This document shows, one piece after another, positions 1-41,005 of a DNA stretch of 41,005 nucleotides. The position numbers and the translations under genes are program-made. Source of the stretch: Fibrobacteraceae bacterium (GTDB taxonomy: Bacteria > Fibrobacterota > Fibrobacteria > Fibrobacterales > Fibrobacteraceae); the NCBI GenBank assembly GCA_017631885.1, contig JAGBSH010000008.1, positions 1-41,005 on the forward strand. The letters run 5' to 3'. The notes under the pieces were generated by a model. The model worked only from the letters and a program-made list of their open reading frames with translations. It was not told where the DNA came from and ran no database searches. Numbering within the stretch: the first letter of the stretch is position 1; each line of letters begins with the position of its first letter.

Positions 1-141
1 GAAATGGTTACTCCAGGTGATACCGTAACGATTCACGTGAACCTCATTGCTCCAATTGCAATGGACAAGCAGCTCCGTTTCGCAATCCGCGAAGGTGGCC
101 GTACTGTTGGTGCTGGTTCCGTAACTGAAATCATCAACTAA
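1..141 (+). CDS. tuf: Elongation factor Tu, C-terminal fragment
   Basis: The reading frame is open from base 1 to TAA at 139-141 and gives the last 46 residues of EF-Tu. It is the end of beta-barrel domain 3, recognisable by [17 protein letters not shown] and the terminal TEIIN. EF-Tu with GTP delivers aminoacyl-tRNA to the ribosome. The 5' part lies outside the window. Only 9 nt separate its stop from rpsJ, with AAGGA beside the stop codon, so tuf is probably cotranscribed with the ribosomal genes as the end of a str-type operon. Confidence 0.97.
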
Positions 142-150
142 GGAAAAATC

Positions 151-462
151 ATGGCTGGTGAACAACGCATTCGTATTCGCTTGAAGTCTTTCGATCATCG
201 TATGATTGATCGTTCTACTCAAGATATTGTGAATACTGCAAAGAACACCGGGGCTCGCATCTCGGGCCCCATCCCTCTCCCGACCAAGATTCAAAAGTAC
301 ACTGTACTTCGTTCTCCGCATATTGGTAAAACATCGCGTGAACAATTTGAATCTCGTACTCATAAACGCTTGATTGATATTCTGGATGCTACACCGCAGA
401 CAGTTGATTCTCTCATGAAACTCGACTTGCCAGCAGGTGTCGAAGTTGATATTAAGGTCTAA
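151..462 (+). CDS. rpsJ: 30S ribosomal protein S10 (NusE)
   Basis: This 103-residue protein matches the normal length of S10, a protein of the 30S head that also acts as NusE in Nus-factor antitermination. The N-terminus [14 protein letters not shown] and the segment [20 protein letters not shown] are family signatures. It is the first gene of the S10 section. AAGGA lies 6 nt before the ATG. The next gene, rplC, begins 4 nt after the stop. Confidence 0.98.
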
Positions 463-466
463 TACA

Positions 467-1087
467 ATGAACGGAATTCTTGCAAAAAAGCTGGGAATGA
501 CCCAAATTTTCACGGAAGCAGGCGAATGCGTTCCTGTTACGGTGCTTGAAGCCGGTCCGTGTGTGGTCGTTTGCCACAGAACAGAAGAAAAAGAAGGCTA
601 TACGGCTGTTCAAATTGGTTTTGGTGCCAAGAAAGAACAACGTGCCAATAAGGCTGAACTTGGACATTTCAAAAAGTCCAATGTTGCTCCTTGTCAAGAA
701 CTTGTTGAATTTGATGTTGCCGATTTGAACGAATGGCCAGTCGGTAAGGAATTCGGAGCTGCTGATTTTGCTGCTGATGCAAAGTTGGTGAATGTTTCTG
801 GTATTTCTAAAGGTCATGGCTTCTCTGGCGGTATCAAACGTCATGGTTTCCATAGCGGTCCTCGTTCCCATGGTACTCACAATATGCGTGAACCAGGTGG
901 TATCTCTGCTAACTCTTACCCAGGACGCGTTTTCCGCGGTAAGAAAATGCCTGGTCAATATGGTAACAAGAAAGTGACTGTTAAGCACCTCCAGATTGTT
1001 AAGGTCGATGGTGATCGTAACTTGTTGTTTGTTCGTGGCGCAGTTCCTGGTCCGAAAAACGGCATTATCGTGGTGAGGAAAGACTAA
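467..1087 (+). CDS. rplC: 50S ribosomal protein L3
   Basis: L3 is an early 50S assembly protein whose extension reaches toward the peptidyl-transferase centre. The start is placed at the ATG at 467, giving MNGILAKKLGMTQIF, the usual bacterial L3 N-terminus, and 206 residues. An upstream in-frame start at 437 would lie inside rpsJ and add ten residues unlike the family. The central GHGFSGGIKRHGF and GPRSHGTH stretch is diagnostic. KMPGQYGN carries the glutamine that is methylated in E. coli L3. The stop overlaps the ATG of rplD by 1 nt (TAATG). Confidence 0.98.
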   Translation: MNGILAKKLGMTQIFTEAGECVPVTVLEAGPCVVVCHRTEEKEGYTAVQIGFGAKKEQRANKAELGHFKKSNVAPCQELVEFDVADLNEWPVGKEFGAADFAADAKLVNVSGISKGHGFSGGIKRHGFHSGPRSHGTHNMREPGGISANSYPGRVFRGKKMPGQYGNKKVTVKHLQIVKVDGDRNLLFVRGAVPGPKNGIIVVRKD

Positions 1088-1707
1088 TGGCACAGGCAAA
1101 ACTTTACGCTGCAAATGGCGATTTCAAAAATGAAGTAGCATTGCCTGCAATGTTTGACGAAACTGTCAACAAGGTATGCATTTATCTCCATGTCAAGGCT
1201 ATTTTGAATAACCTCCGTCAAGGAACAGCTCAGACTAAGACTCGTTCTCAAGTTAGCGGTGGTACTACTAAGCCTTGGAAACAAAAAGGTACCGGTCGTG
1301 CTCGTTCTGGTCAGAATACTTCTCCAGTTTGGGTTCGCGGTAACAAAGCTCATGGTCCGAAATCCCATGATTATTTTGAAAAAGTAAACAAGAAAGTGAA
1401 ACGCATCGCGTTCCATTCCGCTCTTTCTGCTAAGGCTCTTGAAGGCAAAGTTCTTGTTTTTGAAGCTCTCTCTTTTGAAGCTCCTAAAACTAAGGATTTC
1501 CTTTCTGTTATGCTTAAGTCTGGCATTGAACAGCGTAATGCACTTTTGATTGTTGGCGAACAAGACAAAAACCTTCAGCTCTCTTCTGCAAACGTGCCTT
1601 GGTGCCGTTGCGCTCGCGTAGCTGATGTGAATACTTACGATCTCGTTCGTGCAAACAACATCGTTATCTCCCAGGCTGCTTTGGCAGAACTCGAAGGGGG
1701 GCGCTAA
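1087..1707 (+). CDS. rplD: 50S ribosomal protein L4
   Basis: The 206-residue L4 protein is a 50S exit-tunnel protein and, in E. coli, an autogenous repressor of the S10 operon. The extended tunnel loop is clear: RQGTAQTKTRSQVSGG followed by KPWKQKGTGRARSG and HGPKSHDY. Its ATG overlaps the rplC stop and its own stop overlaps the rplW ATG, both as TAATG, which suggests translational coupling. Whether it represses this operon cannot be judged, because the operon leader is outside the window. Confidence 0.97.
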   Translation: MAQAKLYAANGDFKNEVALPAMFDETVNKVCIYLHVKAILNNLRQGTAQTKTRSQVSGGTTKPWKQKGTGRARSGQNTSPVWVRGNKAHGPKSHDYFEKVNKKVKRIAFHSALSAKALEGKVLVFEALSFEAPKTKDFLSVMLKSGIEQRNALLIVGEQDKNLQLSSANVPWCRCARVADVNTYDLVRANNIVISQAALAELEGGR

Positions 1708-2009
1708 TGAAAGAAATTCATGAAATCTTAGTTGCTCCGCACATTACAGAAGATTCTACTAAGAATATGGTAGATCCACGTTCTGGTGTGCGTCAGTATG
1801 TATTTAAAGTGGCCATGGATGCTAGCAAGCCTGAAATTAAGGCTGCAATCGAAAAACGTTTCGATGTTAAGGTTGATTCAGTAAATACTTTGATCAATCG
1901 TGGTAAAATGAAACGTGTTCGTTATGTTGCTGGTAAGAAATCCAACTGGAAAAAGGCCTACATCACATTGAAAGCCGGCCAGAAGATTGCCGAACTTGAA
2001 GGAGTCTAA
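1707..2009 (+). CDS. rplW: 50S ribosomal protein L23
   Basis: L23 lies at the exit-tunnel rim and docks trigger factor and SRP. The 100-residue length is normal. The N-terminal [13 protein letters not shown] corresponds to the IxxPxxTEKS signature, and the C-terminal half holds the GRMKR-like basic segment ([20 protein letters not shown]). The start is coupled to rplD. The trigger factor gene that would use this docking site is also in this window, at 29263. Confidence 0.96.
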
Positions 2010-2011
2010 TC

Positions 2012-2845
2012 ATGGGTCTGAAAAGTTATCGCCCGCTTACCCCGACTTTGCGTTATAAGCAAATCAGCGATAAGACTGAAATCACCGCTGATAAGCCTTA
2101 TAAACCGCTTACTGAAGGTATCAAGCGTAGTTCTGGTCGTAACAATGTCGGTGAAATTACTTCTCGCCGTCGTGGTGGTGGCCATAAGAAACTTTATCGT
2201 ATCATTGATTTTAAACGTAAAGAATCTGAAGTTTCTTGCGTTGTTGAAACAATCGAATACGATCCAAATCGTACAGCACGTATCGCTCTTGTAAAGTATG
2301 CGAACGGAAAACGCGCTTACATCATTGCTCCTAATGGTGTTAAAGTAGGTGATGTTTTGAATGCTGGCGATAAGGCTGAATTCAAAATCGGAAACGCAAT
2401 GCCTTTGCGCAACATCCCTTTAAACTCTATCATTCATAACATTGAAATGAAACCGGGTAAGGGTGCTCAGCTCGCTCGCTCCGCTGGTGCTGGTGCTGAA
2501 CTTGTTGCTAAAGACGGTAAACTTTGCCAGGTTCGTTTACCAAGTGGTGAAGTTCGTTATATTCCGGAAAATTGCCTTGCCGTTATCGGTCAGGTTTCTA
2601 ATGTTGATCACATGAATGAAACATCTGGTTCTGCTGGTCGTTCCCGCTGGCTCGGTGTTCGTCCTTCTGTTCGCGGTGTTGTAATGAACCCGGTAGACCA
2701 CCCACTTGGTGGTGGTGAAGGTAGAACTTCAGGTGGTCGTCATCCATGTTCTCCATGGGGTAAAAACTCCAAGGGTGCTAAAACTCGTAACAATAAACGT
2801 ACTGATAAGTTTATCGTACGTCGTCGTCAGAAGAAGAGGGCCTAA
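2012..2845 (+). CDS. rplB: 50S ribosomal protein L2
   Basis: This 277-residue protein has the full L2 layout: a basic N-terminus ([11 protein letters not shown]), the central RNA-binding domain with [19 protein letters not shown], and the C-terminal block [15 protein letters not shown]. That block contains the histidine implicated in peptidyl-transferase function. L2 is essential for subunit association. It starts 2 nt after rplW, with a GGAG just before that stop as the ribosome-binding site. Confidence 0.98.
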
Positions 2846-2848
2846 TTC

Positions 2849-3130
2849 ATGTCCAGATCCCTTAAGAAAGGTGCTTTCGTGGATTCCCACGTTCTCAAAA
2901 AAGCCCAGGAAATGGCTAGCTCTGACAAGAAGCAGGCCATCAAAACCTGGTCTCGTCGATCCACAATTATTCCCGACATGGTCGGACTTACTTTCTCCGT
3001 GTACAACGGTAAGCAGTTCATTCCTGTTTATGTAACTGAAAACATGGTTGGTCATAAACTTGGTGAATTTTCTCCTACTCGCTTGTTCCGCGGTCACCGT
3101 AAGGATGAAAAGGCTGGAGGAAAGAGATAA
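2849..3130 (+). CDS. rpsS: 30S ribosomal protein S19
   Basis: S19 binds with S13 in the 30S head. At 93 residues it is typical. Diagnostic segments are [31 protein letters not shown] and the C-terminal [16 protein letters not shown]. The stop TAA overlaps the rplV ATG by 1 nt. Confidence 0.98.
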
Positions 3131-3486
3131 TGCAAGCTGTTGCTAAAGTGAAAAACGTTCGCTATGGCGTTCGCAAGCTTCGCCAAGTTGTTGATTTGAT
3201 GCGTGGCAAGTCTGTTGCAGAAGCCTTTGCTATGCTTTCAATTCTTCGTACACAGAAGAAAGGTGCAGTAATTGTTGAAAACGCTTTGAAGTCAGCTGTA
3301 GCAAACTTCAAGCAGAAATCCCCAGCAGCAGTAACTGCAGAAGAACTTAAAATTACGGCAATTTTTGCTGATGGTGCAATGATTATGAAACGCATTCGTC
3401 CGCGTTCTCAAGGTCGTGCCTATCGTATTGAAAAGCCAATGTCTCATTTGACCGTCGTTGTTTCTAACGACACCGATAAGGAGTAA
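3130..3486 (+). CDS. rplV: 50S ribosomal protein L22
   Basis: L22 is a 50S protein whose beta-hairpin lines the exit tunnel and contributes to macrolide sensitivity. The 118-residue protein begins directly with the conserved core (VRYGVRKLRQVVDLMRGKSV). The hairpin and C-terminal strand are seen in RIRPRSQGRAYRIEKPMSHLTVVV. It starts within the rpsS stop (TAATG) and is followed by rpsC after 3 nt. Confidence 0.97.
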   Translation: MQAVAKVKNVRYGVRKLRQVVDLMRGKSVAEAFAMLSILRTQKKGAVIVENALKSAVANFKQKSPAAVTAEELKITAIFADGAMIMKRIRPRSQGRAYRIEKPMSHLTVVVSNDTDKE

Positions 3487-3489
3487 ACC

Positions 3490-4149
3490 ATGGGTCAAAA
3501 AACTCATCCGAACGGTCTTCGCCTTGGTGTTATCAGAGGATGGCAGTCCAAATGGTACGCTGAAGGCAAGTTTGCCGAATTGCTTAATGAAGATATCACT
3601 CTTCGTCGCTATTTGATGAAGCGTTTTGAACATGCTTCTCTTTCTCGCGTCGGGATTGAACGTACTGCTAAAAAGGTTAATGTAAACCTCTATACAGCTC
3701 GTCCAGGTATCGTGATTGGCAAAAAAGGTGAAGAATTGGAAAAGCTTAAAGGCGAACTTCAATTCTTAACCGGAAAAGATATCTATATTAGCGTTCACGA
3801 AATCAAGCGTCCAGAAACGGATGCCAAGTTGACTGCTGAAAACATTGCTCGTCAGCTTGAAAAGCGTATTTCTTTCCGCCGTGCTATGAAACGTGCGATC
3901 CAGAGCGCAATGCGTATGGGTGTCGAAGGTATCAAGGTGCAAGTTGGTGGCCGTCTTGGCGGTGCCGAAATTGCTCGAGTGGAAAAATATGCTGAAGGTC
4001 GCGTTCCTTTGCACACGCTCCGTGCTGACATTGATTACGCTACTGCGACTGCAAAGACTGTTTATGGTTCCATCGGTATTAAGGTGTGGATCATGCACGG
4101 TGAAAAGATCGGTAAGGACGTTATGTCTGACACCAAGAGAGAGAAATAA
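3490..4149 (+). CDS. rpsC: 30S ribosomal protein S3
   Basis: S3 forms the 30S mRNA entry channel. The 219-residue protein starts [13 protein letters not shown] and contains a type II KH domain with the GKKG loop in [15 protein letters not shown] around residues 75-90. The C-terminal domain includes [14 protein letters not shown]. It is preceded by GGAG overlapping the rplV stop. Confidence 0.98.
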
Positions 4150-4152
4150 GCT

Positions 4153-4566
4153 ATGCTGAGTCCTAAAAGAACTAAGTTCCGTAAGATGATGAAAGGCCGC
4201 ATGAAGGGCGTTGCCACTCGTGGTAACTACATGGCCTTCGGCGATTTCGGCCTTCAGGCTTTGGAAAAGTGCTGGCTCACTGCTCGCCAGATTGAAGCAG
4301 CACGTATTGCTATGACTCGTAAAATCAAACGCGGTGGCCGTGTTTGGATTCGCGTGTTCCCTGATAAGCCAGTAACTAAGCACCCTGCTGAAGCTCGTAT
4401 GGGTAAAGGTAAAGGCGGTGTAGAATTCTGGGCAGCAGTAATTCTTCCAGGGCGCATTATTTTCGAAATGGGTGGAGTTGAAAGAGAATTGGCAATGGAA
4501 GCTCTTGCTGTTGCCGCTCAGAAACTTCCACTCAAGGTTAAGATTATTGAAGCTTCGGAGATCTAA
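4153..4566 (+). CDS. rplP: 50S ribosomal protein L16
   Basis: L16 binds near the A site of the 50S subunit. The 137-residue protein has the family N-terminus [19 protein letters not shown] and the conserved [12 protein letters not shown] loop, which holds the arginine hydroxylated in E. coli L16. The stop overlaps the ATG of rpmC by 1 nt. Confidence 0.98.
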
Positions 4567-4757
4567 TGAAAGCTCGTGAATTAAAAGAAATGGGCACTGA
4601 CCAGCTTCAGGAAAAGCTCGCCCAGCTGAATCTCGATCTGTTTAACTTCCGTCTTGCCGTAAAAACCGGTAATTTGGAAAAACCTTCTATGATTCGTTCT
4701 GCTCGTAAGGACATCGCACGAATCAAGACAATCCTTACCGAAAGGGCAAAGGCTTAA
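4566..4757 (+). CDS. rpmC: 50S ribosomal protein L29
   Basis: This small two-helix protein of 63 residues sits near the tunnel exit. [18 protein letters not shown] and the LFNFRLAVKTGNLEKP segment are family signatures, as is the C-terminal RKDIARIKTIL. It is coupled to rplP by a TAATG overlap, and rpsQ begins 18 nt downstream. Confidence 0.96.
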   Translation: MKARELKEMGTDQLQEKLAQLNLDLFNFRLAVKTGNLEKPSMIRSARKDIARIKTILTERAKA

Positions 4758-4775
4758 GCCGCGAGGAACAGGAAA

Positions 4776-5030
4776 ATGGATAGAAATTTACGCAAGGTAA
4801 GACAGGGTATCGTATTCTCCAGTGCTATGGATAAAACGATTACGGTTGTGGTAGAAAACCGCAAACGTCACCCGATGTATAACAAAATCATGACCACTAC
4901 TAAGAAACTTAAAGCTCATGACGAAAACAATGAAGCTGGTGAAGGTGACTTGGTAGAAATCATGGAAACCCGTCCCCTTTCTGCAACAAAGCGTTGGCGC
5001 CTTGTTCGGATTGTGGAAAAGAAGAAATAA
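4776..5030 (+). CDS. rpsQ: 30S ribosomal protein S17
   Basis: S17 is a primary 16S rRNA-binding protein with an OB fold. The 84-residue sequence shows [27 protein letters not shown] and the [14 protein letters not shown] end typical of S17. The start codon follows a GAGGA ribosome-binding site in an 18-nt spacer after rpmC. Confidence 0.97.
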
Positions 5031-5051
5031 TTTCTTTGGAGTAAGGCGAAT

Positions 5052-5420
5052 ATGATTCAAGAAGAAACCAGACTCGTCGTGGCAGATAACAGTGGTGCCA
5101 AGGAAGTCGCCTGCATCCGAGTTTTGGGCGGTACAAATCGTCGTTACGCAAGTATCGGTGATGTAATCAAGGTAGCTGTAAAAGACGCTATCCCCCAGAG
5201 CAAGGTGAAGAAGGGCGCTGTGGCTGAAGCTGTTGTTGTCCGTACACGCAAGGAAATCGGTCGTAAAGACGGTTCCTTAATCCGCTTCTCAGATAACGCT
5301 GTTGTTTTGGTAAACAAAGATGGCGAACCACGTGGAACTCGTATTTTTGGACCTGTGGCTCGTGAATTGCGTGAGAAGAAATTTATGAAGATCATCTCCC
5401 TTGCCCCTGAGGTTCTCTAA
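5052..5420 (+). CDS. rplN: 50S ribosomal protein L14
   Basis: L14 forms part of the intersubunit bridge. The 122-residue protein carries [19 protein letters not shown], then [10 protein letters not shown] and the FDDNAVVL-like motif ([20 protein letters not shown]). It is of normal length and starts after GGAG in a 21-nt spacer. Its stop overlaps the rplX ATG by 1 nt. Confidence 0.98.
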
Positions 5421-5725
5421 TGGCAAAGATCAAGAAGAATGATAACGTAAAGGTGATTGCAGGCGCCTCTAAGGGTAAAACCGGCACAGTCATCAGCGTC
5501 GATCCTAAGAAGAATCGCGTGATTGTCAGTGGCGTTAATGTTTGCAAACGCCATGAAAAGCCTAGCCAGGCCAATCAGGCGGGTGGCATTGTTGATAAAG
5601 AAATGCCTATCCATGTCTCTAATGTGATGCTTTTGGAAGGTTCTGTTCCAGTTCGTACACGTCGTGTTCGTGAAGCTGGTAAAAAGAGCGTTCGCGTAAG
5701 CGTCAAAACCGGTAAGGCTCTTTGA
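5420..5725 (+). CDS. rplX: 50S ribosomal protein L24
   Basis: L24 initiates 50S assembly. The 101-residue protein has an N-terminal KOW motif ([19 protein letters not shown]) and the segment [17 protein letters not shown]. The segment [17 protein letters not shown] is also characteristic. It is coupled to rplN by TAATG. Confidence 0.97.
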
Positions 5726-5733
5726 GGTTTAAC

Positions 5734-6273
5734 ATGAATAGCATGCAACAACATTATAGAGAAAAAGTGATTCCTGCATTGCAGGAACGCTTCGGCTACA
5801 AAAATGTAATGCAGATTCCACGCTTAGAAAAAATTGTTTTGAATATGGGCGTTGGTGAAGCAGCAGGCAATCGCAAGATTCTTGACGAAGCCGCAGACAC
5901 TCTTTCTGCAATTACTGGTCAAAAAGCCGTGATTACAACTGCCAAGAAGGCTATTTCCAACTTTAAACTCCGTGAAGGTATGGGCATTGGTGCTAAGGTT
6001 ACTCTTCATGGCGATAATATGTGGGATTTCTTCTACCGTTTCGTGAACATTGCTTTACCGCGTGTTCGTGACTTCCGTGGTTTGGCTCGTCGTGGTTTTG
6101 ATGGTCGTGGTAACTTTACCTTGGGCATCAAAGAACAAACGATTTTCGTTGAAATCGACATTGATAAAGTTTCTCACACATTCGGTATGGACATTTCCTT
6201 TGTAACATCTGCAAAGACAGATGAAGAAGGTCGTGCTCTTCTCGAAGCTCTTGGACTTCCATATAGAAAGTAA
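5734..6273 (+). CDS. rplE: 50S ribosomal protein L5
   Basis: L5 binds 5S rRNA and contacts S13. I choose the ATG at 5734 (179 residues) because GAGG at 5724-5727 lies 6 nt upstream. A TTG at 5722 inside the rplX stop has no suitable ribosome-binding site, and the ATG at 5743 is too far from GAGG. Signatures are [16 protein letters not shown], the [13 protein letters not shown] region and RDFRGL. The C-terminus with [20 protein letters not shown] is complete. Confidence 0.96.
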
Positions 6274-6282
6274 GGTAATACC

Positions 6283-6468
6283 ATGGCAAGCAGAAGAATG
6301 ATTGAAAAATGCAAACGTACTCCGAAGTTCACTGTTCGTGGGTATAATCGTTGCAAGCGTTGCGGTAGGCCGCACGCCTTTATGCGCCGCTTTGGCCTTT
6401 GCCGTATTTGCTTCCGCGAAATGGCTCTTGCTGGCGAAATCCCTGGTATCACCAAGTCGTCCTGGTAA
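6283..6468 (+). CDS. rpsN: 30S ribosomal protein S14, zinc-binding type
   Basis: This is the short 61-residue form of S14 that keeps a zinc ribbon: CKRC and CRIC, with CGRPH directly after the first pair. The longer zinc-free S14 lacks these cysteines. Some genomes carry both forms and switch under zinc limitation. Only this zinc form is seen here, in its normal place between rplE and rpsH. Confidence 0.98.
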
Positions 6469-6480
6469 GGAGAACTCACA

Positions 6481-6876
6481 ATGTCTATGACAGATCCTAT
6501 TGCTGATATGCTCACACGCATTCGCAACGCATCGCTTGCGAAATTGCCTGTGGTTGACATTCCTGCCAGCAACTTGAAGCGTGAAATTGCACGCGTATTG
6601 CAGGAAAAAGGTTTCATCAAGAAATTCGTCGTCGTTGAAGATGGCAAGCAAGGTATTTTAAAAGTCTTGCTCCGCTACACGAAGGGCGAATCCGCTATCC
6701 TTGGCATTGAACGTGTAAGTACACCTGGTCTTCGTCACTATGTTGATGTTGCCAATTTGCCACGCGTTCGCAATGGTCTTGGGTTTGCGATAATCTCCAC
6801 TTCCAAAGGGGTGATGACAGATCACGAAGCTCGTCAACAGAAAGTTGGCGGTGAAGTCATCGCTAAGGTCTGGTGA
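6481..6876 (+). CDS. rpsH: 30S ribosomal protein S8
   Basis: S8 is a primary binder of the 16S central domain and, in E. coli, the translational repressor of the spc operon. The 131-residue protein starts [17 protein letters not shown] and ends with the conserved [13 protein letters not shown] and GGEVIAKVW. It follows rpsN after 12 nt with AAGGAG in the spacer. Confidence 0.98.
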
Positions 6877-6883
6877 GGTTAAG

Positions 6884-7423
6884 ATGTCCCGTATAGGTAA
6901 AGCTATTATTAATATCCCTGCCGGAGTCAAAGTGGCTATTAATGGTCAGAACATTCAAGTGGAAGGTCCTCTTGGAAAATTGGCTGCGGATGTACATGAG
7001 TTGATTGCTATCAAACTCGAAGGCAATGAACTTTCTTTTTCTCGCCCGAACGATCAGAAGTTCTCTCGTGCAATTCACGGTACTACTCGTGCTATTGTTG
7101 CGAACATGGTAGAAGGCGTTACTAAAGGTTTCCAGAAAAATTTGGAAATTGTTGGTGTTGGCTATCGTGTAGAACAGAAGGGAAAAGACCTGAATCTCGT
7201 TCTCGGTTTCTCCCATCCGGTTATTTATAAAGCTCCGGAAGGAATCACATTAACTGCCGTGGATCCGCTTAAGATTTCCATTAAGGGAATCGACAAGCAA
7301 AAAGTGGGTCAGGCTGCTGCGGAAATTCGCAAGTATCGTCGTCCAGAACCTTATAAGGGTAAGGGCATTAAGTACGAAGGTGAAATTGTCCGTCGTAAGC
7401 AAGGCAAGAAGACAGGTAAATAA
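6884..7423 (+). CDS. rplF: 50S ribosomal protein L6
   Basis: L6 lies at the base of the L7/L12 stalk near the sarcin-ricin loop. I place the start at the ATG at 6884 (MSRIGKAIINIPAGV, 179 residues), since GAGG at 6875-6878, overlapping the rpsH stop, is well spaced. An in-frame ATG at 6845 lies inside rpsH. The C-terminal PEPYKGKGIKYEGE, preceded by AAEIRKYR, is the L6 signature. Confidence 0.97.
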   Translation: MSRIGKAIINIPAGVKVAINGQNIQVEGPLGKLAADVHELIAIKLEGNELSFSRPNDQKFSRAIHGTTRAIVANMVEGVTKGFQKNLEIVGVGYRVEQKGKDLNLVLGFSHPVIYKAPEGITLTAVDPLKISIKGIDKQKVGQAAAEIRKYRRPEPYKGKGIKYEGEIVRRKQGKKTGK

Positions 7424-7432
7424 GGGTAAGTT

Positions 7433-7804
7433 ATGACTGTTATTGCTAAGAAAAGATTCTTATCACGTATTGCGCGCCATGAACGTGTTCGCAAGTCTGT
7501 GGTTGGCACTGCTGAACGTCCACGTTTGGCAGTACGTCGCTCCCTTGCCCACATGGTTGCTCAGATCATTGATGATCAGAACAACAAGTCTCTCGCTCAG
7601 CTGACAACCGCTTCTAAGGATTTCCAATCCAAGTTCTCGGAATTGACAAAGAGCGAACAAAGCAAAAAGCTCGGTCTTCTTATTGCGGAAATTGCTAAGT
7701 CCAAAGGGATCAATTCCGTAGTATTTGATCGTGGTGGTTTCATTTACCATGGCCGCGTTCAGGCACTTGCAGAAGGTGCTCGTGAAGGCGGACTTGAATT
7801 CTAA
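7433..7804 (+). CDS. rplR: 50S ribosomal protein L18
   Basis: L18 binds 5S rRNA. The 123-residue sequence has the basic N-terminal tail, the [20 protein letters not shown] segment and the C-terminal [28 protein letters not shown] that identifies L18. It begins 9 nt after rplF. The GAGG for the next gene, rpsE, starts directly after its stop codon. Confidence 0.97.
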
Positions 7805-7814
7805 GAGGTACACT

Positions 7815-8294
7815 TTGGAACGCGAAGCTCAAGTTTCAGAATTTGAAGATAAGGTTGTTCATATCAACCGTTGTGCCAAGGTGGTGAAGGGCGGTCGTCG
7901 CTTTTCTTTCAGTGCCTTGGTTGTTGTTGGCAATAAAAACGGCAAGATTGGCGTTGGTCTCGGTAAAGCTAAAGAAGTTTCTGAAGCTATCCGTAAGGGA
8001 ACCGAAGCTGCTCAACGCAATCTCGTAGAAGTTCATGTTCAAGATGGAACCATTTCTCACGATATCGAAGTGAAGTTTGGTGCCACTCGCATTCTTTTGA
8101 TGCCTGCTGCTCCTGGTACTGGTGTTATTGCTGGTGCTGCTGCTCGTGCAGTTCTTGAACTTGCCGGTGTGCGCAACATTTTGACAAAAATTCACGGTTC
8201 TTCTAATCCAAGCACTGTTGTATATGCTTGTATTGAAGGGCTTAAGGCTCAGAAAAATAAACAGGCTTGCGCCATCTTGCGCGGTAACGCCTAA
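7815..8294 (+). CDS. rpsE: 30S ribosomal protein S5, TTG start
   Basis: S5 shapes the mRNA entry region and affects decoding accuracy. The best start is a TTG at 7815, 6 nt after GAGG at 7805-7808, giving a 159-residue protein beginning (M)[18 protein letters not shown]. Upstream in-frame ATGs fall inside rplR with no spaced ribosome-binding site. The double-stranded RNA-binding domain ([20 protein letters not shown]) and the C-terminal [20 protein letters not shown] are conserved. Confidence 0.95.
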
Positions 8295-8305
8295 GGAGTA
8301 ATACA

Positions 8306-8485
8306 ATGAAGAAAGTTCGTATTACCCAAATCAAGGGAACTATCCGTACCTTGCCTGAACACAGAGCTAATATGCAAGCTCTTGGTTTGCGTGGCATCGG
8401 TAAAACCGTGGAACATGTGCTTTCTCCTAGCATTGCTGGTATGATCGCACGTGTCCGTCACCTGATCAAGGTGGAGGAAATCTAA
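8306..8485 (+). CDS. rpmD: 50S ribosomal protein L30
   Basis: This 59-residue gene fills the gap between rpsE and rplO. The translation runs from MKKVRITQIKGTI through ALGLRGIGKTVEH to IKVEEI, matching the ferredoxin-like L30 family, which has a lone hydrophobic beta strand and the LGLRxIGxxV motif. AAGGAG follows the rpsE stop. The gene is normal in length, and rplO starts 1 nt after its stop. Confidence 0.95.
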   Translation: MKKVRITQIKGTIRTLPEHRANMQALGLRGIGKTVEHVLSPSIAGMIARVRHLIKVEEI

Positions 8486-8486
8486 G

Positions 8487-8930
8487 ATGGAATTGAATAC
8501 TCTTAATCCTGGAAAAGCTGCCAAGGGCAAAAGCCGTAAGCGCATTGGTCGCGGTCCTGGTTCTGGTTGGGGAACAACTGGCGGACGTGGTCAGAAGGGT
8601 GCTGGGGCTCGTAAGAGTGCTAAGGGTGGCCGTGTTGCATTTGAAGGCGGTCAGATGCCTATTCATCGCCGTACTCCTAAGCGTGGATTCAACAATCCAT
8701 TTGCTAAAGAAGTACAGGTTGTAAACTTGAACCGTTTGGCTAAGGTTAGTGCTGTTGAATTTGATGCTAAAGTTATGTTTGACTTAGGTCTCATCAGCAA
8801 CATCAAAGTTCCAGTCAAGGTTCTTGCTTTTGGTACTCTTGATAAAGCTATTACAGTAAAAGTTAACGCTATCAGTGAAAAAGCAAAAGCTGCTATTGAA
8901 GCTGCTGGCGGCAAGGTTGAGATTGTCTAA
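8487..8930 (+). CDS. rplO: 50S ribosomal protein L15
   Basis: L15 is a late-assembly 50S protein. The 147-residue sequence has the Gly/Arg-rich N-terminal arm (RIGRGPGSGWGTTGGRGQKG) and the FEGGQMPIHRRTPKRGF motif, followed by the globular C-terminal domain. Its TAA overlaps the ATG of secY by 1 nt, the usual coupling of these genes. Confidence 0.98.
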   Translation: MELNTLNPGKAAKGKSRKRIGRGPGSGWGTTGGRGQKGAGARKSAKGGRVAFEGGQMPIHRRTPKRGFNNPFAKEVQVVNLNRLAKVSAVEFDAKVMFDLGLISNIKVPVKVLAFGTLDKAITVKVNAISEKAKAAIEAAGGKVEIV

Positions 8931-10291
8931 TGGAATCTCTTAAGAAAGCAATTGATGCGTTTGTCAATGCATTTAAAATCGCAGACCTACGTAAAAAACT
9001 TCTTTTTACGTTAGGTGTGTTGATTATTTATCGTATTGGTGCGCATATCACCATTCCTGGAGTGAATTCTGCCATATTGAGTGAATACTTCCGCAATAGC
9101 AATAACCTATTCGGTTTGTATGATTCCTTTACTGGCGGTGCTTTTGCTAAAGCGACGGTATTTGCTTTAGGTATAATGCCTTACATTAGTGCAAGCATTA
9201 TCATCCAGCTTATGGGTGCCGTTATTCCGGCTATCCAAATGCTTCAGAAGGAAGGCCAAGAAGGTCGAGCAAAATTAAACCAATACACACGTTATTTTAC
9301 AGTTGTATTGGCTGCATTGCAAGGCTGGGGCGTTTCGGTGTGGCTTTCTAACTTAAAAGTTACTACAGCAGCAGGAACCGGTATTTCTGTTTTGCTAGAA
9401 GATTTTGCTTCTGGTATGGGAAATATGGGTTTCCGTTTGCTTGCTACCTTAACCTTCACCACAGGTACGATTTTTGTGATGTACCTTGGAGAACAGATTA
9501 CTTCTCGTGGTGTTGGTAATGGTATATCTCTTATTATCTTCGCCGGTATCGTCGGCGGTCTTCCGCGGGCCGTCTTCGCCGAACTAGAAATGCTTGCTAA
9601 CGATATCCAACCTCTTGCAATAGAAATTTTTATTCTTGCACTTGTGGTTGCTATTGTTGGTTTCATTGTGTTTGTCGAACAAGCGAACCGTCGCATTCCG
9701 CTCCAAAGTCCTCGTCGGACGGTCGGCACAAAAACTATAGGTGGCCAGGCTAGTTATTTGCCATTCAAGGTTAATACGGCTGGTGTTATTCCTGTAATTT
9801 TTGCATCCTCGATTATGTTCATCCCTGCGATGATTGCTTCTTGGATGCCGAACGTCAGCTTGGCACAGTCGTTTGCAGCTGCATTCGTTCCAGGGCATAT
9901 CTCTTATAGTGTGATATTTGCCTTGTTGATTATTTTCTTCACTTTCTTCTATACAGCAATTCAATATAACCCAAATGATATTGCTGAAAACTTGAAGAAA
10001 TCTGGAGGATTTATCCCTGGATATCGTCCAGGTAAGAACACGGCAGAATACATCGACTATGTATTGACCCGAATTTCACTCCCAGGATCAATTTTCCTTG
10101 CTTTTATTAGCGTTGGTCCGCTTCATTTGAAAGACGCTTTGGATATGTCTTTCTATATTGGGGGTACCTCGGTGCTAATCGTGGTTGGTGTGGCGCTGGA
10201 TACGCTTCGTCAGTTAGAAGCTCAGTTGCATACCAAGAATTATGATGGTTTCCTTAAACATGGCCGCATTCGCGGCAGGCAGGCATCCTAG
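8930..10291 (+). CDS. secY: Preprotein translocase subunit SecY
   Basis: SecY forms the inner-membrane channel of the Sec translocon with SecE and SecG. The 453-residue protein has the ten expected hydrophobic segments. The plug and TM2 region ([19 protein letters not shown]), the cytosolic loop [10 protein letters not shown] and the C-terminal [17 protein letters not shown] are all recognisable. map and adk, which often follow secY, are absent. The TAG stop overlaps the GTG start of infA by 1 nt. Confidence 0.98.
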
Positions 10292-10509
10292 TGGCAAAAG
10301 AAGAAGGTATTCAGGTTGAAGGTGTTGTGCTAGAAGCTTTACCTAGTGCGTTCTTCCGCGTGCAACTTGGCAATGGTCATGAGATCCTTGCTCATGTTTC
10401 AGGAAAAATGCGTAAGCATTTCATTCGAATTCTTCCGGACGATAAAGTACTGGTTGAAATTTCCCCTTATGATTTGAATAGGGGGAGAATAACTTTCCGT
10501 TACAAGTAA
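10291..10509 (+). CDS. infA: Translation initiation factor IF-1, GTG start
   Basis: IF-1 occupies the 30S A site during initiation. The 72-residue OB-fold protein runs from [20 protein letters not shown] to the conserved [12 protein letters not shown] end. [19 protein letters not shown] is the binding surface. The start is GTG at 10291, overlapping the secY stop, so it is probably made by reinitiation. It sits between secY and rpmJ, as in many bacteria. Confidence 0.97.
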
Positions 10510-10537
10510 TAGGTCTAAAAACAGAAGGTAATAACCT

Positions 10538-10654
10538 ATGAAAATTAAAGCCTCCATTAAACCCAGATGTGAAAACTGCAAGATCATCCGTAGAAAAGGT
10601 GTATTGCGCATCATCTGTTCGAAAAACCCCCGTCACAAGCAGAAACAGGGATAG
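10538..10654 (+). CDS. rpmJ: 50S ribosomal protein L36, zinc-binding type
   Basis: A 38-codon gene beginning [20 protein letters not shown] and ending RHKQKQG. It keeps the zinc-ribbon ligands C11, C14, C27 and H33 (C-x2-C-x12-C-x5-H). L36 contacts 23S rRNA near the L7/L12 stalk base. AGAAGGTAATA precedes the start. Its position between infA and rpsM is the standard one. Confidence 0.96.
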
Positions 10655-10662
10655 GAGTTCAC

Positions 10663-11031
10663 ATGGCACGTATCGCTGGTGTCGATTTACCGAGAAATAA
10701 GACTGTTGAATATGGTCTGACTGCTATTTACGGAGTCGGCTTATTCACATCCAGACAAGTTTGTGCTCGTTTGGATATCGACAAGAACAAGAAATGTGAT
10801 GATCTGACCGAAGAAGAACAAGGTAAGATTCGTCGCCTTTTGGAAGATGAATATTCCGTAGAAGGTCAACTTCGTGCGGAAGTTACGCTGAACATTAAGC
10901 GTTTGCTTGACATTGGTTGCTATCGTGGCCTCCGTCATCGCAAGGGTTTGCCTGTTCGTGGTCAGCGTTCCCGTACTAATGCCCGCACTCGTAAGGGTCC
11001 TAAGAAAACCGTAGCTAATAAGAAGAAGTAA
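10663..11031 (+). CDS. rpsM: 30S ribosomal protein S13
   Basis: S13 binds the 30S head and contacts P-site tRNA and L5. The 122-residue protein shows [19 protein letters not shown], the helix-two-turn-helix region and the basic C-terminal tail [20 protein letters not shown]. It has AGGAG before the start and is followed by rpsK after 11 nt. Confidence 0.98.
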
Positions 11032-11042
11032 GGAGATTGCAC

Positions 11043-11480
11043 GTGGCTGACGAAGAAATTAAGGAAACGCCGGTTGCAGAATCTGCAGCCGCTTCTGAAG
11101 AAGTTAAGGTTAAAAAAGGTAAAAAGCGTGCTGATGTGCAAGGGATTGCATGCATCAACGCTACCTTTAACAATACAATTATCTCTATCACGGATACCCG
11201 CGGTAACGTAATCGCTTGGGGCTCTCCTGGTGTTGGTAATGCATTCAAAGGCTCTCGCAAAAGCACTCCATTTGCTGCACAGCTTGCAGCAGAAAATGCA
11301 GCTCGCAAAGCTTTTGATCTTGGAATGCGCAAGGTTGATGTAAAAGTAAAAGGTGCTGGCGGTGGTCGTGAATCTGCAGTTCGCGCACTTAAGAATGCTG
11401 GTTTGGAAGTTTTGTCCATTCGTGATGTGACGGGTATGCCACACAATGGTTGCCGTCCCAAAAAGAAGAGACACATTTAA
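11043..11480 (+). CDS. rpsK: 30S ribosomal protein S11 with N-terminal extension, GTG start
   Basis: S11 forms part of the mRNA exit channel. The start is GTG at 11043, 7 nt after AGGAG at 11031-11035, giving 145 residues. The conserved S11 core begins about residue 34 ([16 protein letters not shown]) and ends with [17 protein letters not shown]. The first 33 residues are an extension, acidic and Ala-rich and then Lys-rich, longer than usual for S11. The gene normally downstream, rpsD, is missing and rpoA follows. Confidence 0.96.
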
Positions 11481-11499
11481 TTTACGAGAGGTATCGTTT

Positions 11500-12483
11500 A
11501 TGATGTGGAAATCACTTCAAATGCCGCGCTCTTTCCAAAAAGTGGAAACTGGTGAGGATGGCCGCTATGCAAAGTTTGTTATAGAAGCTTTGGAACGTGG
11601 TTGGGGCATAACAGTTGGTAATGCTTTACGCCGTTCTCTCCTTTCTTCCTTGCAAGGTGCTGCTATTGTTTCTGTTCGAATCGCCGGAGTGGATAAAGAA
11701 TTTGCCACTATTCCTGGTGTTAAGGAAGATGTTACTGACATTATCCTGAACTTGAAAAATATCCGTGTAAAGCTTCTTTCCGATCACGATGAAACTTTAC
11801 GTTTAGATATGTCCGGCCAAGGCCGTGTTACAGCTGCGGATATTGAAGATAATCCAAATGTGGTTATCTTGACTCCGGATGTTCATATTGCAACGCTTTC
11901 TGGCAATGCTTCTTTGAGTATGGAATTGAAAATTTCTTCTGGTCGTGGCTATGTCACTGCAGACGAATTGAAAGCTCAATCCGACGAAGAACACCCAATT
12001 GGCGAAATTATTATGGACGCCAATTTTAACCCTGTGCAGAAGTGTGCTTTCCATATCAGCGATACTCGTGTCGGCCAAAGAACCGATTACAATCGTTTAG
12101 AACTGGAATTGACTACTGATGGTTCTATTGATCCAGAAGATGCTCTTGCTTATGCCGCAAAGCTTTTGGTCGATCATCTTGAAATTTTCATTAACTTTGA
12201 AGGCGAACTTGAACCTTCTGGAGAAGTGGAACAAGATGAAGAACGTCAGCGCATTGCTCAGTTGTTGCGTATGCGAGTAGATGAACTTGAACTTTCCGTT
12301 CGTTCTTCAAACTGCTTGCGCATGGCTAATATCCATACGCTTGGCGAACTTGTTCGCAACAAAGAAAACGATATGCTGAAATACAAGAATTTCGGCCGCA
12401 AATCTTTGGTCGAATTGAACGAAGTCTTAACGTCGATGGGCCTTAACTTTGGCATGGACGTCGATGAATACCTGAAGGATTAA
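11500..12483 (+). CDS. rpoA: DNA-directed RNA polymerase subunit alpha
   Basis: The alpha subunit nucleates RNA polymerase assembly through its N-terminal domain and contacts UP elements and activators through its C-terminal domain. The start is ATG at 11500 (MMWKSLQMPRSFQ, 327 residues) after GAGAGG at 11486-11491. An in-frame ATG at 11446 lies in rpsK. The N-terminal domain includes ERGWGITVGNALRRSLLSS. The C-terminal domain is at about residues 255-320, with VRSSNCLRMANIHTLGEL and NFGRKSLVELNEVL. The arginine equivalent to E. coli R265 is present. Confidence 0.98.
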   Translation: MMWKSLQMPRSFQKVETGEDGRYAKFVIEALERGWGITVGNALRRSLLSSLQGAAIVSVRIAGVDKEFATIPGVKEDVTDIILNLKNIRVKLLSDHDETLRLDMSGQGRVTAADIEDNPNVVILTPDVHIATLSGNASLSMELKISSGRGYVTADELKAQSDEEHPIGEIIMDANFNPVQKCAFHISDTRVGQRTDYNRLELELTTDGSIDPEDALAYAAKLLVDHLEIFINFEGELEPSGEVEQDEERQRIAQLLRMRVDELELSVRSSNCLRMANIHTLGELVRNKENDMLKYKNFGRKSLVELNEVLTSMGLNFGMDVDEYLKD

Positions 12484-12485
12484 AA

Positions 12486-12959
12486 ATGAGACACGGTGTT
12501 AAGAATAAAAAATTAGGCGTAAACGCTCAACACAAGCGTGCCATTCTCCGTAGCTTGGCTACATCCATTCTCGGCAAAGGTTTAGAAGCAGAACAGAGCG
12601 ACCGTTATGTTCGTACTACATTGCACAAGGCAAAACTTGCTCGCAGCGTAGTTGATCGTTTGGTTACTTATGCAAAGAAGGGCGACCTTTCTGCTCGTCG
12701 TGAAGCAGCTCGTTTTGTTCGCGATCCACAAGTTTTGCAGGGTTTATTTGCTGTTATCGGTCCGCGTTATGCTTCCCGTAATGGTGGTTATACTCGCATC
12801 TTGAAACTTGGTCCAAATCGTCCTGGTGATGCTGCAGAAATGGCTCTCATTGGTTTGGTTGAAGATGAAATTGTTGTTAAGGCAAAGAAGTCTGATTCTC
12901 AAGCTGCTGCAGATAAACCACTTGATATGGTTGAAGGAGAAGGCAAAGCAGCCGAATAA
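12486..12959 (+). CDS. rplQ: 50S ribosomal protein L17, last gene of the superoperon
   Basis: L17 lies near the tunnel exit. The core matches well: MRHGVKNKKLGVNAQHKRA, RRLVTYAKKG-like (DRLVTYAKKGDLSARR) and GGYTRILKLGPNRPGDAAEMALIGLV. At 157 residues it has about 35 residues after the core, ending in an acidic, Ala-rich tail. It starts 2 nt after rpoA and is followed by a strong terminator at 12987. Confidence 0.97.
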   Translation: MRHGVKNKKLGVNAQHKRAILRSLATSILGKGLEAEQSDRYVRTTLHKAKLARSVVDRLVTYAKKGDLSARREAARFVRDPQVLQGLFAVIGPRYASRNGGYTRILKLGPNRPGDAAEMALIGLVEDEIVVKAKKSDSQAAADKPLDMVEGEGKAAE

Positions 12960-12986
12960 AGCTTCGATGCTTTAAGAATGTTTTGC

Positions 12987-13021
12987 AAAAAAGGTTTCAA
13001 TATTTCATTGAAACCTTTTTT
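12987..13021 (+). terminator. Rho-independent terminator of the ribosomal superoperon
   Basis: A perfect 15-bp stem pairs 12987-13001 with 13007-13021 around a 5-nt loop. It ends in a run of six T on the plus strand and begins with six A, so it could also work on the minus strand. It lies 28 nt after the rplQ stop and separates the ribosomal genes from the polysaccharide block. Confidence 0.93.
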
Positions 13022-13022
13022 G

Positions 13023-13028
13023 TATATT
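13023..13028 (+). promoter_or_regulatory. Possible -10 element before the polysaccharide genes
   Basis: TATATT lies 28 nt before the ATG at 13057, directly after the terminator. No clear -35 is seen, because the expected position falls inside the terminator hairpin. The same hexamer precedes rubrerythrin and enolase in this window. Read as a weak candidate only. Confidence 0.3.
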
Positions 13029-13056
13029 TACGCATATTGTTTTTTTGTAGAAGTAT

Positions 13057-14232
13057 ATGCTAATTTCAAAAGTTTTAAAACATACATTGTTTGGCGTTCT
13101 GCTTTTTATTTTGTGTTCTTATGCAGACCCAAAGATATTTCAAGAATCTTCTAGTATAAAGTCTAGAGGTAATGTTTCTTTGCAACCTAATATAGCAGAA
13201 TCAGCAATAGATTCTCTTTATGAATTGGGGCCTGGTGATTTTTTAGACATCTTTTTAGAGAACGCTTATTTTTCAGTGCAGGTAAATCCAGACCAAACCA
13301 TTATTATAGATGAAGTTGGCGCGATTGAAGTTGGTGGCAAACCATTTTTTGAAGCTAAGAAAATAATTCTTGAAAAAATAGGAACCCGTTATGATGCGCG
13401 TTATTGTTATGTGCAATTATCAAAATTGAAAAGTTTTAAAATCAATGTAATGGGTGCTGTAAGTAATGCAGGACAATTTATTATAGAACCTCAGACACGA
13501 TTAAGCACATTCTTTAGAAACATTAGCGGATTTTTGCCGGTTTCTGATTTAGAAAATATTTTGTTGATTCGTGATAATGATTCTTTGAGAATTAATTTAG
13601 AAGAAATTTCAAGGGAAGGAAAACTTGAAAAAGATTTAATCTTAAAACAAGGTGATTTCTTTTTTGTCCCTTATCAGGAATATACAGAAGTTGTAACACT
13701 TGCTTTGCCAACAGCAAGAAAGGCTTTGGCTTATAAAGAAGGAATGACTATTAGAGATTATTATGTAAAAGCCTTTGGTAATAATATTGAAAATGGTGGT
13801 TACCTTTCTTTGTTAGTGAAAGATTCTTCAGGAACAGAAAAGCGTGTTCCTGTAAGTTCAGCAAGTGTTATAAAACCAACTCCAGGAATGGAAATTTCTT
13901 TTATTGATGAAAGAGGAACAAATGAATTTGTTTATGTTGGTGGTGCTGTTGCTGCAATGGGAAAAGTCCCATACAATCCAGATTTTAAAGCCTTAGATTA
14001 TATCGCAGCATCTGGTGTTACACCAATTACTGGTTCTTGGGATCAAGTTCGTGTTGTGCGAGGTAATAGAAAAACGTTGGACGTTAATGCCACAGAAGAC
14101 GCTATTTTACCGGGGGATTTTATTGAAATTCCTAAAAGCACTTATGAATCGTTCAAAGATTTTACGATGTTTTTAGCATCGCTATTAACAGTAGTTTCTT
14201 CGTCTTTTATTCTTTATATGAATTATAAATAG
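13057..14232 (+). CDS. Wza-like polysaccharide export protein (Poly_export/SLBB)
   Basis: The 391-residue protein starts with a signal peptide (about residues 1-22; VLLFILCSYA then DP). The Poly_export domain follows at about residues 50-130 (LYELGPGDFLDIFLENAYF, VNPDQTIIIDEVGAIEVGG). SLBB-like repeats come next (INVMGAVSNAGQFIIEP; FVYVGGAVAAMGKVPYNPD). A hydrophobic C-terminal helix (about 368-388) could be the outer-membrane segment, as in Wza. The FILC sequence is not a good lipobox, so lipidation is doubtful. The neighbouring Wzz-like and Wzy-like genes support export of a surface polysaccharide. Confidence 0.85.
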   Translation: MLISKVLKHTLFGVLLFILCSYADPKIFQESSSIKSRGNVSLQPNIAESAIDSLYELGPGDFLDIFLENAYFSVQVNPDQTIIIDEVGAIEVGGKPFFEAKKIILEKIGTRYDARYCYVQLSKLKSFKINVMGAVSNAGQFIIEPQTRLSTFFRNISGFLPVSDLENILLIRDNDSLRINLEEISREGKLEKDLILKQGDFFFVPYQEYTEVVTLALPTARKALAYKEGMTIRDYYVKAFGNNIENGGYLSLLVKDSSGTEKRVPVSSASVIKPTPGMEISFIDERGTNEFVYVGGAVAAMGKVPYNPDFKALDYIAASGVTPITGSWDQVRVVRGNRKTLDVNATEDAILPGDFIEIPKSTYESFKDFTMFLASLLTVVSSSFILYMNYK

Positions 14233-14233
14233 T

Positions 14234-15430
14234 ATGGAACAAAAAGAAAATTTATCGTTGTTTGAATTATTGCTTAAGGTGTTGAACAATAGCTTAAGGC
14301 ATAAAGCCTTATTTTTATCGATAGTTCTTTTACCAACACTTGCTATGTTTATTGTAGTAATGTGGGTAATGAAACCAGTATTTGCTGCTGAAGCAATTGT
14401 TACTCCTCCATCAGGGAAATCTTCTATTGGTAGTTCTTTAGGGAAAATGCTTGAAAATGTTTCAGGCCTTTCTTCTGTTTCTTCGCTTTTAGGTAGTGAA
14501 GATCAAGCAACAAATATTGTGTGGACATTTTTTAATTCTTGGCAATTACATCAAGAAGCGATTGAAAAATTTGGAATTCGAGAACATTATGAATTTGATG
14601 GAAAATATCAAGCAGACCTCTTAAAAATTTTCAGGAAAAATTTGACGCTTGAATATAATGATGAAAATATGTTTTATTTGCGCTTTGAAGATGAAGATTA
14701 CAAACTAGCAGCGCAAATTCTACAATTTATTTTAACAAAATCTGATTCTATGTACAATGCTTACAATACGAATCAAGCGAAGCAATCAAGAATTTATATG
14801 GATGCTCGCCTAAAAGAAGTTGAACATAATTTAGATTCCTTAGAAAAAGTTTTCACTAAATTTCAAGCTGAAAACAATTTGTATGACCCAGAAATACAAT
14901 TAGAATCAACCGTAAAATATTTAGGCACTTTGCAATCAGAACGAGATGCATTAGTGCAAGAAATTTCGTATGAAAAAATGCAACGAGGTGATCAAACAAA
15001 ACGGTATGAAGAATTGTCAAGCCGTTTAAAATCTTTAGATGCCTCTATAGCAGAGGCAATTAAAGGTAAACGTAATAAAATGGGTGTATTGGCTTTAAGT
15101 AAAACGCCAGATTTAACGGCGCAATATTTGAAAATAGAAAGTGAATTAAAAATTCAACAGACGATATATAAATTTCTTAGACAGCAAAGTGAACAGTTGC
15201 GTTTAGATGAAGTGAATAAGCCAACGAACTTAGTTGTTTTGCAACCACCTTGGGAAAATGACAAAAAAGTGCGTCCAGGTCGTAGTGTTATATTAGCATT
15301 CACTATGTTGTTGTCAGGCTTGTTTGCTGTTGTTATTTGTAATTTCATTGAATTTATGAAAAAGCTTCCTTCAGATTCTTCTATTTCAAGAGAATTAGGA
15401 AATTTAAAATTATTGTTGAAAAAGCATTAG
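14234..15430 (+). CDS. Wzz-like polysaccharide chain-length / co-polymerase protein
   Basis: The 398-residue protein has the two-helix layout of the Wzz family. The first transmembrane segment is at about residues 26-47, and a long periplasmic part contains coiled-coil stretches at about 190-290. A proline-rich segment (VVLQPPWENDKKVRPGRS) leads into the second transmembrane segment at about 350-370. There is no C-terminal Walker A/B tyrosine-kinase domain, so it is the kinase-less type. A partner kinase is not in this window. It follows the Wza-like gene by 1 nt, implying joint expression. Confidence 0.82.
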   Translation: MEQKENLSLFELLLKVLNNSLRHKALFLSIVLLPTLAMFIVVMWVMKPVFAAEAIVTPPSGKSSIGSSLGKMLENVSGLSSVSSLLGSEDQATNIVWTFFNSWQLHQEAIEKFGIREHYEFDGKYQADLLKIFRKNLTLEYNDENMFYLRFEDEDYKLAAQILQFILTKSDSMYNAYNTNQAKQSRIYMDARLKEVEHNLDSLEKVFTKFQAENNLYDPEIQLESTVKYLGTLQSERDALVQEISYEKMQRGDQTKRYEELSSRLKSLDASIAEAIKGKRNKMGVLALSKTPDLTAQYLKIESELKIQQTIYKFLRQQSEQLRLDEVNKPTNLVVLQPPWENDKKVRPGRSVILAFTMLLSGLFAVVICNFIEFMKKLPSDSSISRELGNLKLLLKKH

Positions 15431-15459
15431 AAATTAAAGTTCTGATTTAGAGGTTTGAC

Positions 15460-16785
15460 ATGTTGGAAATCATGCAGGATTACGGTGTAAGCATTGCATG
15501 TTTTTTCGTAGTTATTTTATGCCTATTTCAGACATGGATTTTAAAGAAAGATTTTTTTCGTCCAGCCAATATTTATGTTTTTACTCAAGCACTTACTTTA
15601 GGCGTTGCTTATTTAAAATTAAATACAGCCATGTCTGATTTTAGACCTTTAACATGGATTGTTTGGATTGGGGCTATGGTTTCTTTTTTATTAGGGACTT
15701 TAACATTTTCTTTAGTTTATCCTAAAGATCAGGCTTTTAAAGATTCTTCTAAAAAATGGTTACCGGATACAATGGAAAAGAAATATGATTGGTATAAGCA
15801 TTTTTATTTAACTCTTTTCTTGTTTGGTGTTTTTTTATTAGGCGTTATTGGTATGGTAGCTAAAGTCGGCACCTTGATTGTCTTTGCAAAAGATGTTACG
15901 AAATGGGTTTCTTCAGAAGCGAATTATGGAGTGTTTTCCATTTTTGTTATGTCATCGCCATTGGTTGTTTTATTCTCTGGAGTCGCATCTTTTAAATCGA
16001 TAAATCCTTACAAGTTGATTCGTATAAGTTGTATTGCTATTAGTTTTGTTACAGTTGTTTTAGCGTTGTTAGCTTATCCAAGTAGAACATCGCTTTTTTT
16101 AAGTGTAGGTATTCTTTTTATTTTGTTTAATTATTTGAAAAAGAAAATATCAGTTTCATTTATTGTTGTTACGCTTTTTTTAGCAGTAGCTCTTTTTATA
16201 AGTGTAGCTGTTGTTCGCTCTCAATATGGTGGGCGTTCTTTAGAAGGAATGGCTATTGATAGAGTGGTTTCTATCCCTTATGATTATGTTGCGAATAATT
16301 ATTGGAATTTAGATTTTATGCTAAATCCAATGTCAGATAGGGAAAAACACCCTTTTACCTATGGGATAGATGCTTTTCATGGGGTGTTTGAATTTACAAT
16401 GTTACCTGGCTTAATTCGAAATTATTATGGCTGGGATAATGCATTTAACAAGAGTGTTCAAAAAATTCCAGGTTATAATACAACAGGCTATCTTTGGGAA
16501 GTGTATAAAGATTGGGGAATATTTGGTATAGCGTTATTTCCATTTTGTATAGCGTTTTTAATTTCGTTTCTTTATGAAAAAGTACATAGAACCAAAACAC
16601 CATTGTTGTGGATGTTATACGCCTTATTCCTTTACCATTTAGGTTGGTGGTTCTTTACTGCCGGGTATAAATCAGGGCTGTTTTGGTTGTGGATTTATGC
16701 GATTTTTATTTTCGGGAAACTTTGCGAGAAACGAATAGTCTCTAAAATTAAAGAGACAAAGCATGACAAAGTTTTGGTGGAATGA
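15460..16785 (+). CDS. Wzy-like oligosaccharide repeat-unit polymerase (multi-pass membrane protein)
   Basis: A 441-residue integral membrane protein with roughly ten hydrophobic segments. A larger periplasmic loop lies at about residues 255-345 (RVVSIPYDYVANNYWNLDF, GIDAFHGVFEF, PGYNTTGYLWEVYKDWG). This layout and the YKDWGIFGI segment resemble O-antigen polymerase family proteins. Its placement after Wza- and Wzz-like genes supports polymerisation of an exported glycan. Sequence identity in this family is always low, so the call rests on topology and context. It converges on the minus-strand gene at 16798 with a 12-nt gap. Confidence 0.72.
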   Translation: MLEIMQDYGVSIACFFVVILCLFQTWILKKDFFRPANIYVFTQALTLGVAYLKLNTAMSDFRPLTWIVWIGAMVSFLLGTLTFSLVYPKDQAFKDSSKKWLPDTMEKKYDWYKHFYLTLFLFGVFLLGVIGMVAKVGTLIVFAKDVTKWVSSEANYGVFSIFVMSSPLVVLFSGVASFKSINPYKLIRISCIAISFVTVVLALLAYPSRTSLFLSVGILFILFNYLKKKISVSFIVVTLFLAVALFISVAVVRSQYGGRSLEGMAIDRVVSIPYDYVANNYWNLDFMLNPMSDREKHPFTYGIDAFHGVFEFTMLPGLIRNYYGWDNAFNKSVQKIPGYNTTGYLWEVYKDWGIFGIALFPFCIAFLISFLYEKVHRTKTPLLWMLYALFLYHLGWWFFTAGYKSGLFWLWIYAIFIFGKLCEKRIVSKIKETKHDKVLVE

Positions 16786-16797
16786 TTTTTGTGAAAG

Positions 16798-17763
16798 TTA
16801 TTTGAAAAATTTTAGAATTTTTTCTGTATAAATTTTCCGGCCTTTAGAAGATAGATGAATTCTATCTTGGAAAGATTCTGGATCGTCAGAGTTAAAAGGA
16901 ATCATTTTTTCTAAGTAATTAAAAGAAGAATCCTTTTGTTGCATTTGATTGGCTGTTGATTCTGAAATTAAAAATTCAACGCGATTTGTTTTTGCTAATT
17001 CAATATATTCTGTCATGACTTGAAGGTAATTGGAATCAGTCGCTATTTCAATATATTTTGGAGTTTCTATCAGCACAAGGTTTACGTTGTGTTTTTTACA
17101 AAGGTCAAAGATTTTAAGCAAAGCATTTTTTTGTTCTTTTCTAAAAGAAAAATCTTCTATAGCAACAGGAGGTAAACTTCTGATTAAACTATCCGTACTC
17201 CCTGGGCTAAAAGCAGTATTACCGCCACGGAGGTATCGATTGTCTGTTAGTTTTTTGTTTAGAGGCCATGTCCATAAAATTTCATTATTGGAGGAGACAA
17301 ACATCTGGAATAGTTCTTGTAAAGAGGCGTTACCGGTTTGTTTTAAAATATTCCAAAATTCTTTTTTTGTTTTTAAATCGGTGTGTAAAAATAAACGTTC
17401 ATCACTTACTTTTGGAGAAACTACAACAGAGTAAGCATACATATCTAAAAAGAGAGTTTTTATTTTAACATTGTTATTCAATAAAGATTCTAAAATAATC
17501 TTTTCCCACACGGGTTGATTGCCATTATAAGCTAATATCCATGAAGTTCCTGGCGATTTTTCTTCTAATGCAAATATGTCTATGCCTTGTCGAAACATTG
17601 AAGAACCGACAAATAAATTTTCTGCAGAGGCTGTTTTAGAAATTAAAGTCTGAATTCCATAAGGAGAATTTTTAGTGAGTAGTCGTGCAAATTCATTTTT
17701 TAACAAGAGCGCGATAGCACATAGCAATAAAACGAAAAGAAAAATTTTTAAAAGTTTTTTCAT
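16798..17763 (-). CDS. SGNH-type membrane-anchored acyltransferase partner (AlgJ/DltD-like)
   Basis: The 321-residue protein has one N-terminal transmembrane segment (about 5-21) and an extracytoplasmic SGNH domain. The nucleophile block is FVGSSMFRQG at residues 51-60, and the Asp/His pair is DRIH at 300-303, followed by LSSKG. It starts 9 nt downstream of an MBOAT gene on the same strand. This is the arrangement of known two-protein O-acylation systems (AlgI/AlgJ, DltB/DltD, PatA/PatB). The inferred role is to complete transfer of an acyl group, perhaps acetyl, to the exported polysaccharide. Acyl donor and acceptor are unknown. Confidence 0.75.
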   Translation of the reverse strand: MKKLLKIFLFVLLLCAIALLLKNEFARLLTKNSPYGIQTLISKTASAENLFVGSSMFRQGIDIFALEEKSPGTSWILAYNGNQPVWEKIILESLLNNNVKIKTLFLDMYAYSVVVSPKVSDERLFLHTDLKTKKEFWNILKQTGNASLQELFQMFVSSNNEILWTWPLNKKLTDNRYLRGGNTAFSPGSTDSLIRSLPPVAIEDFSFRKEQKNALLKIFDLCKKHNVNLVLIETPKYIEIATDSNYLQVMTEYIELAKTNRVEFLISESTANQMQQKDSSFNYLEKMIPFNSDDPESFQDRIHLSSKGRKIYTEKILKFFK

Positions 17764-17772
17764 TTTTAATCT

Positions 17773-19146
17773 CTAAAAGTTGGCATAAAGGAATGGCGAG
17801 TTCCCTGTCTGGCAAAAAAGGAATACACAAAAAAGTTGTATAGTAAAGAATAAAAGTTCTTTATCTTTTCCTTTTTCTTGTAAGTATTCTTGTGAAAATA
17901 AAATAAAGACAAAAGCAAGAGTAGTTAAAAAATGAGCTATACAAGTATTGGAATAAGTAAAGGGGAGTAAAGAGTTAGAAATGGTTGAAACGCTAATGTT
18001 AAAATCACAAATTAAATGGGAAAGGAATTGCAAAAGTTTTGGGGCTGAGTCAATTTTAAATAAAAGCCAACCAAAAAGAACAATAGAGAACGTTAAAAGA
18101 AAGGCTAGTATTTTAAGAGGTTTTTTAAACATCTGAGGGTCTTTTCTTGGAGTTAAAGTATTAAAAACGCCATGCCATATTCCCCAAAGGATAAAATGTA
18201 AGGCACTACCATGCCAAATACCGCAAGCGATAAATGTTACTAGAGTATTGAAATGTTGTCGTTTTTTACCAAGGCGATTTCCTCCAAGAGGAATGTAAAC
18301 ATAATCTCTTAACCAAGAAGATAAAGAAATATGCCAGCGCCTCCAGAAGTCTCTAATGTTTAACGCAAAATAAGGGCGTAAAAAATTGTCTTTGCATGGG
18401 ATTCCAAACATTTTGGTAAAGCCAACAGCAATTTCAGAATAACCACCAAAGTCACAATAAAGTTGTACTGCAAATAAAAGTAAAGCAAGTAAAAGAGCAA
18501 AAGATGGGTAAGCTTCTGGAGTCGCAAATATGGCGTTGACATAAGTTCCGATTCTATCAGCGATGACTACTTTTTTAAACAAGCCTGAAACAAGAAGTAA
18601 AAATCCTTGTTTGAATAATTCTGGGTTATAAGCAATACCTTTTTTCAGAGGTTCTGTGATGGTTTCAGAACGGACAATAGGCCCACAAATCAAATGCGGG
18701 AAAAATGAAACGTATAATGCATAAAAAGTAAAAAATGGTTCGGAGGAACGTTTTTGTTTGTAGATATCAATAAGATAACTAATAGTTTTAAAACTATAAT
18801 ATGAAATCCCTAGCGGTAAAAGGATTGATTTGAAAGAAAAAGAAAATTGCTCTACAAAAAAGTTAAAATATTTAAAGAATCCTAAAATAGTCAAAACAAA
18901 AAGAATGCCTAAAATTAAAAATTTCTTGGCTTTATTTTGTTCTAAATTAGCTTCAATCTTTTTACCAAGATAAAATGTAAAAATGATTTCAATGGCTAAA
19001 AGTGCAAGAAATCGAACGTCACATAAGGCATAAAAAGCAATGCTTGAAAAAAGTAAAATTAAGGGCCTAGCCTTTTTGGGGACGGCATAAAATAAAGCTA
19101 AAACAAAAAAGCAAAAAACTAAAAACAAATAAATGCTAAATGGCAT
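17773..19146 (-). CDS. MBOAT-family O-acyltransferase (AlgI-like)
   Basis: A 457-residue polytopic membrane protein with the MBOAT hallmark RDFWRRWHISLSSWLRDYVY at about residues 265-284 (His272) and the catalytic-type histidine in GIWHGSALHF (His312). A second WHG follows at His325. Other family marks are PLGISYYSFKTISYLIDIY and CDFGGYSEIAVG. MBOAT proteins pass acyl groups across the inner membrane to surface polymers. The SGNH protein directly downstream is the expected partner. It is divergent from the gene at 19244, with about 97 nt between them. Confidence 0.9.
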   Translation of the reverse strand: MPFSIYLFLVFCFFVLALFYAVPKKARPLILLFSSIAFYALCDVRFLALLAIEIIFTFYLGKKIEANLEQNKAKKFLILGILFVLTILGFFKYFNFFVEQFSFSFKSILLPLGISYYSFKTISYLIDIYKQKRSSEPFFTFYALYVSFFPHLICGPIVRSETITEPLKKGIAYNPELFKQGFLLLVSGLFKKVVIADRIGTYVNAIFATPEAYPSFALLLALLLFAVQLYCDFGGYSEIAVGFTKMFGIPCKDNFLRPYFALNIRDFWRRWHISLSSWLRDYVYIPLGGNRLGKKRQHFNTLVTFIACGIWHGSALHFILWGIWHGVFNTLTPRKDPQMFKKPLKILAFLLTFSIVLFGWLLFKIDSAPKLLQFLSHLICDFNISVSTISNSLLPFTYSNTCIAHFLTTLAFVFILFSQEYLQEKGKDKELLFFTIQLFCVFLFCQTGNSPFLYANF

Positions 19147-19243
19147 AAGGCTAAATATAAAAATTACAAAGCTTTTAGATTTTTAGTGTTTTATTCAAGT
19201 ATGTATTTTCTAAAGTTTTCAAAGGTTTTCTATTTTAAACGTT

Positions 19244-19855
19244 ATGTTGTTTCGCAAAGTATTGCTGATTTGTAGTTGTTTATTTTCTTTTAGTTTTTTT
19301 AGCTGTGGCGTTCAAGAAGAAACGTCAGAGATTTGTTTTGTAGGGGATTCTATTACAAGACTTTGGGATTTAGAATTTTATTTTTCGGGGAGAGATATTC
19401 ATAAGCATGCCGTGAGCGGAGCAATTATTGAAGATGTTGCTAAATGGGATACCAAAGATTGTAAAGGCATTCCGACAGTAATGCTTATTGGGACGAATAA
19501 TTTGATATTAGGTATGGAAAACGATACTTTGACATCTGTTTTTATAGATGATTTTATTTCAAAGTATATTCATCAGGTCAAAGAATTTAAAGCAAGTACT
19601 TTTTATGCTGTTTCTATTTTACCAAGAAATTTTCTTTGGAAACAAAACAAAAAAATAAATGAAGAAATCCAAAAGCTTAATGAAAAATTAGAAGGAGCTT
19701 TAGAAGCCTCAGGAGTTTCTTATAAATTTATTAACTTGCATGAATATTTTTTATCTGGTAAAAATGAAATTGAAAAGGATTATTATTTTGATGGATTGCA
19801 TTTGACTCAAGAAGGCTATGAAGTTTTGAGTTGGTATGTTGAGGACGCATTATGA
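19244..19855 (+). CDS. SGNH/GDSL hydrolase, probable lipoprotein
   Basis: The 203-residue protein has an N-terminal hydrophobic leader ending SFFSC (Cys21), a plausible though not ideal lipobox. The SGNH blocks are complete: FVGDSIT (Ser36), a glycine in the second block, GTNN in the third, and DGLHLTQEGY (Asp183, His186). It is probably an extracytoplasmic esterase. Next to an MBOAT/SGNH pair, it may remove or edit acyl groups on the polysaccharide, but that is inference. It overlaps the next gene by 4 nt (ATGA), so the two are likely cotranslated. Confidence 0.78.
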   Translation: MLFRKVLLICSCLFSFSFFSCGVQEETSEICFVGDSITRLWDLEFYFSGRDIHKHAVSGAIIEDVAKWDTKDCKGIPTVMLIGTNNLILGMENDTLTSVFIDDFISKYIHQVKEFKASTFYAVSILPRNFLWKQNKKINEEIQKLNEKLEGALEASGVSYKFINLHEYFLSGKNEIEKDYYFDGLHLTQEGYEVLSWYVEDAL

Positions 19856-20460
19856 AAAAGAAAATTTTGTTTATTTTAATTTGTCTATTTCTTTTAAATC
19901 CTGTTTTGGCAAAAGAAAATCAATTTTTTGCTGGCATGCGAAATGAACGTTATGCTTTTATTGGCTTACAAACAAAGTATCGTTTTGGAATAGCTTTAGA
20001 AAATTCAGTCTTAGTTCAAAAGCCTAAAATTCAATATGTGCGTTTTTCTCCATATTATTTGCAAGAGTTTTCTTTTGGATTAAATCTTTCATACGCTTTG
20101 TATGGCGGATTCCGTTATGATTTAGATTTTTTTGATTTAGGCGCTAGATTAAATGCAGAATATTTATTGCATAATCAATATTTTCATTTGCTAGGGATTT
20201 TTCAACCATTTTATGATAGCGATTTAGGAACAGAACTTACTTATCTAGCAGGGTTTAGAACTTTTTTCTTGAAAGAAATCGGTTTTCAAGGTGTTATAAA
20301 AAATCTTCCTGAATACAGAAAGTCCGAACATAGAGTGGCTTTGGGTTTGATTTTTAAAACGGAACGTCTTTCTGTTTTGCCTGAGATTTCGACTCCATTA
20401 GATGGGCAAAGTCCATTAACTAGAGTTTCCGTGTCATTTCTTTATTCATTGCCTTTCTAA
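19852..20460 (+). CDS. Small exported protein, possible outer-membrane beta-barrel
   Basis: I do not recognise the family. The 202-residue protein has a clean signal peptide (MKKKILFILICLFLLNPVLA, then KEN). The rest alternates polar and aromatic residues (YAFIGLQTKYRFGIALE, FSFGLNLSYALYGGFRYDL, VSVSFLYSLPF) and ends in Phe, which together suggest an 8- to 10-strand barrel. It overlaps the SGNH gene by 4 nt, and its end overlaps the end of the convergent flippase gene by 4 nt (20457-20460). A role in polysaccharide export or modification is only implied by position. Confidence 0.6.
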   Translation: MKKKILFILICLFLLNPVLAKENQFFAGMRNERYAFIGLQTKYRFGIALENSVLVQKPKIQYVRFSPYYLQEFSFGLNLSYALYGGFRYDLDFFDLGARLNAEYLLHNQYFHLLGIFQPFYDSDLGTELTYLAGFRTFFLKEIGFQGVIKNLPEYRKSEHRVALGLIFKTERLSVLPEISTPLDGQSPLTRVSVSFLYSLPF

Positions 20461-21692
20461 AGAACAAATCGTTTATTTTTCAAAGCATCAATAATTAGCA
20501 GGAGTGTAAATAAAATATCTCCTGATAAAACGAATAGAGGGGCGTTTTCTACCCCGAAATAGGAAATTCCTAAATAGCAACAAATGATATTGAATGTGCC
20601 ACCAATAGAAATTAAAAGGACGTATTTCCAAATAAATTTTTCCTTTAACAATAGAGAAATACAAGGCATACGAATGGCTTGGAATATGAGAGAACACGCA
20701 AGAACTTGCAAAACAAAAGCGGAATATTTTAATACATCAGGCGTCCAATTGGCAGCAAAGAAAAGTAAAGACAAAATCTTCTGTGGAAAAAGGAAAATAG
20801 GGAGAGAACACAACGTAATAAAGAAAACAAAAATAACTTGATCTTTAAAATGTACTTTAGAATCATTTTGCTTATGTAATGAAATAAGAGAAGATGAAAT
20901 AAAATGTACCATGAAGCCAGAAGCTAAAACAATTAATTTATTTGCATAATTGTAGGCGCTTAAAAGAGAGGGCGGGGCAAAGTAATCAACAAAATAAAGT
21001 CCAATAGGTAGGTAAGCAAAACTAGCAAGACTGGCAAGTGCATAAGGGAAGGCAGCTTTATACATTAAATGAATAAAACGGAATGTTCTTTTTGAAATAG
21101 TAAAAATTTGTTTTTTAAAAGCATGCGAAACGCCAAACGCCCAAGCGGGTAAAGCGGCTAGCACCATACAAAAAGCGATAGCTTCAATGGATTCTAGTTT
21201 TAGATAAATTAAAGCTATTCCCATAACGGAGGCGTAAGAAATAGCATGAAGAATTTTTGAAATAAGTAATTGTTTCCAAAATGCACCACAAGTAAAATAC
21301 CAATCAAAAAAAGCATGTTGTAGAATTAATCCAGGGATTAAAATCAATTCTCCACAAAATACAGGATGGTCTTTTCGGATAAAAAAGGCAAATAGCAACA
21401 TTCCTAATGCTGTAGCAAAAGAAGCAAAAAATCTTAATTGGATAATTTGTGTAAATAGTTTTCCTTTCACAGCCCGATTTGCAAAAAAGGCTAAAATAAG
21501 AGTAGTCATTCCAAAATCAGCTAACGCACAAAAAATCGTATAGTCGTTTTGTAAAATTCCAAAAAAACCATAGGATTCGTTCCCAAGATTTTTAGCAATA
21601 AAATTTTGAACAAGAAATGCGGTGCCTTGTATTAGAAGGTTTACAAAAGAAAGAAAAACGCCTATTTTGATGTTTTTAAAAACGGCTAACAT
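20457..21692 (-). CDS. Wzx-like oligosaccharide flippase (MATE/MVF superfamily)
   Basis: A 411-residue protein with about twelve hydrophobic segments. Its N-terminus (LINLLIQGTAFLVQNFIAKNLG-type, then ESYGFFGILQNDYTIFCALADFG) is typical of polysaccharide-synthesis flippases that turn lipid-linked repeat units across the inner membrane. It completes a Wza/Wzz/Wzy/Wzx-like set in the block, although it is on the opposite strand from the first three. No transcription terminator is evident in its tail-to-tail overlap with the small barrel gene. Confidence 0.78.
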   Translation of the reverse strand: MLAVFKNIKIGVFLSFVNLLIQGTAFLVQNFIAKNLGNESYGFFGILQNDYTIFCALADFGMTTLILAFFANRAVKGKLFTQIIQLRFFASFATALGMLLFAFFIRKDHPVFCGELILIPGLILQHAFFDWYFTCGAFWKQLLISKILHAISYASVMGIALIYLKLESIEAIAFCMVLAALPAWAFGVSHAFKKQIFTISKRTFRFIHLMYKAAFPYALASLASFAYLPIGLYFVDYFAPPSLLSAYNYANKLIVLASGFMVHFISSSLISLHKQNDSKVHFKDQVIFVFFITLCSLPIFLFPQKILSLLFFAANWTPDVLKYSAFVLQVLACSLIFQAIRMPCISLLLKEKFIWKYVLLISIGGTFNIICCYLGISYFGVENAPLFVLSGDILFTLLLIIDALKNKRFVL

Positions 21693-21882
21693 TGCAAATA
21701 AAATACAAAGAATAAAAATTCAATTTAGTGGCTAATATAAAAATTTGAATAAAAGAAAATAAATTGCATTTATTTGAAATCTTTTGAATTTTGACAACAA
21801 GAGGGATTTTGCAAAGGACTTGAAAAAAATGGAAGTTTTTTTTGTGAAGTTTGAAATGTATTTTGTGAAGGCTTAAAAAAAG
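21693..21882. other. AT-rich spacer between flippase gene and terminator
   Basis: This stretch probably carries the promoter for the minus-strand flippase gene. I see no coding frame and no clear -35/-10 pair. It is rich in A and T tracts. Confidence 0.4.
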
Positions 21883-21907
21883 AAACCTCGGGCAAAGCCC
21901 GAGGTTT
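21876..21907 (-). terminator. Rho-independent terminator of the VTC/DUF4956 operon
   Basis: An 11-bp perfect stem pairs 21883-21893 with 21897-21907 around a 3-nt loop. Its GC-rich core reads GCCCGAGG. On the minus strand it is followed by TTTCTTTTTTT-type sequence across the stem base and beyond. It lies about 10 nt after the stop of the minus-strand lamin-tail lipoprotein gene. Confidence 0.93.
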
Positions 21908-21916
21908 TAAAAGGTT

Positions 21917-23494
21917 TTATTTTTCTCCAGGTGTTGGGAGGTTTGCCTCCCAAGCAGCTGGATCACTTCCTGGCATTGAGAAATCGGCGCGGTGTAAACT
22001 CATTCCCATACCGTCTGCTTCTTCAGACCAAAGGCCATCATCAGAATAAAGAACAGCGTCGGACCAGCGGTAACACCAGTCAATTCCGTTTGGCTTTGTT
22101 AAATCTTCTACAAAAGCATAAGGTTCTTTAACAAGGATTTGTTCACCACGGTTAGAAATTTTTCCAGAATATTTTTGCAACACAACATTCTCGGCAAGTG
22201 TCGAAGCATAAGCATCTAAATCCAAAATGCTTGTATCCGGAAGCATTAACAAAAGGCCACCAGCAGGGATTTTAATGGTTTCAAGAGCCGCTTCTCCAAG
22301 ACCGCTAATTTCCCAAACGCCTGATTTGCTACCAACAGGTAATGAGAGCGCTACAGCAGAATCTGCAGTGTTTATGATTTCAATAAATTCAATTTGACCT
22401 TCTGGAGGGTTGTAGAAAATTTCATTTACATAAAGAGGCCCAGAAAGCATTTCCGAAACATTCTTTTTACCTTTTGTGTCTGATTTTAAAGAGCCTTGCA
22501 TAAGAGTGCCGTCAGACAGTTCTAAAACACCTGCTGTACCAGAAGGAGTTGCTGGGTATTCAAGGCCTGTTTCAGAATTTGTCCATTTGCCGTCAATAAA
22601 TTCTCTTAAATAAAGATTTTCGCCACGGCGAAGTAAAAGTAAACTTTCGCCAAAAACGCTTTGTTCTAAAACTAAGAATCCATTAGCAGGCACAACAGTT
22701 CCGGCTGGAATCGTTAAAGTATCAGCACGACGTTTGGCAATTAAAAGCCAACCAGAAATATCGGCATCTGCTTTTCCAGAATTATAAAATTCAATCCAGT
22801 CATTAGAACCGTCTGTTGGAGCGACTTCATTAATACGAATCGTTAACGGAGCGTAAACTTCATCTTCGCCAGAACCAGGGTTTCCGCCTAGTTTTTTACT
22901 TGCTGCCCAATTTGTTGGCATAGAAGCGTTTCCGCCAAGGTAAACCAAAGAAGCTCCTTCTCCATCAGCAAGACTTGGCCATGGAGGAGTGTTATCAAAG
23001 GAACAATCAACGTCGCCGGCTCCTCTTAATTTTACAGAAACAACATCGCCACCATTTGAAAGTTTTTCAACATAGCCTTTGTTATCTGTGTTCCAAGGGC
23101 CAAACAAGCGGCCATTAAAATCAGGGTAAGCTTTTTTGAAGGCATCAAGGTCACCAGTTACAACAATGTGTTCCCCTTTTTTCAATGCTTCTTCTGGGAA
23201 GTTGTATTCTACAGCGCCGTCTAAACGGAGTTCTGAAAGAGCCATGTTTTCAATGTCTTCGCCATCTTCAATAAAAATTTCTACCCATTCTACAGTAGAA
23301 TCTGGGTGGTGGTACATAATTTCGGAACAAGCCATTTGAGTTAAAGTTGACTCCGTATTTGGCTTATCGTTATTTTGACCACCTTCGCCACTAGAGGCAG
23401 AAGAACTAGAAGAATCATCGCTACTACAAGCTGTCAAAGCTAAAAAGCCAAAACAAACAAGAGCACTAATTAAAGAAAGTTTAGGGTGTTTCAT
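21917..23494 (-). CDS. Lipoprotein with three lamin-tail-like (LTD) domains
   Basis: The start is the ATG at 23494, which has GAAGGAG just upstream. Earlier in-frame starts (TTG 23518, ATG 23509) lack a spaced site. The 525-residue product has a lipobox LTAC at about residue 20-23, then a Ser/Asp-rich linker. Three similar domains follow, each opening with a strand like CSEIMYHHPDSTVEWVEIF, RINEVAPTDGSNDWIEFYN or VNEIFYNPPEGQIEFIEII. These match lamin-tail (LTD) Ig-like folds. In other bacteria such domains occur with CotH-type kinases and VTC proteins. No CotH motif is seen here. As last gene of the operon it may be the surface-exposed end of the system. Confidence 0.8.
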   Translation of the reverse strand: MKHPKLSLISALVCFGFLALTACSSDDSSSSSASSGEGGQNNDKPNTESTLTQMACSEIMYHHPDSTVEWVEIFIEDGEDIENMALSELRLDGAVEYNFPEEALKKGEHIVVTGDLDAFKKAYPDFNGRLFGPWNTDNKGYVEKLSNGGDVVSVKLRGAGDVDCSFDNTPPWPSLADGEGASLVYLGGNASMPTNWAASKKLGGNPGSGEDEVYAPLTIRINEVAPTDGSNDWIEFYNSGKADADISGWLLIAKRRADTLTIPAGTVVPANGFLVLEQSVFGESLLLLRRGENLYLREFIDGKWTNSETGLEYPATPSGTAGVLELSDGTLMQGSLKSDTKGKKNVSEMLSGPLYVNEIFYNPPEGQIEFIEIINTADSAVALSLPVGSKSGVWEISGLGEAALETIKIPAGGLLLMLPDTSILDLDAYASTLAENVVLQKYSGKISNRGEQILVKEPYAFVEDLTKPNGIDWCYRWSDAVLYSDDGLWSEEADGMGMSLHRADFSMPGSDPAAWEANLPTPGEK

Positions 23495-23533
23495 GGAAAA
23501 CTCCTTCATAGAATACAAGGAATATACTTTTTC

Positions 23534-24364
23534 TTAATCGTTTCTGGCAAAGTCCCCGGCAAGATTTGTGTAATTTGGAGCCCTAAAACCTCTTGGATTT
23601 TCGTAAATTCGTTGCCATTCGGCCGCGGCATTTCCAAATTTTGAGAAACCAGCTAGTTTTAAGTTTAAGGCGTGTATTAAATCCATCATCCAGTAAGGAA
23701 CTTGAGAGCATGGACACTTTAATTCAAGAACAGCATCACAACCTGGCGCAAAAAAGCGTGGGAGTCCAGTAGAGTGCATATAATGAGGGTCAACGGTATA
23801 ATCAAAACCGTTTTCTTCTCGGAATCGCATACAAGTATCAATAGTTACTCGAGAATACTCTTCGGTAGTACTAAACCAAGCGCGCCTTTTATATTGAGTC
23901 AACAATCTTGGGCTTGCGTTAAAAGTATTTACTTTGTACAAATATTCTTCTAAATATTGACGATCACGTTCACTTTTAACAGGCCACTTTTCTTTTGGAT
24001 TTTCAAAAACAAATGAAGGATTTTCGCCCTTAATAGTTGCTCTACTTTTAAAACAAATGTTTCTTATTTTTCTTTTGACTTCAAAATGAAAAGTGCCTTT
24101 AGGGTCTGGGTGTTCACCATAAGTTCTGATTCTCATATTGAAGCGGTCAAGAAGTCTTGCATTTCTCCATTTTAAAAAGGTCCAATTAGGAGAATCTAAA
24201 TAAAGATTCGTTATCCAATAAAAACCACCAGGAGTAATTTTGGAATAATAATCTTCTTCACAATAAGGAGAAATCATTTCACCGATAATGTCAGCCCATT
24301 CCACAGGGATGTGGTATTTCAATTCAAAACGTTCAAGAAGACTAAAACCGCGGGCTCCGGCCAT
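23534..24364 (-). CDS. VTC-domain polyphosphate polymerase
   Basis: The 276-residue protein is a stand-alone VTC tunnel domain without membrane helices. The expected tunnel residues are visible: ERFELKY at 11-17, NMRIRTYG (Arg78, Arg80), FHFEVKRK (Lys97), QYKRRAW (Arg160/161), SRVTIDT (Arg172), VLELKCP (Glu214, Lys216) and FSKF (Lys242). In yeast Vtc4 the matching residues bind the growing polyphosphate chain, the phosphate donor and the metal. So the protein is probably catalytic in the cytosol, making polyphosphate from ATP. It begins 1 nt after the TolC-like gene. Confidence 0.85.
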   Translation of the reverse strand: MAGARGFSLLERFELKYHIPVEWADIIGEMISPYCEEDYYSKITPGGFYWITNLYLDSPNWTFLKWRNARLLDRFNMRIRTYGEHPDPKGTFHFEVKRKIRNICFKSRATIKGENPSFVFENPKEKWPVKSERDRQYLEEYLYKVNTFNASPRLLTQYKRRAWFSTTEEYSRVTIDTCMRFREENGFDYTVDPHYMHSTGLPRFFAPGCDAVLELKCPCSQVPYWMMDLIHALNLKLAGFSKFGNAAAEWQRIYENPRGFRAPNYTNLAGDFARND

Positions 24365-24365
24365 T

Positions 24366-25685
24366 TTATTTTCCCACTTTAAAATGAGTTGAAATATCTG
24401 GAGAGGCTAATTTACCTGCATAGTCTAAAAGAATCAGATAGCGAGAATAAATTTCATATTCAAGTTGTAATGCCTTAATTTCGCTTTCTAAAGAAACATC
24501 ACGAGCGCGTAATAGTAAAAGAGGGTCAGAACCAGAACGAGCCGCAAATTCTTTAAAGACATCGCCGGCATCAACGCGTTCAACAAAATTTTTCTGGACA
24601 TTTCTCTGAGCTATTAAGGCAAGAGTTTCTTCGCGAAGGCGAGCGACTTTTTGAGTGATACTGCGTTTTTCATCAAGGTAATCACTTTCGGCTTCAAGAA
24701 CATCAAGTTGTCTTTTGGTTTCGTCTCCACCATCTGTTCCAAAAAACGGCAAGCGAAGCGTGAGTGTTGCGTAAAATTTATCTCGAGTTCTGCGATCGTC
24801 GTCTTTGCGAGTGATTTCCCATTTTTTATCAGCAACGGCTACTTTGTTTTCATAATCATAAGAATAAGTTCCTGTTTTTACAGAATCATATTCATAAGAC
24901 CCAAAAGAGTGTTTGTAACCAATGCCTATCGAAGAAAAAATTTTATTTGAACTTGTGCGTTCTTGTTCATATTGCTTTGATTCTACATTCCATTTATGTT
25001 TTGCCATTGCCACAGCAGAATAAGTGTCATCAACAAGTAAAGGGTCTTTTAAAAGGTTTTCAATATCTGAAATTTTAGGTAAAAAACTTGTATCTAAAGC
25101 AACAGAATCAAAATCAATCCAAGAATGGAATTTCATTTCAATATCGCGAAGAGCATTACTATCAGCAATAAGTTCTGCTTGCAATTCGGATTCTCTTTCA
25201 AGAGCACTGATTAGATTTTCTGGGTTAAATGTTTCGCTGCCGCTTTTCAAATGTAAAACTTCTAATCGGTCTTTGTTTACGGCAGCCATATCCAAATGTA
25301 ATTGTTGTTTGCGTTTTTGTGTAAGGTAACGCAATGCTCTTTCATAGCGTTCATAAACAAGAAAAGAACGATAAAAATTAGCACGACTTTGTTGGTAAGA
25401 ACTTTGGGCTTTCCAATATTCTTCAGTACTTGAACCTTCACCAAAAACTTTTGGTTTAAACCTGAGTTCAAAATCGTGTTCCATGAAACCAAAACCATCA
25501 AGTTTATATTGAAGTTCTAAACTATTCCAAAGTTTTGTTGATGTTCCTGATTGTATGGCTTTTCTCTTTTTTTCGCCTGCTTGAACAGCAGGTTCGGTTT
25601 CTACGGAAGATATTAAACGTTCAAAAGTCAAAGGCTCTGCAGCTAAAGGCAAAGCGCACAATAAACCAAATAATATTCGTTTCAT
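24366..25685 (-). CDS. TolC-family outer-membrane channel protein
   Basis: The start is the ATG at 25685, preceded by GAGG 6 nt upstream. A longer frame to 25751 would run into the HlyD-like gene. The 439-residue protein has a signal peptide (MKRILFGLLCALPLAAEP) and two long helical halves with coiled-coil character, separated by beta-strand-rich segments (SIGIGYKHSFGSYEYD; FYATLTLRLPFFGTD). This is the TolC plan of hairpin plus barrel strands, repeated twice. It lies between an HlyD-like adaptor and a VTC polymerase, with no ABC or RND pump nearby. Confidence 0.78.
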   Translation of the reverse strand: MKRILFGLLCALPLAAEPLTFERLISSVETEPAVQAGEKKRKAIQSGTSTKLWNSLELQYKLDGFGFMEHDFELRFKPKVFGEGSSTEEYWKAQSSYQQSRANFYRSFLVYERYERALRYLTQKRKQQLHLDMAAVNKDRLEVLHLKSGSETFNPENLISALERESELQAELIADSNALRDIEMKFHSWIDFDSVALDTSFLPKISDIENLLKDPLLVDDTYSAVAMAKHKWNVESKQYEQERTSSNKIFSSIGIGYKHSFGSYEYDSVKTGTYSYDYENKVAVADKKWEITRKDDDRRTRDKFYATLTLRLPFFGTDGGDETKRQLDVLEAESDYLDEKRSITQKVARLREETLALIAQRNVQKNFVERVDAGDVFKEFAARSGSDPLLLLRARDVSLESEIKALQLEYEIYSRYLILLDYAGKLASPDISTHFKVGK

Positions 25686-25717
25686 TTTATCCTCGTATCC
25701 GTAACTTTTTAAACGTT

Positions 25718-26785
25718 TTATTTTTCTTGGGAATTCAATAGATTTTTCCAATCAGGTAATTCTGAAATAGAAACCTTTTCTCCAAGTAAGAATCCACTAT
25801 TTTCTGGAATGGCTACATTAACTTCGCGACCATAAAGTGGTAAATCTGGAGATTTCAAAAGTCTCAAAGGAAACGGAACAATCTGGCTACTCATGCCGAT
25901 GATTTTCCCGCGGACTTTTGCGTGTTGGCCAAGAGAAGTTACTTCTACTTCTGCGCCCACTTGGATTTTATTGTGCAAGTTTTCGTGCAAGTAACCGCGA
26001 ACTTGAGATGGTTCTTTACGTGTAAGAGTCATAATTGGGTTAAAAGAAGAAACTTTTTCACCATCGCGGGCAAGAACCGTTGCTACAACCCATTCACCTT
26101 TAGCTAGGATAGTTTGTTCTTTCATTTCTTGTTCTAAACGAGCTAATTCATCATGTAAGATTTTAGCTTCAGAGGCGTTAGATTGGGCTTGTTTTCCTTT
26201 ACTACCTCTTAAAAGTCTAATCTGAGTAGCGGCATTAGCTTCTAAAACAGATAATTCTTTTTTCATGCTTTGAATACGAGAAGCCATAGCATCGTTTTCG
26301 CTAGAAGGGCCTTCGCCAGAGAGAGATTTTAATCTTTTAGCAATGGCTAAATTCTGCTTGTATTCAGTTTCCATTTTTTGAATTTCAAATCGTAATGTGT
26401 TGCGTCTTGTGTCTAAATCAGCTTGGATTTCTGCGACTTTTTGGTCAACACTTGCCATAGAAACGTTTCCACGACCTTCAAGAGCATCAAGTTCTCTTTT
26501 AACTTCGTTTATGCGTAAGGCTAAATCTGGGCGACTTAATTCAATGAGGGTGTCGCCGTCTTTGACTTCTTCGCCTACTTCAACATGTAACTTAATAATT
26601 TCTACAGCAGAAGGAACGCTAATGGTTGTTGCAGAAGCTTCTGCAATGCCACTAAATAAAACGTCGCTTCCTTTTGTTACATAAGAGAAAGAAACTATTG
26701 CAGCAACGGATAAAATCCATGCACAACCCATCTTTTTAGAAACTATTGTTTTCTTGTCAAAAAAAGCATGTAATCTTTCAAACAT
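25718..26785 (-). CDS. HlyD-family periplasmic adaptor (membrane fusion protein)
   Basis: The start is the ATG at 26785 with GGAG 8 nt upstream, overlapping the end of the DUF4956 gene. The 355-residue protein has one transmembrane segment (about 22-38). A lipoyl-like half-motif follows (VEIIKLHVEVGEEVKDGDTL), then a helical hairpin at about 90-220 and the second lipoyl half (ILAKGEWVVATVLARDGEKV). A beta-barrel domain follows (VRGYLHENLHNKIQVGAEVEV). Such proteins bridge an inner-membrane transporter to TolC. Here the only inner-membrane partner in the operon is the DUF4956 protein. Confidence 0.85.
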   Translation of the reverse strand: MFERLHAFFDKKTIVSKKMGCAWILSVAAIVSFSYVTKGSDVLFSGIAEASATTISVPSAVEIIKLHVEVGEEVKDGDTLIELSRPDLALRINEVKRELDALEGRGNVSMASVDQKVAEIQADLDTRRNTLRFEIQKMETEYKQNLAIAKRLKSLSGEGPSSENDAMASRIQSMKKELSVLEANAATQIRLLRGSKGKQAQSNASEAKILHDELARLEQEMKEQTILAKGEWVVATVLARDGEKVSSFNPIMTLTRKEPSQVRGYLHENLHNKIQVGAEVEVTSLGQHAKVRGKIIGMSSQIVPFPLRLLKSPDLPLYGREVNVAIPENSGFLLGEKVSISELPDWKNLLNSQEK

Positions 26786-26786
26786 A

Positions 26787-27470
26787 TTACATCTCCGTGA
26801 CAGCATCTTGCATCATAAAGTTTACATCAGAAATGCCTTCAATAGCAGAGAGAGAAGCTAAAACTTCAGCTGCAGGGTGGCGTCTTGCAAGTCTTACTTG
26901 GTAAGCGACATCCATTCTTTTTCCACCATCTACTTCGCGCATTGTTATAAGAACGAACGTTCGTATATTTGATTTCATTACTTTTTCAACGGCTAGACGA
27001 GCTTCACTTTCATTTGGCATAGCAAAGCGTAACATACCATCATAAAAATGTCTTGTTCCAAGACCAGTTCCACTTAAGATAAAAGCAACGATACAGAAAG
27101 CAAGAGTGCCGCCTGCGGCAACGCCCCAAGCAAAAACACCGCAGCCGATTCCTGCGCCAAGAGCTGCAAATAAGAACATGATATCGCGCGGGTCTTTAAA
27201 ACTGGTTCTAAAGCGCACAATGGAAAGAGCACCTAGCATACCAAGGCCTCGACCGACATTATCGCCAATGGCTTGCATTACAGTTGCAGAAACAACGGTT
27301 GAAAGAACTAAGGCTTGGACAAAGTTTCTTGAATACGAAAGGCCTTTGAAGGTTTTTTCGTATGTCCATCCGATTGTAGATGAAAGAACAAAGGCTAGTA
27401 ATAGCGTATAAATCATAGTCACCAATGTGGGGTGAGCTACGCTAGACTGGATAGCCATTAAATCAAGCAT
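26787..27470 (-). CDS. DUF4956 integral membrane protein, first gene of the VTC operon
   Basis: The 227-residue protein has about four transmembrane helices in its first 135 residues, then a soluble C-terminal domain (about 150-227) with ferredoxin-like character. The loop GLGMLGALSIVRFRTSFKDP and the following RDIMFLFAALGAG are the DUF4956 hallmark. The family has no established function, but its genes are often found beside VTC-domain genes. GGAG sits 7 nt before the ATG. I infer that it is the inner-membrane path or scaffold for the polymer made by the VTC protein. Confidence 0.88.
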   Translation of the reverse strand: MLDLMAIQSSVAHPTLVTMIYTLLLAFVLSSTIGWTYEKTFKGLSYSRNFVQALVLSTVVSATVMQAIGDNVGRGLGMLGALSIVRFRTSFKDPRDIMFLFAALGAGIGCGVFAWGVAAGGTLAFCIVAFILSGTGLGTRHFYDGMLRFAMPNESEARLAVEKVMKSNIRTFVLITMREVDGGKRMDVAYQVRLARRHPAAEVLASLSAIEGISDVNFMMQDAVTEM

Positions 27471-27765
27471 ATATACTCCAAAGTGTAATAATTGTAATAA
27501 AGCTTACCCCAAACTTATTTTCTTAGAAGAAAAGTAGGGATTAAACTTTTGTAAAAACAGACAAGAAAGATGAATAAAGTTAGTTTTTTAGTGTTTTTTT
27601 TTGATAAGAATGGCGTTAAAAGAGAAAATTTTACGAAAATCGCGTAAAATGAGCGAAAAAAGGCAATGGGTTAGGAAAAAAGGAAAAATTTAATTTTTCT
27701 CTTTGATGGAGTTCTTTTAGGTAATATATTTAGGAGCAAAGTAAAAAAATGTATGGAGTAGGCTT
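27471..27765. promoter_or_regulatory. Divergent control region between the VTC operon and rubrerythrin
   Basis: A 295-nt AT-rich region without a coding frame. It must hold the promoters of the minus-strand DUF4956 operon and of rubrerythrin. It contains a perfect 8-bp inverted repeat, ATTTTACG at 27628-27635 and CGTAAAAT at 27643-27650, separated by 7 nt. This could be an operator or a small hairpin. I could not place a convincing promoter for the minus-strand operon. Confidence 0.5.
27702..27730 (+). promoter_or_regulatory. Candidate sigma-70-like promoter of rubrerythrin
   Basis: TTTGAT at 27702-27707 is separated by 17 nt from TATATT at 27725-27730. The predicted transcript would start near 27737, about 30 nt before the ATG. 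The match to the consensus is moderate. Confidence 0.4.
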
Positions 27766-28344
27766 ATGTCTCAATCTATTAAAGGAACTCAGACCGAAAA
27801 GAACCTTTTGAAGGCTTTTGCGGGAGAATCTCAGGCAAGAAATCGTTACACTTATTTTGCAAGCGTGGCAAAAAAAGAAGGTTTGGTGCAAATTTCTTCA
27901 ATTTTTGAAGAAACTGCTAGCCAGGAAAAAGAACATGCAAAGCGTTTTTGGAAGTTTTTGGAAGGTGGTTGCGTTGAAATTACGGCTTCTTACCCAGCAG
28001 GAGTTTCTTCAAATACTTTGGATAATTTGAAAGCAGCTGCTGATGGCGAAAACGAAGAATGGCATGATTTATACCCAGAATTTGCCAAAATTGCTCGCGA
28101 AGAAGGCTTTGAAGCGGTAGCACTTGCTTTTGAAAACATTAGTATTGCTGAAAAACAACACGAAAAACGTTATCGTGACCTTTACAATAACTTGGCTGAA
28201 GGAAAAGTTTTTAAACGTGATGGTGTTGTGACTTGGCGTTGCCGTAATTGCGGTTTCTTGCATGAAGGCCCTGAAGCTCCAAATGTTTGCCCAGCGTGTT
28301 TACACCCACAAGCTCATTTTGAACTTCTTGGTGAAAACTGGTAA
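27766..28344 (+). CDS. rbr: Rubrerythrin
   Basis: Rubrerythrin reduces hydrogen peroxide in anaerobes using a di-iron site and a rubredoxin-type iron. The 192-residue protein has the ferritin-like domain with Glu21 in FAGESQARNRY, Glu54 and His57 in EKEHAKRF, and later glutamates in the SIAEKQHEKRY helix. The C-terminal rubredoxin domain carries WRCRNCGFLHEG and CPACLHPQAHF. Gene order within the protein is classical (ferritin domain first). It is monocistronic, with its own candidate promoter and terminator, and suggests an anaerobic or microaerobic host. Confidence 0.95.
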   Translation: MSQSIKGTQTEKNLLKAFAGESQARNRYTYFASVAKKEGLVQISSIFEETASQEKEHAKRFWKFLEGGCVEITASYPAGVSSNTLDNLKAAADGENEEWHDLYPEFAKIAREEGFEAVALAFENISIAEKQHEKRYRDLYNNLAEGKVFKRDGVVTWRCRNCGFLHEGPEAPNVCPACLHPQAHFELLGENW

Positions 28345-28354
28345 GTTTGGTTTT

Positions 28355-28385
28355 AAGCGGAAGGTTTTCTTCCGCTTTTTTTTGG
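28355..28385 (+). terminator. Rho-independent terminator of rubrerythrin
   Basis: A 9-bp perfect stem AAGCGGAAG (28355-28363) and CTTCCGCTT (28369-28377) with a 5-nt loop, followed by a T run to about 28383. It lies 10 nt after the stop codon. Confidence 0.92.
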
Positions 28386-28403
28386 CAAAGAGATAGCTTT
28401 TTC

Positions 28404-28490
28404 ACCATGCCACAAGTGTGGCTCGTGGCAGGCTCACATTCAGGATTCGCGGAAAATCTTTTCACTCTATCGTGAGTGAGAAGAACTGCG
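28404..28490 (+). repeat. 87-nt direct repeat, copy A
   Basis: This copy matches 28717-28803 at 81 of 87 positions without gaps. It includes two short dyads, CCACA/TGTGG near its start and CACTC/GAGTG near its end. All six differences are substitutions. No terminal target duplication or coding frame is evident. Confidence 0.85.
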
Positions 28491-28510
28491 TGGCAAGTGT
28501 AAAAACAGGT

Positions 28511-28682
28511 TGTCATGGCGAGAGGCTTTTAGCCTCGCGGCCATCTGTTGGCAAGTTGTCATGGCAAGGAGATTACCACGCCGTGCTTTCTGCACGGCTC
28601 GTAATGACAAGTTCAGGATAGTCATCGCAAACGCAGTGTGGCGATCTTGGTTTTTGTCATTACGAGCGTAGCGAAGTAATCC
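28511..28682. repeat. Cluster of REP-like palindromic intergenic units
   Basis: Several related units begin GTCAT and contain short stems. One at 28511-28542 has a GCGAGAGGCT/AGCCTCGC hairpin. One at 28580-28598 has GCCGTGC/GCACGGC. Another starts GTCATCGCAAACGC at 28621. A fourth at 28656-28682 reads GTCATTACGAGCGTAGCG and continues AAGTAATCC. The end of the second unit, GCTCGTAATGAC, is the inverse of the start of the fourth. This form of repeat is scattered through intergenic regions of various bacteria. Confidence 0.7.
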
Positions 28683-28716
28683 AAAAACAAGTGTTGCTTG
28701 CGATGGGATTGCTTCT

Positions 28717-28803
28717 ACCATGCCACAAGTGTGGTTCGTAGCTGGCTCACATTCAGGCTTCGCAGAAAATCTTTTCACTCTATCGCGAGTGAGAAGAACT
28801 GCG
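28717..28803 (+). repeat. 87-nt direct repeat, copy B
   Basis: Second copy of the element at 28404-28490, in the same orientation, 313 nt downstream. The REP-like cluster lies between the two copies. Confidence 0.85.
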
Positions 28804-29149
28804 AGTAAGTTGTTCGCAAGTGACAAGGAACTCGTGGCGGCCTTATGTTTAGGCTTTGTAAAAAAATCAGAGTTTAGGAAAAACAAGAACTGTTTTGTGT
28901 GAGACTATCTAGCAGAAGTTCGTTTGCAATGAAGAAAATTTGTTTGAAAACAATAAGGTTTGTGCAAGTTTAAGAGCAAGTGGCGGCAACACGCGATACC
29001 GCAAAAGCCCGGTTTCGTCTTTTTTTGACGAAACGCCCAAGAGTAAAGATTTTTTTGTATAATTGGTTGCGCATTTTGTAGAATTTTGGAGCAATGTAGG
29101 CAAGGCTTGCTGACAAGAGGTTTAAGATTTTCTATTTTTGGACCAAAAT
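28804..29149. other. Non-coding spacer before tRNA-Leu
   Basis: No convincing gene is seen. A perfect 8-bp dyad, GTTTCGTC at 29012-29019 and GACGAAAC at 29027-29034, encloses a run of seven T but is not followed by a T tract. TATAAT at 29058-29063 is a candidate -10 for the tRNA-tig transcript, with no good -35. Confidence 0.5.
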
Positions 29150-29229
29150 GCGAGAGTGGCGGAATTGGCAGACGCACCAGACTTAGGATCTGGCACTTCG
29201 GTGTGAGGGTTCGACTCCCTCCTCTCGCA
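29150..29229 (+). tRNA. tRNA-Leu, anticodon UAG
   Basis: The acceptor stem GCGAGAG pairs with CTCTCGC and is followed by discriminator A. The D arm includes GGAATTGGCAGACGC. The anticodon stem CCAGA/TCTGG encloses CTTAGGA, so the anticodon is TAG (29184-29186), reading CUN leucine codons, chiefly CUA. A class II variable arm (CACTTCGGTGT) and the T arm GAGGG-TTCGACT-CCCTC follow. The 3' CCA is not encoded. The tig start codon lies 33 nt downstream with no terminator between. Confidence 0.97.
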
Positions 29230-29262
29230 CGATTTTAAAATAAACAAAGATTCGGAGTTATT

Positions 29263-30534
29263 ATGACCGTAGATATTCAAGAAACTAGCGCTGTAGAACG
29301 CACTCTTAATGTTTCGATTCCTCAAGAAGATTTGAAAGCTCCTTTTGAAAAGAAAGTGCAGCATTACCGCAAAGAAGTCCAGTTGAAGGGCTTTCGTCAG
29401 GGCTCTGTTCCAAAACAGATGATTGTTGCCCGCTTTGGTGATGCTATCCGTCAAGAAGTGGTTGATGAAACTGTTAATGCTCTTTTGACAGAAGAATTGA
29501 AAAAGGCTAATATCATTCCGGTTGGTCGTCTTCAGGTTGTTGATTTTAAAGACGATAAGGAAAATCCAATTTCTATCGTTGCTAAAGTTGAAGTTGATCC
29601 AGTAATTGATATTAAGGGTTATGATTCTTTAGGCATTACTGTTCCTGATACAATGATTCTTGAAGATGAAGTGAACGCTGAATACGATCGTCTTCTCCAG
29701 ATGTGGTCTCGTGATGAACACGTTGATCGTGCTGCTGAAAAAGGCGATGTTGTTGTTGGTAATTACATTGAAGTGGTTATTGATGGACAAACTCAAGAAT
29801 TGCCGGAACAAAAAGAATTCCGTAGCCTTTTGGGTGAATCCGCTTCCCCTGGTTTTGATGAAGGCTTGATGGGCGTTAAAGAAGGTGAAACAAGAGAAAT
29901 AGCCTTTACTTACCCAGAAGATCATAAAGAAGAAAAATATCGTGGTAAAAACGCTACATTCAAAGTGGAAATTACTGACGTTCGTGCGATTGTTCCGCCT
30001 GTTATGGATGAAGAATTTTTCAAACAACTTGGCGTAAAAGACGATGCTGAATTGAAATCAAATATTCAAGAAAGCCTTGTTATGAATAAGCGCAATGCAG
30101 CAAAAGCTAAGGCTGTTAACGAAGCGATTGATAAACTCATTGAAATGAATCCTTTTGAAGTGCCAAATGCTCGCGTTGAAGATTTGGTAAAATACACTTT
30201 GAACCGTCATTCTGAAAATCCTTCTGAAGCTCCTGCTCCTTCTGAAGAAGAAATGAAAACCCTTTCTCCAGAAGCTATTCGTGAAATCAAGAAACATAGA
30301 ATTCTTGAATTTGTTGCTAATGCTGAAAAGTTGAAAGTAACACAAGCTCAAGTTGATGAACGCTTGCAACAAATGGCAGATGCTTATCATGTTGATTTTG
30401 ATTCTATGAAAGCTCATTTCCGTCAGAGTGGTCGCATCATTGCACTTCGCGAAGAAATTCGTTTTGAAATGGCTGCTGACTTTATTGTCGGAATTCGCCC
30501 TGCTGCTGAAGAAAAAAGCGATTCTAGCAACTAA
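29263..30534 (+). CDS. tig: Trigger factor (ribosome-associated chaperone)
   Basis: Trigger factor binds L23 at the tunnel exit and shields nascent chains, and it has a PPIase domain. The 423-residue protein shows the ribosome-binding signature GFRQGSVPKQMI at about residues 45-56 (GFRxGxxP). The FKBP-type domain is at about 150-245 (KGDVVVGNYIEVVIDG, FDEGLMGVKEGE), followed by the helical C-terminal domain. GGAG lies 7 nt before the ATG. It begins a tig-clpP-clpX-lon run with short spacers, as in many bacteria. Confidence 0.96.
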   Translation: MTVDIQETSAVERTLNVSIPQEDLKAPFEKKVQHYRKEVQLKGFRQGSVPKQMIVARFGDAIRQEVVDETVNALLTEELKKANIIPVGRLQVVDFKDDKENPISIVAKVEVDPVIDIKGYDSLGITVPDTMILEDEVNAEYDRLLQMWSRDEHVDRAAEKGDVVVGNYIEVVIDGQTQELPEQKEFRSLLGESASPGFDEGLMGVKEGETREIAFTYPEDHKEEKYRGKNATFKVEITDVRAIVPPVMDEEFFKQLGVKDDAELKSNIQESLVMNKRNAAKAKAVNEAIDKLIEMNPFEVPNARVEDLVKYTLNRHSENPSEAPAPSEEEMKTLSPEAIREIKKHRILEFVANAEKLKVTQAQVDERLQQMADAYHVDFDSMKAHFRQSGRIIALREEIRFEMAADFIVGIRPAAEEKSDSSN

Positions 30535-30552
30535 TTAATAGTAGGAGAACGA

Positions 30553-31134
30553 ATGGTTATCCCAACAATTATAGAGAATACTGGACGTGGTGAACGTGCG
30601 TATGATATTTATTCTCGTTTGTTGAAAGAACGTATTATTTTCCTTGGTACGCCAATTAATGACGAAGTGGCAAATAATATAATGGCTCAGTTGATTTTTT
30701 TGGAATATGAAAATCCAGAAAAAGATATTACGCTTTATATAAATAGTCCAGGTGGCTATGTTTCAGCTGGGCTTGCTATTTATGATACAATGCAACATAT
30801 TCGCCCAAATATTGCGACTATTTGTATTGGTAATTCTGTGTCTATGGCAGCTGTTCTTTTGGCAGCTGGTTCTAAGGGTAAACGTTACGCTCTCCCTAAT
30901 TCTAGAATTATGCTTCACCAACCATCTGGTGCTGCTGGTGGACAGTCTTCTGATATCCAGATTCATGCAAGGGAAATTATGCGAACCAAAGAAACATTGG
31001 CAGAAATTGTAGCCAAGCATTCTGGTCGTTCTCTTGAAGAAGTTTATAAGAAAACAGATAGGGATTTTTATCTTAGTCCTAAAGAAGCATTAGAGTTTGG
31101 AATTATTGACGAAATTTTTACCCCACGGAAATAA
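30553..31134 (+). CDS. clpP: ATP-dependent Clp protease proteolytic subunit
   Basis: The 193-residue serine protease forms a double heptamer capped by ClpX. The catalytic triad is visible: Ser97 in [14 protein letters not shown], His122 in MLHQPSG, and Asp171 in DRDFYLSP. The N-terminus [20 protein letters not shown] is standard, with a short propeptide. GGAG precedes the ATG, and clpX follows after 6 nt. Confidence 0.97.
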
Positions 31135-31140
31135 AATTAT

Positions 31141-32424
31141 ATGTATCGTAACGGGAAAAATTCTTCGGGTGCCACACGAGTTTTCTGTAACTTTTGTGGA
31201 AAAACTGCTGAACAGGTTGGCAAAATGATTGCTGGCGCTGGAGCAAGGATTTGCTCAGAATGCGTTTTGACTTGTTATAATTTGTTTGAAAATTCTCAAG
31301 AACCAAAACAAGAAGTAAGTAAACCAATTGAAGAAAAACCGTTACCTTCTCCACAAGAACTAAAAGCGCATCTTGATGAATTTGTGATTGGTCAAGATGA
31401 TGCTAAAATGGCTTTGTCTGTTGCCGTTTATAACCATTATAAACGTTTGCGTTACAATGCTAAAAAAGACGATTCAACAATAGAAGTGGATAAATCAAAT
31501 CTGCTTCTTGTTGGGCCGACGGGGTCTGGAAAAACTTTGCTTGCTCAAACTTTGGCTCGTTTTTTAGATGTCCCTTTTACCATTGCTGATGCCACTGTTT
31601 TGACAGAAGCTGGTTATGTAGGAGAAGATGTTGAAAACATTTTAGTCCGCTTGTTACAAGCTGCTGATTATGATGTAGCTCGAGCAGAACGTGGGATTAT
31701 TTTTGTTGATGAAATTGATAAAATTGCTCGTAAAACAGCAAACCCATCTATTACGCGAGATGTCTCTGGTGAAGGTGTGCAACAAGGGTTGTTGAAAATT
31801 TTAGAAGGTACTGTTGCGGCAGTGCCACCTAAAGGTGGTAGAAAACACCCTGAACAAAATTTGGTTCAAATAAACACAAGAAACATTTTGTTTATTTGTG
31901 GTGGCGCATTTGAAACTTTAGATAAAATTATTGCTCACAGAGTGAATAAAGGTGGAATGGGTTTTGGCGCAGAAATCCGGAGTGAAAAAGATAATACGCT
32001 TTCAATGCTTTTCCGCCAGTTAGAACCAGAAGACTTAATTAAGTTTGGTCTGATTCCTGAATTGGTCGGGCGTTTACCGGTAGCAGTTGCTTTAGCAGAA
32101 CTCGATGAAGAAGCTTTGCTTAGAATTTTAACTGAACCAAAGAATGCTTTGGTAAAACAGTTTTCACAGCTTTTTAAAATGGATGATATTAAAGTGTCTT
32201 TTGAAGAGGATGCTTTAAAAGAAATTGTTAAACAAACAATGGAAAGAAAAACTGGGGCTAGAGGCTTGCGTTCTGTTTTAGAAAAGTCTTTACAACAGTT
32301 GATGTTTACTATGCCAGGTAGTGGACAAAAAGAACTTAAAATTACTCGGAAATTAGTGCGAGAAGGTTTAGGTTTAGAAGAACCGAAAACAAAGAAAAAA
32401 TCCGCAGATAAAAAAGTCGCTTAA
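31141..32424 (+). CDS. clpX: ATP-dependent Clp protease ATP-binding subunit ClpX
   Basis: The 427-residue unfoldase feeds substrates to ClpP. The N-terminal zinc-binding domain has Cys16, Cys19, Cys38 and Cys41. The AAA+ core has Walker A GPTGSGKT, pore loop GYVGED, Walker [11 protein letters not shown] and the sensor-2 [10 protein letters not shown]. The ClpP-docking loop reads MGF in [11 protein letters not shown], where IGF or LGF is commoner. The ribosome-binding site is weak (GGA before the clpP stop), so it probably depends on coupling to clpP. Confidence 0.97.
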
Positions 32425-32433
32425 GGAGTAGGA

Positions 32434-34824
32434 ATGGCAAGGAAAAATGTTGCACCGGAGAAAAAGAGAAACGAAAACTCCGGTAATTCTTTGATGTTGG
32501 ATTTGAATCAGCCGTTACCATTATTGCCTTTGCGAGATTCTTTGGTTTTGCCAGGAACTTCTTCTAGGCTCTGGGTGGGTAGAGATATTTCTTTAGCTGC
32601 TTTGCGTGAAGCAGATGAAAAACACCATGGTTCTCTTTTGCTTGTAATGCAAAAGGATTCTTCAATTGAAAAAATAAATACAAATGATTTGCATTCGGTA
32701 GGTGTCCTTGCCAGGATTTTGCAAGTGACTCCAATGCCTAAAGGTTATTATAAAGTCTTATTTGAAGGCTTTTTTGCTGTCGATATTTTAGAAATAAAAA
32801 CGAATGGGGATTGTTGGAAAGCTCTTGCTGTACCACGCCCGGCTTATTTTAATTCGACAGAAGAAAATAAAAAACAAGTGGCTGAAATTTTAGACTTGTT
32901 CAGAGATTACGCTTCAAGAACAGATATTCCTTCAGATTTGTTGGATTCTCTATCTGCTGCAGAACTCCCTTTACAGGTTTATTTTTCAATAGTGCCATTT
33001 TTGCGGATGTCTTTACAAGAAAAGCAATCATTGCTTGAATGTTTGCGTTTAGAAGACATTGCAATGAAAATAGAATCGGCTATTCGCGCGTTGTTTGATT
33101 TAGAACAAACTCAAAAACGCATTCAAAGTGAAGTCCAACGTCGTATGCAACAATCACAAAAGGATTGGCTGATTTCAGAACAAATTCGTCTTTTGCAAAA
33201 TGAATTGAGCCATGGGGATCCTTCAACAGATATTGATTTGTTGCAAGAAAAACTAAAAGCAAAAAATTATTCAGAAGAAATCCAAGAAAAATTAAATGAA
33301 GAAATTGCAAGGCTTCGTTTGATGCCGCCAGCAAGCCCTGAATATTCTCAGCTTCATAATTATTTAGAATGGTTCTTGGCTTTACCTTATGGCGTTTTTT
33401 CAGAAACGGATTTGAATTTACGTCAAGTAAAAAAGCATTTAGATGAAAGACATTTTGGATTAGAAAAAGTTAAAGAACGTATTTTAGAATATGTGTCGGT
33501 GCTACGATTAACCAAAACGGAACGCAGAGCGCCGGTTTTATGTTTGGTTGGCCCTCCAGGTGTTGGTAAAACGACTTTGGTTGCTTCTATTGCAGAAGCG
33601 ATTGGTAGACAATATGTCCGTGTAACGTTAGGTGGCGTTCGCGATGAAGCAGAAATTCGTGGTCACAGAAGAACTTATATCGGAGCTATGCCTGGTCGTT
33701 TTGTTCAGGCTCTTCGTAGAGCTAAGTGTATGAACCCGGTCATTTTATTAGATGAAATCGATAAGATGGCTTCTGATTTCCGTGGCGACCCAGCAAGTGC
33801 TTTGTTAGAACTTTTAGACCCAGAACAAAATCGTTATTTTGCAGACCATTTTATGGAAGTGGGTTTAGATTTTTCTCGTGTTTTATTTATTGCAACAGCA
33901 AATACAGAACAAGATATTCCGCCAGCATTGTTTGACCGTTTAGAAGTTGTTCGTTTGCCTGGTTATTACAAGCATGAAAAAATTGAAATTGCAGAAAAAC
34001 ATTTATTGCCAGAAGCTGCAACTCGTTCAGGTGTTGAACTTGGAAAAAATTTGTCTTTGTCGCGAGACTTGATTGAAAAGATTATTTCTGATTATACACG
34101 TGAAGCTGGCGTTCGAGAATTGGATCGTTTGTTAGAAAAGATAACTCGTTCTCGTGCAAAAGAAATTGTCCTTGGCAAAAAAATTGTTCCAGAAGTTACA
34201 GAAAAACTTTTAACAAAATATTTAGGTGCGCCTCGATTTGTGAATGGTAAATTGCCTTTGCCGGGGCGTTGTGGACGTATAACAGGTCTTGCTTGGACTT
34301 CTGTTGGTGGTGAAATTTTAAATATTGAATGTATGCTTTTAAGCGGTCGCGGGCGTATTGCTTTAACGGGTCGTCTTGGTGACGTGATGAAAGAATCTGT
34401 ACAGATTGCGTTAAGTCTTGTTCGCCAGCGTTTAAAACGCTATGGTGTAGATCCTGACATTGTGCGCAAAACAGATATTCATATACATGTTCCAGAAGGA
34501 GCTGTTCCTAAAGACGGGCCTTCTGCAGGTATCGCCATGACATTAGCTATTCTTTCGGCATTTACTCGCATTCCTGTTTCGCCAGATGTTGCCTTTACTG
34601 GAGAAGTAAGTTTGTGTGGAGACCTTTTACCAATTGGTGGGTTGAACGAAAAATCTTTAGCGGCAAAAGAAGCTGGAGTTAAAACGTTATATGTTCCAGA
34701 AGGTAACGGAAAAGACGTTTTAGAATTACCAGCTCCAGCTCGGAAGTCGTTAAAAATTTACCAGAAAAAGCATATAGATGAAATTGTGAAAGAGCTTTTT
34801 CCAGTGCCGTTGAAGAAGGCTTGA
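32434..34824 (+). CDS. lon: ATP-dependent protease Lon
   Basis: The 796-residue protein has the LonA layout. The N-terminal substrate domain is at about 25-220 (LPLLPLRDSLVLPG), followed by helical linker and AAA+ with Walker A GPPGVGKTT and Walker B VILLDEIDKM. The C-terminal protease domain has the Ser/Lys dyad Ser697 (KDGPSAGIAM) and Lys740 (GGLNEKSLAAKEAG). The 43-residue spacing equals that of E. coli Lon. GGAG lies before the ATG, 9 nt after clpX. Confidence 0.97.
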   Translation: MARKNVAPEKKRNENSGNSLMLDLNQPLPLLPLRDSLVLPGTSSRLWVGRDISLAALREADEKHHGSLLLVMQKDSSIEKINTNDLHSVGVLARILQVTPMPKGYYKVLFEGFFAVDILEIKTNGDCWKALAVPRPAYFNSTEENKKQVAEILDLFRDYASRTDIPSDLLDSLSAAELPLQVYFSIVPFLRMSLQEKQSLLECLRLEDIAMKIESAIRALFDLEQTQKRIQSEVQRRMQQSQKDWLISEQIRLLQNELSHGDPSTDIDLLQEKLKAKNYSEEIQEKLNEEIARLRLMPPASPEYSQLHNYLEWFLALPYGVFSETDLNLRQVKKHLDERHFGLEKVKERILEYVSVLRLTKTERRAPVLCLVGPPGVGKTTLVASIAEAIGRQYVRVTLGGVRDEAEIRGHRRTYIGAMPGRFVQALRRAKCMNPVILLDEIDKMASDFRGDPASALLELLDPEQNRYFADHFMEVGLDFSRVLFIATANTEQDIPPALFDRLEVVRLPGYYKHEKIEIAEKHLLPEAATRSGVELGKNLSLSRDLIEKIISDYTREAGVRELDRLLEKITRSRAKEIVLGKKIVPEVTEKLLTKYLGAPRFVNGKLPLPGRCGRITGLAWTSVGGEILNIECMLLSGRGRIALTGRLGDVMKESVQIALSLVRQRLKRYGVDPDIVRKTDIHIHVPEGAVPKDGPSAGIAMTLAILSAFTRIPVSPDVAFTGEVSLCGDLLPIGGLNEKSLAAKEAGVKTLYVPEGNGKDVLELPAPARKSLKIYQKKHIDEIVKELFPVPLKKA

Positions 34825-34826
34825 TT

Positions 34827-35534
34827 ATGGAACTTTCTCTTGATGAAATGAAAGAACGATTGCATTTGCTTGAAAAGCGTATAACAAGTGCAAAAGAAAA
34901 AGCCGGCAGAATATCGGATCATATTAAGCTTATCTGGGTAAGTAAGTTTCATACAAGAGAAGCGGTTGAAAATGCTATTTCTCTTGGCGCAACCGAATTT
35001 GGTGAAAATCGTGTTCAAGAAGCTGAATCAAAGTTTTCTGTAAAAAGAGATGGAATTCGCTGTCATATTATTGGCCCAGTTCAAAGTAACAAATTAAAGA
35101 AAGCAGCTCTTGTTGCTGATTGTATTCATTCTATATCCAGTGTAGAAGCTTTAGAAAAATTGGAAAAAGTTTGTGCAGAAAACGAAAAAGTTTTAGAAAT
35201 TCTTTTTCAGGTAAATGCCGGTGAAGAAGAAACAAAAAGTGGGTTAGATGTTTCTTTTGCAGAAGAATTTTTACAATCACTTGAAGAAAAAGAGTTTCCT
35301 CATCTTAAATTTCGCGGTTTAATGACTATTGGAAAAAATACAGGTAATCCAGAAGATAGCCGAGAATGTTTTGCATTTTTAAGAAACCTTCAACAGCAAT
35401 TTTTAAAGAAAGGTGGCGTATTTTCTGAATTTACAGAGCTTTCTATGGGAATGACTTTAGATTTAGAAGTGGCTATTGAAGAGGGGGCTACAATGATTCG
35501 TGTAGGTACAGCTCTTTTTGGAGAACGAATTTAA
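34827..35534 (+). CDS. yggS: YggS/PROSC-family PLP homeostasis protein
   Basis: This family of fold-type III PLP-binding proteins buffers pyridoxal phosphate and has no known enzyme activity. I choose the ATG at 34827 (235 residues), 7 nt after GAAGAAGG. The TTG at 34821 would be too close. Motifs are LIWVSKFHTREAV (PLP lysine), GENRVQEAESKF, HIIGPVQSNKLKKA, FRGLMTIG and the C-terminal MGMTLDLEVAIEEGATMIRV with GTALFGER. HIIGPVQSNK differs slightly from the commoner HFIGxLQxNK. It follows lon by 2 nt. Confidence 0.92.
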   Translation: MELSLDEMKERLHLLEKRITSAKEKAGRISDHIKLIWVSKFHTREAVENAISLGATEFGENRVQEAESKFSVKRDGIRCHIIGPVQSNKLKKAALVADCIHSISSVEALEKLEKVCAENEKVLEILFQVNAGEEETKSGLDVSFAEEFLQSLEEKEFPHLKFRGLMTIGKNTGNPEDSRECFAFLRNLQQQFLKKGGVFSEFTELSMGMTLDLEVAIEEGATMIRVGTALFGERI

Positions 35535-35545
35535 TAACACTTTGT

Positions 35546-35574
35546 TAAACATTCTTCCACACTTTTTCTATATT
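35546..35574 (+). promoter_or_regulatory. Candidate promoter of enolase
   Basis: TAAACA at 35546-35551 and TATATT at 35569-35574 are 17 nt apart, about 41 nt before the start codon. The -35 is a weak match; TTGTTA at 35542 is a better hexamer but spaced 21 nt. The change in codon bias and the 81-nt gap after yggS also suggest separate transcription. Confidence 0.4.
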
Positions 35575-35615
35575 ATTTGCATTAAAATTTCACACTAAAC
35601 AAAAAAGGCATAAAA

Positions 35616-37043
35616 ATGGCTTCTAAAATTAAATCAGTTGTTGCTCGCCAGATTCTTGATTCTCGCGGCAATCCGTCTCTCGAAGTTGATGTTACTCTTG
35701 AAAACGGCGTTGTTGGTCACGCTGCAGTTCCAAGTGGTGCTTCCACTGGTGAACGCGAAGCTTGCGAACTCCGTGACGGTGATAAGAAGACTTATCTCGG
35801 AAAGGGTACACTCACTGCAGTAAAAAATGTCAACACAAAGATTGCAAAGAAACTCGTTGGCATGGACCCATCCAAGCAAACTGAAATTGATGACGCCATG
35901 ATAGCTCTTGATGGTAACCGTATGCTCAAGAACAAACTTGGCGCAAACGCTATCCTCGGTGTTTCTATGGCTGTTTGCTGTGCTGCTGCAAACGATGCTA
36001 AGATGCCTCTTTATCAGTACATCGCAAAACTCCATGGCACAGAAAAGCTCACACTCCCATGCCCAATGTGTAACGTTATCAATGGTGGTGCTCACTCTTC
36101 TGCTCCAATTGATTTCCAAGAATTTATGATTGCTCCAGTTGGCGCAAAGACCTTCTCTAAGGGCCTCCAGATGGTTACCGAAATTTTCCATGCTCTTAAG
36201 GCTGTTCTTAAGGATGGTGGTTTCGATACTACTGTTGGTGATGAAGGTGGTTTTGCTCCTGGTGTTGCTATTAAGCCAGCAAAGAACAAGTTTGGTTATG
36301 AAATCAAGGGTGTAATGACTCTTGAAAAAGCTCTTGCTGCTTTGAAAACCGCTACAGAAAAAGCTGGTTACAAGTTTGGCACAGACATTAAAATTGCTCT
36401 TGACGTTGCATCTTCTGAATTCTGCGACAAGAACACCAAGAAAGGCAAACCAGAAACTTATACATTCAAGAAGAGCACTAAGAAAACTCTCAAGTCTGCT
36501 GACATGGTTAAGCTCTATGAAAAGCTTATCGACAAATACGCAATCTTCTCTATTGAAGATGGTCTTGACGAAGCAGACTGGGCTGGTTGGAAGGTTATGA
36601 CCGACAAGCTCGGTGCAAAGATCAATCTCGTTGGTGACGATTTGTTCGTAACAAACCCAACTATCTTTGACGAAGGTATCAAGGCTGGTATTGCTAACGC
36701 TATCCTTATCAAGGTTAACCAAGTTGGTTCTGTTTCTGAAACTCTTGCTGCTATCAAGCGCGCTCAAGTTGAAGGTTATGCTCCAGTTGTTTCTCACCGT
36801 TCTGGCGAAACAGAAGATACCTTTATTGCAGACCTCGCTGTTGGTACAGCTGCTGGCCAGATTAAGACTGGTTCACTTTCTCGTACAGACCGCGTTTGCA
36901 AGTACAACCGTCTTCTCCGCATTGAAGAAGAACTTGGTAAAGCAGCAGTTTATGCTGGTGACCCACGCAAGGCTTGCAAGGCTGTAAAAGCTCCTGCTAA
37001 GAAAGCATGCGCTTGCAAAAAAGCTTGCAAAAAGAGCAAGTAA
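35616..37043 (+). CDS. eno: Enolase with a Lys/Cys-rich C-terminal tail
   Basis: Enolase converts 2-phosphoglycerate to phosphoenolpyruvate. Catalytic and metal sites are intact: [54 protein letters not shown] (catalytic Lys), [10 protein letters not shown] and [11 protein letters not shown]. At 475 residues it is longer than the usual 430 or so. The extra length comes partly from a Lys-rich insert ([19 protein letters not shown]) after the metal site and partly from a tail at 452-475 with ten Lys and four Cys (Cys454, 465, 467, 471). Codon use suggests high expression. AAGG precedes the ATG. Confidence 0.97.
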
Positions 37044-37065
37044 TCTTTAGCTTGTAAAGCAAATG

Positions 37066-37100
37066 AAAAGCGCAGACTCTTAAAGAGTCTGCGCTTTTTT
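37066..37100 (+). terminator. Rho-independent terminator of enolase
   Basis: A perfect 12-bp stem pairs 37069-37080 with 37084-37095 around a 3-nt loop, extended by A/T pairs at the base, and is followed by T to 37100. The A run at the other side may allow it to serve the convergent minus-strand genes too. Confidence 0.94.
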
Positions 37101-37190
37101 CTATCCCTAGTTGTCAGAGAAATATTTTTTTTTTCAAATTTCCTTAATGCGAAGTCAATGAATCTGGGCATTCTCCAACAAGTAAAGAAA

Positions 37191-38234
37191 TTATTTTGAT
37201 TGATGTTGGAGAATCCAATATACTTGACAAGAATCCTGTTTGTACATTTCTCTTTCCCAGTGTTGTGAATAATCCAAAGGTGTTTCTTCTTCGTTTTTTG
37301 GAATTGTAGAGCACTTGTCATTTACGCGAATTGTATATTCATCAAAATCTGTAATATTTTCCTTACTCGTTTTATATTCAATATTCCATTTAACTTTAAA
37401 ATTTCTTGGATAAAAAGAATCTATTCTTGTGAATTTATCTGTCAATAGTTTTAAATTTATTTTGTTGGGAATCGGAAGTCTAATACCTCCCCATAAGACA
37501 TGTTCTTTTGAACAAATATTTCGTTCTCCATAGGTCATAATATTATATAATCCTAATGAATCTAAATCTAAACTCATATTTTTTTCATATTCATATTTAC
37601 CATTAATTTCCAATTCAAATGAATCTAATAAATGTTTTTGTGGTAAATAAGAAAGTATTTTAGTTTTATGTAAAACGAAATCATCATCAATACAATATTC
37701 TGCAAGCAACAAAGGCATTTCGCATGCATCAATAATTTTCGCTTTAAATCCCTTTTTATATGCAATATTCGTATTGCTTAAATTGGTTTCCCATAAACCT
37801 AAAAACTCTTTTCCATAAAACTTATTTAAATCACGGCAAGCGTTTTCAAATATTTGTGTCTGACGAAAAGAAGGGTCTAATTCAGTTTTTAATAAAGGTG
37901 TTTGAAGTTTTACTTCGCAAGAATCGCAATGATGGCATATATGAAAACCTGATAAATACCCTCTAGGTGAACGATACCAATCCCCATTTACAACAGCCGG
38001 CGTTCTTCGCGGTGACTGTAACGAAAAAGAACTATTCCATCTAACTTCACAATTTGTATATCCACAACACACGGAATCAGGATATATCCAATTTGTATCA
38101 GGTTCAATTACAATTTTATTGATTAGATGCAGATTATATTTATTGCAGTCCTTTGAAAAAGTTACACAAAATTCGGCTATATTTTCCGCATAGCTCAAAA
38201 CTATAAAAAATAGTATTGCGTGAAAATACTTCAT
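37191..38234 (-). CDS. Exported Cys-containing protein, ENIAEFC family, unknown function
   Basis: I do not recognise a known family. The 347-residue protein has a signal peptide (MKYFHAILFFIVLSYA), then ENIAEFCVTFSKDC. It contains about 14 cysteines, including CCGYTNC and CHHCDSC pairs, which suggests disulfides or metal binding. The motif ENIAEFC at the mature N-terminus is shared with the protein at 39107-39634. Both also have a C-x-x-L-x-x-[FY] segment in the middle and a final strand ending in Cys, so they look like diverged paralogues. It is the last gene of a minus-strand cluster. Confidence 0.7.
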   Translation of the reverse strand: MKYFHAILFFIVLSYAENIAEFCVTFSKDCNKYNLHLINKIVIEPDTNWIYPDSVCCGYTNCEVRWNSSFSLQSPRRTPAVVNGDWYRSPRGYLSGFHICHHCDSCEVKLQTPLLKTELDPSFRQTQIFENACRDLNKFYGKEFLGLWETNLSNTNIAYKKGFKAKIIDACEMPLLLAEYCIDDDFVLHKTKILSYLPQKHLLDSFELEINGKYEYEKNMSLDLDSLGLYNIMTYGERNICSKEHVLWGGIRLPIPNKINLKLLTDKFTRIDSFYPRNFKVKWNIEYKTSKENITDFDEYTIRVNDKCSTIPKNEEETPLDYSQHWEREMYKQDSCQVYWILQHQSK

Positions 38235-38255
38235 TCTCGTTCCGATGACTTAATG

Positions 38256-38426
38256 TTATTCACATTCACATTTGTAACTATTTTTAAATTCAATTTCTAA
38301 ATCCATTAATGCTTCCGTTACGTTTATTCTATGCTCTGATATATTGTTAACGTCAAGGTCGTCCCACGCATTTTGTAAATTCAGTAATTTTCGGTAAGAG
38401 TTTTTATCATGGGGTGCTTTTTTCAT
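38256..38426 (-). CDS. Small 56-residue hypothetical protein
   Basis: A short frame runs from ATG at 38426 to TAA at 38256-38258. It starts inside the last codons of the gene at 38407, with a 20-nt overlap, and ends 21 nt before the next gene. The product begins MKKAPHDKNSYRKLLNLQNA and ends YKCECE. It has acidic helical character (WDDLDVNN, ALMDLEIEFKNS) and no signal peptide. The ribosome-binding site is weak (GAGAAC region). Its fit in the gap between two cluster genes favours a real gene, but nothing else supports it. Confidence 0.45.
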   Translation of the reverse strand: MKKAPHDKNSYRKLLNLQNAWDDLDVNNISEHRINVTEALMDLEIEFKNSYKCECE

Positions 38427-39003
38427 TTGCTTTGTTCTCTTTTAGCTCTTGCTTTTTTCGTTCTCTAATTGCTTTTAACTGTTCCTCGGTGCAGAAACCT
38501 GAAATGTAAATGGTATTGTCTCCAGAAATTTTTTGTCTTTGTTTTCCCATTTCTAAGTGATACTCCCATGTCAGTCGCTTTGTTGTTTTGAAAAGAGATT
38601 TTACATATAAAGAATCTTTTGAAAGTATATAAAAATCTATTAGGTCATAAGGAGTTACTGTCCTATTATCTGAATATTTTCGACCTAAATAAAATCCAGC
38701 GCCACGTCCTTGCATGCCTCGAACAGGATTTATGATAATTTTATTTCTATCAAGATCCGGGAGGCTTACCCAAAAAAAAGAATGATCTGTAGTACTCTTA
38801 AAATTGATTGTAAATGTGATTTCGTTTTCCATTTTATAATAGGTTAATACATAAACACTATCCACCTCAAGCCATGAGATAGAATCCTTGTAAATGCAAA
38901 AATCGGCAAAAATAGGATCGTCATCAGATTTATTATCTGGATAATCGGCGGCATTGCAAAATGCAAACACAAACGCAATAAAAATGCAAATTCTATAAAT
39001 CAT
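38407..39003 (-). CDS. Exported hypothetical protein
   Basis: The start is the ATG at 39003 (MIYRICIFIAFVFAFCNAA), with GGAG upstream. The alternative TTG at 39018 overlaps that site. The 198-residue protein has a signal peptide and then IFADFCIYKDS, which resembles the ENIAEFC element of its neighbours. The middle is beta-rich (YYKMENEITFTINFKS, GRGAGFYLGRKY), and the end is a charged Lys/Glu helix. No known family was recognised. Confidence 0.65.
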   Translation of the reverse strand: MIYRICIFIAFVFAFCNAADYPDNKSDDDPIFADFCIYKDSISWLEVDSVYVLTYYKMENEITFTINFKSTTDHSFFWVSLPDLDRNKIIINPVRGMQGRGAGFYLGRKYSDNRTVTPYDLIDFYILSKDSLYVKSLFKTTKRLTWEYHLEMGKQRQKISGDNTIYISGFCTEEQLKAIRERKKQELKENKANEKSTP

Positions 39004-39106
39004 TTGGACATTCTCCAATTTAAGTAAAAAAGTAAGAAAAAAAGGTTAAGACACTTCATTCGTTTAATCAGACAAGTCCTAATTTTTTTTGTTTAAAATT
39101 TTGTAT

Positions 39107-39634
39107 CTAATGTTTATCGAAACAACGACCAATTATTTTTATGTTTAATGTTTTTGTAAATTTGTATGAGTGCTTTTCTCCTGATGACCTCATCGGATTT
39201 TTTCTTATTTCAAGAATAAATCTTCCTTTAAGTTCACTTCCATTAATTAGTTCTTCACCGATTTCGCAATTATGAGAAACTTTCTCTGAAAGCTTTATTG
39301 TTTTCTTGTTTTCAAAATAATCTTGAAGTTCTTCGCAAGTTTTGATATACCAAAGAGGCACGAGAGTATTGCAATTCCATTCTTTAGGGAAATCAATTTC
39401 ATAGTTCACATCTAAATCAACTTGAGGGTGCCATTTATCTTCACATATTGTATATTTTGCAATTTCAGACAAAGGTAATTCAATATCTACATTATGTTTG
39501 ATTTTTAAATCAAGAGATGCATCTTTTGCCGGTTGAAAACAAAATTCGGCAATATTTTCTGAAGCAAAAAGATTTGTAATCCCAGAACCAACAAACAAAA
39601 AAAATATTAAAAATGTTATAGAAATATTTCTCAT
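39107..39634 (-). CDS. Exported ENIAEFC-family protein, unknown function
   Basis: The 175-residue protein has a signal peptide (about residues 1-25, ending LFAS) followed by ENIAEFCFQPAKDASL. Like the larger protein at 37191 it has a central Cys segment (KTCEELQDYF) and ends in a strand with a final Cys (LNIKIIGRC). The start ATG overlaps the stop of the upstream gene by 1 nt (TAATG on the minus strand), so they are probably translated together. Confidence 0.68.
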   Translation of the reverse strand: MRNISITFLIFFLFVGSGITNLFASENIAEFCFQPAKDASLDLKIKHNVDIELPLSEIAKYTICEDKWHPQVDLDVNYEIDFPKEWNCNTLVPLWYIKTCEELQDYFENKKTIKLSEKVSHNCEIGEELINGSELKGRFILEIRKNPMRSSGEKHSYKFTKTLNIKIIGRCFDKH

Positions 39635-41005
39635 TACTCAATAACCTCGCAACCTGTCAAATCATAATGGTTGTTTAATAATATTTTCTCTGTCGGACAT
39701 GTTAACATCGAGTTTTCCTCTAATCCCCCAGGTCCATCAGTATGAGAATATTCCTTGTGATACCACCCACACATTTTTTGCCATAGATTATTGTTGTAAT
39801 TAACTATTTCATCAGTACCATTTTCTTTCTGTTTTTCTAATGAGGAGGTGATGATTGATGTAATTCCCTCCAAAACACCATTTTTGTCACATTTGAAATC
39901 TTTTTCACATACATTTTTCATTTCAAAAACATATTGATTTTTAAACATATTATTCTCTTCAAGACATGAATATGATTCCGCATGTCCTTTTTCGTGACGT
40001 TCTCCGGCTTTATAATCCTCTTCCGTAACAAAATGGTCACCCATTCTGTATCCTATAGGAGTCACATAGTATTCATTTTTTCTCATTATTGTTGTTGTCG
40101 CAGATATTTTAAAAATAATTGTGTATTTAAGATTATTCTCACCACAGAATCCGGTTTGTTCTTTCTTTATAATTTCTATTCTAGCAAACCCATTTTCCGT
40201 ATCCAACTTGGTACAAGGGTATCCGCAATAAACCCCTATATCATTTCCTACGCCATAATCTCGTCCTAATTCTCCGCATGCATAATCTGGACAATCTAGA
40301 ATTTTTTTAGCCAAAGTATTCCGAGATAATCCCAAATGTTCAATAGGAATATTAACAACACTTCCAACATCAAAGGAATGGTTTAGTGAATATATATTTT
40401 TTGCTTTGTTTTGCGTAAATGTAATTTGATGTATTCGTTTAGTTTTTTTGAGACGACGTCCTAATGCATCGAAGTATTTTGGAGCATTTAACAAATCAAT
40501 AGAATAGGCATTATCCTTTCCACTACTTTCATCATCATAATCTGCCGTTCTTTTCATTAAGACAATTTCGTCAGGACATTGTCCATCAAAATCTTCCTCC
40601 TCAAACGGATCATAGCAGTCAACTTCTTCGTACCACAAGCCAATATTGTGTGTTCCGAAGTTTTCGCCAGTCCAAAGCCAATTGTGGGAGCAATTGACAT
40701 AGCTGTTCTCGGATTTACATCTGTAGCATTTCCCATTGTGAGCTATGCATGCTTGTTCTGGATTATAAGGGGTGGTCTCCATCGGGAAGCCGGGACATTG
40801 CCCAATTCTATTGTTGTCTTTTCTTTCCCCACTTATGCAATCAATTTCCGTGAAGAAATATTTATCTGGAGTATAAGGGTATATCCACATCCACTCTTCG
40901 TCGCATTCATCTGCACGACGCGCGGCATTGCATCTATAGCATTTGCCATTGCTTTCAAAGCAGGTGCTCTTCGGGTCGCTGGGAATGTAACCAAATGGGA
41001 GTGAC
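39634..41005 (-). CDS. Cys-rich repeat protein with HExxH motif, 5' end outside window
   Basis: The frame is open past the ATG at 40890 to the window edge, so the true start lies beyond 41005. The visible part has two tandem units, each with a Cys, then GKCYRC about 6 residues on, then a WxW pair and an [IV]DC. The first unit runs from FGYIPSDPKSTCF to TEIDC, the second from NPEQACIAHNGKCYRC to EEVDC. After a linker (NAPKYFDALGRRLKK) comes a domain of about 250 residues with HEKGH (39982-39996), a zinc-metallopeptidase-type HExxH, and more Cys. A peptidase role is possible but unproven. Confidence 0.65.
   Translation of the reverse strand, partial: SLPFGYIPSDPKSTCFESNGKCYRCNAARRADECDEEWMWIYPYTPDKYFFTEIDCISGERKDNNRIGQCPGFPMETTPYNPEQACIAHNGKCYRCKSENSYVNCSHNWLWTGENFGTHNIGLWYEEVDCYDPFEEEDFDGQCPDEIVLMKRTADYDDESSGKDNAYSIDLLNAPKYFDALGRRLKKTKRIHQITFTQNKAKNIYSLNHSFDVGSVVNIPIEHLGLSRNTLAKKILDCPDYACGELGRDYGVGNDIGVYCGYPCTKLDTENGFARIEIIKKEQTGFCGENNLKYTIIFKISATTTIMRKNEYYVTPIGYRMGDHFVTEEDYKAGERHEKGHAESYSCLEENNMFKNQYVFEMKNVCEKDFKCDKNGVLEGITSIITSSLEKQKENGTDEIVNYNNNLWQKMCGWYHKEYSHTDGPGGLEENSMLTCPTEKILLNNHYDLTGCEVIE

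Follow-up and report, generated by a model that had tools for sequence, protein, structure and literature searches.

A conserved operon joining a VTC-domain protein and DUF4956 to an HlyD–TolC pair: a putative trans-envelope polyphosphate exporter

The window analysed here, a stretch of 41,005 nucleotides from a Fibrobacteraceae bacterium, carries an operon in which a VTC-domain protein with conserved catalytic residues is encoded together with a DUF4956 membrane protein, an HlyD-type adaptor and an outer-membrane protein with a predicted TolC fold; within one clade of VTC domains this linkage is obligate. We lean towards reading the operon as a synthesis-driven trans-envelope exporter of polyphosphate, for which we infer the activity, the product, the direction, the pore and the docking of the parts. 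That it represents a widespread class of tripartite exporter, with a polyphosphate polymerase and DUF4956 in place of the pump and dedicated to bacterial polyphosphate secretion, we hold to be an evenly balanced proposition.

The five genes lie on the minus strand from 27470 to 21917, in the order DUF4956, HlyD, TolC, VTC and LTD lipoprotein, with intergenic gaps of 1, 32, 1 and 39 nt (Table 1). The initial annotation had described five packed genes with one terminator; these are present at the coordinates given, and Pfam supports each gene product, TolC marginally. The lipobox of the LTD lipoprotein (LTAC) and an AAGGAG site were read in the sequence. Polysaccharide export and flippase genes lie near the operon within the window.

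Table 1. Features of the operon, with positions in the window.
Feature	Position	Strand	Basis
DUF4956 inner-membrane protein, 227 aa	26787..27470	-	PF16316
HlyD-type membrane-fusion adaptor, 355 aa	25718..26785	-	PF13437
TolC-family outer-membrane channel, 439 aa	24366..25685	-	PF02321 and AlphaFold2 model
VTC (triphosphate tunnel) domain protein, 276 aa, soluble	23534..24364	-	PF09359
LTD (lamin tail domain) lipoprotein, ~525 aa	21917..23494	-	PF00932 and lipobox
Strong intrinsic terminator at operon end	21883..21907	-	11-bp stem, then T tract CTTTTTTT

The VTC protein was matched by PF09359 with 110 bits (cut-off 23; positions 2–232 of 235). VTC was its sole Pfam domain, and no SPX domain was found in it by Pfam. 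The VTC profile matched yeast Vtc4 at 1.2e-7. In 20 relatives the counterparts of Vtc4 R264, R266, E279, K281, K294, R361, R373, E426, K428, S457 and K458 are invariant, and the counterpart of R253 is R or K in the relatives inspected. The tunnel residues had been annotated as intact, which holds for the eleven invariant positions but not for K455, the counterpart of which is not conserved among the 20 relatives. An apparent TolC–VTC fusion at one locus (L049) was discarded: the upstream part has no TolC model match and is out of frame, and VTC has its own Met start.

Hydrolases and cyclases, too, are found among the triphosphate tunnel enzymes, and the hydrolases of the superfamily have an acidic patch at positions that are basic in Vtc4 (PMC4641920). 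The N-terminal motif of the VTC protein retains the acidic E14, typical of hydrolases. At the four positions that we take from the alignment to be those of the hydrolase patch, three residues are basic and one (E14) is acidic. The residue pattern favours, without proving, a polymerase over a hydrolase. We know of no close VTC relative with a measured enzymatic activity. In Streptococcus intermedius the VTC gene SIR_1593 has been deleted, and no aggregation phenotype was reported (PMC12345266).

Neither PPK1 nor PPK2 was found in the bacterium's own genome (98.8% complete), which leaves VTC as the one recognised candidate for a polyphosphate polymerase there. VTC as the sole polyphosphate enzyme of all hosts was rejected: PPK1 is present in 11 of the 20 hosts tested outside Fibrobacterota. 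Most of the Fibrobacteraceae family members sampled are without PPK1, which was found in 18 of 61.

The adaptor and the channel of a tripartite system are both present. HlyD was matched by PF13437 with 31.4 bits (cut-off 22.2), and its NCBIfam matches, down to 3e-16, are of the EmrA/MdtN type. Its N-terminal transmembrane segment, lipoyl domain and barrel domain are conserved in the alignment, and the hairpin motif N-x2-L-x3-L-x-S or a close variant was found in 17 of 21 relatives; aligned with its relatives, HlyD shows no classical RLS motif at the tip. TolC is weak by sequence (PF02321, 24.3 bits against a cut-off of 22), and for this reason its identity was decided by structure. The AlphaFold2 model, calculated from an alignment of 46 relatives, has a pLDDT of 87.8, and its 42 PDB matches at E ≤ 0.001 are without exception channels of the TolC/OprM family. 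Judged by this predicted model, the outer-membrane protein is a true TolC fold.

VTC was found in 121 of 151 genomes of Fibrobacterota, at loci of two kinds: DUF4956-HlyD-TolC-VTC-LTD, and VTC-DUF4956 with genes for an OprP-like porin and a CotH kinase after it. A total of 84,980 species genomes were scanned with the VTC subfamily of the window, and the HMMs for the locus scans were built from the window's own proteins. Loci of the HlyD/TolC kind were recovered from Fibrobacterota, Desulfobacterota, Bdellovibrionota, Gammaproteobacteria, Nitrospirales and other groups, as judged from the record titles, and the operon is present on the complete chromosomes of Desulfonema magnum, Desulfoluna limicola and Bdellovibrio bacteriovorus. 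To avoid picking by subfamily, a second search was performed with the Pfam VTC model alone. By this model VTC is present in 27 of 144 genomes of Bdellovibrionota (the phylum of B. bacteriovorus), six of 198 of Desulfobacterota (D. magnum), nine of 369 of Gammaproteobacteria (the class of Crenothrix) and two of 198 of Nitrospirota (the phylum of the Nitrospirales genome). Of the forty loci fetched from this search, HlyD and TolC adjoin VTC in 18 and are both absent from 22; the split was reproduced in all four groups.

In a tree of 158 VTC domains, which has long branches in the second group and draws on many metagenome-assembled genomes, the HlyD/TolC label changes twice, compared with 41.6 times in shuffles. 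A single clade of 111 rows contains every locus with HlyD or TolC, and its sole member without them is at a contig edge. A mixture-model tree of 60 rows supports the clade split at 99/97. Loci were counted as having full flanks when at least 5.5 kb upstream and at least 3.5 kb downstream were known. At such loci of the clade HlyD is present in 83 of 83, TolC in 83 of 83 and DUF4956 in 82 of 83; in the rest of the VTC family the corresponding numbers are none of 32 for HlyD and TolC and 32 of 32 for DUF4956, with a porin at 14 of 32. The core genes occur in four orders and the linkage is kept through all of them. Since the arrangement was found at every testable locus of one VTC clade spanning many phyla, it is far beyond chance. 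A VTC gene without HlyD and TolC in nearly all relatives, which the initial annotation had named as evidence against its proposal, is not what was found in this clade.

The lipoprotein is less constant. PF00932 matched it with 75.5 bits (cut-off 34.3) in two stretches, not in the three domains first described. LTD is present at 31 of the 83 full-flank loci of the HlyD/TolC clade, so of the five genes expected to co-occur only the DUF4956/HlyD/TolC/VTC core is conserved. A β-propeller is the commoner extra part (52 of 83). This part gives weak phytase-like or DUF3616 matches and, in most phyla, either is encoded between HlyD and TolC or extends the end of HlyD as a fusion; none was detected in the Fibrobacteraceae loci. 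As most phyla have the β-propeller instead, and LTD is constant in Fibrobacteraceae with the HlyD/TolC operon type, we regard LTD as accessory and not as core.

A CotH kinase is encoded at 17 of the 83 full-flank clade loci, compared with 28 of 32 loci in the rest of the VTC family. This association of CotH with VTC-DUF4956 in both groups, together with the polysaccharide export and flippase genes nearby in the window, speaks for an arrangement in which the phosphate made or transferred by VTC-DUF4956 goes to some other surface product. What the conduit exports would then be either another polymer that contains phosphate, or polyphosphate or phosphoryl groups accepted by CotH kinases and by surface proteins or glycans. 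We regard this as rather unlikely. The polymerase residues of Vtc4 are conserved, 66 of the 83 full loci are without CotH in the scanned flanks, and no glycosyltransferase recurs beside the operon. A Pel linkage was considered and rejected, as no PelF above the cut-off was found in the own genome; GT4-like matches were below threshold (best 47 bits against 100).

The DUF4956 protein is the only integral inner-membrane protein common to both VTC groups. It was matched by PF16316 (50.2 bits, cut-off 30.6) as its sole Pfam match, and a DUF202-type membrane domain is absent from it by Pfam. In the AlphaFold2 model (pLDDT 77.4) five helices precede an ACT-like domain at the C-terminus. The loop between TM3 and TM4 contains R86 and R88, which are invariant in both VTC groups; R48, R74, K92 and R95 are conserved in the exporter (HlyD/TolC) group. 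According to the positive-inside rule, the loops with R48 and R86–R95 would face the cytosol and would thus be where a chain leaving VTC could enter. In yeast, the entrance of the Vtc pore is lined by basic residues (PMC9911596). By analogy, DUF4956 may be the inner-membrane channel. A search of PDB structures with the model gave no channel among the matches, and the recognisable part was the ACT-like regulatory domain, for which the structural matches include, weakly, the C-terminal domain of MgtC. This weak match, and a match of the DUF4956 protein of one relative to the MgtC Pfam model (PF02308, 2.4e-7), would suit a second alternative, in which DUF4956 is an MgtC-like regulator, the polyphosphate made by VTC is retained in the cell and HlyD/TolC, under common control, serves as a vent for phosphate, metal-phosphate or some other solute. 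A profile comparison of DUF4956 with MgtC using hhalign gave a probability of only 8.9%. A tripartite vent would be incomplete without a pump in the inner membrane, and none recurs; the linkage at all 83 full-flank loci suggests that the parts are physical partners. We consider this alternative as a whole distinctly improbable.

No ABC, MFS or RND pump was found by Pfam in the window operon. Nor does one recur within about 6.5 kb, among 110 neighbour proteins analysed with Pfam or among the neighbour clusters, for which the table gives the 25 commonest of 91 families, so that a pump occurring once could escape notice. Directly after the four core genes of B. bacteriovorus come genes on the opposite strand. 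ABC genes near five operons were considered as partners and rejected: one group encodes a Pst importer, another gene runs convergently, locus L161 has a lone large ABC exporter downstream, the remainder are not direct neighbours, and no candidate partner is seen repeatedly. The conserved linkage across phyla and in four gene orders strongly supports the proposal that VTC, DUF4956, HlyD and TolC belong to a single unit that has no classical pump. A pump encoded elsewhere that uses this HlyD/TolC pair had been named as a counter-indication; within the neighbourhoods covered, no ABC, MFS or RND gene is recurrent. It could be argued that the VTC neighbourhood reflects shared regulation only, with HlyD/TolC serving such a distant ABC, MFS or RND pump, as HlyD is closest to EmrA/MdtN-type adaptors, which usually serve MFS-type or related pumps, and TolC channels can be common to several pumps. 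Given that the pair is present at 83 of 83 clade loci and at none of 32 others, across many phyla and four orders, and that no pump recurs within about 6.5 kb, this is very unlikely.

The surroundings of the operon agree with the phosphate theme of the initial annotation. In one Nitrospirales genome (L126) the operon overlaps pstS, after which come phoU, pstC, pstA and pstB; Pst as a general partner was rejected, as it was found at this locus only. Phytase-like proteins are encoded 3' of VTC at loci L130 and L134 and an Na/Pi cotransporter at L050, PPDK-type ATP-binding genes adjoin some operons, and OprP-like porins lie beside VTC-DUF4956 in the sister group. OprP-like porins are uptake porins. 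An inward system for polyphosphate scavenging or phosphate recovery, with VTC as a polyphosphatase, could draw on the overlapping pst-phoU operon, the phytase-like proteins and cotransporter and the sister-group porins, but it is the least probable of the alternatives, since the counterparts of Vtc4 K294 and K428 are without exception lysines, which matches the polymerase, and we know of no TolC-HlyD conduit that imports.

For the synthesis-driven exporter, the following sequence of steps can be proposed. VTC, on the cytosolic face, would polymerise phosphate from ATP, as suggested by its homology to Vtc4 and by its residues. DUF4956 would take up the growing chain through its conserved basic loop and pass it across the inner membrane. 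HlyD would dock DUF4956-VTC to TolC, so that the polymer could exit without free passage through the periplasm. Polymerisation itself would supply the energy, in line with what has been proposed for yeast VTC, in which polyphosphate synthesis is coupled to translocation (PMC9911596); no ATPase or proton-driven pump would then be needed. The product may be handled by parts that differ between lineages: most phyla have the HlyD β-propeller, Fibrobacterota the LTD lipoprotein and several groups CotH kinases.

Surface polyphosphate has been reported for Neisseria. According to a 2020 paper, no active mechanism of bacterial polyphosphate secretion has been described (PMC7423913). Among the open-access papers searched, no description of a VTC protein with an HlyD/TolC system was found, and few of them name DUF4956. 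The operon is a concrete candidate for such secretion in many phyla, cultured species included. If the proposal is correct, it would be a tripartite envelope exporter powered by polymer synthesis and not by a pump, it would give a role to DUF4956, which is found with VTC in Gram-negative and Gram-positive bacteria, and it would tie the bacterial VTC proteins to the mechanism of the yeast vacuole.

The operon was compared with the nearest known systems. It shares with the eukaryotic VTC complex (Vtc1/Vtc3/Vtc4 of the yeast vacuole) a tunnel-domain polymerase with conserved catalytic residues and a membrane partner with conserved basic residues, and in both synthesis could drive translocation; it differs in being without SPX and DUF202, in having DUF4956 as the partner and in the HlyD-TolC path across a second membrane. 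The adaptor and outer-membrane channel families are identical to those of EmrAB-TolC, MacAB-TolC and HlyBD-TolC, but here a polymerase and DUF4956 stand in the place of the pump and there is no MFS, ABC or RND protein. In streptococci, clostridia and bifidobacteria, cotH/VTC/DUF4956/DUF4832 accessory genes are found beside pel (PMC7112168, PMC12345266). These share the VTC and DUF4956 core, often with CotH, but their hosts have no TolC-type outer membrane and the loci have no HlyD/TolC, and PelF was not found here; VTC-DUF4956 without HlyD/TolC in Gram-positive bacteria is as expected if HlyD/TolC serve the second membrane. The type II VTC loci (VTC-DUF4956-OprP-like porin-CotH) likewise have the VTC and DUF4956 pair in outer-membrane bacteria, but belong to the other VTC branch and have a porin in place of HlyD/TolC. 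Synthase-dependent export of cellulose, alginate and Pel similarly couples synthesis at the inner membrane to export by an outer-membrane protein, with a glycosyltransferase where the operon has a phosphate polymerase and a TPR-barrel protein where it has HlyD-TolC. As the defining features of the nearest families (a pump, SPX/DUF202, PelF) were not found here, the operon is placed, on its gene content, as a kind of its own with a putative function.

The genes adjoining the operon in other genera are not those of the window, where it lies beside an apparent polysaccharide cluster. PPDK_N genes stand next to exporter-type operons (VTC with HlyD and TolC) in two loci, L046 and L096, which belong to different phyla, and the phytase-like proteins of L130 and L134 were matched at E values of ~1e-44 to 1e-46. 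Histidine kinases and response-regulator/adenylate-cyclase-like proteins, possible regulators, recur near the operon (L103, L060, L098, L099, L136, L154 and others). In a Nitrospirales genome (L126:2720-13011), a pstS-phoU-pstC-pstA-pstB phosphate uptake operon is overlapped by a DUF4956-HlyD-propeller-TolC-VTC operon.

Neighbouring genes and VTC operons of the second kind
Feature	Locus	Positions	Remark
PPDK_N (ATP-binding phosphotransfer)	L046	13385-15475	adjoins exporter-type operon
PPDK_N (ATP-binding phosphotransfer)	L096	2861-4801	adjoins exporter-type operon
Phytase-like protein	L130	8836-10494	directly 3' of VTC; methanotroph relative
Phytase-like protein	L134	6636-8285	directly 3' of VTC; methanotroph relative
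Wza-like, Wzz-like, MBOAT acyltransferase, GDSL esterase, flippase	window	13057-21692	adjoin operon; apparent polysaccharide cluster
Second VTC operon kind	L037, L038, L054, L055, L070, L083-L085, L088		

DUF4956 was not detected in L108 (order HlyD-VTC-TolC), the sole such case among exporter-clade loci with full flanks. The HlyD adaptors of L059, L060, L046, L092, L104 and L147 (~570-740 aa) carry a fused C-terminal beta-propeller (phytase-like/DUF3616); in L064 and L090 the two are separate genes.

The second kind of VTC operon comprises a Cthe_2159-like protein, VTC, DUF4956, an OprP/OprO-like porin, which may provide an alternative outer-membrane route, and a CotH kinase.
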